This document shows positions 1-64,000 of a stretch of 64,000 nt of DNA, in pieces. This DNA comes from Sediminicoccus rosea (GTDB lineage Bacteria; Pseudomonadota; Alphaproteobacteria; Acetobacterales; Acetobacteraceae): contig NZ_CP137852.1 in assembly GCF_033547095.1 (NCBI RefSeq), positions 4,985,001 to 5,049,000 on the forward strand, given 5' to 3'. The position numbers were made by a program, and so were the translations under genes. Numbering within the stretch: the stretch's first letter is position 1; each line of letters opens with the position of its first letter. Under the pieces are notes generated by a model that made no database searches, was not told where the DNA came from, and saw only the letters and a list, made by a program, of their open reading frames with translations.

Positions 1-2
1 CG

Positions 3-518
3 GAACTTCCCATCCCGCCCGGCTGGTACATGAGCTTCGCGCGCTGGCACCTGCTCTCGCTCATGCGCGCGCCGCGCACGCTGCGCGACATCGCCGATGT
101 GGCGCGCAATGCGGCCGAACCCGAACGCCTGCACCAGCTCATCCAGCTCATCGAGGATGAGGTGGGCTATGAGCTGTACCGCGCCATCTCCGGCGTGAAG
201 GCCGCGCTCTCCGCCAAGCCGCGCGCGCGGCTGCAATTCCGCCACGCGGATTTCAGGGTGGATACCGAGATCGCCCGCACGGATTTCGAGGCCTGGATCG
301 CGCCAGAACTCAGGCAGATCGGCGCGGCGGTGGACGCGGCGCTGGCTGATGCGTCCCTCCCCGCCAAGCAGGTGGACCGCGTCTTCCTGACCGGCGGCTC
401 CTGTCTTGTGCCCGCCGTGCGCCGCCTCTTCGAGAAGCGCTTCGGCAAGGCGCGCGTGGTGGCGGGCGGCGAATTCGTCTCGGTGGCGGAGGGACTGGCC
501 CTGATGGGCCGCGGGTGA
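3..518 (+). CDS. Hsp70 family chaperone, YegD-like (C-terminal part)
   Basis: The reading frame is open to the left edge, so this is the C-terminal part of a longer protein. The first ATG at 30 is probably internal. The visible 172 residues contain a late actin/Hsp70-fold ATPase segment. The stretch reading VFLTGGSCLVPAVRRLF matches the adenosine-binding GG motif of Hsp70-like ATPases, and the protein ends soon after it with no substrate-binding domain. That short architecture is typical of YegD-type putative chaperones, which run to about 430-450 residues. The substrate is unknown. Family call is fairly sure; function is inferred. The next gene on the same strand starts 28 bp downstream. Confidence 0.75.
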   Translation, partial: ELPIPPGWYMSFARWHLLSLMRAPRTLRDIADVARNAAEPERLHQLIQLIEDEVGYELYRAISGVKAALSAKPRARLQFRHADFRVDTEIARTDFEAWIAPELRQIGAAVDAALADASLPAKQVDRVFLTGGSCLVPAVRRLFEKRFGKARVVAGGEFVSVAEGLALMGRG

Positions 519-546
519 GAGGCTCTCCCGAAACGGGAGGAAGCCC

Positions 547-1284
547 ATGATCGAACACACCCTCGACATCGCGACGCGCGACGGCGCGATGGAGAGCTTC
601 ATCTGCCACCCCGAACGGCACGGCCCGCACCCTGCCATCCTCATGCTGATGGACGCGCCCGGCATCCGCGAGGAGCTGCGCGACATGGCCCGCCGCCTGG
701 CCAGCATCGGCTTCTATGTGGTGCTGCCCAACCTCTATTACCGCGCAGGCCGCGACAGCGTCTTCGGCCCCGGCGTGCTGACGGTGGGCGACCCGGAGCG
801 CGACCGCATGCGCGCCATCCGCACGAAGATGACCATCCCGCCCGTCATGTCCGATGTGGCGGCCATGCTGGTCTTCCTCGACACGCAGCCGGCGGTGAAA
901 CCCGGCGCCGTCGGCACGCATGGCTATTGCATGAGCGGTCCCTATGCGCTGGCCGCCGCCGCGCGCTTCCCCGGCCGCATCGCCGCCGCCGCCTCGATCT
1001 ACGGCACCTGGCTGGTCAGCGAGGCCGAGGAAAGCCCGCATCTCACGCTCGGCCAGGGCCGGGCCGAGCTCTACATCTGCTGCGCCGAGCACGACGAATT
1101 GGCGCCCCTGCCCATGGTGGCCGAACTCCAGGCGCTGTTGGATGCCTCCGGCGCCGCGGGCGAGCTGGAAATCCACCCCGGCGTGCATCACGGCTTCGCC
1201 TTCCCCGAGCGCTGGTGCTTCGACAAGCCCGCCGCCGAACGTCATTGGGAACGGCTGATTTCCCTGTATCGTCGCAGGCTCTGA
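547..1284 (+). CDS. dienelactone hydrolase family protein
   Basis: 245-residue alpha/beta hydrolase of the dienelactone hydrolase family, the usual length. A Cys-Asp-His triad is visible: C128 in the nucleophile elbow GYCMSG, D183 in EHDELAP and H215 in VHHGFAF. Family members hydrolyse cyclic esters such as dienelactone in chlorocatechol and related pathways, but many have other ester substrates. The ATG at 547 follows a gggaggaagcc ribosome binding site. It lies 17 bp before a Bug-type binding protein and close to a TauD-family dioxygenase, so a catabolic role on an imported carboxylate is plausible. The exact substrate cannot be read from the sequence. Confidence 0.85.
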   Translation: MIEHTLDIATRDGAMESFICHPERHGPHPAILMLMDAPGIREELRDMARRLASIGFYVVLPNLYYRAGRDSVFGPGVLTVGDPERDRMRAIRTKMTIPPVMSDVAAMLVFLDTQPAVKPGAVGTHGYCMSGPYALAAAARFPGRIAAAASIYGTWLVSEAEESPHLTLGQGRAELYICCAEHDELAPLPMVAELQALLDASGAAGELEIHPGVHHGFAFPERWCFDKPAAERHWERLISLYRRRL

Positions 1285-1301
1285 ACGGGAGGAACAAGAA
1301 C

Positions 1302-2276
1302 ATGACCATCCGCATCCCGCGCCGCGCGGCGCTGATGCTGCCGCTCGCCACGCCCGCGCTGGCGCAACCGAACTGGCCCGACCGGCCGATCAACATGATC
1401 GTCCCCTTCCCGCCCGGCGGCACGCCCGATATCGGCGCACGGCTGGTGGCGCCGAAGATGAGCGAGGCATTGGGCCAGGCCGTCACGGTTGAAAACCGCG
1501 GCGGCGCGGGGGCCACCATCGGCACGCGCGCCGTAGTCCAGGCGCGGCCCGATGGGCACACGGTGCTGATGGGCTCCATCTCCTTCCTCACCTCGCCACT
1601 CACCATGCGGCCCATGCCCTATGATCCGGTGGCGGATCTGCGAGTCATCAGCCTGATCTCCACCTCGCCCTACATCCTCGTGGTGCGGGCGGATGCGCCG
1701 CCGCGCGACATCGCGGGCTTCCATGCCTGGACGCGGGCGGAAGGGGCGCGGCTGAACTACGGCTCGGCCGGCATGGGCACGCCGCTGCATCTGGGGGCGG
1801 AGCTCTACAAGATGATGATGGGCGTGCAGCTGACGCATGTGCCCTATCGCGGCAGCGGCCCCGCGCTGACGGCCCTGCTGGCGGGCGAGGTGAACATGGT
1901 GTTCGCCGATGTGCCCGGAGCGGCCGCGCATATCCGCGCCGGCACGGTGCGGGCACTCGCCGCGATGACCGAGGCGCGCATCAGCCAATTCCCGGATGTG
2001 CCGACCATGGCGGAGAGCGACCGGCGCCTCGCGGGATATGACGTCTATACCTGGGCCATGCTGGCCGCCCCCAAGGCGACGCCCGATGGCCCGGTCAACC
2101 GCCTGCACGAGGCCGCCATCCGCGCCGCCCGCGCCGAGGATGTGGCACGCCGCTTCGGTGAGTTGGGCTTCGACTATGTGGGCAGCACGCCCGCCGCCGG
2201 CGATGCCCGCCTGCTGCGCGAGCGCGACAAATGGCGCGAGGTGATCGAGCGCGGGAATATCCGCGCCGAGGGGTGA
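1302..2276 (+). CDS. Bug/TctC family tripartite tricarboxylate transporter substrate-binding protein
   Basis: 324-residue periplasmic solute-binding protein. The start is the ATG at 1302, behind gggaggaacaag. The frame stays open upstream to 927 but only as an overlap with the hydrolase. The N-terminus has a short Arg-rich signal peptide ending in TPALAQ, followed by the family start WPDRPINMIVPFPPGG. The later GSAGMGTPLHLGAEL and VPYRGSGPAL segments are the ligand-binding signatures. Bug proteins bind small carboxylates and deliver them to TctA/TctB permeases or act as sensors. No tctAB genes are in this window. A second Bug gene follows 72 bp downstream. Confidence 0.92.
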   Translation: MTIRIPRRAALMLPLATPALAQPNWPDRPINMIVPFPPGGTPDIGARLVAPKMSEALGQAVTVENRGGAGATIGTRAVVQARPDGHTVLMGSISFLTSPLTMRPMPYDPVADLRVISLISTSPYILVVRADAPPRDIAGFHAWTRAEGARLNYGSAGMGTPLHLGAELYKMMMGVQLTHVPYRGSGPALTALLAGEVNMVFADVPGAAAHIRAGTVRALAAMTEARISQFPDVPTMAESDRRLAGYDVYTWAMLAAPKATPDGPVNRLHEAAIRAARAEDVARRFGELGFDYVGSTPAAGDARLLRERDKWREVIERGNIRAEG

Positions 2277-2348
2277 GCCGCGCAGCTTCGCCTTGACATG
2301 GCGGCCCCCGCGGCGTGACGCTTCGCGAAATTCCCCGGGAGGGAGCCC

Positions 2349-3317
2349 ATGCGAAGCCACCCACGCCGCATCCTGGCCGTTCTGATCCCGCTTGCCCTGG
2401 CCACACCGGCCTGGGCCGCCTTCCCCGAACGCCCGCCGCGCATCGTCAGCGGCTTCGCGGCCGGCGGCGGCTCGGACACGCTCTCCCGCCTGGTCGCCGA
2501 GGCCATCTCGCCGCTGCTCGGCCAGCGCGTGGCGGTGGAGAACCGCACCGGCGTGAACGGCGCGATCGGCGCGGAGCTCGTCGCGCGCAGCGCGCCCGAT
2601 GGCTACACCGCCTTCCAATGCCCGATGAGCACGCTCTCCATCACGCCACAGCTGCAAGGCGCCAATCTCCCGCTCGATCCGGGGGCGGAGCTGCTGCCCG
2701 TCTCCAATGTGGCGCTCTCCTCCTACGCACTGGTGGTGGCCGCCGGCAGCCGCTTCCAGAGCGTCGCGCAGATCCTGGAGGAGGCGCGGCGCCGCCCGGG
2801 CGAGATCACCTTCGCCAGCCCCGGCCCCGGCTCGGCCCAGCACCTCGCGGGGGAACTGATGAAGCGGCTCGGCCAGGTGAACATGCAGCACATCCCCTAT
2901 CGCGGGGCGGCGCCGGCGGCGGTGGACATCATCGGCGGCCGCGTGGATTTCATGATCACCAATATCGGCGATGTGGCGGGCCAGGTGCGCGACGGAACGA
3001 TGCGCTTCGTGGCGCAAGGCGACCCGACGCGCGTCACCGGCTACGAGAACCTGCCCCGCATTGCCGCGACGCTGCCCGGCTTCGAGGTGACAGGCTGGTT
3101 CGGCCTTTGCCTGCCGCGCGGCACGCCCGCCGATGTGATCGCCCGCTGGGATGGCGCGGTGCGCGCCGCCATGGCCGACCCCGCCTTGCCGCGCCGCCTC
3201 GTCGCGGCCGGCTTCACGCCGCTCTACGAACCGCCCGAGGCCTTCGCCAATCGCCTCGCGGCCGACCGCGCCAAGTGGCGCGAGGTGATCCGCGCCGCCG
3301 ATGTCCGCGCGCAATGA
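2349..3317 (+). CDS. Bug/TctC family substrate-binding protein
   Basis: 322-residue Bug-family periplasmic binding protein with a signal peptide (MRSHPRR, a Leu/Ala-rich core, cleavage near PAWA) and mature start FPERPPRIVSGFAAGGG. ASPGPGSAQHLAGEL and IPYRGAAPAAV are the family ligand-loop motifs. The ATG is preceded by gggaggga. It is too different from the Bug protein just upstream to be a recent duplication, so the pair probably binds different ligands. The stop lies 16 bp before the preferred start of the dioxygenase gene, consistent with one transcript from the hydrolase through the dioxygenase. Confidence 0.92.
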   Translation: MRSHPRRILAVLIPLALATPAWAAFPERPPRIVSGFAAGGGSDTLSRLVAEAISPLLGQRVAVENRTGVNGAIGAELVARSAPDGYTAFQCPMSTLSITPQLQGANLPLDPGAELLPVSNVALSSYALVVAAGSRFQSVAQILEEARRRPGEITFASPGPGSAQHLAGELMKRLGQVNMQHIPYRGAAPAAVDIIGGRVDFMITNIGDVAGQVRDGTMRFVAQGDPTRVTGYENLPRIAATLPGFEVTGWFGLCLPRGTPADVIARWDGAVRAAMADPALPRRLVAAGFTPLYEPPEAFANRLAADRAKWREVIRAADVRAQ

Positions 3318-3333
3318 GACCGGAGAACACGCC

Positions 3334-4215
3334 ATGCTGACCGTCACCCCGCTCAAGCCCACATTCGGCGCCCGCATCGAGGGCGCGGATCTCCGCCGCC
3401 CGCTGACGGACGAAGAATTCGCCGTGATGGACGCGGCCATCGCCCGCTACGGCGTGCTGGTCATCCCCGGCCAGGACATTGATGACGACCAGCAGATGGA
3501 ATTCGCCGCGCGCTTCGGCCCCATCGAGCAGACGCGGGCCACGGTGGATGTGGACAAGCAGCGCCTCAAGCATTTCGCGATGAACGACATCTCGAACCTG
3601 GACGAGAAAGGCGAGATCCTGGCAGCGGATGACCGGCGGCGCTTCTTCTCGCTCGGCAACCGGCTCTGGCATTCGGACAGCAGCTTCAAGGCCACGCCCG
3701 CCAAGCATTCCCTGCTGCACGCCCGCAGCATCCCGCCCGAGGGCGGCGAGACCGAATTCGCCGACACGCGCGGCGCCTGGGAGGCGCTGCCCGCCGCCAT
3801 GCAGGCGTGCGTGCGGGACATGATCTGCGACCATTCGCTGATCTATTCCCGCGCCATGCTGGGCTTCGCCGAATGGACCGAGGCCGAGCGCCGGCAATTC
3901 GCGCCCGTCCCGCAACGCCTGGTGCGCCGACACGCGGAATCCGGCCGCACGGCGCTGTTCCTCTCCTCCCATATCGGCCGGATCCACGGCATGCCGACGC
4001 CGGAGGCGCTGATGCTGATCCGTGACCTGCTGGAGCACGCGACACAGCCGCGCTTCGTCTATTCCCACCGCTGGGCGGTGGGGGACCTCGTCATGTGGGA
4101 CAATCGCTGCACGCTGCATCGCGGCCGCGCCTATGACGACCAGCGCTACAAGCGGGACATGCGCCGCGTCACCCTCTCCGACGTGGCGCCGACGCTGGAG
4201 CAGCAGGCGGCCTAG
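3334..4215 (+). CDS. TauD/TfdA family Fe(II)/2-oxoglutarate-dependent dioxygenase
   Basis: 293-residue dioxygenase of the taurine/2,4-D (TauD/TfdA) family. These enzymes oxidise a substrate with O2 and 2-oxoglutarate, giving succinate and CO2. The iron triad is visible as H113 and D115 in WHSDSSF and the distal H262 in CTLHRGRAY. Arginines shortly after, in YKRDMRRV, are placed to bind 2-oxoglutarate. The start at 3334 is preferred because it has ccggagaac upstream and avoids overlapping the previous gene; the frame is open from 3301. Co-location with dienelactone hydrolase and Bug proteins suggests breakdown of an imported organic acid. The substrate is unknown. Confidence 0.9.
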   Translation: MLTVTPLKPTFGARIEGADLRRPLTDEEFAVMDAAIARYGVLVIPGQDIDDDQQMEFAARFGPIEQTRATVDVDKQRLKHFAMNDISNLDEKGEILAADDRRRFFSLGNRLWHSDSSFKATPAKHSLLHARSIPPEGGETEFADTRGAWEALPAAMQACVRDMICDHSLIYSRAMLGFAEWTEAERRQFAPVPQRLVRRHAESGRTALFLSSHIGRIHGMPTPEALMLIRDLLEHATQPRFVYSHRWAVGDLVMWDNRCTLHRGRAYDDQRYKRDMRRVTLSDVAPTLEQQAA

Positions 4216-4224
4216 CCCAGGCCC

Positions 4225-5595
4225 TCAGATCGGCCCCGGCACCCGCGCCTCAGCCAGCGCGGCCGCCTGGCGCTGCGCCAGCTTCTCCTCGCTGTAGTCG
4301 GCGATGAGCTCGTTGAACATGCGGTGCCAGTTGCGCTGCGCCTTGAGGCGGAAGAAGACGCTGCCGAGGCCGATCGCCGCACGGTCCATCAGCGGGAATT
4401 CGCGCGGGATCTTCACACCGCCGGTGCGCTTCAGCCCCTCATGCACCGCCTGCGCGACCTTGCGGCCATGCGTCGGGTCATCGGATTGCTGGATGAAGCG
4501 GACCTTATCCTCCAGCAGCGGCTCGTAGAGGAAATCCGCCCAGGATTTCAGCACCAGCATCGTCTCGCGCGAGAGATTGCGGAAACCCCAGGATTCGAAG
4601 GCGTGGTGCGCCTTGTCGTCATCGCCGTCGCGCACCGCCTCGTAGAGGGTGATGACGCCGGTGATGAAGCTCGGCGGGAAGATCCGCACCACGCCGAAAT
4701 CGAGCAGGCTGATGCCGCCCACCTCGTCATGCACGCCCGGCTGGCGCACCTGGTAATTGCCCAGATGCGGGTCGCCATGAATCACACCATAGCGATAGAC
4801 CGGTTTGTACCAGGCCTGGAACAGCGCCTCGGCATAGAGGTTGCGCTCCTCCAGCGAGGGCTCCTCGTCCAGCCGCTTCAGGATGGAGCCGCCCTTCAGC
4901 CAGGTCATCGTCAGCAGGCGGCGGGTGGTCAGGTGGTCGATCGGCGTGGGCACATGCACGCGCGGTTCATCGGCCAGGATCAGGCTGTAGAGGCGCTGGT
5001 GCGCGGCCTCGCGTGTGTAGTCGAGCTCCTCGCGCAGCCGCTCGGCGATCTCGGCATAGGCGTCCTCATTGTCGAGCGCGCTGTCCATCTTGCGATAGAG
5101 CTGCATGCCGAGCTTGAGCTGCTTGAGATCCGCCTCCACCACGGAATTCATGTCCGGGTATTGCAGCTTGCAGGCGACCTCGGTGCCGTCCTTCAGCTTC
5201 GCGCGATGCACCTGGCCGAGCGAGGCGGCGGCCGCGGCCTCACGCCCGAATTCCGCGAAGTTGGATTGCCAATTGGCGCCCAGCTCCGTGCCCATGCGAC
5301 GGTTCACGAAGGCCCAGCCCATGGGCGGCGCGTTGGATTGCAGCGTCGCCAATTCGCGCGCGTATTCCTCGGGCAGCGCATCCGGAATGGTGGCGAGGAA
5401 CTGCGCCACCTTCATCATCGGCCCCTTCAGCCCGCCCAGGATCGCCTTCAGGTCACCCGCATGGGCATCCTTGTTGGTCTTGATGCCGAGGAAGCGCTCA
5501 CCCGCCACGCGGGCCGCGATGCCGGTGACGGCGCCCGAGGTGCGCGCCATGCGCCGCACCTCGCCGAAGAAGGAGGAGCTTTCGCGGTCGCTCAA
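4225..5595 (-). CDS. ABC1/UbiB-family atypical kinase
   Basis: 456-residue member of the ABC1 (AarF/UbiB/ADCK) atypical kinase family. Visible features are an N-terminal KxGQ-like extension written here as MKVAQFLATIPDALP, the alanine-rich loop AAAAASLGQVHRA, the ATP lysine in VACKLQYP, the catalytic IHGDPHLGNY and the metal motif LDFGVVR. Family members act as ATPases or kinases linked to ubiquinone and lipid metabolism. The KxGQ glycine is replaced by alanine. The start codon overlaps the oligopeptidase stop by 4 nt (ATGA), so the two are translationally coupled. The 3' end is 9 bp from the converging dioxygenase gene. No transmembrane tail is obvious. Confidence 0.88.
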   Translation of the reverse strand: MSDRESSSFFGEVRRMARTSGAVTGIAARVAGERFLGIKTNKDAHAGDLKAILGGLKGPMMKVAQFLATIPDALPEEYARELATLQSNAPPMGWAFVNRRMGTELGANWQSNFAEFGREAAAAASLGQVHRAKLKDGTEVACKLQYPDMNSVVEADLKQLKLGMQLYRKMDSALDNEDAYAEIAERLREELDYTREAAHQRLYSLILADEPRVHVPTPIDHLTTRRLLTMTWLKGGSILKRLDEEPSLEERNLYAEALFQAWYKPVYRYGVIHGDPHLGNYQVRQPGVHDEVGGISLLDFGVVRIFPPSFITGVITLYEAVRDGDDDKAHHAFESWGFRNLSRETMLVLKSWADFLYEPLLEDKVRFIQQSDDPTHGRKVAQAVHEGLKRTGGVKIPREFPLMDRAAIGLGSVFFRLKAQRNWHRMFNELIADYSEEKLAQRQAAALAEARVPGPI

Positions 5596-7427
5596 GAGGT
5601 CTGCTCCAGTTCATCGATGAAGCCGGAAATCACGTCCAGCCCGCGCTTCCAGAAATCCGGGCGCGAGGCGTCGAGGCCGAAGGGCGCCAGCAATTCCTTG
5701 TGCCGCAGCGTCCCGCCGGCCTTCAGCATCGCCATGTACTTGCCCTCGAAGTCCGGAACGCTGCCGTCGCGATACACGCCGTAGAGCGCGTTCACCAGGC
5801 AATCCCCGAAGGCATAGGCGTAGACGTAGAAGGGCGAGTGCACGAAGTGCGGGATATAGGCCCAGTAGCAGGCGTAATCCGGCGTGAAGTCGAAGATCGG
5901 CCCCAGGCTTTCCGTCTGCACCTGCATCCAGATCTCGCCGATGCGCTCGGCCGAGAGCTCGCCATGGCGGCGCTCGTCGTGCACGAGCGTCTCGAACCGG
6001 TAGAAGGCGATCTGCCGCACCACCGTGTTCAGCATGTCCTCCACCTTCCCGGCCAGCAGCAGGCGCCGCTTGGCGGGGTCCGTCTCGGCATCCAGCAGGG
6101 CGCGGAAGGTCAGCATCTCGCCGAAGACGCTGGCGGTCTCGGCGAGCGTCAGCGGCGTGCTGGACATCAGGTAGCCCTGCTCGGCGGCGAGGCGCTGGTG
6201 GACCCCATGGCCCAGCTCATGCGCCAGCGTCATCACGTCCCGCGCCTTGCCGTGGTAGTTCAGCAGCAGGTAGGGGTGCGCGCTCGGCACCGTCGGGTGG
6301 GCGAAGGCGCCGCCCGACTTGCCGGGGCGGAGTGCGGCATCGATCCAGGGCTTGTCGAAGAAGGGCGCCGCCAGCTTCTCCATTTCCGGGCTGAAGCCGG
6401 CATAGGCGGCGCGCACCTGCTGCACGGCCTGGGGCCACGGGATGGTGCTGTCCGCATCGCGCGGCAATGGCGCGTTGCGGTCCCAATGCATCAGCTTCTC
6501 GAGGCCGAGCCACTTGGCCTTCATGCTGTAGTAGCGGTGCGAAAGTCGGGGAAAACTCTCGCGCACGGCGGTCACCAGCGCGTCCACCACCTCGTCCTCG
6601 ACCATGTTGGCGCGGTTGCGGGAGGAGCCGGGGCGGGGGTGGTTGCGCCACTTGTCCATCACCTCCTTGTCCTTCACCAGCGTGTTGGTGATGAGGGAGA
6701 AGAGGCGGATGCGGCTGCCAAACGCCTCGGAGACACCCTTGGCCGCCGCCGCGCGCACATCCCGGTCACTGTCGGAGAGCTTGTTCAGCGCGGCGCTGAC
6801 CGAGAGCTCTTCGCCGCTCACCGTCACTGTCATGTTCGCCATGGTCTCGTCGAAGAGGCGGTTCCAGGCGGCGCGGCCCGTCACCTCCTTCTCGTGCAGC
6901 AGGCGCTCCATCTCGTCCGAGAGCTGGTGCGGCAGCCAGACGCGCAGGTCGCGCAGCCAGGGGCGGAAGCGGGCCAGGGCGGGGCTCGCCTTCAGCTTCT
7001 CCTCCAGCGTCGCTTCTGCGATGTGGTTCAGTTCCAGCGTGAAGAAGACGAGGTGGGAGGAGATGCCCGTCACCCGCTCCTGCATGGTCTGGTAGAAGCG
7101 GCCATTCTCGGCATTCTGCGCATCGCCCGCGAAGAGCAGCTGCGCGAAGCTCATCACCCGGCCCAGAACCTCCTCGATCGCCTCGTATTCCCGCAGCGCC
7201 GCGGCCAGGGCATCGCCCGAAAGCCCGGCGAGCTTGCCGGACAGCCGCTCCTGGAAGGCGCGGGCCTGTTCCTCGGTGCGGGCGAGGTCGGCCGAAAGGG
7301 CGGCATCCTCCGGCCCCTTGTAGAGATCGGAGAGATCCCACGAAGGCAGGGAGGCATCGCCGCCGGCGGCGGGGCCAGAGGCATCGAGGGGGGAGCGCAA
7401 CATTTCAGGGGCGCGGCCTGGGATCAT
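5592..7427 (-). CDS. M3 family oligoendopeptidase F (PepF-like)
   Basis: 611-residue zinc metallopeptidase of family M3, which cleaves short peptides in the cytoplasm. The zinc motif HELGH is at residues 403-407, and the C-terminal third carries the family sequence around FVHSPFYVYAYAFG. The ATG at 7427 is chosen because it has an agaagg site 6-7 nt upstream; an internal ATG at 7403 has none, and the frame is open to 7580. It is the first gene of a two-gene operon with the ABC1 kinase and is divergent from the acyl-CoA synthetase, with 73 bp between the two starts. Nothing shows why peptidase and kinase are paired. Confidence 0.9.
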   Translation of the reverse strand: MIPGRAPEMLRSPLDASGPAAGGDASLPSWDLSDLYKGPEDAALSADLARTEEQARAFQERLSGKLAGLSGDALAAALREYEAIEEVLGRVMSFAQLLFAGDAQNAENGRFYQTMQERVTGISSHLVFFTLELNHIAEATLEEKLKASPALARFRPWLRDLRVWLPHQLSDEMERLLHEKEVTGRAAWNRLFDETMANMTVTVSGEELSVSAALNKLSDSDRDVRAAAAKGVSEAFGSRIRLFSLITNTLVKDKEVMDKWRNHPRPGSSRNRANMVEDEVVDALVTAVRESFPRLSHRYYSMKAKWLGLEKLMHWDRNAPLPRDADSTIPWPQAVQQVRAAYAGFSPEMEKLAAPFFDKPWIDAALRPGKSGGAFAHPTVPSAHPYLLLNYHGKARDVMTLAHELGHGVHQRLAAEQGYLMSSTPLTLAETASVFGEMLTFRALLDAETDPAKRRLLLAGKVEDMLNTVVRQIAFYRFETLVHDERRHGELSAERIGEIWMQVQTESLGPIFDFTPDYACYWAYIPHFVHSPFYVYAYAFGDCLVNALYGVYRDGSVPDFEGKYMAMLKAGGTLRHKELLAPFGLDASRPDFWKRGLDVISGFIDELEQTS

Positions 7428-7500
7428 TCGCATCCTTCTCATATATGCGGGTGAGCGCCGCGTCCAAGCGGCCCCACGTCCAAGTTCCGGGATCCATTGC

Positions 7501-9216
7501 ATGCCGCACACCGTCGAACAGGCGACGAGCCTGCCCGGCCTGATCTTCACCCTGGCCGTCGAGGCGCCGGACCGGCCCATGCTGGGCTATTGGCGGGAGG
7601 GGGCCTGGCACAGCATGAGCCGCGGCGAATTCTGCCAGAAGGTCGCTGACCTGGCCGCCGGGCTGCGCGCCCAGGGCATCATGCCCGGGGACCGCGTTCT
7701 GCTGGTGAGCGAGAATCGCCCGGAATTCATGATCGCGGACAACGCCATCATGGCCATCGGCGCGGTGACCGTGCCCACCTACGTGACCAACACGGTGGCC
7801 GACCACGCCCATGTCCTCCGCGACAGCGGGGCGCGGGCCGCCATCGTCTCCACCCATGCGCTGGCGGAGCGGGTGCTGGCCGCGGCCCCCCTGGACCTGC
7901 TGGTGGGCATGGAAGAGCTGCCCCCCGCGCCGGCCGAGACGCGGGCCCTCAGCTGGGCCGAGATGACGGCCACGCCCGGCGACCTCGCCATGCTGATCGC
8001 GGAGGTGGAGCACATCCCGGCCGGGCGGCTGGCCTGCCTGATCTACACCTCTGGCACCGGCGGCAACCCCAAGGGCGTGATGCTGCCGCACCGCGCCATG
8101 CTGACCAATTGCGCCGGCGCCAAGGGCCTGATCGACCGGATCGGCGTCAGGCACGGGCGCTACCTCTCCTTCCTGCCGCTCTCGCACAGCTATGAGCACA
8201 CGGTGGGCGGCTTCCTCATGCCGGCCTGTGGCTACCAGGTGATCTTCTCGCGCGGCGCGGACAAGCTCCTGGCCGATTTCGCCGAGCACCGGCCGCACCT
8301 CATCACCACCGTCCCGCGCCTTTTCGAGGTGATCCGCGAGCGCATCATGGGCGCGCTCGAAAAGGAGGGCGGGCTGCGGCTCAAGCTGTTCCGGCGCGCC
8401 ATCGCGCTCGGCCTGCGCAAGCTGGACGGCCCGCCGCTCGGCCTGTTCGAGCGCGTGCAGGACGCCCTGCTGGACCGGCTGGTGCGGCAGAAGGTCCGCG
8501 CGCGCTTCGGCGGCGCGCTGGAGGCGCTGGTCTCGGGCGGCGCGCGGCTCGACCCGGAGCTGTCCGGCTTCTTCATGGCGCTCGGCGTCACCATCATCCA
8601 GGGCTACGGGCAGAGCGAGGCCGGGCCCGTCATCAGCGTGAACCTGCCCTGGGACAATGACCGCCGCAGCGTGGGCAAGCCGCTGCCAGGGGTGGAGGTA
8701 CGCCTCGCCGAGGATGGCGAGCTGCTGGTCAAGGGCGGCCTCGTCATGGACGGCTACTGGAACAACCCCGACGCCACCGCCCAGGCGCTGCGCGTCCCGG
8801 AGGGCGAGAGCGAGCCCTGGCTGCACACGGGCGACGTGGCGGAGCTGCGCGACGGCCGCATCCACATCACCGACCGCAAGCGCGACTTCATCAAGCTGAA
8901 GGGCGGCGACATGGTCGCCCCCTCCAAGATCGAGGCGATGCTGGCGGGCGAGGCCGAGGTGGCGCAGGCCGTGGTGGCGGGCGAGGGAATGGCGGGTGTC
9001 GTGGCCCTCATCGTCCCCGCCGAGGGCCAGGCGGAGCGCGTGGGCGAAGCGGTGAAGCGCGTGAATGCGCGCCTCTCCAACATCGAGCGCATCCGCCGCG
9101 TGCAGACCCTGCCCGAGGCCTTCACGGTGGAGAACGGGCTGCTGACGCCGACCATGAAGATCAAGCGGCGGCAGGTGCTGGAACGCTACGGCGCGGAGGT
9201 GGCGGCACTGGGGTAG
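7501..9216 (+). CDS. AMP-dependent long-chain acyl-CoA synthetase
   Basis: 571-residue member of the ANL superfamily, resembling FadD15-type long-chain fatty acyl-CoA ligases. It would activate a fatty acid with ATP and CoA through an acyl-adenylate. Motifs in order: the P-loop YTSGTGGNPKG at residues 182-192, YGQSEAG (A5), LHTGDVAEL (A7), and the hinge region ITDRKRDFIKLKGGDMVAP ahead of the mobile C-terminal domain. Length and motifs are complete. It is followed 63 bp later by an MCE-domain protein gene on the same strand, so it may feed or recycle acyl chains in a lipid-handling context. That link is inference. Confidence 0.9.
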   Translation: MPHTVEQATSLPGLIFTLAVEAPDRPMLGYWREGAWHSMSRGEFCQKVADLAAGLRAQGIMPGDRVLLVSENRPEFMIADNAIMAIGAVTVPTYVTNTVADHAHVLRDSGARAAIVSTHALAERVLAAAPLDLLVGMEELPPAPAETRALSWAEMTATPGDLAMLIAEVEHIPAGRLACLIYTSGTGGNPKGVMLPHRAMLTNCAGAKGLIDRIGVRHGRYLSFLPLSHSYEHTVGGFLMPACGYQVIFSRGADKLLADFAEHRPHLITTVPRLFEVIRERIMGALEKEGGLRLKLFRRAIALGLRKLDGPPLGLFERVQDALLDRLVRQKVRARFGGALEALVSGGARLDPELSGFFMALGVTIIQGYGQSEAGPVISVNLPWDNDRRSVGKPLPGVEVRLAEDGELLVKGGLVMDGYWNNPDATAQALRVPEGESEPWLHTGDVAELRDGRIHITDRKRDFIKLKGGDMVAPSKIEAMLAGEAEVAQAVVAGEGMAGVVALIVPAEGQAERVGEAVKRVNARLSNIERIRRVQTLPEAFTVENGLLTPTMKIKRRQVLERYGAEVAALG

Positions 9217-9279
9217 CGCTTGCCCCGGCGCGAATCCGGCCGCTAGCCTCACCGCGGCCATGGGCGCCGGAGGGCTGGG

Positions 9280-10203
9280 ATGAAGCGATCGGGATGGCTG
9301 CTGGTGGCGGCCCTGCTCCTGCCCATGGCGGGTTTCGCCCAGGGTGGTTCCACGCTCCGCGTCCTCCTCCCGCCCGAGGGCACCGCCGGCCTGGAGGCGG
9401 GCGCCGATGTGCAGGTGCTGGGCCTGAAGGCCGGCACCGTCCAGCGCATCAGCTTCGCGCCCGGCCGCCGCCTCGTCGCCGAGATCCTCCTGACCGAGCC
9501 GGGCGCGCGCGACTTCATCCGCCGGGATTCGCCCATCACCATCCGCAGCCGCATGGGCGGGGTGGGCGCGGGCTTTCTCTTCATCGGCCGGGGCGAGGGC
9601 GCCGCGCTGGACTGGAGCGCCGCCACCCTGGAAGCCACCACCGAGCCCTCGCAGCTCCAGGTGCTGGAACAGCTGCGTGACCGTGCCTTGCCGGTGCTGG
9701 AGGATCTGGGCCGCGTCTCCCGCTTCGCCGTGCGCTTCGTGGACGGGGTGGAGCGCGGCGAGGGTTCGCTCGGCCGCCTCATGGCCGATGACCAATTCGC
9801 CCGCAGCGCCGAGGCCGCGGCGCAGGAGTTGACCAGCCTGCTGCGCGGCGGCGCGCAGCTCGTCCAGCGCTTCGACGGGCTCGCCGCCCAGGCCGAGCGG
9901 CTGATGGCGGAGAGCGGCCCCAACGCCACCCTGCCCGCCCTGATGCGCCGCGTGGACCAGGCGCTGGCCAATCTCCAGCAGGCGACGCGCGACGTCTCCC
10001 GCGCCACGCAGCGCCTGCCGCAGACGGTCCGCAACGTCGAGGAAAGCACCGGCAACGTCCCCGGCCTGCTGCTCCAGACGCAGCAGACGACGCGCGAGCT
10101 GGAACTGCTGCTGACCCAGCTGCGCGGCATGTGGCTCCTGGGCGGCGGTGGCCCGCCCCCGCCCGAACCGCGCCGGCCGGCCGCCGAAAGGCTGCGCCCG
10201 TGA
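9280..10203 (+). CDS. MCE/MlaD family lipid-transport-associated protein
   Basis: 307-residue secreted or anchored protein with one MCE (MlaD) domain. A signal-like N-terminus (MKRSGWLLVAALLLPMAGFAQ) is followed by the beta-rich MCE core, including GADVQVLGLKAGTVQRIS and the SRMGGVGAGFLFIGRGEG segment. The C-terminal part is a long Gln/Arg/Leu-rich helix, as in other MCE proteins where it forms a channel or tether. MlaD proteins carry phospholipids between membranes with an MlaE/MlaF ABC transporter, but no mlaE, mlaF, mlaB or mlaC is nearby. The stop overlaps the GTG start of a lipoprotein gene by 4 nt, suggesting a two-component envelope pair. Confidence 0.75.
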   Translation: MKRSGWLLVAALLLPMAGFAQGGSTLRVLLPPEGTAGLEAGADVQVLGLKAGTVQRISFAPGRRLVAEILLTEPGARDFIRRDSPITIRSRMGGVGAGFLFIGRGEGAALDWSAATLEATTEPSQLQVLEQLRDRALPVLEDLGRVSRFAVRFVDGVERGEGSLGRLMADDQFARSAEAAAQELTSLLRGGAQLVQRFDGLAAQAERLMAESGPNATLPALMRRVDQALANLQQATRDVSRATQRLPQTVRNVEESTGNVPGLLLQTQQTTRELELLLTQLRGMWLLGGGGPPPPEPRRPAAERLRP

Positions 10204-11096
10204 ACCGCAAGCTGTGGCTGGCCTTGCCGCTGCTGGCGGCCTGCGGCGGTACGCCGCCCCCCGCCCCCCCACCGCCCGACGAGACGCTGGGCCGCGCCGC
10301 CCGCGCCGGGCGCCTCGCCCTCGAACTCGACCGCCCGGCCGAGGCCGCGCGGCTCTATGGCATGGCGCTCAACCGCGCGCGGGAGCGGGACGACACCGCC
10401 GCCATCGGCGATGCGGGCATCGGCCTTGCGGCCGCCCAGCTCGCCCGCCCGAACCCGGCCGCCGCGCTGGCCACGGCGCGGGAGGTGCAGGCCGAGCTGC
10501 TGCGCCGCAACGCGCCCATCCCCGATGCGCTGCGCCTGGTGGAGGCGCTGGCCCTGTATCGCGGCGGCGACCTGGCCGGCGCGGAAGGGGTCGCGGCCGG
10601 GATCGGCACGGAGGATGCGGATGTCGCTCTCCGAGGCTGGTTCCTGCGCGGGCTGATCGCGGCGGCGCGGAATGACCCGGCGGCGCTGGCCCAGGCGCGC
10701 GCCGCGCTCGGCACGCCCGAGCGCCGCGCCTTCCGCGCCGATGCGGAGGAACTGGCCGCCGCCGCCGCGCTGGCCGGGGGCGACCTGGCCGAAGCCCGGC
10801 GCCTCGCGACCGAGGCCGCCCGGCTGCGGCGCGAGGGGCTGGATTATCGCGGCCTCGCCCGCGCGCTGGCGCTGGAGGCCGAGGCCGCGCGCCGCCAGGG
10901 CGAGATCCCGGTCGCGGCGGACCTGCTGCTGCGCGCCGGCCGCAGCGCCGCCGCCCGCCAGGAATTCCCGGAGGCGCGGCGCTGGCTGCAGCAATCCGAG
11001 GCCCTGGCCCAGCAGGCCCGCGCGCCGGAGATCGCCAATGCCGCGCGGCGCGCGCTGCGCGACCTGGCGGAGCGGGAGCGGGACGCGGGGGCCTGA
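10200..11096 (+). CDS. predicted outer-membrane-type lipoprotein with TPR-like helices
   Basis: 298-residue protein of unknown function. Translation probably starts at the GTG at 10200, which overlaps the stop of the MCE gene (GTGA). The N-terminus NRKLWLALPLLAACGG then has a lipobox LAAC with the acylated cysteine at residue 15, so it should be a lipoprotein. A Pro-rich linker follows, then an almost entirely alpha-helical Ala/Arg/Leu-rich body with repeated AxxLA-type helices, suggestive of tetratricopeptide-like repeats. No enzymatic motif is visible. Coupling to the MCE protein suggests both act in the same envelope complex. It ends 1 bp before the converging hydroxylase gene. Confidence 0.7.
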   Translation: MNRKLWLALPLLAACGGTPPPAPPPPDETLGRAARAGRLALELDRPAEAARLYGMALNRARERDDTAAIGDAGIGLAAAQLARPNPAAALATAREVQAELLRRNAPIPDALRLVEALALYRGGDLAGAEGVAAGIGTEDADVALRGWFLRGLIAAARNDPAALAQARAALGTPERRAFRADAEELAAAAALAGGDLAEARRLATEAARLRREGLDYRGLARALALEAEAARRQGEIPVAADLLLRAGRSAAARQEFPEARRWLQQSEALAQQARAPEIANAARRALRDLAERERDAGA

Positions 11097-11097
11097 G

Positions 11098-11868
11098 CTA
11101 CCGGAAGGGTTGCGTCAGCAGCGGCAGCACATGCTGCTCGCGCTCGGCGCGATAGCCCCGTATGCCCAGCACCAGCTCTCCCGCCCAACTGCCGCGCCAA
11201 CTGCCGAAAAGCCGGTCCCACACGGAGAGGCAGAATCCGTAATGGCTGTTCGTCTCCTCCTCGCGCTCCGAGTGATGGATGCGGTGCAGGCTGGGCGTCA
11301 CGATCACCCAGCCCAGCGCGGCATCCAGCCGGGGCGGGATGCGGATGGCGGCATGCTCGAAGAGGCTCGCCGCGTTCAGGATGATCTCGAAGGCCACCAC
11401 GCCCTCCGGTGGCGCGCCCAGCGCGATGGCGGCCGCGATCTTCACCCACATGGAGAGCCAGATCTCGATGGGATGGAAACGCAGCCCGGTGCTGGCATCC
11501 ATCTCCGGGTCGGCGTGATGGACGCGGTGCAGCCGCCAGAGCCAGGGCACCACATGGAAGATCCGGTGCTGCCAGTAGATCAGCAGGTCGAGCAGCACGA
11601 CCGTGAGCGGAATCGCCAGCCAGGCGGGCGCCTCGAGCCAGTTGAGCAGGCCCACGCCCCGCGACTGCGCCCAGAGCGCGGCGCCGACAGCCGCCAGCGG
11701 CATCAGGAAGCGCACCGTGACCGCGCCCAGCGCCACCAGCCCGAAATTCGGCAGCCAGCGCCGCCAGCCCAGGGGGCGCGGCACCTGCCAGGGGATCAGC
11801 CGCTCGGCTGCCAACAGCAGGGCCAGCACGCCGAGGAAGGCGCCGAGGCGGAGGGTGGCTTCACTCAT
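11098..11868 (-). CDS. sterol desaturase / fatty acid hydroxylase family membrane protein
   Basis: 256-residue integral membrane di-iron oxygenase. Histidine boxes are present: HRIFH (HxxxH), LHRVHHAD (HxxHH) and LHRIHHSE (HxxHH). Several hydrophobic segments in the first 130 residues form the membrane core. Family members hydroxylate or desaturate sterols, fatty acids, carotenoids or sphingolipid-like substrates using O2. Which applies here cannot be read from the sequence. It converges on the lipoprotein gene with a single base between stop codons and lies downstream of the nitronate monooxygenase gene on the same strand, 18 bp after it. Confidence 0.87.
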   Translation of the reverse strand: MSEATLRLGAFLGVLALLLAAERLIPWQVPRPLGWRRWLPNFGLVALGAVTVRFLMPLAAVGAALWAQSRGVGLLNWLEAPAWLAIPLTVVLLDLLIYWQHRIFHVVPWLWRLHRVHHADPEMDASTGLRFHPIEIWLSMWVKIAAAIALGAPPEGVVAFEIILNAASLFEHAAIRIPPRLDAALGWVIVTPSLHRIHHSEREEETNSHYGFCLSVWDRLFGSWRGSWAGELVLGIRGYRAEREQHVLPLLTQPFR

Positions 11869-11886
11869 GGCCCTGGATATGGGGCC

Positions 11887-12888
11887 TCAGGCGGCCTCCG
11901 CCAGTTGCGTCCAGTTCGGGTTCACCAGCGGCGAGGCCCCGCCCAGCCTCTGCCGCGCCTCCAGGTATTCACGGTGCAGCCGCGCCACGAGATCCGCCGC
12001 GGGCACCACCTCATGGATGCCCGAGACGCTCTGCCCCGCGCCCCAGATGTCCTTCCACTTCTTGTTGCGGCCCTGGGCGAAGCTCATCGCCGACTTGTCG
12101 GAGGTCTCGAGATTGTCCGGGTCGAGCCCCGCATTCCGCACCGAGGGCTTCAGGTAGTTGCCATGCACGCCGGTGATGAGGTTGGTGTAGACGATGTCGT
12201 CCGCACCCGCTTCCACCAGCATGTGCTTGTATTCATCCACCGCGCGCGCCTCCTCGGTGGCGATGAAGGCGGAGCCCATATAGGCGAAGTCGGCGCCCAT
12301 CGCCTCGGCCGCCAGGATGCTGCGGCCATGCGCGATGCTGCCCGAAAGCGCGATCGGCCCGTCGAACCAGGCGCGCGTCTCCTGCATCAGGGCGAAAGGG
12401 CTTTGCGCGCCGGCATGGCCGCCCGCGCCGGCCGCCACCAGCACCAGGCCATCGGCGCCCTTCTCGATCGCCTTGTGGGCGAAGGTCTGGTTGATCACGT
12501 CATGGATCACATGGCCGCCATAGGAGTGGATCGCGTCATTCACCTCGGGCCGCGCGCCGAGCGAGGTGATGACCAGCGGCACCTTGTGCTTCACGACGAG
12601 CTTCAGGTCCTCCTCCAGCCGGTCGTTGGAGCGATGGACGATGAGGTTCATCGCATAGGGCGCGGAAGGCCGGTCGGGGTGGGCGCGGTCATGCTCGGCG
12701 AGGCGCCCGCTGATCTCGTAGAGCCAGTCATCCAGCTGCTCCAGCGGCCGCGCGTTCAACGTGGGCATGGAACCGATGACGCCCGACGTGCATTGCGCGA
12801 CGACGAGGTCGGGCACCGAGATGATGAAGAGCGGCGAGCCGATGAGCGGCAGGCGCAGCCGGCCCTGAAGCTTCTGGCGCAGATCCAT
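11887..12888 (-). CDS. nitronate monooxygenase family FMN enzyme
   Basis: 333-residue TIM-barrel flavoprotein of the nitronate monooxygenase (2-nitropropane dioxygenase) family. An N-terminal GSPLFIISVPDLVVAQC segment, the VAAGAGGHAGAQSPF glycine-rich FMN phosphate loop, and GSIAHGRSILAAEAMGADFAYMGSAF before the C-terminal helices are class signatures. Members oxidise alkyl nitronates such as propionate 3-nitronate, and many homologues are only loosely characterised. The ATG at 12888 opens into a 121-bp divergent gap shared with the FAD monooxygenase, which may carry promoters for both. Confidence 0.88.
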   Translation of the reverse strand: MDLRQKLQGRLRLPLIGSPLFIISVPDLVVAQCTSGVIGSMPTLNARPLEQLDDWLYEISGRLAEHDRAHPDRPSAPYAMNLIVHRSNDRLEEDLKLVVKHKVPLVITSLGARPEVNDAIHSYGGHVIHDVINQTFAHKAIEKGADGLVLVAAGAGGHAGAQSPFALMQETRAWFDGPIALSGSIAHGRSILAAEAMGADFAYMGSAFIATEEARAVDEYKHMLVEAGADDIVYTNLITGVHGNYLKPSVRNAGLDPDNLETSDKSAMSFAQGRNKKWKDIWGAGQSVSGIHEVVPAADLVARLHREYLEARQRLGGASPLVNPNWTQLAEAA

Positions 12889-13009
12889 GATGGGGCGTTC
12901 CTTTCCTGTCGCGCGAGGCTAGAGCAGGAATGGGCGGGGTGGAATTGCACCCCTTCACAGGTCCCGATTTTGCGCCAACTGTAACGAGCTCAGGGGGATT
13001 TCGAACCGC

Positions 13010-14200
13010 ATGGCCCAGCCCAAGCCCGTCCTCATCGCCGGCGCGGGGCCGGTCGGCCTCGTCGCCGCCGCCTCGCTCGTCCGCGCCGGCATCCCGGTGC
13101 TGGTGCTGGAAGCCGGCCCCGGCATCTCGGAGGAGATGCGCGCCTCCACCTTCCATGCCCCCACGCTCGACATGCTGGACGATCTGGGCGCGGCGAAGGA
13201 TATGATCCGCCAGGGCATCATCGGGCCGCGCGTGCAGTATCGCCGGCGGGACCAGAGCGTGATCGCGGAATTCGATTTCGGCCTGCTGGCCGATGTGACG
13301 CGCCACCCCTATCGGCTGCAATGCGAGCAGTTCAAGCTGACGCGCATCCTGCACGGCATGCTGCGGGAGAACCCGCTCTACCAGGTGCGCTTCCACAGCG
13401 CCGTGGCCGCCGTGCGGGACGAGGGCGACCATGTGAGCGCCGAGCTGGAGGACGGCACGCGCCTGACCGGCAGCTGGATCATCGGCGCCGATGGCGCGCG
13501 CAGCGCCGTCCGCAAATCCGCCGCCATCGCCTTCAACGGCTTCACCTGGCCCGAGCGCTTCCTGGTCCTCTCCACCGAATTCGACTTCGCCAGCATCATC
13601 CCGGGCCTGGCCGACGTCTCCTACTACGCCGACCCGGAGGAGTGGTTCTTCCTGCTGCGCGTCCCCGGCGTGTGGCGCGCCATGTTCCCGGTGAAAGCTG
13701 AGGTCTCCGACGAGGAGGTGATGACGCCGGAATTCGCCCGCGCCCGCTTCGCTCGCGTGGTGGCGGGGCATGGCGACTACCCGATCAAGCACACCACGCT
13801 CTACCGCGTGCACCAGCGCGTAGCCGAGACCTTCCGCAAGGGGCGCATCCTGCTGGCGGGCGATGCCGCGCATATCAACAACCCGCTGGGCGGCATGGGG
13901 CTGAATGGCGGCGTGCATGACGCGGTGAACCTGGTCGAGAAACTCGTCCAGGTGATGCGGGGCGAGGCGGAGGAGGCCCTGCTCGACCGCTACGACCGGC
14001 AGCGGCGCGGCATCACCGAGGAGGTGGTGCAGCGCACGACGATCCAGAACAAGAAGAACCTGGAAGCCGCCACCCCAGAGGACCAGGCCGATTTCCAGGC
14101 CCGCATGGCCGAAGCCGCGGGCGATCCGGCGAAGGCCCACGCGCACCTGCTCGGCATGTCCATGATCAACAGCCTCCGCCGCGCGGCCGAGATCGCCTGA
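13010..14200 (+). CDS. FAD-dependent aromatic-ring-type monooxygenase
   Basis: 396-residue group A flavoprotein monooxygenase of the PHBH/PheA/TetX type. The Rossmann motif GAGPVG is at residues 11-16, the DG motif appears as IIGADGARSAVRK, and the GD motif as LLAGDAAHINNPLGGMGLN. It should be soluble and use NAD(P)H and O2 to hydroxylate an aromatic or related substrate. An agggggattt site lies 10-11 nt before the ATG. The final ~40 residues are acidic and helical. The gene ends 3 bp from the converging sulfite-oxidase-like gene. Substrate is not assignable. Confidence 0.88.
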   Translation: MAQPKPVLIAGAGPVGLVAAASLVRAGIPVLVLEAGPGISEEMRASTFHAPTLDMLDDLGAAKDMIRQGIIGPRVQYRRRDQSVIAEFDFGLLADVTRHPYRLQCEQFKLTRILHGMLRENPLYQVRFHSAVAAVRDEGDHVSAELEDGTRLTGSWIIGADGARSAVRKSAAIAFNGFTWPERFLVLSTEFDFASIIPGLADVSYYADPEEWFFLLRVPGVWRAMFPVKAEVSDEEVMTPEFARARFARVVAGHGDYPIKHTTLYRVHQRVAETFRKGRILLAGDAAHINNPLGGMGLNGGVHDAVNLVEKLVQVMRGEAEEALLDRYDRQRRGITEEVVQRTTIQNKKNLEAATPEDQADFQARMAEAAGDPAKAHAHLLGMSMINSLRRAAEIA

Positions 14201-14203
14201 GGC

Positions 14204-15298
14204 TCAGCCGGCCCGGCCACGGACGCGGTGGACGGCGTTGTTCAGGTAGCCGCGCGGATTCCAGCGCGGCGCCAGCGGCTGGGCGTTGCCCGCCCTGTCC
14301 GTCGCGCGCGCCATGACCTCCATCTCGTCCCGGCCGGGCAGGTCCAGGACGGCGCGGAAGCGGCGCCAGGCCCAGCGGCCCTCGCCCGGCTCCAGTGTCG
14401 CCGGTCGCCAGGACGCCCCTCGATCGCCCGAGACCTCGACGCGCTCCACCGGGATCGCCCCGCTCCAGGCGAAGCCCGCGACCGGGACCGGGCCGCTGGC
14501 GCGGAAATCCGCGGCGGGCTCGGTGATCAGGCATTTCACGGGCATGTCGGTGATGACGTCGAAGATCGCGGGGTCCGGCGTTTCACCCGGCCGCACGGGA
14601 TGGCGCGGCATCCGGTAGTCGAGGCCGGTCATCTTCGCGCCGTCATGCTCGCGATCCAGCACCAGGATGCGCCGCAGCCATTTCTGCCAGGCCGCCCCCG
14701 GGAAGCCCGGCGCCACCACGCGCAGCGGGAAGCCATGCAGCGGATCGAGCGGCGCGCCATTCATGCCGAAGGCCAGCAGGGTCTCGGGTGCCAGCGCCTT
14801 GGCGATGGGCAAGCCGCGCGAAAGCGCCGGCTGGCCCGGCGCGCCCAGCGCGTGGTCGGGGCTTTCATGGCCGACATAGACGGCATCGGCCGCGACGCCC
14901 GCCGCCGCCAGCACATCGGCCAGCCGCACGCCCGTCCAGCGCGCACAGCCCACGGCGCCATGGCCCCAGGCGAGCCCGGGGACGGGCGGCGCGAAGCCAC
15001 TGCGGCCATTGCCCGCGCATTCCAGCACCGCCGTCACCTCGACCTCGGGGAAGCGGGCGCGCAAATCGCCAAGCCGCAGCGCCAGCGGCCGCGCGACGCG
15101 GCCGGTCACCTCCAGCACCCAATCCTCTGCGGCCTCGGGCGGCACCAACGGGAGGGAGCCGTTGTTGCGCACGAAGAAAAGCGCGGCGGGTGTCACGGGA
15201 TCGCGCAGCAGATGCGGCGGGGTTTCCTGGTTGAGCGCCGGATCGGCCAGGCTGGTCAGGCCGGGCTTGGGGGTTCCGCGCGATTCCTGTCTCGACAT
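14204..15298 (-). CDS. molybdopterin-dependent sulfite oxidase family protein
   Basis: 364-residue oxidoreductase with the two domains of the sulfite oxidase family: a molybdopterin domain with the molybdenum-ligand cysteine C94 in VLECAGNGRSGF, and a C-terminal Ig-like Mo-co dimerisation domain from about residue 240 (GFAWSGAIPVERVEVSGDRG). Members oxidise sulfite or reduce S-oxides. The N-terminus (MSRQESRGTPKPG) is polar and has no twin-arginine signal peptide, unusual because bacterial relatives are normally periplasmic. It lies 54 bp downstream of a cytochrome b561 and a YceI gene on the same strand, a plausible electron partner context. Confidence 0.88.
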   Translation of the reverse strand: MSRQESRGTPKPGLTSLADPALNQETPPHLLRDPVTPAALFFVRNNGSLPLVPPEAAEDWVLEVTGRVARPLALRLGDLRARFPEVEVTAVLECAGNGRSGFAPPVPGLAWGHGAVGCARWTGVRLADVLAAAGVAADAVYVGHESPDHALGAPGQPALSRGLPIAKALAPETLLAFGMNGAPLDPLHGFPLRVVAPGFPGAAWQKWLRRILVLDREHDGAKMTGLDYRMPRHPVRPGETPDPAIFDVITDMPVKCLITEPAADFRASGPVPVAGFAWSGAIPVERVEVSGDRGASWRPATLEPGEGRWAWRRFRAVLDLPGRDEMEVMARATDRAGNAQPLAPRWNPRGYLNNAVHRVRGRAG

Positions 15299-15352
15299 GC
15301 TCGGCTCCCTGATCGAGTGATGAACCAGCCCGGCGCCTCCGCGTTGCGCGGC

Positions 15353-15892
15353 CTAACCCCAGATGCGCCCCAGCACCGGCAGGCCCTGCCGATGATGCCA
15401 CAGCGCAAGGGAGGCGTGTGCGGCCGCAAGCACAATCAGGCTCCAGGCCGCGATCTGGTGGGTGGGGCGGAGCCAGGCATAGAGCGCAGGATCGGGGTCC
15501 AGCAGATGCGGCACCGGGATCACCAGGAACAGCGTGGTCGGCACCGGCCCCGCCGCCGCCTGGGCCGTCAGGTATCCCAGCAGCGGCACCACCAGCAGCA
15601 GCGCATAAAGCACCCCCTGCCCCCAGCGCGCCGCGCGCTGCCGCCCGGGCGAAAGCCCCGTGAGGACCGGCGCCGGCCGCGCCAGCCGGAAGCCGAGCCG
15701 TGCCAGCGTCACGATGAGCACCAGCAGGCCGAAGGTCTTGTGCAGCTGATAGGCCAGGAACTTCGCCAGCAGCTGCGACATGGGCAGCGCCACCATGGCC
15801 AGCGAGAGCGCCAGCGTCAGCACCACCAGCACCGCCCCCCAGGCGTGCAGACGCCGCTGCGGGCGGGACCAGCGTTCGGGCGTGCCGCTCAC
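15353..15892 (-). CDS. cytochrome b561-type diheme membrane protein
   Basis: 179-residue four-helix membrane protein of the bacterial cytochrome b561 family. Candidate heme-ligand histidines occur in RRLHAWG, YQLHKTFG, RPTHQIAAW and AAAHASLALWHH, one per predicted helix. It likely moves electrons between quinol and a periplasmic partner. The start is the GTG at 15892, whose GTGA overlaps the stop of the yceI gene by 4 nt; the open frame extends far upstream but without coding character. b561 and YceI genes are commonly paired. The sulfite-oxidase-like gene follows 54 bp on. Confidence 0.85.
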   Translation of the reverse strand: MSGTPERWSRPQRRLHAWGAVLVVLTLALSLAMVALPMSQLLAKFLAYQLHKTFGLLVLIVTLARLGFRLARPAPVLTGLSPGRQRAARWGQGVLYALLLVVPLLGYLTAQAAAGPVPTTLFLVIPVPHLLDPDPALYAWLRPTHQIAAWSLIVLAAAHASLALWHHRQGLPVLGRIWG

Positions 15893-16443
15893 ACCGCGAT
15901 CCGCACATCCACGCTGAGCCGGATCGCGTCCGAGATCAGCGTGCGGTCCGCCACCATGCCGAATTCGCCCCGGCGCATCTCGCCCTCCGCCTGGAAGCGC
16001 GCGACGCCGCCCTCGCGCTCGATCAGGCGCGCGGTCATGCGGAAGGGGCGGGTGATGCCACGCACGGCCAATTGCCCGGCGATGGGAAAGCCCCCCGCCT
16101 CGGTCAGGCCATTGGCCTCGCCGGCGAAGCGCGCGGTGGGGTGGCGGGCCACGTCGAAATAGGCCTCGGAGCGGAGCAGGTCGGTCGCGCCGGGAAAGGG
16201 GATGCTGACCTCCCCCGTCTCGACCACGCATTCCACCGAGGCGTTCTGCGGGTTATCCGGATTGATCAGCAGGGTCGCCTGGAAACGGTCGAATTGCCCC
16301 TGCGAGGTAAACAGACCGAGATGGCGCGCGGAAAAGCCGATGCGGCCAACGCTCTGGTCGAACACATAGCGCGTGCGGGTCTGACCCTGCGCCGGCAGGG
16401 CGGGCAGGGCAGCAAGGGCCAGCAGGGCGCGGCGACGAATCAC
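15889..16443 (-). CDS. YceI family periplasmic lipid-binding protein
   Basis: About 184 residues if translation starts at the GTG at 16443; the frame is open to 16509. After RRRALLALAALPALPAQGQ, a clear signal peptide, the mature protein starts TRYVFDQSVGRIGFSARHLG and continues as a YceI lipocalin-like beta-barrel, ending in a typical RLSVDVRIAV strand. YceI proteins bind isoprenoid or other lipids in the periplasm. It is coupled by a 4-nt overlap to cytochrome b561. Start choice is uncertain because the aaggg before GTG is very close. Between this gene and rpsO lies a 33-bp tandem repeat with hairpins. Confidence 0.85.
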   Translation of the reverse strand: MIRRRALLALAALPALPAQGQTRTRYVFDQSVGRIGFSARHLGLFTSQGQFDRFQATLLINPDNPQNASVECVVETGEVSIPFPGATDLLRSEAYFDVARHPTARFAGEANGLTEAGGFPIAGQLAVRGITRPFRMTARLIEREGGVARFQAEGEMRRGEFGMVADRTLISDAIRLSVDVRIAV

Positions 16444-16494
16444 GTCCCTTATGTGGGGCGATGATGCTTCAGCGGAAGAGCCCAGGCCGGCCAG

Positions 16495-16577
16495 CGGCCC
16501 AAGGGGCAAAGGACCCGGGCCGACGTGCGGCCCAAGGGGGAAACGACCCGGGCCGGGGTGCGGCCCGGGCGTCTTGG
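16495..16577 (-). repeat. 33-bp GC-rich tandem repeat forming serial hairpins after rpsO
   Basis: Two 33-bp units (16495-16527 and 16528-16560) share nearly all bases, with a third partial copy after 16561. Each holds a cccgggccg-type palindrome. Read from the rpsO side (minus strand), a stem of cccgggcc and ggcccggg (16547-16569) is followed by tcgtttccccc, an imperfect Rho-independent terminator. A second gggccg/cggccc hairpin follows one unit later. Likely role: terminating or 3'-protecting the nus-inf-rpsO transcript before yceI. Confidence 0.65.
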
Positions 16578-16578
16578 T

Positions 16579-16848
16579 TCAGCGGCGCAGGCCGAGGCGG
16601 GCGATCAGGGCGTCGTAGCGCGCCTTGTCCTTGCGCTTCACATAGTCCAGCAGGCCACGGCGCTGGCCGACCATCACGAGGAGGCCGCGGCGCGAATGGA
16701 AATCCTTCGCGTGGGTCTTCAGGTGCTCGGTCAGGTTGGAGATCCGCTCGGAGAGGATGGCCACCTGCACTTCGGGGCTGCCGGTATCGCCGGGCTTGGT
16801 CGCGTATTCGAGAATGAGCGCCGCGCGGCGCTCAGCGGTGATCGACAT
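16579..16848 (-). CDS. rpsO: 30S ribosomal protein S15
   Basis: 89-residue ribosomal protein S15, the exact usual length, recognised by [24 protein letters not shown] and the [22 protein letters not shown] core. It binds 16S rRNA helices 20-22 early in 30S assembly and often represses its own mRNA. It is the last gene of the rimP-nusA-infB-rbfA-truB-rpsO block and lies 56 bp after truB. The usual next gene, pnp, is absent here: tandem hairpins follow, then yceI. Confidence 0.97.
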
Positions 16849-16904
16849 CGGAGGATCCCTTCAAGGTTGGAGAAAAGAACCGGCTCTGGGCGGAAAGCCC
16901 CGGC

Positions 16905-17849
16905 TCAACCGGGCGCCATCAACCGTTCGGGCCGCATCATCCCCTCTTCGAGACGACACAGGCCCACAAACCGCTCCGCTGCCATCGCGCGGACCAGGCC
17001 CCCATCGGGGCTGGCCTCGGACGGAACCCGGCCCATCAGCTCGACCAGGCTGATGGCCTGGCCGAAATTGAGGCGGGCGGCCTCGGCTTCCGAGACGGCC
17101 AGTGCCGGGATGTCGGCCAGCGCGGTCGTCAGGGGGAGCAGAAGGTCCAGTGAAGGGGGCGGGGTATCGCCTGTTACGGCGATCTTGTCCAGGGGCACGG
17201 CATGCGCCTCGGTGAAGGGGCCGACCCGCAGGCGGCGCAGGGCCGCGATATGGCCGACCGTGCCGACGGCACGCGCGAGGTCCCGCGCCAGCGAGCGCAT
17301 ATAGACCCCCTTGCCCGACTGCACCTCGAAGATGGCGCTGTCGGCATTCGGGCGGGCGATGAGTTCGAAGCGGTCCACCCGGGCAGGGCGGGCCTCGAGC
17401 TGCACGGCCTGGCCATCGCGCGCCAGGTCATAGGCGCGCTCGCCATTCACCTTGATGGCGGAATAGACGGGCGGGACCTGCATGATGTCGCCGGTGAAGG
17501 CAGGCAGGGCGGCGCGGATCTGCTCGTCGCTCGGGCGGGCGTCGCTGGTCTCGGTCACCGCGCCGTCGGAGTCATCGCTGTCGCGCGCTTCGCCGAAGGC
17601 GAGGGTAAAGTGATAGACCTTCGTGCCGTCCATCACATAGGGCACGGTCTTGGTGGCGTGGCCGAAGGCGATGGGCAGCAGGCCGGTGGCCAGCGGGTCG
17701 AGCGTGCCGCCATGGCCGGCCTTCTGCGCGTCATAGGCGCGCTTGACGCGGTTCACGACATCCGTGCTGCCGATGCCCGTGGGCTTGTCGATGATGAGCC
17801 AGCCATCAATGGGCCGGCCCTTGGGTTTTCTGTGGTGGCGGGGCATCAA
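16905..17849 (-). CDS. truB: tRNA pseudouridine(55) synthase
   Basis: 314-residue TruB, which converts U55 of the tRNA T-loop to pseudouridine. The N-terminal GWLIIDKPTGIGST and the catalytic-loop GHGGTLDPLATGLLP with nucleophile D51 are diagnostic, and the C-terminal portion resembles a PUA-like tail. It lies between rbfA and rpsO, 83 bp after rbfA, in conserved operon order. Its start (ATG, or ATG at the next codon) follows a short intergenic stretch with no strong terminator. Confidence 0.96.
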   Translation of the reverse strand: MMPRHHRKPKGRPIDGWLIIDKPTGIGSTDVVNRVKRAYDAQKAGHGGTLDPLATGLLPIAFGHATKTVPYVMDGTKVYHFTLAFGEARDSDDSDGAVTETSDARPSDEQIRAALPAFTGDIMQVPPVYSAIKVNGERAYDLARDGQAVQLEARPARVDRFELIARPNADSAIFEVQSGKGVYMRSLARDLARAVGTVGHIAALRRLRVGPFTEAHAVPLDKIAVTGDTPPPSLDLLLPLTTALADIPALAVSEAEAARLNFGQAISLVELMGRVPSEASPDGGLVRAMAAERFVGLCRLEEGMMRPERLMAPG

Positions 17850-17932
17850 ATCCTGCGTGCGAAGCGAGGCTGCGTTCTAGGCGGTTTCGGGCGGGCCGGA
17901 AGGCCGATGGGCGCAATCCTGATGCGCCCCGC

Positions 17933-18349
17933 TCACTCCCCCTTGTCGTCCTTCTCGGCCACGAGATCCTGCGCCACCTGGGGTTGGCGCAGCAGCTGGT
18001 CGATCTTCATGGCGTAATCCAGCGCGCTGTCCGGCTGGAAATGCAGGTCGGGCGCGAATTTCAGCCGGACATTCTTCGCCACCTGGCCGCGCAGGAAGGC
18101 ATGGGCGCGCTTGAGGGCGGCGAATTGCTCGGGCGGCACATCCTTGCCAAGGCCGCTGATGAAGGCGGTCATATGGCGCAGGTCGGGGCTGGCGCGCACT
18201 TCCGTCACGGTGATGCGGGCATTGGCCAGGTCCGGGTCGCGGAAATCGCCGCGTTCGAAGATGGCGGCGAGGGCATGCCGCACCTCCTCCGCCACGCGAA
18301 GCTGGCGCTGGCTGGGCGCGCCGGGATTGTCAGTGTGGCGCTTGGCCAT
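17933..18349 (-). CDS. rbfA: ribosome-binding factor A
   Basis: 138-residue RbfA, a KH-fold factor that binds the 30S subunit and helps 16S rRNA 5'-end maturation, especially in the cold. SQRQLRVAEEVRHALAAIFERGDF at the start and VTEVRASPDLRHMTAFISGLG in the middle are typical. The C-terminal tail is acidic and lysine-rich. It follows infB in the standard order, but a 12-bp perfect stem lies in the 72-bp gap, so rbfA-truB-rpsO may be expressed at a lower or separately tuned level. Confidence 0.95.
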   Translation of the reverse strand: MAKRHTDNPGAPSQRQLRVAEEVRHALAAIFERGDFRDPDLANARITVTEVRASPDLRHMTAFISGLGKDVPPEQFAALKRAHAFLRGQVAKNVRLKFAPDLHFQPDSALDYAMKIDQLLRQPQVAQDLVAEKDDKGE

Positions 18350-18373
18350 CTCTCAATTCTCTCGAAATGCAAA

Positions 18374-18401
18374 GGGCGCGGCGGGCTGCCCCGCCGCGCC
18401 C
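18374..18401 (-). terminator. 12-bp perfect stem-loop between infB and rbfA
   Basis: The arms gggcgcggcggg (18374-18385) and cccgccgcgccc (18390-18401) pair perfectly over 12 bp with a 4-nt loop. Transcribed from the minus strand, the hairpin is followed by tttgcatttc, only a short T-run. It could be a partial terminator, an attenuator or an mRNA-processing and stability element inside the operon. It sits after the infB stop and before the rbfA start. Confidence 0.6.
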
Positions 18402-18421
18402 CCTATCAGAAACACGGAAAC

Positions 18422-21199
18422 TCAGGCCGCCGCGACGGTCTCGGTTTCGAAGCACTCAATCTGATCACCCACGCGGATGTCGTCGTAGTTCTTGAAGCCC
18501 ATGCCGCATTCGTAGCCGTTGGTGACTTCCTTCACGTCGTCCTTGAAGCGGCGCAGCGTGCTGAGCTCGCCCTCGTGGATGACGATGCCGTCGCGCAGGA
18601 GGCGCACGCCGCAGCCGCGCTTCACCACGCCCTCGGTCACGCGGCAGCCGGCCACATTGCCCAGGCGCTTGACCTCGAAGACCTGCAGGATCTGCGCGTA
18701 GCCGATGAAGCTCTCGCGCTGGACGGGGGCGAGGCGCGACTTGAAGATCGCCTCGATGTCGTCCGACACCTGGTAGATGATCGAGTAGTAGCGGATATCC
18801 ACGCCGTCGCGCTGCGCCATCTCGCGCGCCTGGCTGGTGGCGCGGACGTTGAAGGCGACGACCACGGCGTTGGACGCCTTGGCGAGCTGGATGTCGCTCT
18901 CGGTGATCTGGCCGACCGCCGAGTGCAGCACGCGCACGCGCACCTCCTCGTTGCCGAGCTTGCCGAGCGTGACGTTGATCGCCTCGGCCGAGCCCTGCAC
19001 GTCCGCCTTCACGACGACGGCCACTTCCTTCTGCTCGCCCGCCTGGATGCGCGCCAGCATGTCGTTCAGCGTGCCACGGCCCGCGCCGAGGGCGGCGGCC
19101 GCCTTCTCACGCGCACGGCGCTGGCGGAATTCGCTGACTTCGCGCGCCTGGCCTTCATTCTCGACCGCGACGAAGTTCTCGCCCGCGGACGGCACGCCAG
19201 ACAGGCCTAGCACCTCGACCGGCACGGAGGGCCCGGCCGCCTTGAGGGGCTTACCCAGGCTGTCCACCAGGGCGCGAACGCGGCCCCATTCGGCGCCGGC
19301 GACGACGATGTCGCCCTGCTTCAGCGTGCCCTTCTGCACCAGCACCGTGGCGACAGGGCCACGGCCGCGGTCGAGCTTGCTCTCGATCACGGTGCCCTCG
19401 CCCGGGCGGTCCGGGTTGGCGCGCAGGTCGAGGATCTCGGCCTGCAGCAGGATGGCTTCCAGCAGCTTGTCGAGGTTCGTGCCCTTGGTGGCCGAGACCT
19501 GGATCTCCTGCGTCTCGCCACCCAGGCTTTCCACCACGATCTCGTGCTGCAGCAGCTCGTTGCGCACGCGGTCGAGGTTGATGCCCGGCTTGTCGATCTT
19601 GTTCACGGCCACGATGATCGGCACATCCGCCGCGCGGGCATGCTTGATGGCCTCGATCGTCTGCGGCATCACGCCGTCATCCGCGGCCACCACCAGCACC
19701 ACCATGTCGGTGACGCCCGCGCCGCGCGCGCGCATCGCCGTGAAGGCCTCGTGGCCCGGCGTGTCGATGAAGGTGACGATGCCCGACGCCGTCTGCACCT
19801 GATAGGCGCCGATATGCTGGGTGATGCCACCCGCCTCGCGCGCTGCCACATCGGTCTTGCGCAACGCGTCGAGCAGCGACGTCTTGCCGTGGTCCACATG
19901 GCCCATGATGGTCACGACGGGCGGGCGCGGCAGCAGCGCCTCTTCCTCGTCCACCGTGCCTTCCAGCGCCAGCTCCACGTCATCCTCGGCGACGCGCTTC
20001 ACGCGGTGGCCGAATTCCTGCGCGACCAGTTCGGCCGTGTCGGCGTCGATGCTCTGGGTCAGCGTCGCCATGACGCCCATGCGGAACAGCGCCTTCACCA
20101 CCTCGCCACCACGGGCGGCCATGCGGTTGGCGAGTTCCTGCACGGTGATCGTCTCGGGGATCACCACGTCACGCACGACGCGCTCCTGGCCGGCGCGCAG
20201 GCGCTGCAGCTCGGCCTGGCGGCGCTCGCGCTCACGGGCGCGGCGGACCGACGCCATCGAGCGGCTGCGCTCATCCTCGCCATCCATGGCGGCGGCGACG
20301 TCGATGCGGCCTTCGCGGCGGCCAGCGGCGAGCGGCGCCTTCTTCACCGGCGCGGGGGCCGGGCGCTTCACGCCACCAGGGGCGGCGCCACCGGGGCGGC
20401 GCGCGGGACCGCGGCGGTCATCATCCTCATCCGCGCGGGCGCGCGGGTTGAGGGAGAGCTTGGCCGAGGGGCTGGAGGGCGGCGGGTTGCTCGGCCGCAG
20501 GGCCGGGCCCTGCACGGCGCGGGCGGCGAGCGGCGTCACGCGCGGCGCGGCAGGGCGCGGCGGCTCGGCCGGGGCGTCCTGCCGCGCGGCGGGAGCCGCG
20601 ACCGGGGCAGGCGGCGCCTCGCTGGGCGCCGGGGCGGATTCGGCGGCACGGGCGGCTTCGCGCGCGGCGGCCTCGGCGGCTTCGCGCTGGCGGGCCTCCT
20701 CCTCGGCGCGGCGGGCGGCTTCCTCGGCCGCGCTGCGGACCATCAGGGCCTGCTGCTCGCGCTGCTCACGCTCGCGGGCGGCCTCGACGCGGCGCTGCTC
20801 CTCCAGCACGCGCTGGCGGATGGCCAGCTCGGCCGCGGTCAGCGGACGGCCCGAAGGGCCGGTGGCGGGGCGCGGCGCGGCCGGGCGCGCGGGGGCGCTG
20901 GCGGGCGCGGCGGGAGCCGGGCTGGGAGCGGCGGGCGCGGCGCTGGCCGGCGCGGGTGCCTGGGGCGTGCGGGGCGCGCCGGGGCGCACCGGGGCGGTCG
21001 GCGCGCGGAGCGTCGTTCCCGTGCTGCCCGGGCCCGGGGCGCGCTTCTTCACGACCTCGACCTGGACGACCTTGCTGCGGCCATGGCTGAAGCTCTGGCG
21101 GACGCTCCCCGCATCCACCGTCTTGCCCATCTCGAGCCGGCCTGCCGGGCGGAGGCTCAATCGGCTCTTGGCCGCATCCTGTTCGTTCTGGTCGCTCAT
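18422..21199 (-). CDS. infB: translation initiation factor IF-2
   Basis: 925-residue IF-2, the GTPase that brings initiator tRNA to the 30S subunit. The N-terminal ~400 residues are a long Ala/Pro/Arg-rich, low-complexity and charged coiled region, as in other alphaproteobacteria. The G domain starts with GHVDHGKT at 433-440, then [17 protein letters not shown] and NKID, followed by IF-2 domains II, III and the fMet-tRNA-binding C-terminal domain. The start is taken at MSDQNEQ (21199), since the extra open frame upstream overlaps the YlxR gene. Confidence 0.97.
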
Positions 21200-21221
21200 T
21201 CGTCGTTCCGAACTCAATCCT

Positions 21222-21932
21222 TCACCCTCGAACCGCCGCGAAGCCGGCCAAGCGTGCCGCCTCCGCCTGCAGCGAGGAAACCATCCGACCGGGGGAGATC
21301 GCCACGTGAACCGCGCGCTCCCTCCCAAAAACTCCACCCAACTCCGCGGCCGTAAGCGGTGTCAGGACCGGAAAACCCAGCCCATCGGCACGCCCGCCGA
21401 CCAACCGACTCCGTTCGGCGGGGCTGCCATCCGAGGCCTGGATGAGCAACGCCACCTTGTCATGACGGAGCCAGTCCAGGACCGCTTCCCGCCCGGCCAC
21501 CGCCTCGCCACTGCGCCGCGCAAATCCCAGGAAATCCAGGACCCGCTGGCGCAAACCAGAGACGACCAGGGCGTGAAGATCGCCAGGAACCCCGACGGAC
21601 CCCCGGGCGGCCTTGGCAAAGGCGCCCTGCTTCAGCGCTTTGCGCAACACATCATCCTGCGCGACCAACCATAGGCCCCTGCCCGGCAAACGTCCACCCG
21701 GATCGGGCACCACCTCACGCATGGGGCCGATGACGAAACGCAGCATCTGCTCCTTCGGCAGGGTCTGCCGGGTGACGATACAGCGCCGCAACGGCCCCCG
21801 CTCGCGGGCGATGGCATCGTCCGGCAGGGCGTCCGGGTCAGGCGCGGCCTGGAGGGCGGGGTCAGCCGGCGGCAGCTTCGCCGTTCCCTTCCTCATCGAA
21901 CCAATGGGCGCGCGCGGCCATGATGACGGCAT
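21222..21932 (-). CDS. YlxR (DUF448) / L7Ae-like RNA-binding protein
   Basis: 236-residue two-part protein. The N-terminal YlxR/DUF448 domain is shown by [22 protein letters not shown] and [12 protein letters not shown]-terminal L7Ae/L30e-like domain is suggested by [40 protein letters not shown]. Both are RNA-related and the gene is standard between nusA and infB in alphaproteobacteria. The start is unclear: the codon at 21932 has a gaggag site but lies inside nusA; an alternative ATG is at 21896. Either way it overlaps the end of nusA. Confidence 0.85.
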
Positions 21933-23400
21933 TCGCCGTCTCCTCGTCCATGGTCTCGGCGCCGAAGATCTCGACCAGCTCGTCGCCCGCCAAGTCCGCC
22001 AGGTCGTCCAGCGTCTTCACGCCGGCCTCGCCCAGCTGCACCAGCATGGCGGGGGTGAAGGTGCCGATCTCGGCGATCGCGTCCTCCACGCCCAGCTCCA
22101 CGCGGCGGGTCTCGAACTCGGCATCCTTGGCTTCCAGGAAGGCGAGGCCGCGGCGCTTCAGCTCGGCCGCGATGGCCTCGTCGAAGCCTTCGATGCCGGC
22201 CAGCTCCTCGTCATCCACCTCGATGATCTCCTCGATGGTGGAATAGCCCTCGGTCACCAGCAGGCCGGCGATCACGTCATCCACGTCCAGCGCCTCGACG
22301 AAGAGGCTGCTGCGCTTGCGGAAGTCTTCCTGGCGGCGCTCGCTCTCGCCGGCCTCGGTCATGATGTCGATGTCGTAGCGCGTGAGCTGCGAGGCGAGGC
22401 GCACATTCTGCCCGCGGCGGCCGATGGCGAGCGAGAGCTGCTCGTCCGGCACCACGACCTCGACGCGCTTGCTCTCATCGTCCAGCAGCACCTTGGCCAC
22501 CTCGGCCGGCGCCATCGCGTTCACGATGAAGGTCGCGATGTCCGGGCTCCAGGGGATGATGTCGATCTTCTCGCCCTGGAGTTCGGCCACCACCGCCTGC
22601 ACGCGGCTGCCGCGCATGCCGACGCAGGCGCCGACGGGGTCGATGCTGGAATCGCGGCTGATCACGGCCATCTTGGCGCGACTGCCGGGGTCGCGCGCCA
22701 CGGCCTTGATCTCGATGATGCCGTCATAGATCTCAGGCACTTCCTGGGCGAAGAGCTTGGCGAGGAAGCCCGGATGGGTGCGGCTGAGGAAGATCTGCGG
22801 GCCGCGCGGCTCCTCGCGCACGTCATAGATGTAGGCACGCACGCGGTCGCCATTCTTGAAGGCCTCGCGCGGGATGGTCTCGTCGCGGCGCAGCAGCGCC
22901 TCGGCCTTGCCGAGCTCGACCATGAGGTTGCCGTATTCGGTGCGCTTGACCGTGCCGTTGATGATCTCGCCCACGCGGTCCTTATACTCGTCGTACTGCT
23001 TCTTGCGCTCCACCTCGCGCACGCGCTGCACGATCACCTGCTTGGCGGTCTGCGCCGCGATGCGGCCGAAATCGATCGGCGGCAGCGGGTCCACGATGAA
23101 CTCGCCCACGGTGATGCCGGGCTTCACCTTGACGGCGATACGCAGCGGGATCTGCGTGTCCTCGTTCTCGACCGGTTCCTGCTCCACCACCTCGGTCCAG
23201 CGCGAGAGGCGGACCTCGCCGGTCTTGCGGTCGATGGTGGCGCGGATGTCCTTCTCCAAGCCGTATTTCTGCTTGCCCGCCTTGCCCATGGCGAGCTCCA
23301 TGGCCTCGAGAACCTCTTCCTTCTCGATCATCTTCTCGCGGGCGACGGCTTCGGCCACCTGCAGGAATTCCGGGCGGGGGATCGCAACATCCATGGCCAT
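21862..23400 (-). CDS. nusA: transcription termination/antitermination protein NusA
   Basis: 512-residue NusA, which binds RNA polymerase and nascent RNA to control pausing, termination and antitermination. In order: N-terminal polymerase-binding domain, an S1 domain ([21 protein letters not shown]), two KH domains ([34 protein letters not shown]) and C-terminal helix-hairpin-helix/acidic repeats of the alphaproteobacterial form. It follows rimP with only 3 bp between stop and start codon, indicating coupling. Confidence 0.97.
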
Positions 23401-23403
23401 GGT

Positions 23404-23994
23404 TCAGTTCCCTTGGTTCGCCGCGGACGCGGCCTTGGTCTGCGCTGCCGTGGCAGCGATGAGTTCATCGGTCAGGACGAGCTTGGCGCGGCGCATCTGG
23501 TCGCGCGGCAGCGCGATCTCTGGCCCCTCGTCGAGGCGCAGCCGCCCAACTTCGGCGTCTGCACCGAGGACGACGCCGCGGAAGCGCTTGCGGCCCTCGA
23601 TGGGGATCAGCATCTCCACCTGCGCCACATGGCCGGCGTAGAGGTTCCAGTCCTTCGCGCGGGTCAGCGGGCGGTCGATGCCGGGGGAGGAAATCTCCAG
23701 CATCCACTCGGCCTTGATCGGGTCCGCCACGTCCAGCACGGCGCCGACGGCGTGGCTGATCTCGGTGCAGTCCTCGACGGTGAAGGGCGCGCCATCGGCG
23801 CGATCCGCCATGATCTGCACGGTCGGCTTTTCCTTGCCGCTGACCTGCACGCGGACGAGCTCATAGCCCATGTGCTCGATCGTCGGCGCCACCAGGTCGG
23901 CGATGCGGGCGTCGAGCCCTTCGTGGCGTGGTCTCTCGATGGTCAAATGCCGGCCTGTGAAATGCCAAGAGGGCGGCCCCGGAAGGCCACCCAC
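23404..23994 (-). CDS. rimP: ribosome maturation factor RimP
   Basis: RimP, up to 196 residues, needed for 30S subunit maturation. Family sequence starts at [42 protein letters not shown] is the hallmark motif, and a C-terminal SH3-like domain follows. The start shown is the GTG at 23994; a TTG at 23946 would give a 180-residue protein nearer the usual length, and neither has a strong ribosome site. It is the first gene of the nus-inf operon. Only 63 bp separate it from the upstream Bug gene on the same strand. Confidence 0.93.
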
Positions 23995-24057
23995 CTCTTG
24001 ATGAAGTTGGTTTGGAAGACCCCTGTTATGGCGCGCCAGGGGTTCCGATGCAAGTGT

Positions 24058-25038
24058 TCAGAATTCGATGCGGATGCCGCTCTCCCGCAGGAAGCCCTGC
24101 CAGAAGACGCCGCTCTCCCGCACGAACTGCGCGAAATCGGCCGGCCCCAGCGCGAGCAGGTCCACCCCCAGCGCCTCGAAGCGGGGCTTGGCGTCCGCGC
24201 TGGTGATGGCCGCCAGGATCACCTCGCTGAGCTGCGCGATGACCGGCGCCGGCGTCGCGATGGGGGCCCCGATGCCGAACCAGGCGTCAATGACCGTGCC
24301 CGGCATGCCGCTCTCGATGAGCGTGGGCACATCGGGCAGTCCGGCGAAGCGTGTGGGCGAGGTGACGGCCAGCGCCCGCAGCTGCCCGCCGCGGATCAGC
24401 GGCAGCGTCGCGGCCAGCGAGTCCGAGCCGAAGAGCACCTGGCCACCGATGATGTCCGCCATCGCCGCTCCGCTGCCGCGATAGGGCACATGGGTCCCGG
24501 TGACCCGCGCCTTGTGCAGCACGATCTCGGAGGCGAGATGCGTGATGGTCCCGGCGCCGGAGGAGGCGAAGGTGCCATGCGCGCCCGGCTGGCGCAGGCG
24601 CTCGATCAACTCGGCCAAGGTCTTCGGGGCGGCGGCGGTGTTGGCGGTGACCAGCACGTAGAAGCTGCGCCCGATGCCCACCACGGGGGCGAAGTCGCGC
24701 TCGAAGCTGTAGCCCGCGCGGGGGTTCAGCGCCGGATTCACCAGGAAGGTGCTCGTGGTGCCAAGCGTGATCGTATAGCCGTCCGGCGCGGCGCGGGCGC
24801 CCTGCTCCGTGCCGGTGATGCCGCCGCCGCCCGGCCGGTTCTCCACCACGATGGGGTGCGGCAGCCGGTTGCGTGTCTCATGCGCCACGATGCGCGCGAT
24901 GGCATCGCTGCCCGTGCCGGGCGCGAAGGGCAGGATCAGGCGGATCGGCTGGCGCGGGAAATCCTGGGCGCGGGCGAGCGCCGGCAGGGCGAGCAGGGCG
25001 GCGGCGGCGCGCAGCCGGTTGCGGATCGCGGTTCTCAT
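24058..25038 (-). CDS. Bug/TctC family substrate-binding protein
   Basis: 326-residue Bug-family periplasmic binding protein. The signal peptide (MRTAIRNRLRAAAALLALPALARA) precedes DFPRQPIRLILPFAPGTGSDAIAR, the family start. ASSGAGTITHLASEI and VPYRGSGAAMADI are the ligand-loop motifs. Its ATG overlaps the stop of the HMG-CoA-lyase-like gene by 4 nt, so it is the third gene of a coupled operon CoA-transferase/lyase/Bug. The binding protein presumably captures the acid that the two enzymes process as its CoA thioester. The ligand is unknown. Confidence 0.92.
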   Translation of the reverse strand: MRTAIRNRLRAAAALLALPALARAQDFPRQPIRLILPFAPGTGSDAIARIVAHETRNRLPHPIVVENRPGGGGITGTEQGARAAPDGYTITLGTTSTFLVNPALNPRAGYSFERDFAPVVGIGRSFYVLVTANTAAAPKTLAELIERLRQPGAHGTFASSGAGTITHLASEIVLHKARVTGTHVPYRGSGAAMADIIGGQVLFGSDSLAATLPLIRGGQLRALAVTSPTRFAGLPDVPTLIESGMPGTVIDAWFGIGAPIATPAPVIAQLSEVILAAITSADAKPRFEALGVDLLALGPADFAQFVRESGVFWQGFLRESGIRIEF

Positions 25039-25991
25039 GCGGATGTCCCCTGTTTCGCGGCCAGCTTGGCGCGGCCATGGGCCAGCGCCTCCGCCCGGTT
25101 GCCATGCTGCCCCGCGCGGCTCGCCAATGGCAGGGCGAGACGCGCCGCGATCTCCCGCGCGGCGGCGATCACGGCGCCGGATTCCAGCCCGGTCTCCACG
25201 CCGCAGAGTTCGAGCATCTGCGTCAGGTCCTCGGTCGGCATGTTGCCGATCGCCTCGGGCGTGGCCACGCCGCCGCCCAGCCCGCAGATCGAGACCTCGA
25301 AGCGCGTCACCCCCGCATCCAGCGCGGCCAGCACATTGGCGGACGCGATCCCCGCCTGGTCATGCACATGGTAGCAGAGCGTCATCCCCGGATGCCGGTC
25401 GAGGATGCGCGCGAAGCGGGCGCGGACCGTGGGCGGGTCCTCGAAGCCCAGGCTGCCGGCCAGCATCAATTCGCGGAGCCCCGCGTCATGAAGCCGCGCC
25501 ACGATGGCCATCACCCGCTCCTCCGGGATCAGCCCGTCCAGCGGGCACCAGAAGGCCATGCCGAGGCCGAGCGAGAAGCGCTTGCCCGCGCGCTCGGCCA
25601 CGCGCAGCGCCAGGATGGCCTGCTCCAGCGCGCCCTCGATCGTCGTGTTCTGGTTCAGCGCGGAATAGGCGACGGACGCGGTGATGAGGCCCACCATCTC
25701 ATCCACACGCGTGGTCGCCGCACGCTCCGCGCCGCGTGCATTGGGAACGAGGCCGCGCAGGTTCACGCCGGGCAGGGGCGGCAGGCGCTCCAGCACCTCC
25801 TCCGCGTCCCGCAGGTCGGGGATGAAGCGCGGGTGGGCGAAGGAGACGGCCTCGATCTCGGTGATCCCAGCCGCGGCCAGGCGCTGGACCAGCCAGATCT
25901 TCTCGTCGGTTGGCACCCAGCGGCCGAGGGACTGCAAGCCATCGCGCGGGCCGACCTCGGTGACGACGGCGCGGGGCGGGAGCGCGATCAC
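25035..25991 (-). CDS. HMG-CoA lyase-like aldolase with altered active-site loop
   Basis: 318-residue TIM-barrel lyase of the HMGL-like family (hydroxymethylglutaryl-CoA lyase, citramalyl-CoA lyase and relatives). The GTG start at 25991 overlaps the CoA-transferase stop (GTGA). R16-D17 in TEVGPRDGLQ and the metal histidines H208 and H210 in CYHVHDQAG are conserved. The signature loop that normally reads GLGGCP is GLGGGVATPEAIGN here, with Gly241 where the catalytic cysteine stands in HMG-CoA lyases. The fold call is strong, but true HMG-CoA lyase activity is doubtful. It probably cleaves or rearranges another acyl-CoA. Confidence 0.85.
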   Translation of the reverse strand: MIALPPRAVVTEVGPRDGLQSLGRWVPTDEKIWLVQRLAAAGITEIEAVSFAHPRFIPDLRDAEEVLERLPPLPGVNLRGLVPNARGAERAATTRVDEMVGLITASVAYSALNQNTTIEGALEQAILALRVAERAGKRFSLGLGMAFWCPLDGLIPEERVMAIVARLHDAGLRELMLAGSLGFEDPPTVRARFARILDRHPGMTLCYHVHDQAGIASANVLAALDAGVTRFEVSICGLGGGVATPEAIGNMPTEDLTQMLELCGVETGLESGAVIAAAREIAARLALPLASRAGQHGNRAEALAHGRAKLAAKQGTSA

Positions 25992-27184
25992 GCCTCGATC
26001 CCCGCCGCGCGGAGTTCCGCTTCGGTGAAGCCGAGGCGGCCCAGCAGGATATCCCGATTGTGCGCCCCGGCCGGCGGCCCGGCATGCTGGATCTCGGGCG
26101 GCGTGCGGGAGAAGCGGCCGGAGGGCGCCTGCATCCGCATGGGGCCGCCCAGCTCCGCATCCTCTACGGAAATGATCGAGCCCCGCGCCACGATGTGGGG
26201 GTCCAGCATGATGTCCGCCACGCTGTTCACCGGTGCCACCACGGCATCCGACGCCTCCAGCAGCGCGATCAGGTCGGCGCGGTCGAAACGGCCGATCAGG
26301 CGGGACAATTCCGCATCCAGCGCCTCCACATGCGCGACCCGCCCAGCGTTTTCGGTGAAGCGCGGATCGGTGGCCAAGGCCGGCTCGCCCAGCGCCGTGC
26401 AGAGCCGCACGAAGGTGCCGTTGGAGGAGGCGCTCAGGCTCACCCAGGCGCCGTCCCGGCACTGATAGGTGTTGCGCGGCGCCACCCAGGGCAGGCGCGA
26501 GCCGATGCGCTCCTGCACCACGCCCAGCTGGTCATATTCCACGACGAAGGGGCCGAGCATGGCGAACATCGCCTCATAGAGCGCGAGATCCACCACCTGG
26601 CCCTTGCCCGAGGCATCCCGCTCCCGCAGCGCGGCCAGCGCCAGGAAAGCGCCGCAAAGGCCGGAACTGGCGTCGGAAAGCCCGAAGGGCGGGAGCAGGG
26701 GCGGCCGCTCCGGCTCGCCATTGATGTAGACAAAGCCGCCATAGCCCTCGAGCGCGGTGCCGAAGCCGGGCTTGTGCGCGTTCGGCCCCTCCTGCCCGTA
26801 GCCCGTGACCCGCAGCATGACGAGGCGCGGGTTGATGGCGGAGAGCACGTCATAACCGAGCCCCCATTTCTCCATCGTGCCCGGGCGATAATTCTCCACG
26901 ATCAGGTCGGCATCGCGCACCAGGCGCTTCACCGTCTCCACCCCCAGGGGCGTGCGGAAATCCGCCGTGACCGAGAGCTTGTTGCGGTTCACCACCTTGT
27001 AATAGAGCGCGATATCGTCCCGCCGCCGGCCCCAGTTGCGGAACTCGTCGCCGCCATTCGGGCGCTCCAGCTTGATCACCTCGGCCCCCATATCGGCCAG
27101 GTGCATGGAGACGGTGGGCGCGGCCAGGAAATTCGAGGCGTCGATCACGCGGAGGCCGGCGAGCGGCCCTTTTTTCTGGCTCAT
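25988..27184 (-). CDS. CaiB/BaiF family CoA-transferase
   Basis: 398-residue class III CoA-transferase (formyl-CoA transferase/CaiB type). N-terminal GLRVIDASNFLAAPTVSMHLADMGAEVIKLE and the later VENYRPGTMEKWGLGYDVL are family signatures; such enzymes move CoA between carboxylic acids through an Asp-acyl anhydride. The ATG at 27184 has a near-perfect aaggagg site 4 nt upstream, so it is preferred over the open frame to 27205. First gene of a three-gene operon with the lyase and the Bug protein, divergent from the RNA helicase. Confidence 0.92.
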   Translation of the reverse strand: MSQKKGPLAGLRVIDASNFLAAPTVSMHLADMGAEVIKLERPNGGDEFRNWGRRRDDIALYYKVVNRNKLSVTADFRTPLGVETVKRLVRDADLIVENYRPGTMEKWGLGYDVLSAINPRLVMLRVTGYGQEGPNAHKPGFGTALEGYGGFVYINGEPERPPLLPPFGLSDASSGLCGAFLALAALRERDASGKGQVVDLALYEAMFAMLGPFVVEYDQLGVVQERIGSRLPWVAPRNTYQCRDGAWVSLSASSNGTFVRLCTALGEPALATDPRFTENAGRVAHVEALDAELSRLIGRFDRADLIALLEASDAVVAPVNSVADIMLDPHIVARGSIISVEDAELGGPMRMQAPSGRFSRTPPEIQHAGPPAGAHNRDILLGRLGFTEAELRAAGIEA

Positions 27185-27385
27185 GCGCCCTCCTTGTCCG
27201 GACAAGTCTTGCCCGGCGGCGCGGGGGCGTCAACGGCGCCCGCCTGTGCTGTCATGTCCGGTGCGGACCCCTCCCCCCCAACTTCCGCGCTTTCCTTTGG
27301 CCTCCCGCGGGCTTATCCACAGGCCGCCGCGCCCGGGCGAACCCGTTGCGCGCCATGCCCGATCACGGGCTTAACCTTTGTTTTC

Positions 27386-27420
27386 TCGCAGTTTTGCGAT
27401 GCCAGGCGGTTCCGCCTGGC
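27386..27420 (+). promoter_or_regulatory. two stem-loops in the RNA helicase leader
   Basis: In the 263-bp divergent gap between the CoA-transferase and helicase genes, tcgca and tgcga (27386-27399) form a 5-bp hairpin. Immediately after it, gccaggcgg and ccgcctggc (27401-27420) form a 9-bp hairpin with a 2-nt loop. They end 27 bp before the helicase ATG. They could be leader RNA structures acted on by the helicase itself, or a boundary element. The rest of the gap shows no ORF. Confidence 0.4.
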
Positions 27421-27447
27421 TTGAATACGCTTTACCAGGATTTCTTC

Positions 27448-29139
27448 ATGCCCTTCCCCGACCTCGCCGGCCCGCTGGCAACCACCCTGGCCGAACGCGG
27501 CTATGCCGAGCCGACCGCCGTGCAGGCCGCCGTGCTGGAGCCCGAGACCGCCGGACGGGACCTGCTCGTCTCGGCGCAGACCGGTTCGGGCAAGACCGTC
27601 GCCTATGGCCTCGCCATCGCGGGCGAGGTGCTGGCCGGCGCGGAGCGCCTCGGCCATTCGGCCACCCCCCTCGCCCTGGTCGTCGCCCCCACGCGCGAGT
27701 TGGCGCTGCAGGTGCAGGTCGAGCTGACCTGGCTCTACGCCAAGGCGGGCGGGCGCATCGTCGCCTGCGTCGGCGGCATGGACCCGATGGCCGAGCGGCG
27801 GCAGCTCGCCCATGGCGCACATATCGTCGTCGGCACGCCCGGCCGCCTGCGCGACCATCTGGAGCGGGGCAACCTCAAGCCGCAGACCATCCGCGCCGTG
27901 GTGCTGGATGAGGCGGATGAGATGCTGGACCTCGGCTTCCGCGAGGACCTCGAAGCCATCCTGGAGACCATGCCGGCCGAGCGCCGGACGCTGCTGTTCT
28001 CGGCCACCGTGCCGCGCGGCATCGCCCAGCTCGCCAAGGGCTTCCAGAAGGACGCGCTGCGCATCGCCGCCACGAACGAGGGCAAGCAGCACAGCGACAT
28101 CGAATACCGCGCCCTCTCGGTCGCTCCCGGCGAGATGGAGCGCGCGGTGGTGAACACGCTGCGCTTCCTCGATCCGCGCACCGCCATCGTCTTCTGCACC
28201 ACGCGCGCCGCGGTCGCCCGGCTGCATGGCAACCTCGTCGAGCGCGGCTTCTCCGCCGTCGCCCTCTCGGGCGAGCTCTCCCAGGCCGAGCGCACCCGCG
28301 CCATGCAGGGCCTGCGCGACGGCCGCGCCCGCGTCTGCGTCGCAACCGATGTGGCCGCGCGCGGGCTTGATCTGCCCGACCTGGCGCTGGTCATCCATGC
28401 CGACCTGCCCAATGACCCGGAGACGCTGCTGCACCGCTCGGGCCGCACCGGCCGCGCGGGCAAGAAGGGCATTTCCGCGCTGATCGTGCCGCACAACCGC
28501 CGCCGCATCGCGGAACGGCTGCTGATGGCGGCCAAGCTCCAGGCCGCCTGGTCCGGCGCGCCGACGGCCGACGAGATCCACGCCAAGGATGGCGAGCGCA
28601 TCCTCGCCAGCGGCATCGAGATGCTGGAGGCCGAGCCCGACGAGATGGACCTGGAACTCGGCCGCCGCCTGCTGGAGGGCCGCTCGGCCGAGGCGATCGC
28701 CGCCGCCCTGGTCAAGCAGCTCCGCGCGCCGCTGCCCGCACCCGAGGAACTCGCCGCCGCCCAGGCCCGCCCCGCGCCCCAGCCCCGCACCATGCCGGCG
28801 CCGACCGAGGTGGGCGAGGGCGTGTGGTTCCGCATGAATGTGGGCCGCAGCAACGACGCCGATCCGCGCTGGATCCTGCCCTTCCTCTGTCATCGCGGCC
28901 ATGTGACGCGCGAGGAGATCGGCCGCATCCGCATCATGGACCGCGAGACGCGCTTCGAGGTGGCGCCCTATGCCGCCGCGCGCTTCGCCCATGCCGCCGC
29001 CAAGCCCGGCCGTGATGACGCGCATATCCGCGTGGAGCCGGCCGATGCGCCGATGGAAGGCCCGGCGCGCCGCGGCCCGCCCTATCCCGGCCCGAAGCGC
29101 CCCTATGCGGGCAAGCGCCCCGCGCCGCGGCGGGACTGA
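27448..29139 (+). CDS. DEAD-box ATP-dependent RNA helicase
   Basis: 563-residue DEAD-box helicase. Motifs: AQTGSGKT (I, residues 43-50), PTRELALQ (Ia), DEADEMLD (II), SAT (III), RGLDLPD and HRSGRTGRAG (V/VI). After the two RecA domains comes an Arg/Ala/Pro-rich stretch and a DbpA-type RNA-binding domain (VWFRMNVGRSNDADPRWILP), then a basic tail ending GKRPAPRRD. This layout resembles DeaD/CsdA or DbpA, which assist ribosome assembly or mRNA unwinding. The ATG at 27448 is preceded by ccagga; the longer open frame from 27346 runs through leader hairpins. Confidence 0.93.
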   Translation: MPFPDLAGPLATTLAERGYAEPTAVQAAVLEPETAGRDLLVSAQTGSGKTVAYGLAIAGEVLAGAERLGHSATPLALVVAPTRELALQVQVELTWLYAKAGGRIVACVGGMDPMAERRQLAHGAHIVVGTPGRLRDHLERGNLKPQTIRAVVLDEADEMLDLGFREDLEAILETMPAERRTLLFSATVPRGIAQLAKGFQKDALRIAATNEGKQHSDIEYRALSVAPGEMERAVVNTLRFLDPRTAIVFCTTRAAVARLHGNLVERGFSAVALSGELSQAERTRAMQGLRDGRARVCVATDVAARGLDLPDLALVIHADLPNDPETLLHRSGRTGRAGKKGISALIVPHNRRRIAERLLMAAKLQAAWSGAPTADEIHAKDGERILASGIEMLEAEPDEMDLELGRRLLEGRSAEAIAAALVKQLRAPLPAPEELAAAQARPAPQPRTMPAPTEVGEGVWFRMNVGRSNDADPRWILPFLCHRGHVTREEIGRIRIMDRETRFEVAPYAAARFAHAAAKPGRDDAHIRVEPADAPMEGPARRGPPYPGPKRPYAGKRPAPRRD

Positions 29140-29219
29140 CCACCCTCGACTCCCGCCGGAGAAGGGGGGGAGAATGGAGCCGGGCCCCGCGCCCCACGAA
29201 GCCGCCCAGGGAGAAGAAC

Positions 29220-30833
29220 ATGCTGCACAGGTGGGTCTTCCTGCTGCTCGCCTGGCTGCTGCCGAGCCTGCCCGCGGGCGCCGCGCTGCTGGCCGAGCTC
29301 GACACCTCCAGCCCCCAGGCCACCGTCGCCGCCTTCCGCGGCGAGGTGAAGCGGGTGGAGGCGCTGTTCCTCGCCTATCGCGCGGCCCCCAGCCGGGCCT
29401 CGGAAGTCGCGCTCACCACCGCCCTCTCCCGCGCGGGCCGCGAGCTGTTCGACCTGCGCGACGCCCCGCCGGTGACGCGCCTCAAGCACGGCGCCATGTC
29501 CTTCGGCCTGCTGGCCGACATCCTGAACCGCCTACCCGAGCTCGACCCCGCCACGCCGCCGGTGGACCCGCAGTCGACGCGCTGGGCGATCCCGGGCACG
29601 GAAATCCGGCTGGTCCGGCTCACCGAGGGGTCGAACGCACGGAGCTGGGTCTTCTCAGGCGAGACCATGGGCCGCCTGCCGGAATTCCGTGCCGCCGTCG
29701 CCAACCTGCCGCCGCTCCGCCCGGTCGCCATCGACGACTGGGCCGAGGCGCAGCGCAGCTTCGCCGGGCCCCTGCTGGCGGGGCTGCCGATTGCCAGCCT
29801 CCCCGGACCCCTGCATTGGGACCTGCTGGGCTCCCCCGCCTGGAAGGTGCTGTTGACCTTCCTGGTGCTGCTGACGGCGGTGCTGCTGGGGCTGCTCTGG
29901 CTGCGCGTCGTCCTGCGCGTCACCAAGGGCACCGTGGCGTGGCGGCGGCACCTGGGGATGCTCACGGTCGCCTTCGTCTTCGTGGTGCTGCTCGAGCTCG
30001 CCTATCGCTTCATCACCTGGAACATCGTGCTGGTGGGCGGGCTGTCCGACACGGGACTGCTCGTCACCAATTTCGCCATCTACCTCGCGGCGGCGCTGGC
30101 GGCCTGGTCGGCCTGCTGGCTGGTGGCGGAGGCGATCATCGCCGCGCCGAGCTTCCCCGCGCGCGTCTATGACGCGAACCTGCTGCGGCTGCTGGCGCGA
30201 GTCTGCTCGCTGCTCGCGGCGGCGACGATCATCGTGCTCGGCGCCAATGAGGCGGGCGTGCCCGCGCTCGGCCTGCTGGCCGGCGTCAGCATCGGCGGCC
30301 TGGCGCTGGCGCTCGCCGCCCAGGCCACGGTGGAGAACCTGCTGGGCGGCATCTCGATCTTCGCCGACCGCCCCTTCCGCGTGGGCGACACGATCGCCTT
30401 CGGCACGGCGCGCGGCGTGGTGGTCTCGATCGGGCCGCGCTCCAGCCAGATCCGTGCGCCGGATGGCTCGCTCACCAGCATCCCCAATGCCGACCTGGCG
30501 AAGGTGCATGTGACCAACCTCTCCGCGCGCGACCGCTGGATCTTCCAGCATGCGCTGCCCGTCCCGCGCGAGATGCCGGCCACGCGGATCGCGGCGCTGG
30601 TCGAGGAGATCCGGCGCCGCGTGGCGGCCGAACCGCTGGTGGAGCAGGGGCCGGGCTGGCCGCGCGTGCACGTGGCCGAGATCGGCAAGGCGAACATCGC
30701 CATCCAGATCTCGGCGCAGATCCTGACGGCGGATGAGGCGCGCTTCCTCGCCACGCAGCAGGCGCTGATCCTCGACGCGCTGCGCGCGGTGGAGGATGCC
30801 CAGCGCGATGGCACGCCGGCGCCCGCAGGCTAA
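29220..30833 (+). CDS. MscS family mechanosensitive ion channel protein
   Basis: 537-residue membrane protein. An N-terminal signal-like segment (LHRWVFLLLAWLLPSLPAGA) is followed by about 190 residues of periplasmic-type sequence, then four to five hydrophobic segments between roughly residues 205 and 375. The conserved MscS pore and beta domain reads ATVENLLGGISIFADRPFRVGDTI and SQIRAPDGSLTSIPNADL. Such channels release solutes on osmotic downshock. The ATG follows agggagaagaac. It converges with the class II aldolase gene across a 75-bp gap holding a GC-rich repeat element. Confidence 0.9.
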   Translation: MLHRWVFLLLAWLLPSLPAGAALLAELDTSSPQATVAAFRGEVKRVEALFLAYRAAPSRASEVALTTALSRAGRELFDLRDAPPVTRLKHGAMSFGLLADILNRLPELDPATPPVDPQSTRWAIPGTEIRLVRLTEGSNARSWVFSGETMGRLPEFRAAVANLPPLRPVAIDDWAEAQRSFAGPLLAGLPIASLPGPLHWDLLGSPAWKVLLTFLVLLTAVLLGLLWLRVVLRVTKGTVAWRRHLGMLTVAFVFVVLLELAYRFITWNIVLVGGLSDTGLLVTNFAIYLAAALAAWSACWLVAEAIIAAPSFPARVYDANLLRLLARVCSLLAAATIIVLGANEAGVPALGLLAGVSIGGLALALAAQATVENLLGGISIFADRPFRVGDTIAFGTARGVVVSIGPRSSQIRAPDGSLTSIPNADLAKVHVTNLSARDRWIFQHALPVPREMPATRIAALVEEIRRRVAAEPLVEQGPGWPRVHVAEIGKANIAIQISAQILTADEARFLATQQALILDALRAVEDAQRDGTPAPAG

Positions 30834-30866
30834 CTGCGCACCAAAGAGGCCTCCGCACGCGGCGGG

Positions 30867-30908
30867 GCCAAGCCGCCGGAGGCGGCGCCCAGCGCCTGAG
30901 GGCGCAGA
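30867..30908 (-). repeat. dispersed GC-rich intergenic element, copy 1
   Basis: About 40 bp immediately 3' of the class II aldolase stop codon. On the minus strand it begins gccctcaggcgctgggcg and contains a gccgcc/ggcggc hairpin before cttggc. A clearly related copy lies at 35657-35694 in the same position after another minus-strand gene. Likely a REP-like or terminator-associated repeat. Confidence 0.55.
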
Positions 30909-31700
30909 TCAGTCCGCGAAGTCGGGCTGCTCCTTCATGAGCTGCCGCTTGATGCTCTCCAGGTGCAGGCGCGCGCTTTCGCGATCGCCCTCGCGCATCT
31001 GGGCGTAGGTGGCGCGCGCCACCGCCTCGGGCACCGGCTTCAGTACACGGCCCGTCGTCATAGCGAGGCGCTGCACCTCGGCCGCGCGCTCCAGGTAGTA
31101 GAGGTCGTCCCAGGCCTCGGCCACGCTCGGGCCCACCACCATGACGCCGTGGTTCTTCATGAAGACGATGTCGGCATCGCCCAGCGCCGCCGCGATGCGG
31201 TCGCCCTCGCGCTCATCCAGCGCGAGGCCGTTGTAGTCCTCGTCCACCAGGGTGCGGCCATAGAATTTGAGCGCCGTCTGCCCGGCCCAGACCAGGGGCG
31301 GCCCCTCCAGCATGGCGAGCGCGGTCGCATTGGGCATGTGGGTGTGGAAGGCCGCCTTGGCGCGCGGATGCTTCAGGTGCAGGCGCGCGTGGATGTAGAA
31401 GGCCGTCGCCTCCGGCACGCCCTGGCCGGCCACCACCCGCCCCTCGAAGTCGCAGATAACGAGGCTGGAGGCCGTGACTTCCGCGAAGGCGTAGCCATAG
31501 GGGTTCACCAGCATCAGATCGTCACGCCCGGGCACGACGAGCGAGAAGTGGTTGCAGATGCCCTCCTGCAAGCCGAGCTTCGCCGCCATGCGGAAGCATG
31601 CGGCGAGATCGATGCGCGCCTGGCGCACCTCGGGGCGGTCGAGGTCGGAATTGCGCAGCAGCGCGGGCGAGGCGGGGGCGGTGTCGAGTGCATGGGCCAT
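30909..31700 (-). CDS. class II aldolase/adducin family protein
   Basis: 263-residue zinc-dependent class II aldolase/adducin-like protein. GICNHFSLVVPG near residue 50, the proton-donor-type E98, zinc ligands H119 and H121 in FHTHMPNATAL and the later MKNHGVMVVG histidine are all visible. Relatives include fuculose- and ribulose-phosphate aldolases, but many homologues of this subtype are decarboxylases or have unknown substrates. The start is taken at MAHALDTAP (31700); the frame is open to 31775 without family similarity. It is divergent from the amidohydrolase gene with 125 bp between. Confidence 0.88.
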   Translation of the reverse strand: MAHALDTAPASPALLRNSDLDRPEVRQARIDLAACFRMAAKLGLQEGICNHFSLVVPGRDDLMLVNPYGYAFAEVTASSLVICDFEGRVVAGQGVPEATAFYIHARLHLKHPRAKAAFHTHMPNATALAMLEGPPLVWAGQTALKFYGRTLVDEDYNGLALDEREGDRIAAALGDADIVFMKNHGVMVVGPSVAEAWDDLYYLERAAEVQRLAMTTGRVLKPVPEAVARATYAQMREGDRESARLHLESIKRQLMKEQPDFAD

Positions 31701-31825
31701 GACCCCATCAGTTGCAGGAGCGCGCGCGCATATCAAGGGTTGGCGGGCGCGCCTCGCGCGTGAAGCTGCCGCCATGTTCCGGGCGGCGGGTTCCAGCGGG
31801 TCCGGCGCGCGGATAACCTGTGGGC

Positions 31826-33061
31826 ATGAGCACGAACCAGAAGATCAACGGTCCCCGCCTGTGGGACGCCCTCATGGCCATGGCCGAGATCGGCGCCACG
31901 CCGAAGGGCGGCGTGAAGCGCCTCACCCTCACCGAGGTGGACAAGGCCGGCCGCCAGCGCTTCACCCAATGGTGCGAAGAACTTGGCCTGACGATGCGCG
32001 TGGACGCCATGGGCAACATGTTCGCCCGCCGCGAGGGGCGCGACCCCCAGCGCCTCCCGGTGCTGCTGGGCAGCCACCTCGACAGCCAGCCGACCGGCGG
32101 CAAGTTCGACGGCGCCCTGGGCGTGATCGCCGGGCTCGAGGTCATGCGCTCCCTGCACGACCTCAACATCACCACCGAGGCGCCGATCGAGCTGGTGAAC
32201 TGGACGGATGAGGAAGGCAGCCGCTTCGGCCATTCACTCATGGGCAGTGGCGTCTGGGCCGGCATATTCGGGCTGGAGGAGGCCTATGGCTTCACCGACC
32301 TGGACGGCGTGAATGTCAGCCAGGCGCTGGACTCCATCGGCTACAAGGGCCCGCACCCCGCCGCCCCCTTCCCGGCCGACGCCTATTTCGAGCTGCATAT
32401 CGAGCAGGGCCCCATCCTGGAGCAGGAGGGCAAGCCCATCGGCATCGTCACCGGCGCGCAGGCGCAGGTCTGGTATGACGCCGTGATCACCGGCCAGGAC
32501 GCGCATGCCGGCACCACGCCGCCTTCCGCCCGGCGCGATGCGCTGGTGGCCGCGGCGCGCGTGATCGCCCTGGTGGATGAGATGATGCGCGCGCGCGGCG
32601 AGGCGGGGCGCGGCACGGTGGGCCAGCTCCAGGTCCTGCCCAACAGCCGCAACGTGGTGCCGGGCGAGGTGCGCTTCAGCGTCGAGTTCCGCCACCCTGA
32701 TGATGCCGAGCTGGCGCGGCTGATGGCGGAATTCCCGCAGGCGGCGGAAGCCGCCGTGGCCGGCAGCGGCTGCCGGCTGGAGGTGACCAAGCTCTTCGAC
32801 ATGCCGGCCCAGCCCTTCGACCCGGCCTGCGTGGATCTGGTGCGCCAGGCCGCGGCCCGGCTGGGCTATCCGGCACGCGAGATCACCTCGGGCGCGGCGC
32901 ATGACGCGGTCTATGTCGCGCGCCGCGTGCCGACCGCCATGATCTTCACCCCCTGCAAGGACGGCCTGAGCCACAATGAGGCGGAAAGCATCCTGCCCGA
33001 GGAAGCCGAAGCCGGCTGCCAGGTGCTGTTCGAGGCGGTGGTGGCGCGCGCCAACCGCTGA
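31826..33061 (+). CDS. M20 family N-carbamoyl-amino-acid hydrolase / allantoate-type amidohydrolase
   Basis: 411-residue metal-dependent amidohydrolase of the M20 peptidase fold, of the hydantoinase/carbamoylase subfamily. GSHLDSQPTGGKFDGALG gives metal ligands H84 and D95; NWTDEEGSRF has E129-E130; HIEQGPILEQ, GQDAHAGTTP and the late GLSHNEAE complete the set. It hydrolyses carbamoyl groups of N-carbamoyl amino acids, beta-ureidopropionate or allantoate; the substrate is not resolved. The ATG at 31826 is preferred over a GTG two codons upstream. No pyrimidine or purine catabolism genes are adjacent. Confidence 0.9.
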   Translation: MSTNQKINGPRLWDALMAMAEIGATPKGGVKRLTLTEVDKAGRQRFTQWCEELGLTMRVDAMGNMFARREGRDPQRLPVLLGSHLDSQPTGGKFDGALGVIAGLEVMRSLHDLNITTEAPIELVNWTDEEGSRFGHSLMGSGVWAGIFGLEEAYGFTDLDGVNVSQALDSIGYKGPHPAAPFPADAYFELHIEQGPILEQEGKPIGIVTGAQAQVWYDAVITGQDAHAGTTPPSARRDALVAAARVIALVDEMMRARGEAGRGTVGQLQVLPNSRNVVPGEVRFSVEFRHPDDAELARLMAEFPQAAEAAVAGSGCRLEVTKLFDMPAQPFDPACVDLVRQAAARLGYPAREITSGAAHDAVYVARRVPTAMIFTPCKDGLSHNEAESILPEEAEAGCQVLFEAVVARANR

Positions 33062-33070
33062 GGCGGAAGG

Positions 33071-33598
33071 CTAGGCCGCGCGGCTGAGGAAGATCCGCTT
33101 GAGCTCGCCCTTGCCCAGGACCTCGCCCAGCACGCGCAGGGCGAAATAGGGGAGCAGGATCACCCAGAGCAGCAACGCGTAGGCGAATTTCTCCCGCAGC
33201 GATCCATCGGCCATGTCGCGGATGGCGTCCGCCGCGGCACGGCCATGCAACAGGCCGACCACGGCCTCCTCGATCATGCTGAAGGCGACCAGCAGCGCCA
33301 TGAAGAGCGAGGCGCGGTAGACCACGTTGATGAAGAGGCGCCGGCCGCGCAGCCGCTCGCCCAGTCGCGCCGCGTGGCCCAGCACCATGAACTTCGCCAT
33401 CACCAGCGCCTTGAAGAAGGCGAAGCCATAGGCGCCGAAGGCGATCCCCTCCGCCCGCAGCACCGCATCCCGGTAGAAGATGACGGTGGCGAAGGCGACA
33501 TAGAGATAGGCGAAGATCGTCCCGTATTCCTCCAGCTCATGGAGGAGGCGGGCCTTCAGGCCCTTGGGATGCCCCCCCGGAGGCACGGCGGTGCTCAC
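33071..33598 (-). CDS. conserved hypothetical membrane protein
   Basis: 175-residue protein of unknown function with four predicted hydrophobic segments (around YGTIFAYLYVAFATVIFY, FAFFKALVMAKFMVLG, ASLFMALLVAFSMIEEAVVGL and FAYALLLWVILLPYFAL). The N-terminus is soluble and starts with a GTG whose GTGA overlaps the stop of the NTF2-like gene by 4 nt, so it is coupled to that gene. Charged loops are Arg-rich, suggesting cytoplasmic faces. I do not recognise the family. Its place at the end of a DUF484-xerC-NTF2-like row is the only hint to function. Confidence 0.75.
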   Translation of the reverse strand: MSTAVPPGGHPKGLKARLLHELEEYGTIFAYLYVAFATVIFYRDAVLRAEGIAFGAYGFAFFKALVMAKFMVLGHAARLGERLRGRRLFINVVYRASLFMALLVAFSMIEEAVVGLLHGRAAADAIRDMADGSLREKFAYALLLWVILLPYFALRVLGEVLGKGELKRIFLSRAA

Positions 33599-34062
33599 GC
33601 GCCTTCAGGCACGCGCGTCGCCTGGCTGGCGGCGAGCATCCAGGCACCGTCCACCCGGGCCATCACCTGCAGCCAGCGCACCTGCACCACGCGGTTCTCG
33701 CTGATGCTGCGGATCGGGCTGCGGCCGGCGATGACCGCCGCATCGGCGTTCAACACGCGGATCGAAAGCTCCTCGACATTCGCCAGCTCGATCACCGGCT
33801 CGCCCGCCAGGATGGCGACGAGGCGCGCATCGCGGCCATCCATCTTCCCGGTGGTGTGGGTGTGGGTGAAGGAGGGCGCGAACATGTCGCGCAGCTTCAC
33901 CACGTTCCGCTCGCGCGCGGCCGCCTGCAGGCCGACGCGGAAGGCCATGACCTGCTGCTCGATATGGCCCGCGCGCTCCGCCGTCAGGTCGTGATGCGGG
34001 TGGGCCAGTGCGACGGAGGCCGGGAAAGCCAGGACGAGGGCGAGAAGCGCGCGGCGATGCAT
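33595..34062 (-). CDS. secreted NTF2-like (DUF4440/SnoaL-type) protein
   Basis: 155-residue protein with a signal peptide (HRRALLALVLAFPASVALA) and a His-rich mature start HPHHDL. The body has the cone-like NTF2 pattern: a helix with VMAFRVGLQAAARERNVVKLRDMFAP, then alternating strands ending WLQVMARVDGAWMLAASQAT. These folds bind small ligands or act as lyases and isomerases, and many are unassigned. The open frame upstream through xerC is antisense-like noise; the ATG at 34062 is the sensible start. It lies 52 bp after xerC and is overlapped by the membrane protein gene. Confidence 0.75.
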   Translation of the reverse strand: MHRRALLALVLAFPASVALAHPHHDLTAERAGHIEQQVMAFRVGLQAAARERNVVKLRDMFAPSFTHTHTTGKMDGRDARLVAILAGEPVIELANVEELSIRVLNADAAVIAGRSPIRSISENRVVQVRWLQVMARVDGAWMLAASQATRVPEGA

Positions 34063-34114
34063 GGGGAGGCCTTCGGTGTGCGATGCAAAGTTTGAACGCG
34101 ACCGGGGGCGCGGG

Positions 34115-35038
34115 TCAATCGCTGCGCGGATGCGCCATGCGCCAGGTGGCGAGCAGCCCTTCCGCATCCACCGCGACATAGCGCTGCGTGGTGGAGAGGC
34201 TGGCATGGCCGAGCAGTTCCTGGATGGCGCGGAGATCGGCGCCGCCGGCCAGCAGGTGGGTGGCGAAGGAATGGCGCAGCGCATGCGGCGTCGCGTGCTC
34301 AGGCAGGCCGGCCAGGCGGCGGTAGTCGCGCAGCGTGCGTTGCGCGACCGCGGGGTCGAGCCGCTTGCCGCGCGCACCGAGAAACAGCGGCTCATCGGGC
34401 AGCGCGCCGCCGCGATGCGCCATCCATCCGGCCATGGCCTGGCGCACCACTGGCAGCACGGGCACGAGGCGCGTCTTGCCGCCCTTGCCCAGGATGCGCA
34501 GCGCGGCATCGCTGCCCGGCAGTGGCGCATCGGCGATATTGAGGCCGAGCGCCTCGCTGATGCGAAGCCCGCAGCCATAGAGCAGCGTGAACAGCGCCAC
34601 GTCCCGCGCCGCCTGGAACTCCGGCCGCTCGGGGTGGTGCACATCGCCGATCTCGGTGCCGGCGGCGCGCGCATCGGCGCGGTTGAGCGCACGGGGGACG
34701 GGCTGCACGCGCTTCGGTCCGCGCATGGCCCCGATGGCGAGCGGCGCGATGCCATGCCGCCGCGCGAGGAAGCGCAGGAAGCTGCGGATGGCGGCCAATT
34801 GCCGCGCGCGCGTGGCATTGCCCGCCCCCTCCTTGGCGCGCAGCGCGAGGAAGGCGCGCAGATCCGCGGGGGTGAGGGCGCCGAGCGCGGCGAGGTCGGG
34901 TTCCGCGCCATGGTGCTGCGTCAGGAAACCCAGGAATTCGGCAACGTCCCGCCCATAGGCTTCCAGCGTATGCGGGCTGGCGCGGCGCTCGGTGGCGAGC
35001 CAGGCGAGAAATTCGGCGCGGGCGGAATCCCCGGTCAT
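34115..35038 (-). CDS. xerC: tyrosine recombinase XerC
   Basis: 307-residue tyrosine recombinase. The N-terminal SAM-like core-binding domain is followed by the catalytic set R159 (GCGLRISEALGL), K185 (LGKGGKTR), H252 and R255 (HALRHSF), H278 (LLGHASLSTTQRY) and nucleophile Y287. With XerD it resolves chromosome dimers at dif during division. It is assigned as XerC rather than a phage integrase because of standard length and because it follows DUF484, which is adjacent to xerC in many proteobacteria; the two overlap by 4 nt (ATGA). XerD is not in the window. Confidence 0.9.
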   Translation of the reverse strand: MTGDSARAEFLAWLATERRASPHTLEAYGRDVAEFLGFLTQHHGAEPDLAALGALTPADLRAFLALRAKEGAGNATRARQLAAIRSFLRFLARRHGIAPLAIGAMRGPKRVQPVPRALNRADARAAGTEIGDVHHPERPEFQAARDVALFTLLYGCGLRISEALGLNIADAPLPGSDAALRILGKGGKTRLVPVLPVVRQAMAGWMAHRGGALPDEPLFLGARGKRLDPAVAQRTLRDYRRLAGLPEHATPHALRHSFATHLLAGGADLRAIQELLGHASLSTTQRYVAVDAEGLLATWRMAHPRSD

Positions 35039-35604
35039 CGCGCCAGCGCGGTGGCCAGGGCGCGGGCCAGGAAGGCCAGCGATTCCGGCTCGTTCGGCAG
35101 GTCCGCCGGCTCGCGCGCGCCCAGCGCCAGCGTGGCTTCGCCGACGCGCAGCAGCGCCTCGCGCCGGATCAGGGCGGCGGCTTCGCCATGCAGCGCGGCG
35201 CTCGCCACCGTCACGTCGCGCAGCACCAAGGCCGGGCCGGGCACGAGGGGGACGAGGCGCGCGGAATCGATCCCGAGCCGGGCGGGCCATTCATGGCGCA
35301 GGCAATCCTCGGCATCGGGGTTGGCGAGCAGTGCCAGCACCGCCTCGGCCACCTTTGCCGCGAAGGCGCCGCGCGTGCGGCCCGCTTCCAGCAAGCCCCG
35401 CCATTCCTGCCGCCCGGCCTGGATCATCGCCGCCATATGGTCCGCCACCACCTCGCCATGGATACGGCGGGGTGGGGTCAGAATGGCATAGAGCTGCGGC
35501 CGCTCGGCGAGGAAATCCGGGTTGGCGAGGAGGAAGGCCTCCACGGCGGCGGGGTCAGGCGGCTTCAAGGCAACACCGAACGCAACGAAGAGAACAAGAG
35601 GCAC
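35035..35604 (-). CDS. DUF484 family protein
   Basis: About 180-190 residues, DUF484 family, a GAF-like domain protein of unknown role commonly found upstream of xerC. The N-terminal segment PAAVEAFLLANPDFLAERPQLYAIL is the diagnostic start. The first 12 residues from the codon at 35604 look unlike family sequence, so translation may begin at the TTG at 35568; neither has clear ribosome-site spacing. It is translationally coupled to xerC by a 4-nt overlap. Hairpins at 35636-35653 and around 35662-35679 separate it from the aldolase gene upstream. Confidence 0.8.
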   Translation of the reverse strand: MPLVLFVAFGVALKPPDPAAVEAFLLANPDFLAERPQLYAILTPPRRIHGEVVADHMAAMIQAGRQEWRGLLEAGRTRGAFAAKVAEAVLALLANPDAEDCLRHEWPARLGIDSARLVPLVPGPALVLRDVTVASAALHGEAAALIRREALLRVGEATLALGAREPADLPNEPESLAFLARALATALAR

Positions 35605-35635
35605 CCTCCGAGAATGCGAGGCGAATAGCCGAGCC

Positions 35636-35653
35636 GGATCGCTTCAGCGATCC
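35636..35653 (-). terminator. 8-bp stem-loop downstream of the aldolase gene
   Basis: ggatcgct (35636-35643) pairs with agcgatcc (35646-35653) across a 2-nt loop, a perfect 8-bp stem. It follows the fructose-6-phosphate aldolase gene and a second GC hairpin within the repeat at 35657-35694, and lies ahead of DUF484. No clear T-run follows, so Rho-independent termination is uncertain. Confidence 0.45.
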
Positions 35654-35656
35654 GAA

Positions 35657-35694
35657 GCCAAGGCGGCGGAGCCGCCGCCCGGCGTCTGAGGGCA
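35657..35694 (-). repeat. dispersed GC-rich intergenic element, copy 2
   Basis: This abuts the aldolase stop codon. On the minus strand it reads gccctcagacgccgggcgg and then a ggcggc-ctcc-gccgcc type hairpin and cttggc, matching the copy at 30867-30908 in order and position relative to a stop codon. Most differences keep the hairpin pairing. Confidence 0.55.
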
Positions 35695-36348
35695 TCACAA
35701 AATAGATTGCCCCGTCTTCGCCCAGTCGGCCAGGAACGCCTCCAGGCCGCGATCGGTCAGCGGATGCTTCATCAGGCCGCGGATCACCGCCGGCGGCATG
35801 GTGCCGACATGCGCGCCGAGCTTCGCCGATTGCAGCACATGCACCGGGTGGCGGATCGAGGCGACCAGCACCTCCGTCTTGAAGGCGTAGTTCTTGTAGA
35901 TCTGCACCACATCGGCGATCAGCCCCATGCCGTCCTGGCCGATATCGTCCAGCCGGCCGACGAAGGGCGAGATGAAGGTCGCCCCCGCCTTGGCCGCCAG
36001 CAGCGCCTGGTTGGCGGAGAAGCAGAGCGTGACATTGACCGGCGTGCCCTCCTCCGAGAGCACCTTGCAGGTGCGCAGGCCGGCTTCGGTCAGCGGCACC
36101 TTCACGCAGACATTGGACGCGATGCCGCGGAGGTAGCGGCCTTCCTTCAGCATCGTCTCATGGTCCGTCGCCGTCACCTCGGCCGAGACGGGGCCGTCGG
36201 TCAGGGCGCAGATCTCGGCGATGACCTCGCTCATCTTGCGGCCGGATTTGGCGATCAGGCTGGGATTGGTGGTGACGCCGTCCAGGAAGCCCGTACCCAC
36301 AAGGGAACGGATTTCGGCGACATCGGCGGTGTCCACAAAGAACTTCAT
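35695..36348 (-). CDS. fsa: fructose-6-phosphate aldolase / small transaldolase (TalC/FsaA type)
   Basis: 217-residue single-domain member of the transaldolase family, the standard TalC/FSA length. [16 protein letters not shown] and [14 protein letters not shown] are signatures, and the Schiff-base lysine is K83 in [24 protein letters not shown] and [12 protein letters not shown] complete the barrel. It either transfers dihydroxyacetone in the pentose phosphate route or reversibly cleaves fructose 6-phosphate; sequence alone does not decide. The ATG at 36348 is chosen over a long upstream open frame that runs into priA antisense. It is divergent from priA with 78 bp between. Confidence 0.92.
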
Positions 36349-36426
36349 GCTGGGGGTATCCTGGCTGGCGGCGAATCGGAGGCGGGGGATTGACCATCGG
36401 CCGCCCCGTCGCGAAGGGAATAGCCC

Positions 36427-38643
36427 ATGGCGACACCATCCCGAAAGGCCAACACGGGAGAGGAAGGCACGGGGGGCGCAGGCCAGCGCGTCAGCGTCCT
36501 GCTGCCGCTGCCGCTGGAGGGCGCCTATGACTACCGCCTGCCGCCGGGGCTGGTGGCGGGGCCAGGCAGCTTCGTCGAGGTGCCGCTGGGCGGCCGTGTG
36601 AGCCTTGGCGTCATCTGGGACGCGGCGCCCGACGCGGCGCATGTGGCCGAGCGGCGGCTGCGCGAGGTGATCGCGGTGAAGCCCGCACCGCCCATGCGGC
36701 CCGCCCTGCGCCAATTGGTGGAGTGGATCGCCGCCTATACCCTCTCACCCCCTGGGGCCGTGCTCCGCATGGCCATGAGCGCGCCCGCAGCGCTCGAGGC
36801 ACCGGCCCAGGCCTCCGGCTGGCGACGCGTGAGGGGAGCGGAGGCGCGCATCACGCCCGACCGCGCCCGCGCGCTGGCCGCGCTCGGCGAGGAGACGCTG
36901 CCAGGGACGGAGATCGCGCGGCTGGCCGGGGTCTCGCTCGGCGTGGTGCGCGGCCTCGCCTCGGTCGGGCTGATCGAGCCGGCCCTGATGCCCCGCGCGG
37001 CCGCCTTCCCACGCCCCCGGCCTGATTTCGCGCCCCCCGTGCTGCGGCCCGAGCAGGAAGAGGCGGCGGCGGCACTGCGGGAGGCGGTGGCCGCCCGCCG
37101 CTTCGGCGTGACGCTGCTGCAGGGCGTCACCGGCTCCGGCAAGACGGAGGTCTATCTGGACGCGGTCGCCGAGACGCTGCGCCAGGGCCGCCAGGCGCTG
37201 GTCCTGCTGCCCGAGATCGCGCTCTCCACCCAATGGCTCGCGCGGTTCGAGCGACGCTTCGGCGCTCCCCCCGCGCTCTGGCATTCCGAACTCTCCTCGC
37301 GCACGCGGCGCGTCACCTGGCGGGCGGTGGCGGAGGGGGACGCGCCGGTGCTGGTCGGCGCGCGCTCGGCGCTGTTCCTGCCCTTCCCCGATCTCGGCCT
37401 GATCGTGGTGGATGAGGAGCACGAGACCGCCTTCAAGCAGGAAGAGGGCGTGATCTACCACGCGCGCGACATGGCCGTGGTGCGCGCCCGGCTGGAAGCC
37501 GCCACCTGCGTGCTGGTCAGCGCTACGCCGAGCCTGGAGAGCGTGGCCAATGCCGAGGCCGGGCGCTACCGGCGGCTGGGCTTGCCGGTGCGCCATGGCG
37601 GCGCGGCCATGGCCGAGGTCAGCGCGGTGGACCTGCGCCAGCACCCGCCCGAACGCGGGCGCTTCCTCTCGCCACCCCTGGTGGCGGCGGTGACGGAGAC
37701 GCTGGCGCGGGGCGAGCAGGCGATGCTCTTCCTGAACCGGCGCGGCTATGCGCCGCTGACGCTCTGCCGCGCCTGCGGGCACCGCATGCAATGCCCGAAC
37801 TGCACCGCCTGGCTGGTCGAGCACCGCGCGCAGCGCCGCCTGCTCTGCCACCATTGCGGCCATACGGCGCCGACACCCGCCGCCTGCCCCGAATGCGGCG
37901 CGGAACATTCGCTGGTGCCCATCGGCCCCGGCGTGGAGCGCATCCAGGAGGAGGTGGCCGAGCTCTTCCCCGAAGCGCGACGCCTGGTGATGGCGAGCGA
38001 TACCATCCCCGGCCCCGCCGCCGCCGCCGAGGCCGCGCGGCAGATCGAGGATCGCGAGGTGGACCTCATCATCGGCACGCAGATCGTCGCCAAGGGATGG
38101 CACTTCCCACATCTCACGCTGGTCGGCGTGGTGGATGCCGATCTCGGCCTGGGCGGCGGCGACCTGCGTGCGGGCGAGCGCACCATGCAGCTGCTGCACC
38201 AGGTGGCGGGGCGTGCCGGGCGCGAGGACAAGCCCGGGCGCGTCATGCTGCAGAGCTTCTCGCCCGAGCATCCGGTGATGCAAGCGCTGATCCGCGATGA
38301 CTTCCCGGGCTTCCTGAAGGCCGAGGCGGCGCAGCGCGAGCCCGGCCATTGGCCGCCTTATGGGCGGCTCGCCGCACTCATCATCAGCTCGGAGGATGCG
38401 CGCGCAGCGGAGCGTGGCGCGCGCGAATTGGGCCTGGCGGCGCCGGTGGGCGATGGCTTGCAGGTGCTGGGCCCCGCACCCGCGCCGCTCGCGCTGTTGC
38501 GCGGCCGCTACCGCCACCGCCTGCTGCTGAAGGCGGCGCGCGGCGTGAAGGTGCAGCCGGTGCTGGTGGATTGGCTCGCGCGGGTTCAGCTCCCGCGCGA
38601 AGTCCGGGTCCAGGTGGATGTGGACCCGGTTGGGTTTCTTTAG
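36427..38643 (+). CDS. priA: primosomal replication restart helicase PriA
   Basis: 738-residue PriA, the 3'-to-5' helicase that reloads the replisome at stalled forks. An N-terminal DNA-binding region ([20 protein letters not shown]) precedes the helicase with Walker A GVTGSGKT at 233-240, DEEH box and SATPSLES. The zinc-binding insert has paired cysteines in [17 protein letters not shown] and [21 protein letters not shown] gaagggaatag site precedes the ATG. It converges on the btuB-type gene with 9 bp between the stop codons. Confidence 0.95.
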
Positions 38644-38652
38644 GTCAAACCC

Positions 38653-40632
38653 TCAAAACACAAACCGCGATCCGATGATCACGCTGCGCCCCGGCGTCTG
38701 GAAGCCGTTCACCGGCTCCCACTTGCTGTCCGTCAGGTTGCGGCCCTCCAGATAGACATTCACCTGCGGCAACACCGGATAGGTCGCCGTCAGATTGAAC
38801 AGCGTGCCGGACTTGTTGTAGCGCATCGCGTTCACGCTCGCCCCGGAGTCCAGGTAGGTGGCGAAGGGCCCCTCGGGCGAGCGGCCGGTGAACAGCACCT
38901 GCGGCGTGATGACGAGGCCCGGCAAGGGCTCCACCCGCGCGGAGACGGTGACGATGCTCTCCGGCCGGCGCGGCAGGGGCTGGCCGGTCTGGCCGTCCGT
39001 TGCATCGGTGATGGTCCAGGATACGTCGGTGGTCAGCCAGGGGGCCGGGCGCAGTGCCCAGTTCAGCTCCACGCCCTTGATGTTGGCGCTCGCCACGTTC
39101 ACCAGCGTGTTGAAGCCCGCATTGAAGTTGATCAGGTTCGTCACGCGCTGCTGGAAGAAGGTGAAGCCCACCGTCGAGAAGCGCGCCTGGTTGAACGCCG
39201 CGAAATCCATCTCCGCGCCGAATTCGTAGCCGATGCTCGTTTCCGGCTGCAGGTTCGGGTTGCCGCGGAAGGTATTGCCGATGACGCCGAAGCGCTGGTT
39301 CAGCGACGGCGCGTTGAAGGCGGTGCCGCCCGAGGCACGGATGCGCACGCTGGTCTCGGGCACCGCCAGCACCGCGCCCACGCGCCAGCTCGTATAGCCC
39401 GTGTAGTCGGAGACGTTGTCGTAGCGAACGCCGCCCGTGACATCGAGGGCATTCCAGAAGCGGTACTGCATGGCGACATGCCCGGCCGTGCTGTCCTGCT
39501 GCGCATTGGTGACGGAACGGAAGGGCACGTTGCCGGCGAAGCTCGTCACATCCTCATGCGCGTAGTTCACGCCGAAGGTGATGGCGCCATCGGTCGCGGG
39601 ACCGAAGCCGGGCAGGCGCACGACATTGCCCCAGTCCACGCTCTGCCGCGTGCCGCGATAGTAATCCTGCGTCGTGGCGCTGCTGAGGATGTCCGGCAGG
39701 TTGGAGTAGGTGCGCCGGTCCTGCGTGACGGCGAGGCGCAGGCCAGTGGTGAGCCGCCCGTCGAAGAGGTTGGATTCGCCGCGGATCTGGCCCACCCAGC
39801 GGCGGTCATCGCCCGTGTAGTTCGGGTCGTCGCGCGGCACGCTGTCGATGCCGCTGCGGTTCTCCCGCCAGCGCAGCTGGCCCTCGACGCGGGTGCCCGG
39901 CATGAAGGTGTAGCCCAGCCGCGCCGTGGCATTGGTGCTGTTGAAGCCATCCGTCTCGCCCAGCGTGCGCCAGAAGCGCGAGGCGGTGGCGTTCGACGCC
40001 CGGGTGGAGATGTTGTTCAGGCTCGCGAGATAGTCGAACTGGCCCACGGTGCCGGCGATGCCGCCACCGAGCCGCAGCGTGCTGCTCGAGCCATAGGCCA
40101 CCTCGCCATAGGGCATCACCTGGCGATCCGCCGGGGCGCGGCGGGTGACCAGGTTGATCACGCCGCCCACCGCGGCACTGCCGTAGAGCGAGGAGGCGGG
40201 GCCGCGCAGCACCTCGATGCGCTCGATGTCGAAGAGCGTCTCATTGCCGAAGTTGAAGGCGCCATTCGCGTCGGAGGGGTCGTTCACCGGCACGCCGTCC
40301 ATGAGGACGAGGGTGGAGCGGCTGGAATTGCCGCGGATGAAGACGCTGGCCTGCTGCCCCGGCCCGCCCGACTGCGCGACGCGCAGGCCCGGCACGGTGG
40401 CCAGCGCCTCGGCCAGGTTGGCGAAGCCGTTCTCCTCGATCGCCCTGCGGTCGATCACCGTGATGGAGGCGGGCACGCGGGCCAGCGGCGTGGGAACGCC
40501 GGTGGCGGTGACGATGGTGTCCGGCACCGCGATCAGATCCTGCTCGGGCGAGGAGCGGGGCGGGGAATTCTGGGCAAGGCCAGGCGTTGCCGACGCCAGG
40601 ATGGCGGCGGTGGTGAGCAGGATACGGCGCAT
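38653..40632 (-). CDS. btuB: TonB-dependent vitamin B12 receptor (BtuB-like)
   Basis: 659-residue outer-membrane receptor. A signal peptide (MRRILLTTAAILASATPGLAQ) is followed by a TonB-box-like DTIVTATG, the plug domain (VLMDGVPVNDPS, IERIEVLRGPASSLYGSAAVGGVINLVT) and a 22-strand-type barrel ending in a C-terminal phenylalanine (SVIIGSRFVF). The cobalamin riboswitch in its leader is the main reason for the BtuB assignment. The ATG at 40632 has a gggggatt site; the open frame to 40842 runs into the riboswitch. No btuCDF transporter or cobalamin synthesis gene is nearby. Confidence 0.92.
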   Translation of the reverse strand: MRRILLTTAAILASATPGLAQNSPPRSSPEQDLIAVPDTIVTATGVPTPLARVPASITVIDRRAIEENGFANLAEALATVPGLRVAQSGGPGQQASVFIRGNSSRSTLVLMDGVPVNDPSDANGAFNFGNETLFDIERIEVLRGPASSLYGSAAVGGVINLVTRRAPADRQVMPYGEVAYGSSSTLRLGGGIAGTVGQFDYLASLNNISTRASNATASRFWRTLGETDGFNSTNATARLGYTFMPGTRVEGQLRWRENRSGIDSVPRDDPNYTGDDRRWVGQIRGESNLFDGRLTTGLRLAVTQDRRTYSNLPDILSSATTQDYYRGTRQSVDWGNVVRLPGFGPATDGAITFGVNYAHEDVTSFAGNVPFRSVTNAQQDSTAGHVAMQYRFWNALDVTGGVRYDNVSDYTGYTSWRVGAVLAVPETSVRIRASGGTAFNAPSLNQRFGVIGNTFRGNPNLQPETSIGYEFGAEMDFAAFNQARFSTVGFTFFQQRVTNLINFNAGFNTLVNVASANIKGVELNWALRPAPWLTTDVSWTITDATDGQTGQPLPRRPESIVTVSARVEPLPGLVITPQVLFTGRSPEGPFATYLDSGASVNAMRYNKSGTLFNLTATYPVLPQVNVYLEGRNLTDSKWEPVNGFQTPGRSVIIGSRFVF

Positions 40633-40761
40633 GGGAATCCCCCGTGTTGCGCGTGACGACATGCCGGACAGGACATGCGCCCCGCCCGACGGCTGGCGTC
40701 GAGCTCGCAAACGGAACAGGTCCGTGGCACCGGTGCACCCCGCCCGGCACGCGCGAGAACA
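40633..40761 (-). promoter_or_regulatory. leader between riboswitch and btuB
   Basis: 129 bp of untranslated leader between the riboswitch core and the btuB start. It is GC-rich and could form the expression platform hiding the gggggatt ribosome site next to the ATG. No open frame with coding character is seen. Confidence 0.45.
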
Positions 40762-40950
40762 ACTCTGCGAAGGCCGGTCTCCTGGCTCGCGGGTCACCGC
40801 CCTGGTCCGCCTTCTCACCCCCCGGCAGGGAAGCAATGGCATCTGGACCGGGGCTCACCGCCTACAGTTGCGGGGGCAGCCGCGGATTGACCGGCATGGA
40901 GACCGGCGCGTCACGCGTTCCCGTTTCAACCCTCATCGGGTCACCTTCAC
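40762..40950 (-). ncRNA. cobalamin (adenosylcobalamin) riboswitch
   Basis: On the minus strand the conserved blocks occur in order. A 5' gaaggtgacccgatgagggttg opening with gaaacgggaac is followed by the invariant B12-box-region sequence gctgcccccgcaactgta. Then come ggtgagcc and a variable arm with gcttccctgccgggg, and the closing gacccgcgagccaggagacc with ggcc. These match the cobalamin riboswitch consensus closely. It lies directly upstream of a TonB-dependent receptor and should repress it when cobalamin is plentiful. The 5' boundary is about 23 bp after the ExoD gene's stop codon. Confidence 0.93.
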
Positions 40951-40972
40951 ATGGCACGGAGTCTAGACCGCC

Positions 40973-41611
40973 TCAGACGATCCAGCCAAGGGCCTGGATG
41001 CCCACCCAGACCAGGGCGCCGATCACGAAGGTGGCGAAAAGGCAGCCCAGCAGCGTGACCAGCGCGCCGATGCCGATGACGCGATTATCCGCCTCGACCA
41101 CGCCCAGCGCCATGATGATGGTGCCGAAGGCGGGCGGGCCATTGGTGCCCGGGCCGGGCAGGATGAGCATCACGGCGGAATAGACCGTGAGCCAGCCCAC
41201 GATCCTGTCGCCGAAGGGGCTGGTGAAGAAGCCGGGGCGCGGCTTCACATATTGCTCGACGCGCTTGATCCAGGAGGAGCTGGAAGCGCCGGAGAGGCGC
41301 AGCAGGTCCTCCCGCTTGATGGACTGGCGCGCGATGAAGCGCGGCAGCTTCGGCACGCGCCGGCCCATGCCCATCTGCACGCCCAGGATCAGCATCGGAA
41401 TGCCGAAGACGGAGGCCATGCCCGGCAGCAGCGAGGGCAGGCAGAGCAGCAGGATCAAGAGGCCGAAGGCGCGGTCGCCGAAGGCCTCGGCCATTTCGCC
41501 GAGCGTGATGCGCGCCCCGGGAAACTGGGCCGCGACCTCCGTGACGATCCGCGAAATCGGCGCGAGATGCTCATCATGCTGATCAGGTGCAGGTTGCGCC
41601 GTGCCGTCCAA
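40973..41611 (-). CDS. ExoD family exopolysaccharide synthesis protein
   Basis: About 212 residues, ExoD family membrane protein. ITLGEMAEAFGDRAFGLLILLLCLPSLLP is the family signature and at least four hydrophobic segments follow, ending ALVWVGIQALGWIV. ExoD was named for a role in exopolysaccharide production in rhizobia, but its biochemical function is unresolved. The TTG at 41611 is preferred because an aagga site lies 8 nt upstream and the length fits; an ATG at 41713 would add 34 unlikely residues. It ends upstream of the riboswitch leader on the same strand. Confidence 0.82.
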   Translation of the reverse strand: MDGTAQPAPDQHDEHLAPISRIVTEVAAQFPGARITLGEMAEAFGDRAFGLLILLLCLPSLLPGMASVFGIPMLILGVQMGMGRRVPKLPRFIARQSIKREDLLRLSGASSSSWIKRVEQYVKPRPGFFTSPFGDRIVGWLTVYSAVMLILPGPGTNGPPAFGTIIMALGVVEADNRVIGIGALVTLLGCLFATFVIGALVWVGIQALGWIV

Positions 41612-41745
41612 AACGCTGTCCTTGTGACTTTCCCCTCCGCGGGGTCCGCAGATGAACGGGAACTTAACGAGATATTGCGCGGAGACCAGTGAAAATTTCG
41701 TGGGCGACCTCATCCCGCTGGACGAAGCCGCCCTTTTTGAGGCGA

Positions 41746-42540
41746 TCAGGCCCCGGTGAAGACCGGCTTGCGCTTCTCCATGAAGGCGCGCCGGCCTTCG
41801 CGGTAGTCGGCGCTGTCGAAGCAGGCATCCTGGTTGGCGGCGATGGCGGCCATGTCGCGATCCGCCGGGTCCGCCAGCACGGCGCGCACCGTGCGCTTGT
41901 TGGCGCGCAGCGAGAGCGGCGCGTTCACCGCGATGGTGGCGGTGATCTTCGCGACCTCGGCATCCAGCGATTCCGCAGGGTGCAGCTTGTTGATGAGGCC
42001 CATGCGCTCGGCCTCGGCCGCATCCAGCCGGCCGCCGGTCATCAGGATGAAATGGGCATGGGCCGGGCCCACCAGGTTGACCAGGTTGGTCACCATGTCG
42101 AAGCCATAGGCGATGCCGAGCTTGGCGGCGGGGATGCCGAACTCGCTGCCCGTGCCCGCGATCCGCATGTCGCAGGACATGGCGATGCCAAGGCCGCCGC
42201 CCATGCAGAAGCCCTGGATCTTGGCGATCACCGGCTTGTCGAAATTCGCCAGCCGCTCACGCCCATGGCTCGTCTTGGCATTGTACTGCCGCTGCGCATC
42301 GGCGTCCGAGCGGTTCTTCTCGAACTGGCTGATATCGGCGCCCGAGACGAAGGCCTTGCCGCCCGCGCCTTCGAGCACGACGCAGCGCACGGCGGCATCG
42401 GCCTCGAAGATGTCGAGCGCCTCGGCCATGCCGTCCCACATCGCGATGCTCATCGCGTTGCGCTTCTCGGGCTGGTTGAAGACGATCGTTCCTACGCCGG
42501 CCTCGATGCGGGCCAGGATCTTGCCATCAGCGAACTGCAT
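41746..42540 (-). CDS. crotonase-fold acyl-CoA enzyme (enoyl-CoA hydratase/isomerase family)
   Basis: 264-residue crotonase. The oxyanion-hole parts are present: KAFVSGADISQF around D70 and the FCMGGGLGIAMSCD helix start. In enoyl-CoA hydratase the two catalytic glutamates lie in GGGxELA and FGxPE. Here these positions are Gly118 (GGGLGIA) and Ala138 (FGIPA), so normal hydratase chemistry is unlikely. It may be an isomerase, thioesterase, decarboxylase or retro-aldol member. The start is 5 bp after the CoA-transferase stop, so both are in one operon with the AbrB-type permease. The substrate CoA ester is unknown. Confidence 0.87.
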   Translation of the reverse strand: MQFADGKILARIEAGVGTIVFNQPEKRNAMSIAMWDGMAEALDIFEADAAVRCVVLEGAGGKAFVSGADISQFEKNRSDADAQRQYNAKTSHGRERLANFDKPVIAKIQGFCMGGGLGIAMSCDMRIAGTGSEFGIPAAKLGIAYGFDMVTNLVNLVGPAHAHFILMTGGRLDAAEAERMGLINKLHPAESLDAEVAKITATIAVNAPLSLRANKRTVRAVLADPADRDMAAIAANQDACFDSADYREGRRAFMEKRKPVFTGA

Positions 42541-42545
42541 CTCAC

Positions 42546-43757
42546 TCACTCTCCCAAAACCTTCTTCGCGCGCAATGCGGCGATCTCCTCGGTGGTCAGC
42601 CCGGCTTCCGCCAGGATCTCGTCGGCATGCTCGCCGAGCGCCGGCACGCCACGGCGGATCCCGGGGGTGTGCCCTTCGATGTTGATCGGCGTGCGCACCA
42701 CGCCGGCCTTGCCGAGCTTGGCATGCGGCACGTCCCACACCATGCCCAGGTGCTGCACCTGCGGGTCCTCGAAGACCTCGCGGATGTTGTTGATCGGCCC
42801 GCAGGGGATGCCGACCTCCTCCAGCAGCTCGATCCAGTAGGCGCTGGGCTTCTGGCGCGTTACCTCGCTGACCGCGGCGTTCAGCGCGGCGCGGTCGGCC
42901 GTGCGGCCCTCCGCCGTCTGCCATTCGGGCTTGGCGAGCCAGTCCTCACGCCCCGCCGCCTTGCAGAAGACGGCCCAGAGCTTGGGCGAGGAGGCGGCGA
43001 TGTTGATCGGCTTGTCGGCGCTCGGGAAGACGCCCATCGGCGTGTTCACCGGGTGGTCATTGCCCGCCTGGCCCGCGATCTCGCCCTTCTGCAGCCAGCG
43101 CGTGGCCTGGAAGTCGAGCATGAAGACCTGCGCCTCCAGCAACGAGGTATGGACCCAGCGGCCCTTGCCGGTCTTCTCGCGCTCGTAGAGCGCCATCATC
43201 ACGCCCATCGCCAGCAGGTTGCCCGCCGTCAGGTCATCGATGGGGATGCCGACGCGCATCGGCCCGCGCCCCGGCTCACCGGTGATGGACATGAGGCCGC
43301 CCAAGCCCTGCGCGATCTGGTCCACGCCGCCGCGCGTGGAATAGGGCCCGGTCTGCCCGAAGCCCGAGATGCTCGCGTAGACGAGGCGCGGGTTGATCTT
43401 CGACAGCGTCTCGTAGTCGATCTTCAGCCGGTGCTTCACCTGCATGCGCATGTTCTCGACCACGACATCCGCGGTGGCGGCGAGGCGCAGGAAGGCCGCA
43501 TGGCCCTCGGGGCTCTTGAGGTCGATGGCGAGGCCGCGCTTGTTGCGGTGCAGGTTCACGGAATCGAAGCCGTCCCGCGCGCCGCCGAAACCGTCATTAT
43601 TGCCCGGCGGCTCGATGCGGATGATGTCGGCGCCCCAATCGGCCAGATGCCGCACGCAGGTGGGCCCGGCACGGGCCAAGGTGAGGTCGAGCACGCGCAG
43701 CCCGTTCAGGGGCAGGGTGGTCGCGGCTTTCGCGGCGGCGGCGCTGTCGTCAGGCAT
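42546..43757 (-). CDS. CaiB/BaiF family CoA-transferase
   Basis: 403-residue class III CoA-transferase. The family start GLRVLDLTLARAGPTCVRHLADWGADIIRIE, then VVVENMRMQVKHRLKIDYETL and GFGQTGPYSTRGGVDQIAQG, are conserved. It would form a CoA thioester from a free acid for the crotonase next to it. The ATG at 43757 has a gcgggag site at 8-nt spacing; the frame is open to 43820. It is clearly distinct from the CoA-transferase at 25988-27184 and belongs to a different operon. Confidence 0.92.
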   Translation of the reverse strand: MPDDSAAAAKAATTLPLNGLRVLDLTLARAGPTCVRHLADWGADIIRIEPPGNNDGFGGARDGFDSVNLHRNKRGLAIDLKSPEGHAAFLRLAATADVVVENMRMQVKHRLKIDYETLSKINPRLVYASISGFGQTGPYSTRGGVDQIAQGLGGLMSITGEPGRGPMRVGIPIDDLTAGNLLAMGVMMALYEREKTGKGRWVHTSLLEAQVFMLDFQATRWLQKGEIAGQAGNDHPVNTPMGVFPSADKPINIAASSPKLWAVFCKAAGREDWLAKPEWQTAEGRTADRAALNAAVSEVTRQKPSAYWIELLEEVGIPCGPINNIREVFEDPQVQHLGMVWDVPHAKLGKAGVVRTPINIEGHTPGIRRGVPALGEHADEILAEAGLTTEEIAALRAKKVLGE

Positions 43758-43779
43758 GGATGTTTCTCCCGCGGGCAAA

Positions 43780-44853
43780 CTACGCGCTGCCGTGTGGCCT
43801 GAACAGGCCAAGGGCGACAAGCCCGCGATAGATCGGGCCCAGCAGGAAATTGCACAGCAGCGTGCGCGTCAGGTGGAAGGCCAGCACCAGCGGCACCGCC
43901 ACGCCCAGCGCCTTCGCCGTCACGCCCATTTCCGGCATGCCGCCGGGCGCCATGCCGAGCATGACGGCGGAGGGCGGCAGCCCCATCGCCCAGGCCAGCC
44001 CCGCGCCGAACACCGTGCAGAACAGGCAGAGCAGCAGCGAGGAGACCAGCGCCGCGCGCATCAGCCGCCGCGCACCGAGCAGGAAGTCCTTCGTCATCTT
44101 CTGGCCGAGCCCCGCCCCCATCCCCACCTGCGCCGCATCGATCAGCACGCCAGGCACGGCGGAAGGGAGTTGCCCAAAGGCGGCCGCCGTGATGGCGAGG
44201 AAGCACGGCCCGATCATCCAGGGATTGGCGATGCCGGTGCGCCGCAGCAGCAGCGCCGCCACTGAACCCACCGCCAGCATCCCCGCAAGGCCCCAGCCGT
44301 CGAAGGCGAGGCGCGGCGCGACGAAGGCGCTGTAGTCGCCATGCGGCGCGATGGCCGAAAGCAGGGGCGGCATGACCAGCACCACCACCAGCACGCGCAG
44401 CGTCTGCGCCAGCGTGACGGGGGCAAGCGGCGCGCCCTCGCGCTGGGCCAGCACCGCCATGACGATGACGCCGCCCGGTATCGTCGCGAAATAGGCGGTG
44501 CGCGCATCCGTCCCCGCCATCCGCGTGAAGATCGGCATGGTGGCGATGCCGGCGAAGATGGAGAGGAAGCCCGCGATCAGGATGGCCGGCGCTGCGCCCA
44601 GCAGCGCGGCCAGCACGGGGCCCGAGAAGGTCTGCCCGAAGGCGAGGCCGATCACGATCAGCGCCGCCGGGCGGGCTGCGGGATGCACGGCCGGCGCCAA
44701 GCCTGCGGGCCGGAACCAGGCCACCGCCGCCGTGCCGAACATCGCGCCGATCATCCAGGCCAGCGGCACCTGCAGCAGCGCGAAGACGAAGCCGCCCGCC
44801 ACGGCGGCCGCCAGCGTCAGGAGATGCGCAGCAAGAGGGGGAGGAAGGGTCAC
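43780..44853 (-). CDS. AbrB family membrane protein (putative permease)
   Basis: About 357 residues with roughly ten hydrophobic segments and an internal duplication typical of the AbrB/putative ammonia monooxygenase membrane family (not the AbrB DNA-binding regulator). Repeated motifs are PLAWMIGAMFGTAAVAWFRPAG in the first half and NPWMIGPCFLAITAAAFGQLP in the second, with GGMPEMGVTAKALG near the end. Function is uncharacterised; transport of an organic acid is often suggested. The GTG at 44853 is preferred, but the frame is open to 44913. Its stop is 22 bp before the CoA-transferase start. Confidence 0.8.
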   Translation of the reverse strand: MTLPPPLAAHLLTLAAAVAGGFVFALLQVPLAWMIGAMFGTAAVAWFRPAGLAPAVHPAARPAALIVIGLAFGQTFSGPVLAALLGAAPAILIAGFLSIFAGIATMPIFTRMAGTDARTAYFATIPGGVIVMAVLAQREGAPLAPVTLAQTLRVLVVVLVMPPLLSAIAPHGDYSAFVAPRLAFDGWGLAGMLAVGSVAALLLRRTGIANPWMIGPCFLAITAAAFGQLPSAVPGVLIDAAQVGMGAGLGQKMTKDFLLGARRLMRAALVSSLLLCLFCTVFGAGLAWAMGLPPSAVMLGMAPGGMPEMGVTAKALGVAVPLVLAFHLTRTLLCNFLLGPIYRGLVALGLFRPHGSA

Positions 44854-44974
44854 GCGACACGGAGAATCGGCGCTTGGCGCCCGCGCGTCAAACCCAGGGC
44901 CGGGCGCCTTCACGCTTGGTTAACCGCCGGCGTGATTTCTGGGACGGAGCGCCAACCTTGCTGAGTCCCCACCC

Positions 44975-45226
44975 ATGAAGCCCATCGGCACCTACCTCCC
45001 GAGCGGCCTGCCCGCCGCGCCCCCCGCAAGCCAGAGCCCCGCCGCGCCCGCACCTCCCCCCGCGCCGCCGATCGGCCCGAACCCGCGCCTGCGGCTCGAC
45101 CCCGCGCTCGGCATCGTGGTGATGGAATTCCTCGACGGGGCCGGCAAAGTGGCCCGCAGCGCGCCCAGTGCGGCGCAGCTCGAAGCCTATCGCAACGCGC
45201 AGCGCGGCTTCGGCGTGAAGCCCTGA
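44975..45226 (+). CDS. small FlaG-like flagellar protein
   Basis: 83-residue protein. The first 35 residues are Pro/Ala-rich and disordered. The remainder, around LDPALGIVVMEFLDGAGKVARSAPSAAQLEAYR, resembles the FlaG domain pattern of a strand with VxxxDxxGxVxRxxPS ending in a helix. FlaG proteins are linked to flagellar filament length. It lies at the edge of the flagellar cluster and converges on the DUF1217 gene with 7 bp between stops. The assignment rests on pattern similarity and context, not on a full-length match. Confidence 0.6.
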   Translation: MKPIGTYLPSGLPAAPPASQSPAAPAPPPAPPIGPNPRLRLDPALGIVVMEFLDGAGKVARSAPSAAQLEAYRNAQRGFGVKP

Positions 45227-45233
45227 GGCGGCG

Positions 45234-45989
45234 TCAGACGGTGAACCCACGCGGCGGGAAGCCGAAGCGGGCCAGGATATCCGCCCCGCTGTTGGCGGCT
45301 TCCGTGCGGGCGCGGTTCATCAGGTAGCGCTCCGCCAGGCGCTGCACCTCCTTCGGGTCCTCCAGCTTCGTGATGTCGAGCCGCGCCCGCACCGCGCGCG
45401 CCTGCGTCTCAACGGACTGGATGGCGATCTCCTGCGGCAGGCCCAGCGCGCCGGTCACGACCCGGCGGATGATGGGGTCGCCCAGCACGGCGAAGATATT
45501 GTTGTCCACCGCCGTCGCGCGTTCGCGGAACAGCACGGCATCCCCCAGGCCCGGCTGCTCCTTCTCCAGGTTCTGGTTCCACTGCGCGCGGCGCAGCCCC
45601 TCGGCCAGGCTCGCCTGGAGCTGCGGGTCGCGCAGCGCGGCGATGCCACGGCGCCCGAGATCCAGCGTCTCGGCCGCGGATTTCCAGCGCCGGTCGCCCA
45701 GGGTGTTGGCGAGGCTCTTTTCGTCCCGGAGGTCGGAGAGCAGGACGCGCGTGGCGAGCCCGGGCTGGCCGGCGCCCTCGGGAATGCCGAGCGCGGTGGC
45801 CAGCACCTGCAGCACGCGCGGGTCACGCAGCGCGGCGCGCACATCCGGCGCGCGGTCCACGGCGCGCTTGAACTGCTCCATGGCCCGCTTCTGCTGCGGT
45901 TCGGTGGCGATGCGGCCGAGCGCGCGCTCCTCCTCGCCCGGCTTCAGCACCCGGCGGAAGGCCGCGACGGCAGCCGCCGCGTCAGCCAT
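45234..45989 (-). CDS. DUF1217 family flagellar-associated protein
   Basis: 251-residue all-helical protein of the DUF1217 family, usually found in alphaproteobacterial flagellar clusters. Recognisable segments are LATRVLLSDLRDEKSLANTLGDRRW, ERATAVDNNIFAVLGDPIIRRVVTGALGLP, and a C-terminal RFGFPPRGF. The precise role is unknown. It starts at the ATG at 45989, overlapping the end of flbT by 8 nt, so the two are coupled. The longer frame to 46055 is inside flbT. Confidence 0.82.
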   Translation of the reverse strand: MADAAAAVAAFRRVLKPGEEERALGRIATEPQQKRAMEQFKRAVDRAPDVRAALRDPRVLQVLATALGIPEGAGQPGLATRVLLSDLRDEKSLANTLGDRRWKSAAETLDLGRRGIAALRDPQLQASLAEGLRRAQWNQNLEKEQPGLGDAVLFRERATAVDNNIFAVLGDPIIRRVVTGALGLPQEIAIQSVETQARAVRARLDITKLEDPKEVQRLAERYLMNRARTEAANSGADILARFGFPPRGFTV

Positions 45990-46422
45990 GGGCGCCCTCG
46001 GCCAACTCGCGCCGCGGGGCGGGCAGCGGTGCGAGGCCCAGCACCTCTTCCTCATGGCGCATCACCCGGCGCGCGATCTTCAGCGCCAGGTAGCAGTCGT
46101 CCTCCTCGGCGGCTTCCAGCGCACGCGCCAGCATCTCACGCACGAGGACGGAGGTGGTGGCCTCCTTGAACTCCTCGATCAGCGCGCGGGCGGCATCGAG
46201 GCCGGGCCCGCGCTCCTCCTCGGTGCCGATATAGGCGGTCTGCAGCGCGAAATAGATGCGGCGCGCGGGCGTATTGGCGCCCTCGGGCGCCATGATCTGC
46301 TTGCCGAAGAGGAAGCGCGCCTTGGCTGCCAGCTCGATCCGCGTGCGATTGCGGAACCGGATCGGTGCGCCGTTGACCACCATCAGGTCTCCCTGGCGGA
46401 GTTCCAACACGAGCGTGGACAT
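45982..46422 (-). CDS. flbT: flagellin mRNA regulator FlbT
   Basis: 146-residue FlbT. The N-terminal STLVLELRQGDLMVVNGAPIRFRNRTRIEL and the KARFLFGKQIMAPEGANTPARRIYFALQTAYIG core are characteristic. In Caulobacter FlbT binds flagellin mRNA and represses its translation until the hook is complete, working opposite FlaF. No flaF or flagellin gene is in this window. An aaggga site lies 6 nt before the ATG at 46422. A CtrA-like sequence occurs 150 bp upstream. Confidence 0.92.
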   Translation of the reverse strand: MSTLVLELRQGDLMVVNGAPIRFRNRTRIELAAKARFLFGKQIMAPEGANTPARRIYFALQTAYIGTEEERGPGLDAARALIEEFKEATTSVLVREMLARALEAAEEDDCYLALKIARRVMRHEEEVLGLAPLPAPRRELAEGAHG

Positions 46423-46573
46423 GTTTTTTCCCTTCAAGTCGCTCCGGCCGGAAATCCACGCCGCCCTCCGGTGAGGGAGGGGCGGGCGCGGCCGGCACGG
46501 GCCCTCATGGCTCCTTGCCGTTCCGCCGTTGCCAGGGGCCACCCGGCAAGGGCCCACTCTGCGGCGGGCCGGG

Positions 46574-46588
46574 TTAATGCCGGTTGAA
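46574..46588 (-). promoter_or_regulatory. CtrA-like binding site upstream of flbT
   Basis: The sequence ttaatgccggttgaa gives TTCA-N7-TTAAC on the minus strand, one mismatch from the CtrA recognition pattern TTAA-N7-TTAAC. It lies between flgL and flbT, about 150 bp before flbT, in a gap of 183 bp without ORFs. CtrA controls flagellar genes in many alphaproteobacteria. The match is short and unproven. Confidence 0.35.
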
Positions 46589-46605
46589 GATGGCCGCATG
46601 AAGCG

Positions 46606-47682
46606 TCAGCGCAGGAAATTCGCGAGAGTGAGTTCGCGCATCGAGCCGAGGGCGCGGTAGCTCGCCTCCAGCGCATTGCGCGTCGCCTGCAGCCGCACCA
46701 GCACATCGGCCACGTCCACCTCCTCGATGTCGGACAACTGTCGGGACAGCGCGGTGGAGAGGTCGTCATGCCGGCGCTGCGTCGCCTCCATCCGCGCCTC
46801 GACCGTGCCCAGCGCGCCCGCCTCCTCCCCCAGCGCCAGCTCGGCCGAGGACAGGCCATCACGCAGGCTGCCCATGAAGGCGTCGAAGGCGGGGCGGTCG
46901 CTCATCTGCTCGGGCGCCAGCGCGGCGAGGCTCATCAGGTTGCGCATCAGGTCGCGCGCCCAGCTGCCGGTCGTCTCGCCGCGGCTGACGGCATCCGCGT
47001 TGCGCCCGGCGATGATGCCGTAGCCGATCATCTGCCCATCCGCGGCCGGCACGCCGCGCCGCGCCTCCTGCGCCTCGGGCGGCAGCAGCGCGTCGGCGGC
47101 GAGCCGGTCCGAGAAGGGCGTGACGCCGGGCGCGTTGCTCTGCGCGATGGCGCGCGTGGCCGCGATGGTCGCGGCCGTGCCCTGCAGCGGCAGGGCCGCC
47201 ACCTCGGCCGCGATGTCCTGCGCCATCTGGCCGGTGGCCAACCCCTCGGGGTCCGGGATGGGCGGCTGGGTGAGGTCGCTGCCGCCGAACAGATACTCGC
47301 CCGCATGGCGCGTGTTCAGCAGATGCGCCACCTCGACCAGCGCCGCGCGCGCGTCGCTCTGCACCGTCATGAGCGAACCGGGATCGCCCGCGGTGATGCG
47401 CGTGGCCGCCTTGGTGCGGAAGTCGCGGGCGATCTCGGTCAGGCGATCCAGGCTGTCCTGCATCACCGCCGTGCGGCCGAGCGCCTGCTCCATGACCTGG
47501 CCGTAGAGCTCGCGCCGGCCCAGTTCGCCACGCAGCGAGACGGCGCGCGGCACCTCTGGCCCGAGGTCGCCGAGGCGATCCGCCTTGAGCCCGCTGGTGG
47601 ATTGCCGCGTGAGCGTCTCGACCCGGCCGCGGAGCTGCATCGTCTCGCTCGCCAGGCGGTTGAACAACTCGATGCTGGACAT
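46606..47682 (-). CDS. flgL: flagellar hook-filament junction protein FlgL
   Basis: 358-residue FlgL (HAP3). The N-terminus, with ELFNRLASETMQLRGRVETLTRQSTSGLKADRLGDLG, and the C-terminal helix, ending YRALGSMRELTLANFLR, form the flagellin-like coiled-coil ends. HAEYLFGG-like HAGEYLFGGSDL is diagnostic of this family. It polymerises on FlgK and begins the filament. It lies 19 bp after flgK and is followed by flbT in the same direction. Confidence 0.9.
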   Translation of the reverse strand: MSSIELFNRLASETMQLRGRVETLTRQSTSGLKADRLGDLGPEVPRAVSLRGELGRRELYGQVMEQALGRTAVMQDSLDRLTEIARDFRTKAATRITAGDPGSLMTVQSDARAALVEVAHLLNTRHAGEYLFGGSDLTQPPIPDPEGLATGQMAQDIAAEVAALPLQGTAATIAATRAIAQSNAPGVTPFSDRLAADALLPPEAQEARRGVPAADGQMIGYGIIAGRNADAVSRGETTGSWARDLMRNLMSLAALAPEQMSDRPAFDAFMGSLRDGLSSAELALGEEAGALGTVEARMEATQRRHDDLSTALSRQLSDIEEVDVADVLVRLQATRNALEASYRALGSMRELTLANFLR

Positions 47683-47701
47683 GGCGCCTCAGCCCCCCTT
47701 G

Positions 47702-49237
47702 CTATCGGCCGATGGATTGCAGCTGTTCCCACATCTGCTGCGCCGTGTTCAGCACGCGGGCATTGGCCGCATAGGCATTCTGCAGGCGGATCAGCGCCGC
47801 CATCTCGGCATCCGGGTCCACGCCCGATTCCCGCTGGAAGCGCGCATCCATGCCGGCCTTCAGCCCCTCCGCCCGCTCGCGCGCCGCGGTCGCCGCCGCG
47901 CGGTCGGCGGCCTGCACGCCGGTGATGGTCGCCGCATAGTCACCGATCCCGCGCGGCGGGATGAAGGGCGAGGCGAGGCCGCCATCCGGCCCGATTCCGC
48001 CCGAGGCGATGGGCGGCCAGGGGACACCCGGCCGCACCGTCTCGCCCAGGCTGTGCGTCAGCACGCGGTCGAGCAATGTGGCGAAGCCGGCCGGCCCGTC
48101 CGGCGGGTTGGGCGTGAAGCCGCTGGCCCCACCCGACGTATCGGCCACGGCATGCGTGCCGTCGCGCAGCAGCGCGGGATTGCCGGCCACCGCCTCGCCC
48201 ACACGGACCTGCCGCGCGAAGCCCAGCTGCGCGGCCGCGGGATCGGTGTAGGGCAGGCCGGTGTCCGGCACCTCGCCCGCCGCGCCTGTGAAGAGCCGCA
48301 GGCCCTGCTGGTCGAAGCGCGTGGCGAGCGTGGCGGCGGCGAGGTCGAGCTCGGCCTGGTAGCGCGGCAGCGTCGCGTCGCGCAGCGTGATGTATTCGCC
48401 GAGCCGCCCGCCGCCCAGTTGCCGCGTGATGTCGGCGCCGCCGAGCAGGATGGGCGGGATGTCCCCGGCCGGGCCATGGAAGGAGCCGGGGCCGAGATCG
48501 GCGATGCGGGCGGTGATGGCCTCGCCCTCGGGCTCCAGAGGCAGGGCAAAGCCGCCGCGCGCCAGCAGGACGAGGCCGCCATCGGCCTGGTGCAGCGGCT
48601 GCACCGGCAGGCTCTGGGCAAGCCGGCCGATCGCGAGGTCGCGCTGGTCCTCGAGATCGGCGGTGCCGAGCCCGCGCGATCGGTCGCCGCGGATGGCGAT
48701 GGTGAGCTGGGCGATCTCGCGCAGGCCGGCATTCACCTGCGCCACCTCCCGCACCATGCCGTCATGCGCCTGCTGCCGCGCATCGGCGACGGCGCCCGCG
48801 ATGTCCTGGAAGCGGGAGGCCACCTCGCGCGCCGCGTTCACCGCCGCGCGCTGCAGGCTCCCCTCCTGCGGGGCGGCGCGCAGACTGGTGAGGCCGGCCT
48901 GGAGGGCGGAGATCGCATCGCCCAGAGTCTCGCCGGCGCCAGCCGTGCCCTGCATCGCCTCGATGCCCGAGAGCAGGCCCTCGCGCACCGCCGCCGCCGC
49001 AGCCTCGCCGCCACGTGAATCGCGCTCGTTCAGCAGGGCCTGGTCCACCTCGCGCTGCGCGTCCCCGAGCCGCACGCCAAGCGGCATGCCGCCCGCGGTG
49101 CGCGATTCCGCGGCGCCCGTCTTGCGGGTGTAGCCCGCGGTCTCGGCGTTGGTGATGTTCTGCGAGACATTGGCGAGCGCGCGCTGCGTGGCCTGCAGGC
49201 CGCTGCGCGCGATGCCGATGGCGAGGTCGAGGCTCAT
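47702..49237 (-). CDS. flgK: flagellar hook-associated protein FlgK
   Basis: 511-residue FlgK (HAP1). The rod-type N-terminal motif ALANVSQNITNAETAGYTRKT and the C-terminal helix with AEMAALIRLQNAYAANARVLNTAQQMWEQL are family marks. It forms the first hook-filament junction ring. Length is within the normal range. It follows flgE across a 77-bp gap containing the 26-bp tandem repeat. No clear ribosome binding site is seen immediately before the ATG. Confidence 0.93.
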   Translation of the reverse strand: MSLDLAIGIARSGLQATQRALANVSQNITNAETAGYTRKTGAAESRTAGGMPLGVRLGDAQREVDQALLNERDSRGGEAAAAAVREGLLSGIEAMQGTAGAGETLGDAISALQAGLTSLRAAPQEGSLQRAAVNAAREVASRFQDIAGAVADARQQAHDGMVREVAQVNAGLREIAQLTIAIRGDRSRGLGTADLEDQRDLAIGRLAQSLPVQPLHQADGGLVLLARGGFALPLEPEGEAITARIADLGPGSFHGPAGDIPPILLGGADITRQLGGGRLGEYITLRDATLPRYQAELDLAAATLATRFDQQGLRLFTGAAGEVPDTGLPYTDPAAAQLGFARQVRVGEAVAGNPALLRDGTHAVADTSGGASGFTPNPPDGPAGFATLLDRVLTHSLGETVRPGVPWPPIASGGIGPDGGLASPFIPPRGIGDYAATITGVQAADRAAATAARERAEGLKAGMDARFQRESGVDPDAEMAALIRLQNAYAANARVLNTAQQMWEQLQSIGR

Positions 49238-49258
49238 GCGGATGCCCGATCAGGAATG

Positions 49259-49334
49259 CGCGTCAGCGCTTCATGTTGCCCAGGCGCGTCAGCGCTTCAT
49301 ATTGCCCAAGCGCGTCAGCGCTTCATATTGATCG
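49259..49334 (-). repeat. 26-bp tandem repeat, three copies, spanning the flgE stop codon
   Basis: Units at 49259-49284, 49285-49310 and 49311-49334 begin with the same cgcgtcagcgcttcat; the first two are full length and the third diverges after 20 bp. The flgE stop codon lies in the third unit. Read on the minus strand, each unit carries atgaagcgctga, so the last codons and stop of flgE are repeated twice more downstream. The unit length is not a multiple of three, so the copies are not in one frame. Confidence 0.9.
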
Positions 49335-50592
49335 TGTCCTGCAGCATCTCGTCCGCGGCGGTGACGAGCTTCGTGTTCGCCGTGTAGGCGCGCTGCGCCA
49401 CGATCAGCTTGGTGAACTCCGTGCCGATGTCCACGTTGGACTTCTCCAGCGCGCCGACGACGAGCTTGCCCACGCCATTGCTCGCGACATCGGTCACCTG
49501 CGCCTCGCCGCTCTCGACGGTGCGCATGAAGCCCTGCCCGTCCAGGCGCTGCAGCTTGTCGGCATCGCTGAAGGAGACGAGCGGCACGCGCGCCACCGTG
49601 CGCGACTGGCCATTGTCGTAGTTCACGACGATGTCGCCATTGTCACGCACCGCAAGGCCGGAATAGCCGCCGGGCGGCACACCGTTCTGCGAGAGGTTGC
49701 GGAGCGAGAAGTCCCGGCCCGCATATTGCGTGATTCCCTGCGCCACGCCGAAGCGGCCGAGGTTCAGGGTGATGGGCTGGTTGCCCAGGCCGAAATCCAT
49801 CTCGAAGGGGAAGTCCACCGCCGTATTGGCGAGGCCGGTGACGCCGTTGAAGCTCTCGATCGTACCATTGGTGCCGAAGATGACGGGCACGTCCACGCCG
49901 CCCAGCACGGGATTGGGCGTGATGGTCATGTTCCAGCCGCGCGGCGTGCCATCCGTCATCTGCGCGAAGGTGACCGTGACCGGATTGCGGTTGCCCACCT
50001 GGTCGTAGATCTGCACCTGCGTGCTGTAGGTCTTGGCGTCGGCCGGCGTGGCCGGCGGATCAAGCGCGGGCAGGTTGGCCGACATCTCGATGACGGAGGT
50101 GGCGATGGGGTTGAACACCTCCTGGCTCACCCGCACGGGTGCAAGCGTCGTGCGGTCCACCACGCCCTCGCCATTCACCGGCCAGCCCTGCAGGAAGTAG
50201 TTGGAGCCGTTCACCAGGTAGCCGTCGCGGTCCATGCGGAAATCGCCGGCGCGGGTGTAGAATTGCCGCTCGTCGAACAATGGCAGGCCACCCGCCGTGC
50301 CGCGCGACTGCGCCACGCTGAAGAAGCCCTGCCCGCCGATGGCCAGGCCCAGCGGGTTCTCGCTCTGCTCCACCGTGCCCTGCACCGTGTTGGTGAAATC
50401 GGGCCGCGCGATGACCGAGCCCGGCGAATGCCCGTTCGAACTGGACTGGGTGACGAGGTCGGTGAAGTTGGAGTCGATCCGCTTGAAGCCGGTGGTCTGG
50501 CTGTTCGCCAGATTGTCCGAGATGTGGCCGAGCGAGCGGGACTGCGCGTTGATGCCTGAGATCGCCGTGGTCATCGCACCGAAGAGCGACAT
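49315..50592 (-). CDS. flgE: flagellar hook protein FlgE
   Basis: 425-residue hook protein. N-terminal MSLFGAMTTAISGINAQSRSLGHISDNLANSQTTGFKR is diagnostic, as is the C-terminal NVDIGTEFTKLIVAQRAYTANTKLVTAADEML coiled-coil. The middle holds the hook D1/D2 beta domains. It polymerises on the rod outside the cell. The ATG at 50592 lies 33-35 bp downstream of a predicted sigma-54 promoter start. The long open frame upstream over fliK is an antisense shadow. The C-terminal end lies in the tandem repeat. Confidence 0.95.
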   Translation of the reverse strand: MSLFGAMTTAISGINAQSRSLGHISDNLANSQTTGFKRIDSNFTDLVTQSSSNGHSPGSVIARPDFTNTVQGTVEQSENPLGLAIGGQGFFSVAQSRGTAGGLPLFDERQFYTRAGDFRMDRDGYLVNGSNYFLQGWPVNGEGVVDRTTLAPVRVSQEVFNPIATSVIEMSANLPALDPPATPADAKTYSTQVQIYDQVGNRNPVTVTFAQMTDGTPRGWNMTITPNPVLGGVDVPVIFGTNGTIESFNGVTGLANTAVDFPFEMDFGLGNQPITLNLGRFGVAQGITQYAGRDFSLRNLSQNGVPPGGYSGLAVRDNGDIVVNYDNGQSRTVARVPLVSFSDADKLQRLDGQGFMRTVESGEAQVTDVASNGVGKLVVGALEKSNVDIGTEFTKLIVAQRAYTANTKLVTAADEMLQDTINMKR

Positions 50593-50634
50593 GCTGGGGC
50601 TCCATTGCCGAGGGGATTGCTCTGGCGCGGGCCT

Positions 50635-50650
50635 CGCAGGATGCGTGCCA
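50635..50650 (-). promoter_or_regulatory. sigma-54 promoter for flgE
   Basis: On the minus strand TGGCACGCATCCTGCG matches the sigma-54 consensus TGGCAC-N5-TTGC with the exact GG-N10-GC spacing; only the first T of TTGC is changed. Transcription would begin about 12 nt downstream, leaving a ~33-nt leader before the flgE ATG. An activator-type palindrome lies 22 nt upstream of the GG. Confidence 0.75.
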
Positions 50651-50671
50651 GGGCCGCGGGGCCCGGCATGC

Positions 50672-50684
50672 GGCAGAATCTGCC
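50672..50684. promoter_or_regulatory. 13-bp palindrome in the flgE/fliK divergent gap, candidate FlbD site
   Basis: GGCAGAATCTGCC is a perfect inverted repeat (6-bp arms, one central base). It lies between the two opposed sigma-54 matches, so a bound activator could serve both directions. A related palindrome is upstream of fliF. FlbD, encoded in the same cluster, is the natural candidate ligand, by analogy with ftr sites in Caulobacter. Confidence 0.55.
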
Positions 50685-50746
50685 CGCCACCGGCAGGAAC
50701 CGGCCCACCGCACGGCCGAATATGCCGCCAGGACACCGCCGCGCGC

Positions 50747-50762
50747 TGGCCCAGGCCTTGCT
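50747..50762 (+). promoter_or_regulatory. sigma-54 promoter for fliK-flgD
   Basis: TGGCCCAGGCCTTGCT matches TGGCAC-N5-TTGC with one change (A to C in the -24 box) and the correct GG-N10-GC spacing. It would start transcription near 50773, about 72 nt before the fliK ATG. The shared palindrome is 63 nt upstream of the GG, the range typical of sigma-54 activator sites. Confidence 0.7.
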
Positions 50763-50844
50763 GCCCACCGTCACGGCGCCGTCGGCGTGGCGCGGGAGGT
50801 GCGGGCATGGGGCCCGCCTGGCGCGGGATGGAGGAGAGACCGGC

Positions 50845-52449
50845 ATGGAGGGCGCATCCGCCATCGGCCCGGCGCCCGTACTCGCGATGGGCGCGCCGCC
50901 CATCCCCGCCGAGCCGGGCATGGAGGCCGGCTTCCAGGAGGTGTTGAACCGCAGCGCGGCGCTGCTCGCACCACCGCCGCCTTCCCTCCCGCTGGTGACA
51001 CCCACGCCCGTCCCGGCCGCACCGGAGATCGCGGCCGTGCTTCCCATGCCGCAGGCGACACCGGCGCTCCCCGTCGCGATGCCGCAGGCCGCGCTGTTGC
51101 CCGGGCCTGCCCCGGCCGCGCCGGAAATTGCCATGCTGCCGACCCCGCCACAGGCCATGGCGGGGCTTCCCGCCCTGCCGGTGACGCCGCAGGCCGGACC
51201 GACACCTGAGCCCACATCCACCGAGGCGCCCGACACGGCACCGCCACCCGTGCCGCCCCGCCTCCCGACCATCACGGCGCCGCCGCCGGGACCGGCCGAG
51301 GTCGCGCCGCCCCTTGTGGCGCCGGAGCTCCAGGCCCCGCAGATGGCCGAGTTGAGCCTTCCCTCCGAAGCGGCCCCCCCGCCCATTGCCGCGCCGCTCG
51401 AGACAGAGGCGGCGCCGGAACCGGCCCCACCGGACGAGCCCCGCGCGGAGGAGCCGAGCCCGTCGGAGGTGGAGGCCCCGGCGCTGCCCGCCCTGGGGCA
51501 AGCGCAGCCCCTCCCCGCCATCCCGCCCGTGATCCCGCCCGGCAGCATGCAGGAGACAATGCCGCCCGCCATGGTCGTGGCCCTGGCGCCACGCGCCGGA
51601 GCCCCCATGCCCGCGCCGCCACCCGATGCGCAACCGGCCGAGACCGAGGGCCTGGCCGCCGCGGAGCTGGCCCTGCCGGGCGAGGCGAGCGCAGCGCCGA
51701 AACCCGGCCCGCGTGCCGCCATGCCAGCCCCTGCCCCGGGTGCGGTTCCGGCCCCAGCCACCACGCCCAGCCCAGGCACGGCGGATGATGCGCCAGAGGC
51801 CCTGCCAGCGCCGGGGCCGGCTGGCACCATGGAGGCCGAGGCGCCCCCCACGCCGGCAACGGCCACTCTGGCGCTCAGCACGCCGGCCGGCATCGTCCCG
51901 AAGGAGGCGGCTTCGACCACGCCGCAACCCACGCCGCTGCACCTCGCGCCTGAACCCACCCTCCTCACCGGCGAGTTCACGCCGCAGGCGACGCGTGCGG
52001 CCGAGGCACCGCCCCCCGCACCACCGCAACCACCGCCGGCCATGCGGCAGGTGGCGCCCATCGCCGTCGCCCTCGCCTTCGCGCCCACCGGCGCGGGCGG
52101 CTTCCAGCTCAGCCTGGAGCCTTTCGAATTGGGCCGCGTCGAGATCCGGGTGCACCGCGAAGGCGAGGCGCATGCCGTCCGCATCATCGCCGAACGGCCA
52201 GAGACGCTGGCCCTGCTGCTGCGCGACCGGCAGGAGCTGGATCGCGGCCTGGCGGATGCGGGGCTGCGCGTGGAGGCGAAGGGCATCGAGTTCTCGCTCG
52301 GCACCTCTTCCGGCGAGCGCGAGCAGCGCCCGCGCGATGAGGCACGCAGCGGCGCGGCGGCGCGCGGCATGGGCCGCATGACGGGCCCGGCCCTCGCCGA
52401 AGCCACCCCTGCCCGCATCCAGCGCGGGCTTCTCGACCTCAACATCTGA
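50845..52449 (+). CDS. fliK: flagellar hook-length control protein FliK
   Basis: 534-residue FliK. Residues ~30-390 are a disordered Pro/Ala-rich region, and the C-terminal Flg_hook domain is clear: LAFAPTGAGGFQLSLEPFELG, IEVRVHREGEAHAVRI-like sequence, then helix LRDRQELDRGLADAGLRVEAKG. FliK measures hook length and switches export from hook to filament proteins. Low-complexity N-terminal regions are usual for the family. The ATG at 50845 has a gaggagagac site and fits the promoter; the open frame to 50605 is not supported. flgD follows 18 bp later. Confidence 0.88.
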   Translation: MEGASAIGPAPVLAMGAPPIPAEPGMEAGFQEVLNRSAALLAPPPPSLPLVTPTPVPAAPEIAAVLPMPQATPALPVAMPQAALLPGPAPAAPEIAMLPTPPQAMAGLPALPVTPQAGPTPEPTSTEAPDTAPPPVPPRLPTITAPPPGPAEVAPPLVAPELQAPQMAELSLPSEAAPPPIAAPLETEAAPEPAPPDEPRAEEPSPSEVEAPALPALGQAQPLPAIPPVIPPGSMQETMPPAMVVALAPRAGAPMPAPPPDAQPAETEGLAAAELALPGEASAAPKPGPRAAMPAPAPGAVPAPATTPSPGTADDAPEALPAPGPAGTMEAEAPPTPATATLALSTPAGIVPKEAASTTPQPTPLHLAPEPTLLTGEFTPQATRAAEAPPPAPPQPPPAMRQVAPIAVALAFAPTGAGGFQLSLEPFELGRVEIRVHREGEAHAVRIIAERPETLALLLRDRQELDRGLADAGLRVEAKGIEFSLGTSSGEREQRPRDEARSGAAARGMGRMTGPALAEATPARIQRGLLDLNI

Positions 52450-52467
52450 CGTGACGGAGACCAGCGC

Positions 52468-53133
52468 ATGAGCGGCAGCATCGGCAGCACCCAGCCCGCG
52501 ACCGGAGGGACGGCGGCGCGCACCGCGCCGACCACCGGCATCGGCTCGGACTTCAACACCTTCCTGACGCTGCTGACGACGCAGCTGCAGAACCAGGACC
52601 CCACCAATGCGATGGACGCGAACCAGATGACGCAGCAGCTGGTGCAGTTCGCCACCGTCGAGCAGCAGATCAAGGTGAACACGAATCTCGAGCGGCTGCT
52701 GAGCGTGGAGCAGGGCAACCAGCTCGTCTCCGCCGCGCCGCTGATGGGCCGCGTGGTGGAAGTGGAGAGCGACCGCCTCTCGCTGCAGGGCGGCCAGGCG
52801 CAATTGCGCCTGCCGGCGGCGGGCGAGGCCCGGCGCGCGCTCGTCACGGTGATGGATGCGAGCGGCCGGACGCTGCGCAGCGCCGAGGTGCCGCTGGGCA
52901 CGACGCCCACGAACTGGAGCTGGGACGGGCGCGATGCCGCCGGCACGCAACTGGCCGACGGCGCCTATCGCTTCGCCATCCGCGGCATCGGCGCCGATGG
53001 CGGGACGGTGACGATCAGCGCCGGCGTGCTGGCGCGCGCAACGGCGGTGGACCGCAGCGAAGGCGAGGTGCGGCTCGGCCTCGGCGCGCTCTCGGTGAAC
53101 TTCGACAAGCTGCGCGGCCTGGCGGCGAATTGA
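52468..53133 (+). CDS. flgD: flagellar hook assembly (capping) protein FlgD
   Basis: 221-residue FlgD. The N-terminal motif GSDFNTFLTLLTTQLQNQDPTNAMDANQMTQQLVQFATVEQQ is diagnostic, followed by the FlgD Tudor/Ig-like domains with ASGRTLRSAEVPLG and WSWDGRDAAGTQLADGAYRF. It caps the growing hook. It is coupled in position to fliK (18 bp). A 133-bp stretch separates it from the preferred fliF start; this holds the palindrome and sigma-54-like match described separately. Confidence 0.93.
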   Translation: MSGSIGSTQPATGGTAARTAPTTGIGSDFNTFLTLLTTQLQNQDPTNAMDANQMTQQLVQFATVEQQIKVNTNLERLLSVEQGNQLVSAAPLMGRVVEVESDRLSLQGGQAQLRLPAAGEARRALVTVMDASGRTLRSAEVPLGTTPTNWSWDGRDAAGTQLADGAYRFAIRGIGADGGTVTISAGVLARATAVDRSEGEVRLGLGALSVNFDKLRGLAAN

Positions 53134-53185
53134 GCGTGATTTCGCTTTGAACGCCGGGCGTTAAGCCTTTCGCAAGAGGGGGTGC

Positions 53186-53198
53186 GGCAAGTTCTGCC
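53186..53198 (+). promoter_or_regulatory. palindrome upstream of fliF, candidate FlbD operator
   Basis: GGCAAGTTCTGCC has GGCA and TGCC arms around a 5-bp centre and shares 10 of 13 bases with the flgE/fliK palindrome. It ends 4 nt before the GG of a sigma-54-like match, a position where binding could block rather than activate. Known FlbD of Caulobacter represses fliF through such a site. Confidence 0.45.
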
Positions 53199-53200
53199 CA

Positions 53201-53216
53201 GGGCACAGGATGAGCC
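53201..53216 (+). promoter_or_regulatory. possible sigma-54-like promoter for fliF
   Basis: GGGCACAGGATGAGCC contains GGCAC and the right GG-N10-GC spacing, but the -12 box reads GAGC rather than TTGC. If real, the fliF ATG at 53267 must be used. A half-conserved CtrA-like TTAA-N7-GCAA is at 53161-53175. Either one or neither may drive fliF. Confidence 0.35.
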
Positions 53217-53266
53217 TCCGGGAGAATTTGCATGTTGGTGTGCAGCGCGCCGCGTCGGATGGTGCC

Positions 53267-54943
53267 ATGCAAAACCTGATCGGCCAGCTGCGCGCCCTGG
53301 GCCGGGTCCAGCTGATCGCCCTGGCCGGCGTCGGCCTCGGGGTTCTCGGCCTGATCGGCTTTCTCGTGCTGCGGGCGGGAACGCCGCCGATGGGCCTGCT
53401 CTATGGCGACCTCGAGACGCGCGATGCGGGTGCGGTGGTCGCCGCGCTCGAACGCCAGCGCGTGCCCTATCGCCTCGCCGCCGGCGGCACGCAGGTGCTG
53501 GTGCCGGCCGAGGATGTGCCGCGGCTGCGCCTCGCCCTGGCGCGCGAGGGCCTGCCTGCCGGCGGCTCCATCGGCAATGAGCTGTTCGACCGCAATGAGA
53601 GCCTGACCACCACGCCCTTCCAGCAGGAGATGAACCGCCTGCGCGCAATGGAGGGCGAGCTGGCGCGCAGCATCCGCGCCCTCAGCGGCGTGCGCGCGGC
53701 GCGTGTGCATCTCGTGCTGCCCCGCCGCGAGGCCTTCTCGCGCGAGCGGGCCGAGGCGCAGGCGAGCGTGCTGCTCACCATGCAGGGCGCGCAGCGGCTG
53801 GACCGCGAGGGCGTGCAGGCGGTGCTCCACCTCGTCGTCGCCGCCGTGCCCGGGCTGCGGCCGCAGAACGTCTCCATCGTGGACAGCCGCGGCGAATTGC
53901 TGGCGCGCGGCGGCCAGGCGCTGAGCGGCCCGGCGGGCGCGCAGACGCAGGAGGAACTCCGCCGCGGGCAGGAGGCACGCCTCTCCCGCGCCGTGGAGGA
54001 GATGCTGGAGCGCGTGCTGGGCCCGGGCCGCGTCCGCGCTGAAGTCGCGCTCGAAATGGATTTCGATCGCGTCGAGACCCGAGAGGAGCGCTTCGACCCC
54101 GAGAACCAGGTGGCGCGCAGCACGCAGTCCAGCAACGAGACGAGCCGCAGCATCGAGGGCGGGCCGGTCGGCGTCGGCAACAACCTGCCCGGCGCGGAAC
54201 CCGGCGGCGGCGGCAATGGGAATCAGGAAAGCCGCCAGGAAGAGACCACGAATTTCGAGATCGGCCGCACCCTCCGCAACGTGCTGCGCGAGCATCCCGT
54301 CACGCGGCGCCTCACCGTCGCCGTGCTGGTGGACGGCGTGACCGAGGCGCAGCCCGACGGCACCACCGCCAAGCGCGAGCGCACGCCCGAGGAGATCGGC
54401 CGCATCGCCGGCCTGGTGCGGAACGCGGTCGGCTTCAACGAGCAGCGCGGCGACCGCGTGGAGGTCGTCTCCATGCGCTTCGCGGAGCCGGAGGAGGCGC
54501 CGCGCGAGGCGGGCTGGCTCGGCCTCGACATTCCGCAGGCGGTGCTGGCGCGGCTGCTGGAGACGGCGGTGATCGGCGTGCTGATCCTGCTGACGCTGCT
54601 GCTGGTGGCGCGGCCGGTGGCGCGGAAGCTCTCGCTCTCGCTGAACCCCACGCCGGCGCTGGCCGGGGCGGGCGGCGGCGTGGCGGGCGCCGCGATCACC
54701 GGCGAGGGCGGCGCCGCGCTGCCGGGCCAGCCGGGCGACCCGGCCCTGCCCCCGGGCGAGCGGCCGGCCGGGCTGCTCGGCGCGGAAGGCGGCGCGGGCG
54801 AGGAGCAGATGATGAACCTCGCGCATGTCCAGGGCCAGCTTCGCAGCTCCTCCATCGCGCGCATCACCAGCCTGGTGGAGGCCTACCCGGACGAATCCCT
54901 GCTGGCGGTCCGCCGCTGGCTCACACCGGAGGATGACACGTGA
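53267..54943 (+). CDS. fliF: flagellar MS-ring protein FliF
   Basis: 558-residue FliF from the ATG at 53267; an in-frame ATG at 53210 would add 19 residues but overlaps the promoter-like element. A first membrane helix ([20 protein letters not shown]) is followed by the ring-building motif domains with [22 protein letters not shown], the GNELFD segment, and a second helix ([22 protein letters not shown]) near the C-terminus. The end carries the FliG-binding tail. It forms the inner-membrane base of the motor. Its stop overlaps the fliG GTG start by 4 nt. Confidence 0.93.
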
Positions 54944-55944
54944 GCGGACGCAAGCGCATCGCGGGAACCCAGAAGGCCGCCATCCTGATGCTGGCCCTGG
55001 GCGAGGAACACGCGACCCGCTTCTTCGAGCGGCTGCACGAGGACGAGATCCGCGATCTCTCCCACGCCATGTCGCAGCTCGGCAGCATCCCGGCCGAGAC
55101 GGTGGAGGCGATCTGCGAGGAATTCGCGGGCCAGATCGGCCAGGCGGGCAGCCTCGTCGGCTCCTATGAGAGCACCGAGCGCATGCTGCTGCGGACCCTG
55201 CCGCCCGAGCGCGTGACGCAGATCATGGAGGAGATCCGCGGCCCGGCCGGCCGCACCATCTTCGACAAGCTCGGCAACGTGAACGAGACGGTGCTGGCGA
55301 ACTACCTGAAGAACGAATACCCGCAGACCGTCGCCGTGGTGCTCAGCAAGGTGAAGCCCGACCACGCGGCGCGCGTCCTCGCCATCCTGCCCGAAGGCTT
55401 CGCGATGGAGGTGGTGATGCGGATGCTGCGCATGGAGAACGTGCAGAAAGAGGCGCTGGACGGCGTGGAGCGCACGCTGAAGATGGAGTTCATGTCCAAC
55501 CTCGCGCGGACGCAGCGTCGCGACGCGCACGAGATGATGGCCAACATCTTCAACGGCCTCGACCGCCAGGCGGAAGCGCGCCTCATGGCCGCGCTGGAGG
55601 AGCGCAACTTCGAGGCGGCGGAGCGCATCCGCTCGCTGATGTTCACCTTCGACGACCTGAAGCGCCTGGACCCCGCCGGGCTTCAGCTGCTGCTTCGCTC
55701 GGTCGAGAAGGAGCGCCTGACGCTGGCGCTGAAGGGCGCGGCGGAGGAGATGCGCGACCTCTTCTTCCGCAACATGACCGAGCGCGCGGCCAAGCTGCTG
55801 CGCGACGACATCGCCGCCCTCGGCCCCGTGCGCCTCAAGGACGTGGACGAGGCGCAGGCCGCCGTCGTCGCCGCCGCCAAGGACCTCGCGGCGCAGGGGC
55901 AGATCCAGCTCTCCGAAGGCAAGGATGACCAGCTTGTTGAATAG
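54940..55944 (+). CDS. fliG: flagellar motor switch protein FliG
   Basis: 334-residue FliG. An N-terminal FliF-binding domain ([28 protein letters not shown]) is followed by the middle FliM-binding segment [29 protein letters not shown] and a C-terminal torque domain with charged residues in the [24 protein letters not shown] stretch. It starts with GTG at 54940, coupled to fliF by GTGA. It forms the rotor switch face that the stator acts on. The next gene is fliN, with no fliH between. Confidence 0.95.
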
Positions 55945-55968
55945 GACTGAGAACCGGCAGGAGGCCGC

Positions 55969-56295
55969 ATGAGCGACGCGACGGAAGACTTTATCCCGAC
56001 CACGCCGGGTGCCCCCGCGGATGGCGAGCGCGCGCCACCCCCGCCGCGCGACCTGGAGGCGGTCTATGACATCCCGGTGCAGGTCAGTGCCGTGCTCGGC
56101 CGCGCCACCATGCAGGTGAGCCAGCTGCTCAAGCTCGGCCGCGGCGCCGTGGTCGAGCTGGACCGCAAGCTCGGCGAGGCGGTGGACATCTACGTGAACA
56201 ACCGCCTCGTCGCGCGCGGCGAGGTGGTGATGGTGGAGGACAACCGCCTCGGCATCACCATGACCGAGATCGTGAAGGCGGACCGCGCCACATGA
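55969..56295 (+). CDS. fliN: flagellar motor switch protein FliN
   Basis: 108-residue FliN. The C-terminal SpoA domain is complete: IPVQVSAVLGRATMQVSQLLKLGRG, ELDRKLGEAVDIYVNNRLVARGEVV, and RLGITMTEIV. The N-terminus is short and acidic/proline-rich. With FliM and FliG it makes the rotor switch complex and the export-gate base. It starts 24 bp after fliG and overlaps the flbD start by 4 nt (ATGA). Confidence 0.93.
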   Translation: MSDATEDFIPTTPGAPADGERAPPPPRDLEAVYDIPVQVSAVLGRATMQVSQLLKLGRGAVVELDRKLGEAVDIYVNNRLVARGEVVMVEDNRLGITMTEIVKADRAT

Positions 56296-57662
56296 CGCGC
56301 CTCCTGATCCTCGGTTCGCTGGGGGGCGAGCTGGGCCATGCGGCCCGCATCGCCGCCGCGCGCGGCGCGCAGCTCACCCAGGTGGAAGGCGTGACCGCGG
56401 CGCTGGAGCGGCTGCGCGGCGCGGGGGCGGACCTGATCCTCGCCGATGCGGCGCATGACCTGCCCTGGCTGCTGGAACGCCTGGCCGAGGAGCGCATCGC
56501 AACCCCGCTCATCGCCTGCGGCCGCAATGCCGATGCGGATTCCGTGCTGCGCGCCATCCGCGCCGGTGCGCGCGAATTCCTGCCCCTGCCGCCCGAGGCG
56601 GAGCTGATCGCCGCCATGCTCCAGGCGGTGACGGCGGAGCACGAGGCGCCCATCGGTCGCGACGCAGTGATGCAGGCGCTGCTCGCCCGTGCGGGGCAGC
56701 TCGCCCGCGCCGAGGCTTCGGTGCTCATCACCGGTGAGAGCGGCACCGGCAAGGAGGTGCTGGCGCGCCACATCCATGCCGCCTCGCGCCGGGCGCGCGG
56801 CCCCTTCGTCGCGCTCAACTGCGCGGCCCTCCCGGAGGCGCTGCTGGAGAGCGAGCTCTTCGGGCATGAGCGCGGCGCCTTCAGCGGCGCGGTCGCCGCC
56901 CGCAAGGGCAAGTTCGAGCAGGCCGACCGCGGCACGCTGCTGCTGGACGAGATCGGCGAGATGGATGTGCGGCTGCAATCCAAGCTGCTGCGCGCCATCC
57001 AGGAGCGCGAGGTGGACAAGCTCGGCGGCACCCAGCCGGTGAAGGTGGATGTGCGCATTCTCGCCGCCACCAACCGTGACCTCGAGGCCGAGGTGCGCGC
57101 CGGCCGCTTCCGCGAGGATCTCTATTTCCGCCTGAATGTCGTGCAGCTTCGCATCCCGCCGCTGCGCGAGCGCGCGGGCGACATCCTGCCACTCGCCGAG
57201 CATTTCGCCGCGCGCTATGCGGCGGCCAACGGCCTGCCCGCGCGCCCCCTCTCGCCCGCCGCGACCGCGCGGCTGATGGCGCATCCCTGGCCCGGCAACG
57301 TGCGTGAGCTGGAGAACGCGCTGCACCGCGCCGTGCTGCTCGCCAGCGGCCGGGAGATCGGCGCGGAGGCCATCGAGCTGGGGCATGCGCCGCCCGCCAG
57401 CGTGACGACGGGCGTGGCCCCAGTAGCCGCGCCGCCACCCGCCGATCCCATCGCCGCCCTGGTCGGCCGCCGCATGGAGGAGGTGGAGCGCGAGCTCATC
57501 CTGGAGACGCTGGGCCGTTGCCTCGGCAACCGCACCCGCGCGGCGGAAATCCTCGGCATCTCGATCCGCACGCTGCGCAACAAGCTGGCCGAGTATCGCG
57601 GCCAGGGAGTCGCCGTGCCGCTCGCCCCCGGGCAGCTGCCCGAGAGCTGGCGCGTCGCGTGA
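56292..57662 (+). CDS. flbD: sigma-54-dependent flagellar regulator FlbD
   Basis: 456-residue sigma-54 activator. A receiver-like N-terminal domain (~110 residues) is followed by the AAA+ domain with Walker A GESGTGKE (148-155), the sigma-54 contact loop GAFSGA (195-200, a T-to-S variant of GAFTGA), Walker B LLLDEIGEM, and a C-terminal Fis-type helix-turn-helix (LGRCLGNRTRAAEILGISIRTLRNKLAEY). FlbD in Caulobacter activates hook/filament genes and represses fliF. Placement between fliN and flhA matches the FlbD assignment. It should act on the sigma-54 sites in this cluster. Confidence 0.88.
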   Translation: MTRLLILGSLGGELGHAARIAAARGAQLTQVEGVTAALERLRGAGADLILADAAHDLPWLLERLAEERIATPLIACGRNADADSVLRAIRAGAREFLPLPPEAELIAAMLQAVTAEHEAPIGRDAVMQALLARAGQLARAEASVLITGESGTGKEVLARHIHAASRRARGPFVALNCAALPEALLESELFGHERGAFSGAVAARKGKFEQADRGTLLLDEIGEMDVRLQSKLLRAIQEREVDKLGGTQPVKVDVRILAATNRDLEAEVRAGRFREDLYFRLNVVQLRIPPLRERAGDILPLAEHFAARYAAANGLPARPLSPAATARLMAHPWPGNVRELENALHRAVLLASGREIGAEAIELGHAPPASVTTGVAPVAAPPPADPIAALVGRRMEEVERELILETLGRCLGNRTRAAEILGISIRTLRNKLAEYRGQGVAVPLAPGQLPESWRVA

Positions 57663-59719
57663 ACGCCGCCACCCTCCCCGCGTGGCTGCGCAACCTTCGC
57701 CTCTCCTCCGAGGTGATGCTGGTGGCCGGCGTCATGCTCGTCATGGTCATCCTGATCGTGCCGCTGCCGGCCGTTCTGCTCGACGCGGCGCTCGCGCTGA
57801 ACATCGTGGTCTCGGTGCTCATGCTCATGGTCGCGCTGCTGCTCACGCGGCCGCTCGACTTCCAGTCCTTCCCGCAGCTGTTGCTGATCACGACCTTGTT
57901 CCGCCTGGGCCTCAACGTCGCCACCACCCGCGCCATCCTGGCCAATGGGCATGAGGGGCCGGAGGCGGCGGGCGGCGTCATCGCCGCCTTCGGCAACTTC
58001 CTGATGGCGGGCGACATCCTGGTGGGCATGATCGTCTTCGCCATCCTGCTCATCGTGAACCATGTTGTGGTCTCGAAAGGGGCCGGCCGCATCGCCGAGG
58101 TGGCGGCGCGCTTCCACCTGGACGCCATGCCCGGCAAGCAGATGGCGATCGATGCCGACCTCTCCGCCGGCACGATCGACGAGGCGCAGGCCCGCCTGCG
58201 CCGCCGCGAACTCCAGGAGGAGAGCAGCTTCCACGGCGCGATGGACGGTGCCTCGAAATTCGTGAAGGGCGACGCCATCGCGGGGCTGATCTCCACCTTC
58301 ATCAACCTGCTGGGTGGGCTCGCCATCGGCCTTGGCCGGCACGGGATGAGCTTCGGCGACGCGGTCGAGACCTATTCCATCCTGACCGTGGGCGATGGCC
58401 TGGTGGGCCAGATCCCGGCCCTTCTGGTCAGCGTCGCCGCCGCCATCGTCGTCACGAAGGCCGCGAAGGACGAGCAGGCCGACCAGCTCATGGCGCGCGA
58501 GCTGACCGGCTGGAAGCCGCTCGCCATCGCCTCGGCCTCGGCCGTGGTGCTGGGCGTGATGCCGGGCATGCCGCTGCTGCCCTTCCTCGTCATCGCCGGC
58601 GCCACCGGCACCGCCGCCTGGCTCCAGCGCCGGGCGAGCCTGGCCGCACCGCCCACGCCAGAGGAGCCGCCGCCCATCCCGACCGAGCCCGCGGTGGCCG
58701 AGGCGCTGCGGATGGACCTGCTGCGGCTGGAGCTGGGCTATGGCCTGCTCTCGCTCGCCTCGGGCGAGGCGCCGCGCCTCACCGAGCAGATCCGCGGCCT
58801 GCGCCGCGCCATCGCGCAGGAGATGGGCTTCGTGCTGCCCTCCGTCCGCATCCAGGACAATCTCGACCTGCCGCCTGACACCTACATCCTCCGCGTGAAG
58901 GAGATCGAGGCGGTGCGTGGCACGCTGCGCCCGCCGCTCCACCTCGCCATCAACCCCGAGGGCGGCCTGCCCGACCTGCCGGGCGAGAAGACGACCGAGC
59001 CCGCCTTCGGCCTGCCGGCCCTCTGGATCGAGGAAACCCTGCGCGAAGAGGCGCTGGCGCGCGGCTGCACCGTGGTGGATTGCGCTGGCGTCCTCGCCAC
59101 GCACCTGACCGAGGTGGTGCGCGAGAACATGAGCGAGCTGCTCTCCTACAGCGAGACGGTGAAGCTGCTCGACGAACTCCCGCGCGACCAGCAGAAGCTC
59201 GTCCAGGATCTCATCCCCTCCCAGGTGAGCATCGGCCTGCTGCAACGCCTGCTCCAGGCCCTGCTGGCCGAGCGCGTCTCCATCCGCGATCTGCCGACCA
59301 TCCTGGAAGGGTTGCAGGAGGCGGCGGCGGCCGGCATGCGCTCGCTGCCGCAGATGCTGGGCATCGTCCGCATGCGCCTCTCCCGCCAGCTCTCCGAGGC
59401 GGCGCGCGGGCCGCAGGGCTACGTGCCCATCGTCATGCTCTCGCCCGAATGGGAAGCGGCCTTCACCGAATCCCTCGCCGGCCCGCCGGAGGACCGGCAA
59501 TTGGCGATGGAGCCAGCGCGGCTGCAGGCCTTCATGCAGCGCCTGCGCGACGTGCTGGACGCCCAGGCGGCGCAGGGCGAGCACCCGGCGCTGCTCTGCT
59601 CCGGCGCGCTGCGCCCGCATTTGCGCGCCATCATCGAGCGCTTCCGGCCCAGCACGCCCGTGCTCTCCCAGGCGGAGATCCATCCGCGCGTCCGCATCCG
59701 CAGCCTGGCCAGCGTCTGA
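57659..59719 (+). CDS. flhA: flagellar export gate protein FlhA
   Basis: 686-residue FlhA, the main ion-coupled export-gate component. About eight membrane helices occupy the first half, with the FHIPEP region at the first cytoplasmic loop reading LRLGLNVATTRAILANGHEGPEAAG and the GRIAEVAARFHLDAMPGKQMAIDADL segment. The C-terminal half is the cytoplasmic substrate-docking domain. The GTG start at 57659 overlaps the flbD stop (GTGA), as expected for coupling. The longer open frame to 57518 is inside flbD. Confidence 0.96.
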   Translation: MNAATLPAWLRNLRLSSEVMLVAGVMLVMVILIVPLPAVLLDAALALNIVVSVLMLMVALLLTRPLDFQSFPQLLLITTLFRLGLNVATTRAILANGHEGPEAAGGVIAAFGNFLMAGDILVGMIVFAILLIVNHVVVSKGAGRIAEVAARFHLDAMPGKQMAIDADLSAGTIDEAQARLRRRELQEESSFHGAMDGASKFVKGDAIAGLISTFINLLGGLAIGLGRHGMSFGDAVETYSILTVGDGLVGQIPALLVSVAAAIVVTKAAKDEQADQLMARELTGWKPLAIASASAVVLGVMPGMPLLPFLVIAGATGTAAWLQRRASLAAPPTPEEPPPIPTEPAVAEALRMDLLRLELGYGLLSLASGEAPRLTEQIRGLRRAIAQEMGFVLPSVRIQDNLDLPPDTYILRVKEIEAVRGTLRPPLHLAINPEGGLPDLPGEKTTEPAFGLPALWIEETLREEALARGCTVVDCAGVLATHLTEVVRENMSELLSYSETVKLLDELPRDQQKLVQDLIPSQVSIGLLQRLLQALLAERVSIRDLPTILEGLQEAAAAGMRSLPQMLGIVRMRLSRQLSEAARGPQGYVPIVMLSPEWEAAFTESLAGPPEDRQLAMEPARLQAFMQRLRDVLDAQAAQGEHPALLCSGALRPHLRAIIERFRPSTPVLSQAEIHPRVRIRSLASV

Positions 59720-59722
59720 GCC

Positions 59723-60604
59723 ATGCGTCTGCGGGTCTTTCACGCACGCAACGCCACCCTTGCCCTCGCCGCCGTGCGCGAGGCGCTGGGCGAGGAGGCC
59801 GTCGTGCTCGGCACCCGGCGGGTCGCAGGCGGCGTCGAGGTCACGGCCGCGCTCGACCTGGCCGAGCCCGAGCTGATCGAACCGGAGCCCGAGCCGCCGC
59901 CCTCCGAACTCGCGCGGCACAATCTCGGGCCCGGTCTCTCCAGCGTCTTCCCGGGGCCGGACCTCGCGGCGGCGCTGGAGGCGCGCCTCGCCTTCGAGGC
60001 GCTGCCCGAGGACCGCCCCCTGCTGCTGGTCGGCCCACCCGGCGCCGGCAAGACGCTGACCTGCGCCAAGCTCGCCGCACGGGCGAAGATGGCGGGGCAC
60101 ACGCCCATCGTCGTCACCGCCGATGGCGCGCGCGCCGGCGCGGTGGAACAGCTCGCCGCCTTCACGCGCCTGCTGCGCCTGACGCTGGCCGTCGCCGCCG
60201 TGCCGGAGGCGCTGGCCAAGGCGCTGCAGACGCGCGCGCCGGGGCAGCTCGCCCTGGTGGACGGCTTTGGCTGCGATCCCTTCGACGAAGCCCAGGCCGA
60301 GCGCCTCTACCGCCTCATCCGCGCCGCCGAGGCGACGCCCGTCCTGGTGCTGCCCGCCGGCATGGACGCGGAGGAGAGCGCCGAGGTCGCGCGCGCCTTC
60401 CACCAGCTCGGCGCGCGGCACCTGCTGCCGACGCGGCTCGACATGGCGCGGCGGCTGGGCGGCGTGCTCGCCGCCGCCTGCACCGGCCTTGCACTGACCG
60501 AGGCGGGCATCGGCCCGCAGGTCGCGCATGGGCTGCAACCTCTGTCCCCCGCCTGGCTGGCCGCACGCCTGGCCGGCGGCCCCGACCGGGAGATCCGCGC
60601 ATGA
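59723..60604 (+). CDS. flhF: FlhF-like SRP-family GTPase, divergent
   Basis: 293 residues, shorter than the ~360-390 of well-studied FlhF. An N-terminal FlhF motif MRLRVFHARNATLALAAVREALGEEAVVLGTRRV leads through a short linker to the SRP-type G domain. Walker A GPPGAGKT is at 104-111 and TADGARAGAVEQLAAF matches the SRP DTxRxxAxxQL element. The later motifs are changed: the G3 DTAGR is replaced by VDGFGCDPFD, and the G4 TKxD becomes PTRLD. FlhF sets flagellar pole position with FlhG. It directly follows flhA and overlaps flhG by 4 nt, so the identity is contextually secure. Confidence 0.82.
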   Translation: MRLRVFHARNATLALAAVREALGEEAVVLGTRRVAGGVEVTAALDLAEPELIEPEPEPPPSELARHNLGPGLSSVFPGPDLAAALEARLAFEALPEDRPLLLVGPPGAGKTLTCAKLAARAKMAGHTPIVVTADGARAGAVEQLAAFTRLLRLTLAVAAVPEALAKALQTRAPGQLALVDGFGCDPFDEAQAERLYRLIRAAEATPVLVLPAGMDAEESAEVARAFHQLGARHLLPTRLDMARRLGGVLAAACTGLALTEAGIGPQVAHGLQPLSPAWLAARLAGGPDREIRA

Positions 60605-61341
60605 CCACGCCCCGCCTCATCGCCCTCGCCTCTGGCAAGGGCGGCGTCGGCAAGACCTGCCTCGCCATCGGCCTCGCCCAGGCGCTCGCTGAATCGGGCG
60701 GCCGCGTGGCGCTGGTGGATGGCGATCTCGGCCTCGCCAATGTGGATGTGCAGCTCGGCCTCGACCCCCGGCATGACCTGGGCGACGTGCTGACGGGGCG
60801 ATGCACGGCGGAGGCCGCCCTGGTGCATCACCCCGCGGGCTTCGCCGTGCTGCCGGGCCGCTCCGGCTCCACCGCGCTGGCCACGCTCGACGGCGCGGGG
60901 ACGCGCGAGGTGACGGCCATGCTGCGCGGCCTGCCAATGGATTGGGTGGTGCTGGACCTGGGGGCGGGAATCGGCGCGGCGCAGCGCGGCCTGGCCGCGA
61001 TGGCCGACCAGCTCGTCGTCGTGGCGACCGAGGAACCCACCTCGCTGACCGATGCCTATGCCGTGCTGAAGCTGCACCGGCGCGATGCGCCGGGAGCGCA
61101 GGCCGGGCTGCTGGTGAACATGGCCGCGCAGCCCGCGCGCGTGCATGCGGCGCTGGATGCCGCCTGCCGCGGCTTCCTCGGCCAGGGCCTCGCGCTCTTG
61201 GGCTCGGTCCGGCGCGATCCGCGCATCCCCGCCGCGATCCGTGCCCAGGCGCCGCTGCTCACGCGCCACCCGAACACGCCCGCGGCAGAGGATCTGCGCC
61301 GCCTCGCCACGCAGCTGCACCGGGCGCGACAAGCCGCGTGA
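60601..61341 (+). CDS. flhG: FlhG/FleN-type MinD-like ATPase
   Basis: 246-residue MinD/ParA-type ATPase. The deviant Walker A SGKGGVGKT (residues 11-19), the VDGDLGLANVDVQLG motif and WVVLDLGAGI are clear. FlhG/FleN antagonises FlhF and limits flagellar number. It starts at the ATG at 60601, overlapping flhF (ATGA). A C-terminal membrane-targeting amphipathic helix is plausible in the last 15 residues but not certain. The large open frame to 59080 is a shadow of flhA and flhF. Confidence 0.92.
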   Translation: MTTPRLIALASGKGGVGKTCLAIGLAQALAESGGRVALVDGDLGLANVDVQLGLDPRHDLGDVLTGRCTAEAALVHHPAGFAVLPGRSGSTALATLDGAGTREVTAMLRGLPMDWVVLDLGAGIGAAQRGLAAMADQLVVVATEEPTSLTDAYAVLKLHRRDAPGAQAGLLVNMAAQPARVHAALDAACRGFLGQGLALLGSVRRDPRIPAAIRAQAPLLTRHPNTPAAEDLRRLATQLHRARQAA

Positions 61342-61360
61342 CTTCGCGTAAAGCGCGCGC

Positions 61361-62215
61361 ATGTCCTCCGCATCCGAGCGCCAGGCGCGGCGCGTGCAGC
61401 GTTATTATCGCTGGCTCGACGGCATCTCCTTCTACCGGGAGCGCCGGGCGGCCGGCGAGGCCGTGCATCCCGTCCACCGTGCCCTGGCCGACCCGGCAGG
61501 GGGCGCGCCCTCGCCGCTGGTCATCCACCGGTTGATGCTGGCAGCGGTGACGCTGCCCGCGGAGCCGCGCGTGCTCGACGCCGGCTGCGGCTATGGCGCC
61601 ACCATGCTCGACCTCGCGCCCCGGCTCGGCGGCGACTGGACCGGCCTGACCCTCTCGCCCGAGCAGGCGGCGCGCGGCAATGCGGCGCTGGCGGCGGCGG
61701 GGCTGACGGAGCGCGTGCGGGTCCAGGTGCGATCCTACGACGCGCCGCCCGAGGGGCCCTTCGACCTGATCTACGGCATCGAGAGCCTGATCCACAGCGC
61801 CGACCCGGCGGCGACGCTCGCCGGCCTCGCGCGGCAGCTGGCGCCGGGCGGCCACCTGCTGGTGGTGGACGACATGCCAGAGCCCGGCCTGCCACCGGAA
61901 CCCGCGCAACGCCTCGCGCAGTTCAAGCGCTATTGGCGCTGCCCGGTGGCGCCCGACCGCGCCGGCTGGGTCACGGCGCTGCGGGCCGCCGGGCTGGACC
62001 TGGTGGCCGAGCGGGACCTGAACCCTCTGCTCCAGGTGCGCGGGATGGCCGAGGTGGCACCGCGGCTCGCCGCGGTGCGGAACCGGTCCCGGCTGGTGCG
62101 TTGGCTCGGCCTCGGCGTGCGGGCGGAGGCCGAGATCGGCGGCCTGCTGCTCGAAAGTCTGCAGACCGAGGGCTGGGTGCATTACCGGCTGCTGGTGGCG
62201 CGGCGCCCGGCCTGA
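61361..62215 (+). CDS. SAM-dependent methyltransferase, class I
   Basis: 284-residue Rossmann-fold methyltransferase. Motif I VLDAGCGYGA is at residues 71-80, with the acidic LSPEQA motif, DLIYGIESLIHSAD and LAPGGHLLVVDD as later landmarks, in the style of tocopherol/sterol-type methyltransferases. The substrate is unknown. It lies 19 bp after flhG on the same strand, so it may be cotranscribed with the flagellar arm, but a link to flagella is only positional. A perfect 11-bp stem begins within its stop region. Confidence 0.85.
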   Translation: MSSASERQARRVQRYYRWLDGISFYRERRAAGEAVHPVHRALADPAGGAPSPLVIHRLMLAAVTLPAEPRVLDAGCGYGATMLDLAPRLGGDWTGLTLSPEQAARGNAALAAAGLTERVRVQVRSYDAPPEGPFDLIYGIESLIHSADPAATLAGLARQLAPGGHLLVVDDMPEPGLPPEPAQRLAQFKRYWRCPVAPDRAGWVTALRAAGLDLVAERDLNPLLQVRGMAEVAPRLAAVRNRSRLVRWLGLGVRAEAEIGGLLLESLQTEGWVHYRLLVARRPA

Positions 62216-62250
62216 TCCGCCGAGGCGGAATCGCCGAAGCGGCGGATCAG
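62212..62250. terminator. bidirectional terminator between methyltransferase and sufE
   Basis: ctgatccgccg (62212-62222) and cggcggatcag (62240-62250) form a perfect 11-bp stem with a 17-nt loop, spanning the methyltransferase stop codon. It lies between two converging genes, so it can work in either direction. There is no long T-run on either side. Confidence 0.6.
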
Positions 62251-62264
62251 CCGCTCAGCAAAGC

Positions 62265-62693
62265 CTAGACCGCTGCCCGGGCGGCCGCCTGGATGCGCGC
62301 CAGCACCGCCATCACGCCATTACGGCGCGAGAGGCTGAGATGCTCGCCCAGGCCAAGCCGCGTGAGGAAGCCCGCATCCGTCGCCAGGATCTCCTCCGCG
62401 CGCCGGCCATCCAGCACGCGCAGCAGCAGTGCCAGCAGCCCCTGGACGAAGGCGGCGTCGCTCGCGGCGCGCAGATGCACGCGCCCGCCCTCGAGGCGCG
62501 GCACCAGCCAGACACGCGACTGGCAGCCCGAGACACGGTTGGCCTCCACCATCTCCTCCGGCGCGAGGGGTGCGAGTTCGCGCCCCATGTCCATCAGGTA
62601 GCGGTAGCGGTCCTCCCAATCATCGAAGAGGGCGAAGCCCTCCTCGAGATCGGCGATGACCTCTTCGATGGTGGAACTGTCCTGCGCGCTCAC
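62265..62693 (-). CDS. SufE family sulfur acceptor protein
   Basis: 142-residue SufE. The active-site cysteine is C57 in NRVSGCQSRVWL, and the N-terminal TIEEVIADLEEGFALFDDWEDRYRYLMDMG is typical. It takes persulfide from the SufS cysteine desulfurase and passes it to the SufBCD scaffold for iron-sulfur cluster assembly. The suf genes themselves are not in this window. Its start overlaps the CarD gene stop by 4 nt, so the two are translationally coupled. Confidence 0.92.
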   Translation of the reverse strand: MSAQDSSTIEEVIADLEEGFALFDDWEDRYRYLMDMGRELAPLAPEEMVEANRVSGCQSRVWLVPRLEGGRVHLRAASDAAFVQGLLALLLRVLDGRRAEEILATDAGFLTRLGLGEHLSLSRRNGVMAVLARIQAAARAAV

Positions 62694-63913
62694 GTGGACT
62701 TGGCGAAGGCGACCAGCGCCTCGCTGGCGGCGAGCTTGTCGATCTTCTCGATGGCCGCGTATTCGGCGGCCAGGCGCTCCAGCGCCTGCTCATAGATCTG
62801 GCGTTCGCTGAAGGACTGGTCCGGCTGGCCGGCATTGCGCTGCAGGTCGCGCACCACTTCCGCGATCTGGATGGGATCGCCGCTGTTGATCTTCGCCTCG
62901 TATTCCTGCGCGCGGCGGGACCACATGGTGCGCTTGATGCGCGCGCGGCCCTTCAGCGTGTCGATCGCTGCCTCGAACTCCTTCTGGGTGAAGAGCTTGC
63001 GCAGGCCAGCCGTGGGCACCTTGTTGACCGGGACGCGCAGCGTCATCCGGTTCTCCTCGAAGGTGACGACGATCATGTGGTGGTCCATGCCGGCCACCTC
63101 GATCACCTCGATGCCCTGCACCGTGCCGACGCCATGCGTCGGATAGACGACATGGTCACCGGCCTTGAACTCGACCTTGGGGCCGGGCGGGCGCGGCGGC
63201 GTGGACTGGCCCTCGGCGAAGCCGGGGCGGCCCGGGCTGCGGACGGCGAAGGAGGGCGGCATGTTGGGCCGCCCCATGGGCGGGCGGGGCGACATGGGAT
63301 TGGTGGCGTTCCGCACCGGCATGTTGGGCGGCGCCGCGACCACGATGGAGGGGCGCGGGCCGGCGGCGGCGGGCTCGGGGGCGGGCGGCGGCGCCTCGGC
63401 GACGGCGGCCGGCTTCTCGGCCTTGGCCGGGGCCGCCTTCTCGGGCGCGGATTTCGGAGTGGACTTGGCCTCGGAGGCCTTGCTCTTGGTCACTGGAGGT
63501 AAGGTTGCCTTGCTGGTGGAGACGGCGGGGGTCGCCGATGGGGTGGGCTTGGGCGGCAGGGCCGGGCTGGCCTTGGCCGGAGGGGTGGGCGGCTTGGCCT
63601 TGGTAGGCTTGGCCAGGACAGGGACGGGCGCGGGCTTCGCCTTGGCGGCCGGCTTCGGCGCGGATTTGGCGGCGGGCTTCGGCGCTGGCTTCGGGGCCGT
63701 CTTGGCAGCGGGCTTCGCCGCCTTGGGCGCGGGCTTGGCCGCCGGCTTCGGGGCGGACTTGGCGGCGGTCTTCGGCGCTGGCTTCGGGGCGGGCTTCTTC
63801 ACAGGCTTGGCGGCAGCCTTCGCGGAGGGCTTCGGCGCGGGTTTGGCCGCCGGCTTGCTGGCCACGCGGGCGGGCTTGGCTTTCGCCTTGGCGGGCTTTG
63901 CTGACGAGGCCAT
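62690..63913 (-). CDS. CarD family transcriptional regulator with long Lys/Ala/Pro tail
   Basis: 407 residues. The C-terminal 161 residues (247-407) form a complete CarD/CdnL domain: VEFKAGDHVVYPTHGVGTVQ, RVPVNKVPTAGLRKLF and a helical RMWSRRAQEYEAKINSG-type DNA-binding part. CarD binds RNA polymerase beta and stabilises open complexes. The N-terminal ~245 residues are low-complexity repeats of Lys, Ala and Pro (PKPAAK-type units), histone-H1-like, and unusual for CarD proteins of ~165 residues. The start is the ATG at 63913; an aggag lies 12 nt upstream. The remaining 87 bp to the window edge show no gene. Confidence 0.88.
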   Translation of the reverse strand: MASSAKPAKAKAKPARVASKPAAKPAPKPSAKAAAKPVKKPAPKPAPKTAAKSAPKPAAKPAPKAAKPAAKTAPKPAPKPAAKSAPKPAAKAKPAPVPVLAKPTKAKPPTPPAKASPALPPKPTPSATPAVSTSKATLPPVTKSKASEAKSTPKSAPEKAAPAKAEKPAAVAEAPPPAPEPAAAGPRPSIVVAAPPNMPVRNATNPMSPRPPMGRPNMPPSFAVRSPGRPGFAEGQSTPPRPPGPKVEFKAGDHVVYPTHGVGTVQGIEVIEVAGMDHHMIVVTFEENRMTLRVPVNKVPTAGLRKLFTQKEFEAAIDTLKGRARIKRTMWSRRAQEYEAKINSGDPIQIAEVVRDLQRNAGQPDQSFSERQIYEQALERLAAEYAAIEKIDKLAASEALVAFAKST

Positions 63914-64000
63914 GGGGCGCTTTGCTCCTGCATGCCGAGGAAAGGTTCGGAACGCGCGCCCCTGCCCGGTCGGAAGCAGGTGGAACAAGGGCTAGCGACG

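Follow-up and report, generated by a model that had tools for sequence, protein, structure and literature searches.

In Caulobacter, the flaN and flbG flagellar units are divergent, and a 1993 paper by Mullin and Newton reportedly deals, going by its title, with their sigma-54 promoter and with ftr2 and ftr3 as 'downstream sequence elements'. The regulator FlbD in Caulobacter represses fliF via ftr4 and activates middle genes via ftr sites, while the flagellin genes are RpoN-dependent, according to the accessible part of PMC3930126. A further described enhancer is that of the NorR-controlled norVW genes, where three activator sites lie upstream of a sigma-54 promoter and are thought to act as a scaffold for the hexamer (accessible part of PMC2941729, citing Tucker 2010). 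Judged by titles and the openings of abstracts, our literature search found no description of an arrangement like the one presented below in Acetobacteraceae.

The window, meaning the whole stretch of 64,000 nucleotides of Sediminicoccus rosea DNA that was analysed, contains two divergent flagellar gene groups separated by a gap of 252 bp (50593-50844). The leftward group starts with the hook protein gene flgE (49315..50592, minus strand; Pfam, and NCBIfam NF004242 at 376.7 bits with a cut-off of 365) and was read from Pfam matches as flgE-flgK-flgL-flbT-DUF1217. The rightward group, also annotated by Pfam, starts with fliK for hook-length control (50845..52449, plus strand), followed by flgD (52468-53133, plus strand), and the fliK-flgD pair is marked by PF02120 and PF03963. 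The group continues with the MS ring gene fliF (53210..54943, plus strand), fliG, fliN, a gene for a FlbD-like activator, flhA and an flhF-like gene. Elsewhere in the window, a cobalamin riboswitch (RF00174, 108.8 bits; 40755-40963, minus strand) is located at the upstream end of a minus-strand ORF (38653-40842).

We consider the flgE-fliK gap, with a probability of about 85%, to be a two-way sigma-54 promoter with one common FlbD-type enhancer, FlbD binding and transcription being predicted features of it. Two outward-facing -24/-12 elements, identified by direct reading and by comparison with relatives, lie 97 bp apart and have exact GG-N10-GC spacing: TGGCACGCATCCTGCG for flgE (50635..50650, minus strand, reading from 50650 to 50635) and TGGCCCAGGCCTTGCT for fliK (50747..50762, plus strand). 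The corresponding transcripts would start near 50624 (minus strand) and 50773 (plus strand), respectively. Candidate elements were scored at 12 positions against TGGCACGNNNNTTGCW, with GG-N10-GC required. On both strands of the 64 kb, three sites reached a score of at least 10 out of 12, and all three, each with a score of 10, fall within the gap. The third of them (50623-50638, plus strand) overlaps the flgE element and was treated as incidental rather than as a promoter. When the homologous regions were dinucleotide-shuffled, 0.02% of 4150 shuffles gave a divergent pair with a summed score of at least 20, which is the value of the window. A looser sigma-54 pattern with at most two mismatches was not enriched in the window (310 matches vs 357.6 expected); therefore a sigma-54 match by itself is weak proof, and the weight rests on conservation. 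Combinations of a sigma-54 element (score of at least 9) with a motif site (score of at least 8) within 20-110 bp occurred four times in the window, three of them in the gap. Neither a sigma-70 promoter nor a terminator was found in the gap.

Between the two elements lie three ftr-like sites spaced by 20-22 bp and symmetric about the inter-promoter midpoint. Site 1, GGCAGAATCTGCC (50672..50684; arms of 6+1+6), has a positional weight matrix (PWM) score of 17.5, and at least 17 was reached in 2 of 5000 segment shuffles; its centre at 50678 is 28 bp from the T of the flgE element and 69 bp from that of the fliK element. Site 2, GGCAGGAACCGGC (50692..50704; PWM score 3.3), is degenerate in the window genome, and its centre at 50698 coincides with the midpoint between the promoters (48 bp to the flgE T and 49 bp to the fliK T). 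Site 3, GGCCGAATATGCC (50714..50726; PWM score 9.4), is centred at 50720, 70 bp and 27 bp from the two T positions, respectively. The summed score of the three positions was matched by none of 5000 segment shuffles. The PWM was built from 71 perfect GGCA-N5-TGCC palindromes in 60 distinct loci; its training drew on the flgE/fliK gaps including that of the window, so that site counts in these gaps are partly circular, whereas the flgF and fliF tests given below are free of circularity.

The earlier note had reported the two sigma-54 matches with their exact GG-N10-GC spacing and a palindrome at 50672-50684 between them, and direct reading bears out both. Its distances of 22 nt and 63 nt from the palindrome to the left and right GG are also exact, but the asymmetry that they imply is only apparent, the palindrome being one of three symmetric sites, of which the two weaker ones (sites 2 and 3) are absent from the note. 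The proposal of one enhancer common to both arms is backed by the comparative data, which point to the three-site array as the enhancer rather than to a lone palindrome.

Among the named FlgE relatives at 73-93% identity are those of Roseococcus species, of a Rubritepida MAG and of Acetobacteraceae MAGs. The genus set consisted of full-length FlgE from 17 of 21 genomes, and one locus with just 122 bp of upstream sequence (L030) was dropped from the pair count. The flgE-side sigma-54 element was present with a score of at least 9 in all 17 loci, and the fliK-side element, with the same score threshold and at 95-109 bp from the flgE element, in all 16 loci with enough upstream sequence. The element gaps are 95-97 bp in 14 of these 16 loci and 106 and 109 bp in the other two; L025 and L029 each have a further upstream match with the same score as the fliK-side element. 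In 15 of the 16 loci the two elements enclose a perfect GGCA-N5-TGCC.

At the family level, FlgE matches were found in 98 of 150 genomes, of which the best 70 were used and the 28 weakest matches left out. Together with 14 more genus genomes these gave 84 loci, one of them too short, and hence 83 upstream regions from 42 genera. A divergent pair with a summed score of at least 19 occurs in 78 of the 83 regions, vs 0.24% of 4150 shuffles; the remaining five have no good pair, with summed scores below 19. In a subset of 40 regions, the C-terminal part of fliK was detected opposite flgE, on the other strand, in 38. After exclusion of six of the 78 regions, with gaps of 241-290 bp, 72 loci formed the set for the phase test, and in 70 of them the best ftr site between the promoters scores at least 12, vs 0.9% of 1440 shuffles. 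Measured from the flgE element, the main inter-promoter peaks of the PWM score start at 33, 54 and 75 bp. Second sites with a score above 3 around the best site are commonest at -21 (26 of 70), +21 (16 of 61) and +14 bp (14 of 72), the most frequent spacing being 20-21 bp; the +14 bp sites are not accounted for by a 21 bp array. Outside the genus, 11 of 14 loci with a gap of 96-97 bp have the central site as the best one; inside it, this holds for 5 of 14 with a gap of 95-97 bp.

The promoter gaps of the 72 loci, all below 200 bp, cluster near 86, 96, 107, 121, 131, 143, 154, 165, 176 and 186 bp, with few values off these clusters (e.g., 172 bp). When gaps of 94-98 bp were excluded, the periodicity of the 44 loci left was reached by none of 5000 jittered sets, with R equal to 0.19 at 10.5 bp and the best R of 0.52-0.63 at 11.0-11.75 bp. 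Distances from the best site to the promoter are likewise periodic on each arm (none of 3000 jittered sets per arm, 47-49 bp excluded). The flgE arm favours a period of 11.0-11.25 bp (R of 0.78 vs 0.51 at 10.5 bp), and the fliK arm is nearly indifferent (R of 0.70 at 11.0 bp and 0.65 at 10.5 bp). The joint best period is 11.12 bp, and a bootstrap with one locus per genus (35 genera) gave 11.28 bp (11.08-11.48). Since the genera are related and not independent, this phasing evidence is suggestive. A joint repeat close to 11.1-11.3 bp describes the enhancer-promoter spacings better than 10.5 bp does, while neighbouring sites of the array are spaced by 20-22 bp.

Repeats near 11 bp are known for DNA loops in living cells. 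A more detailed reading, which we put forward tentatively and regard as rather doubtful, combines three elements: enhancer-promoter distances held by selection on one helical face; a single FlbD hexamer on three dimer sites spaced by two helical turns, two-fold symmetric and firing two opposing sigma-54 promoters; and an effective helical repeat near 11.1-11.3 bp, above the relaxed value of 10.5, as for unwound DNA in living cells. The almost equal fit of the fliK arm to 10.5 bp and the unexplained +14 bp sites lower the odds of this reading.

The same motif was found at other flagellar genes. With the PWM from the flgE/fliK gaps, one sigma-54-plus-site module was detected in each of 13 genus loci around FlgF/FlgG paralogues, namely in the window genome and 12 relatives. 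The sites are located at 25-27 and 49 bp in 11 of the 13 loci, at 36 and 59 bp in L031 and at 72 and 95 bp in L033; gene identity as flgF and gene order were established in the window genome only. There, the phased flgF module faces fliL (L156, 7392-7482) and has ftr-like sites at 26, 49 and 69 bp from the sigma-54 element, while the phased flgI module faces fliX (L157, 7422-7513) and has sites at 27 and 70 bp and a poor central site. The simple palindrome CGGCAG-N3-CTGCCG was rejected as a marker, its count in this genome (5 places) being barely above that of a control pattern (4). A palindrome pattern joined with the sigma-54 pattern gave 8 matches vs 0 for the control. Three of them, at offsets of 32-34 bp, are flagellar (flgE, flgF and flgI), and the remaining five, at 42-53 bp, were treated as chance. 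Upstream of the flagellin gene (L159, own genome C1:2642775), neither a sigma-54 element with a score of at least 8 nor a strong ftr-like site was found, and flagellin membership of the module set is therefore unsupported. Another strong ftr-like palindrome, GGCAAGACCTGCC (60649-60661; PWM score 16.3), is located in the gap just 3' of the flhF-like gene.

A further ftr-like site, GGCAAGTTCTGCC (53186..53198; PWM score 15.4), lies just 5' of fliF, and a score of at least 15 was reached there in 3 of 5000 shuffles. It is a candidate FlbD repressor site of the ftr4 type. The fliF set comprised 18 of 31 sequences (the window and L044-L073), the other 13 being without flgD or fliF within range. In 16 of the 18 loci a motif site with a score of at least 11.9 stands before fliF, two sites being present in L060, and no sigma-54 element with a score of at least 9 was found at it in 14 of these 16 loci (L048 and L064 have one each). 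Upstream of fliF in the window, TTAA-N7-GCAA (53161..53175, plus strand) was recognized by eye; on the basis of the CtrA consensus, we take it to be CtrA-like. TTAA-N7-NNAA adjoins the pre-fliF site in 11 of 15 relatives, as a raw count without a chance control. The layout at 53161-53198 looks like the CtrA-on, FlbD-off control of fliF in Caulobacter, and if so, flbD would exert negative feedback upon its own operon.

The genome has one rpoN gene. The sigma-54 activator that the earlier note placed in the same cluster is indeed encoded there, after fliN, by the FlbD-like gene (56292..57662, plus strand), whose product combines a degenerate receiver, an AAA+ domain and a Fis-type HTH according to Pfam. 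Its best NCBIfam match is the FlbD model NF050807 with 647 bits, under the cut-off of 750. The receiver domain (56292-56660) scores 21.9 bits in Pfam with a cut-off of 30.2, and its degeneration would fit control by FliX rather than by phosphorylation. FliX is encoded by a single gene, divergent beside flgI; it matches PF10768 (67.4 bits, cut-off 25) and stays under the cut-offs of all five NCBIfam FliX models among the matches listed. In total, the genome gave eight matches to the sigma-54 activator domain, including a weak one, so that FlbD is the best candidate but not the sole one. The array could accordingly be read as serving another of these eight proteins, which we judge to be very unlikely: flbD lies within the same cluster and fliX beside flgI, and the motif occurs both at flgE/fliK, flgF and flgI and, next to a CtrA-like match, ahead of fliF, which is the pattern of FlbD activation and repression in Caulobacter, as given in the accessible part of PMC3930126.

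The origin of the two-way layout was followed in other Alphaproteobacteria. The class search matched 58 of 115 genomes; 29 loci among the matches listed were used besides that of the window, and 15 were followed upstream. In 20 of the 29 loci flgD lies upstream of flgE on the same strand, in 18 together with fliK. Nineteen of these 20 have no sigma-54 element with a score of at least 9 within 420 bp of flgE, and in the remaining one a match with a score of 9 is located 336 bp upstream. Of the 15 followed loci, 7 have a divergent sigma-54 pair with a summed score of 21 left of fliK, the gaps being 167-234 bp; L190, L196 and L200, where the pairs are weaker (9+9 or 10+9), are excluded from this count. 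Of the seven, six have flgK on the opposite strand and four have ftr-like sites with a score of at least 8 between the elements. We infer an old two-way promoter, to the left side of which flgE was relocated in the Acetobacteraceae family; this suggests a structural gene switching sides of a retained two-way promoter.

These loci also bear on the view that the array serves the flgE promoter only, the fliK-side element being weak or unused and fliK-flgD being under another promoter. The strongest site of the gap is indeed on the flgE side, at 28 bp. In addition, two of the scored positions of the fliK element differ from the consensus applied here (TGGCCCA instead of TGGCACG). We nevertheless find this view very unlikely, given that the fliK-side element recurs in all 16 genus loci, in eight of them as TGGCCCG....CTTGC, that the ftr-to-fliK distances are periodic by themselves, that the seven class loci have a divergent pair left of fliK, and that the gap lacks a sigma-70 match. 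Chance production of GG-N10-GC and short palindromes without function by GC-rich DNA has a negligible probability, the comparative data having already refuted it to the extent possible from sequence: the looser sigma-54 pattern is unenriched in the window and 7 of its 11 motif sites with a score of at least 12 fall inside ORFs picked as likely genes, but the conservation and phasing across the family, the three-position score and the concentration of three of the four sigma-54-plus-site combinations in the gap all stand against it.

In the two-way promoter proposed here, FlbD dimers would fill the ftr-like sites and assemble into an AAA+ hexamer. Given that the array is phased with the two elements alike, a short loop would let this hexamer contact Esigma54 on either side, and IHF would probably not be needed. 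FliX would license FlbD after the early basal body is built; the hook and hook-junction genes (flgE-flgK-flgL) and the hook-length and hook-cap genes (fliK-flgD) would then start together, and FlbD on the pre-fliF site would shut the CtrA-type promoter of fliF-fliG-fliN-flbD-flhA. RpoN dependence, FlbD binding, the hexamer and the simultaneous firing of both arms are all predictions of this model. It offers an account of how a joint start could work for hook, hook-cap and hook-length genes located on opposite strands. The loci also constitute a natural series of enhancer-promoter spacings for a sigma-54 activator, from 27 to 114 bp and mostly in whole-turn steps, which makes the helical-phase rule and the idea of a three-site hexamer directly testable.

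Compared with the FlbD circuit of Caulobacter, as far as it is covered by the accessible part of PMC3930126, the S. rosea genome is alike in having sites both at hook genes and ahead of fliF, and in encoding FliX; it differs in the flagellin upstream region, which has no site here, and the site placement in S. rosea is known from sequence alone. The gap shares with flaN/flbG the divergent flagellar units, the sigma-54 promoter and the common ftr sites. In contrast to flaN/flbG, compared by the title of the paper, the sites lie here between back-to-back promoters, the leftward gene is flgE and there are three symmetric positions in the array. On sequence comparison the arrangement is thus not new in kind, with a precedent in flaN/flbG and counterparts in the 7 of 15 other alphaproteobacterial loci that have a divergent pair left of fliK. 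With norVW, as presented in the accessible part of PMC2941729, it may have in common three activator positions upstream of a sigma-54 promoter, here 20-22 bp apart and with a degenerate central one; unlike norVW, one array is in phase with two opposing sigma-54 elements. As the activator is a different protein, membership in the NorR type is not claimed, but the three-site array may work like the NorR enhancer.
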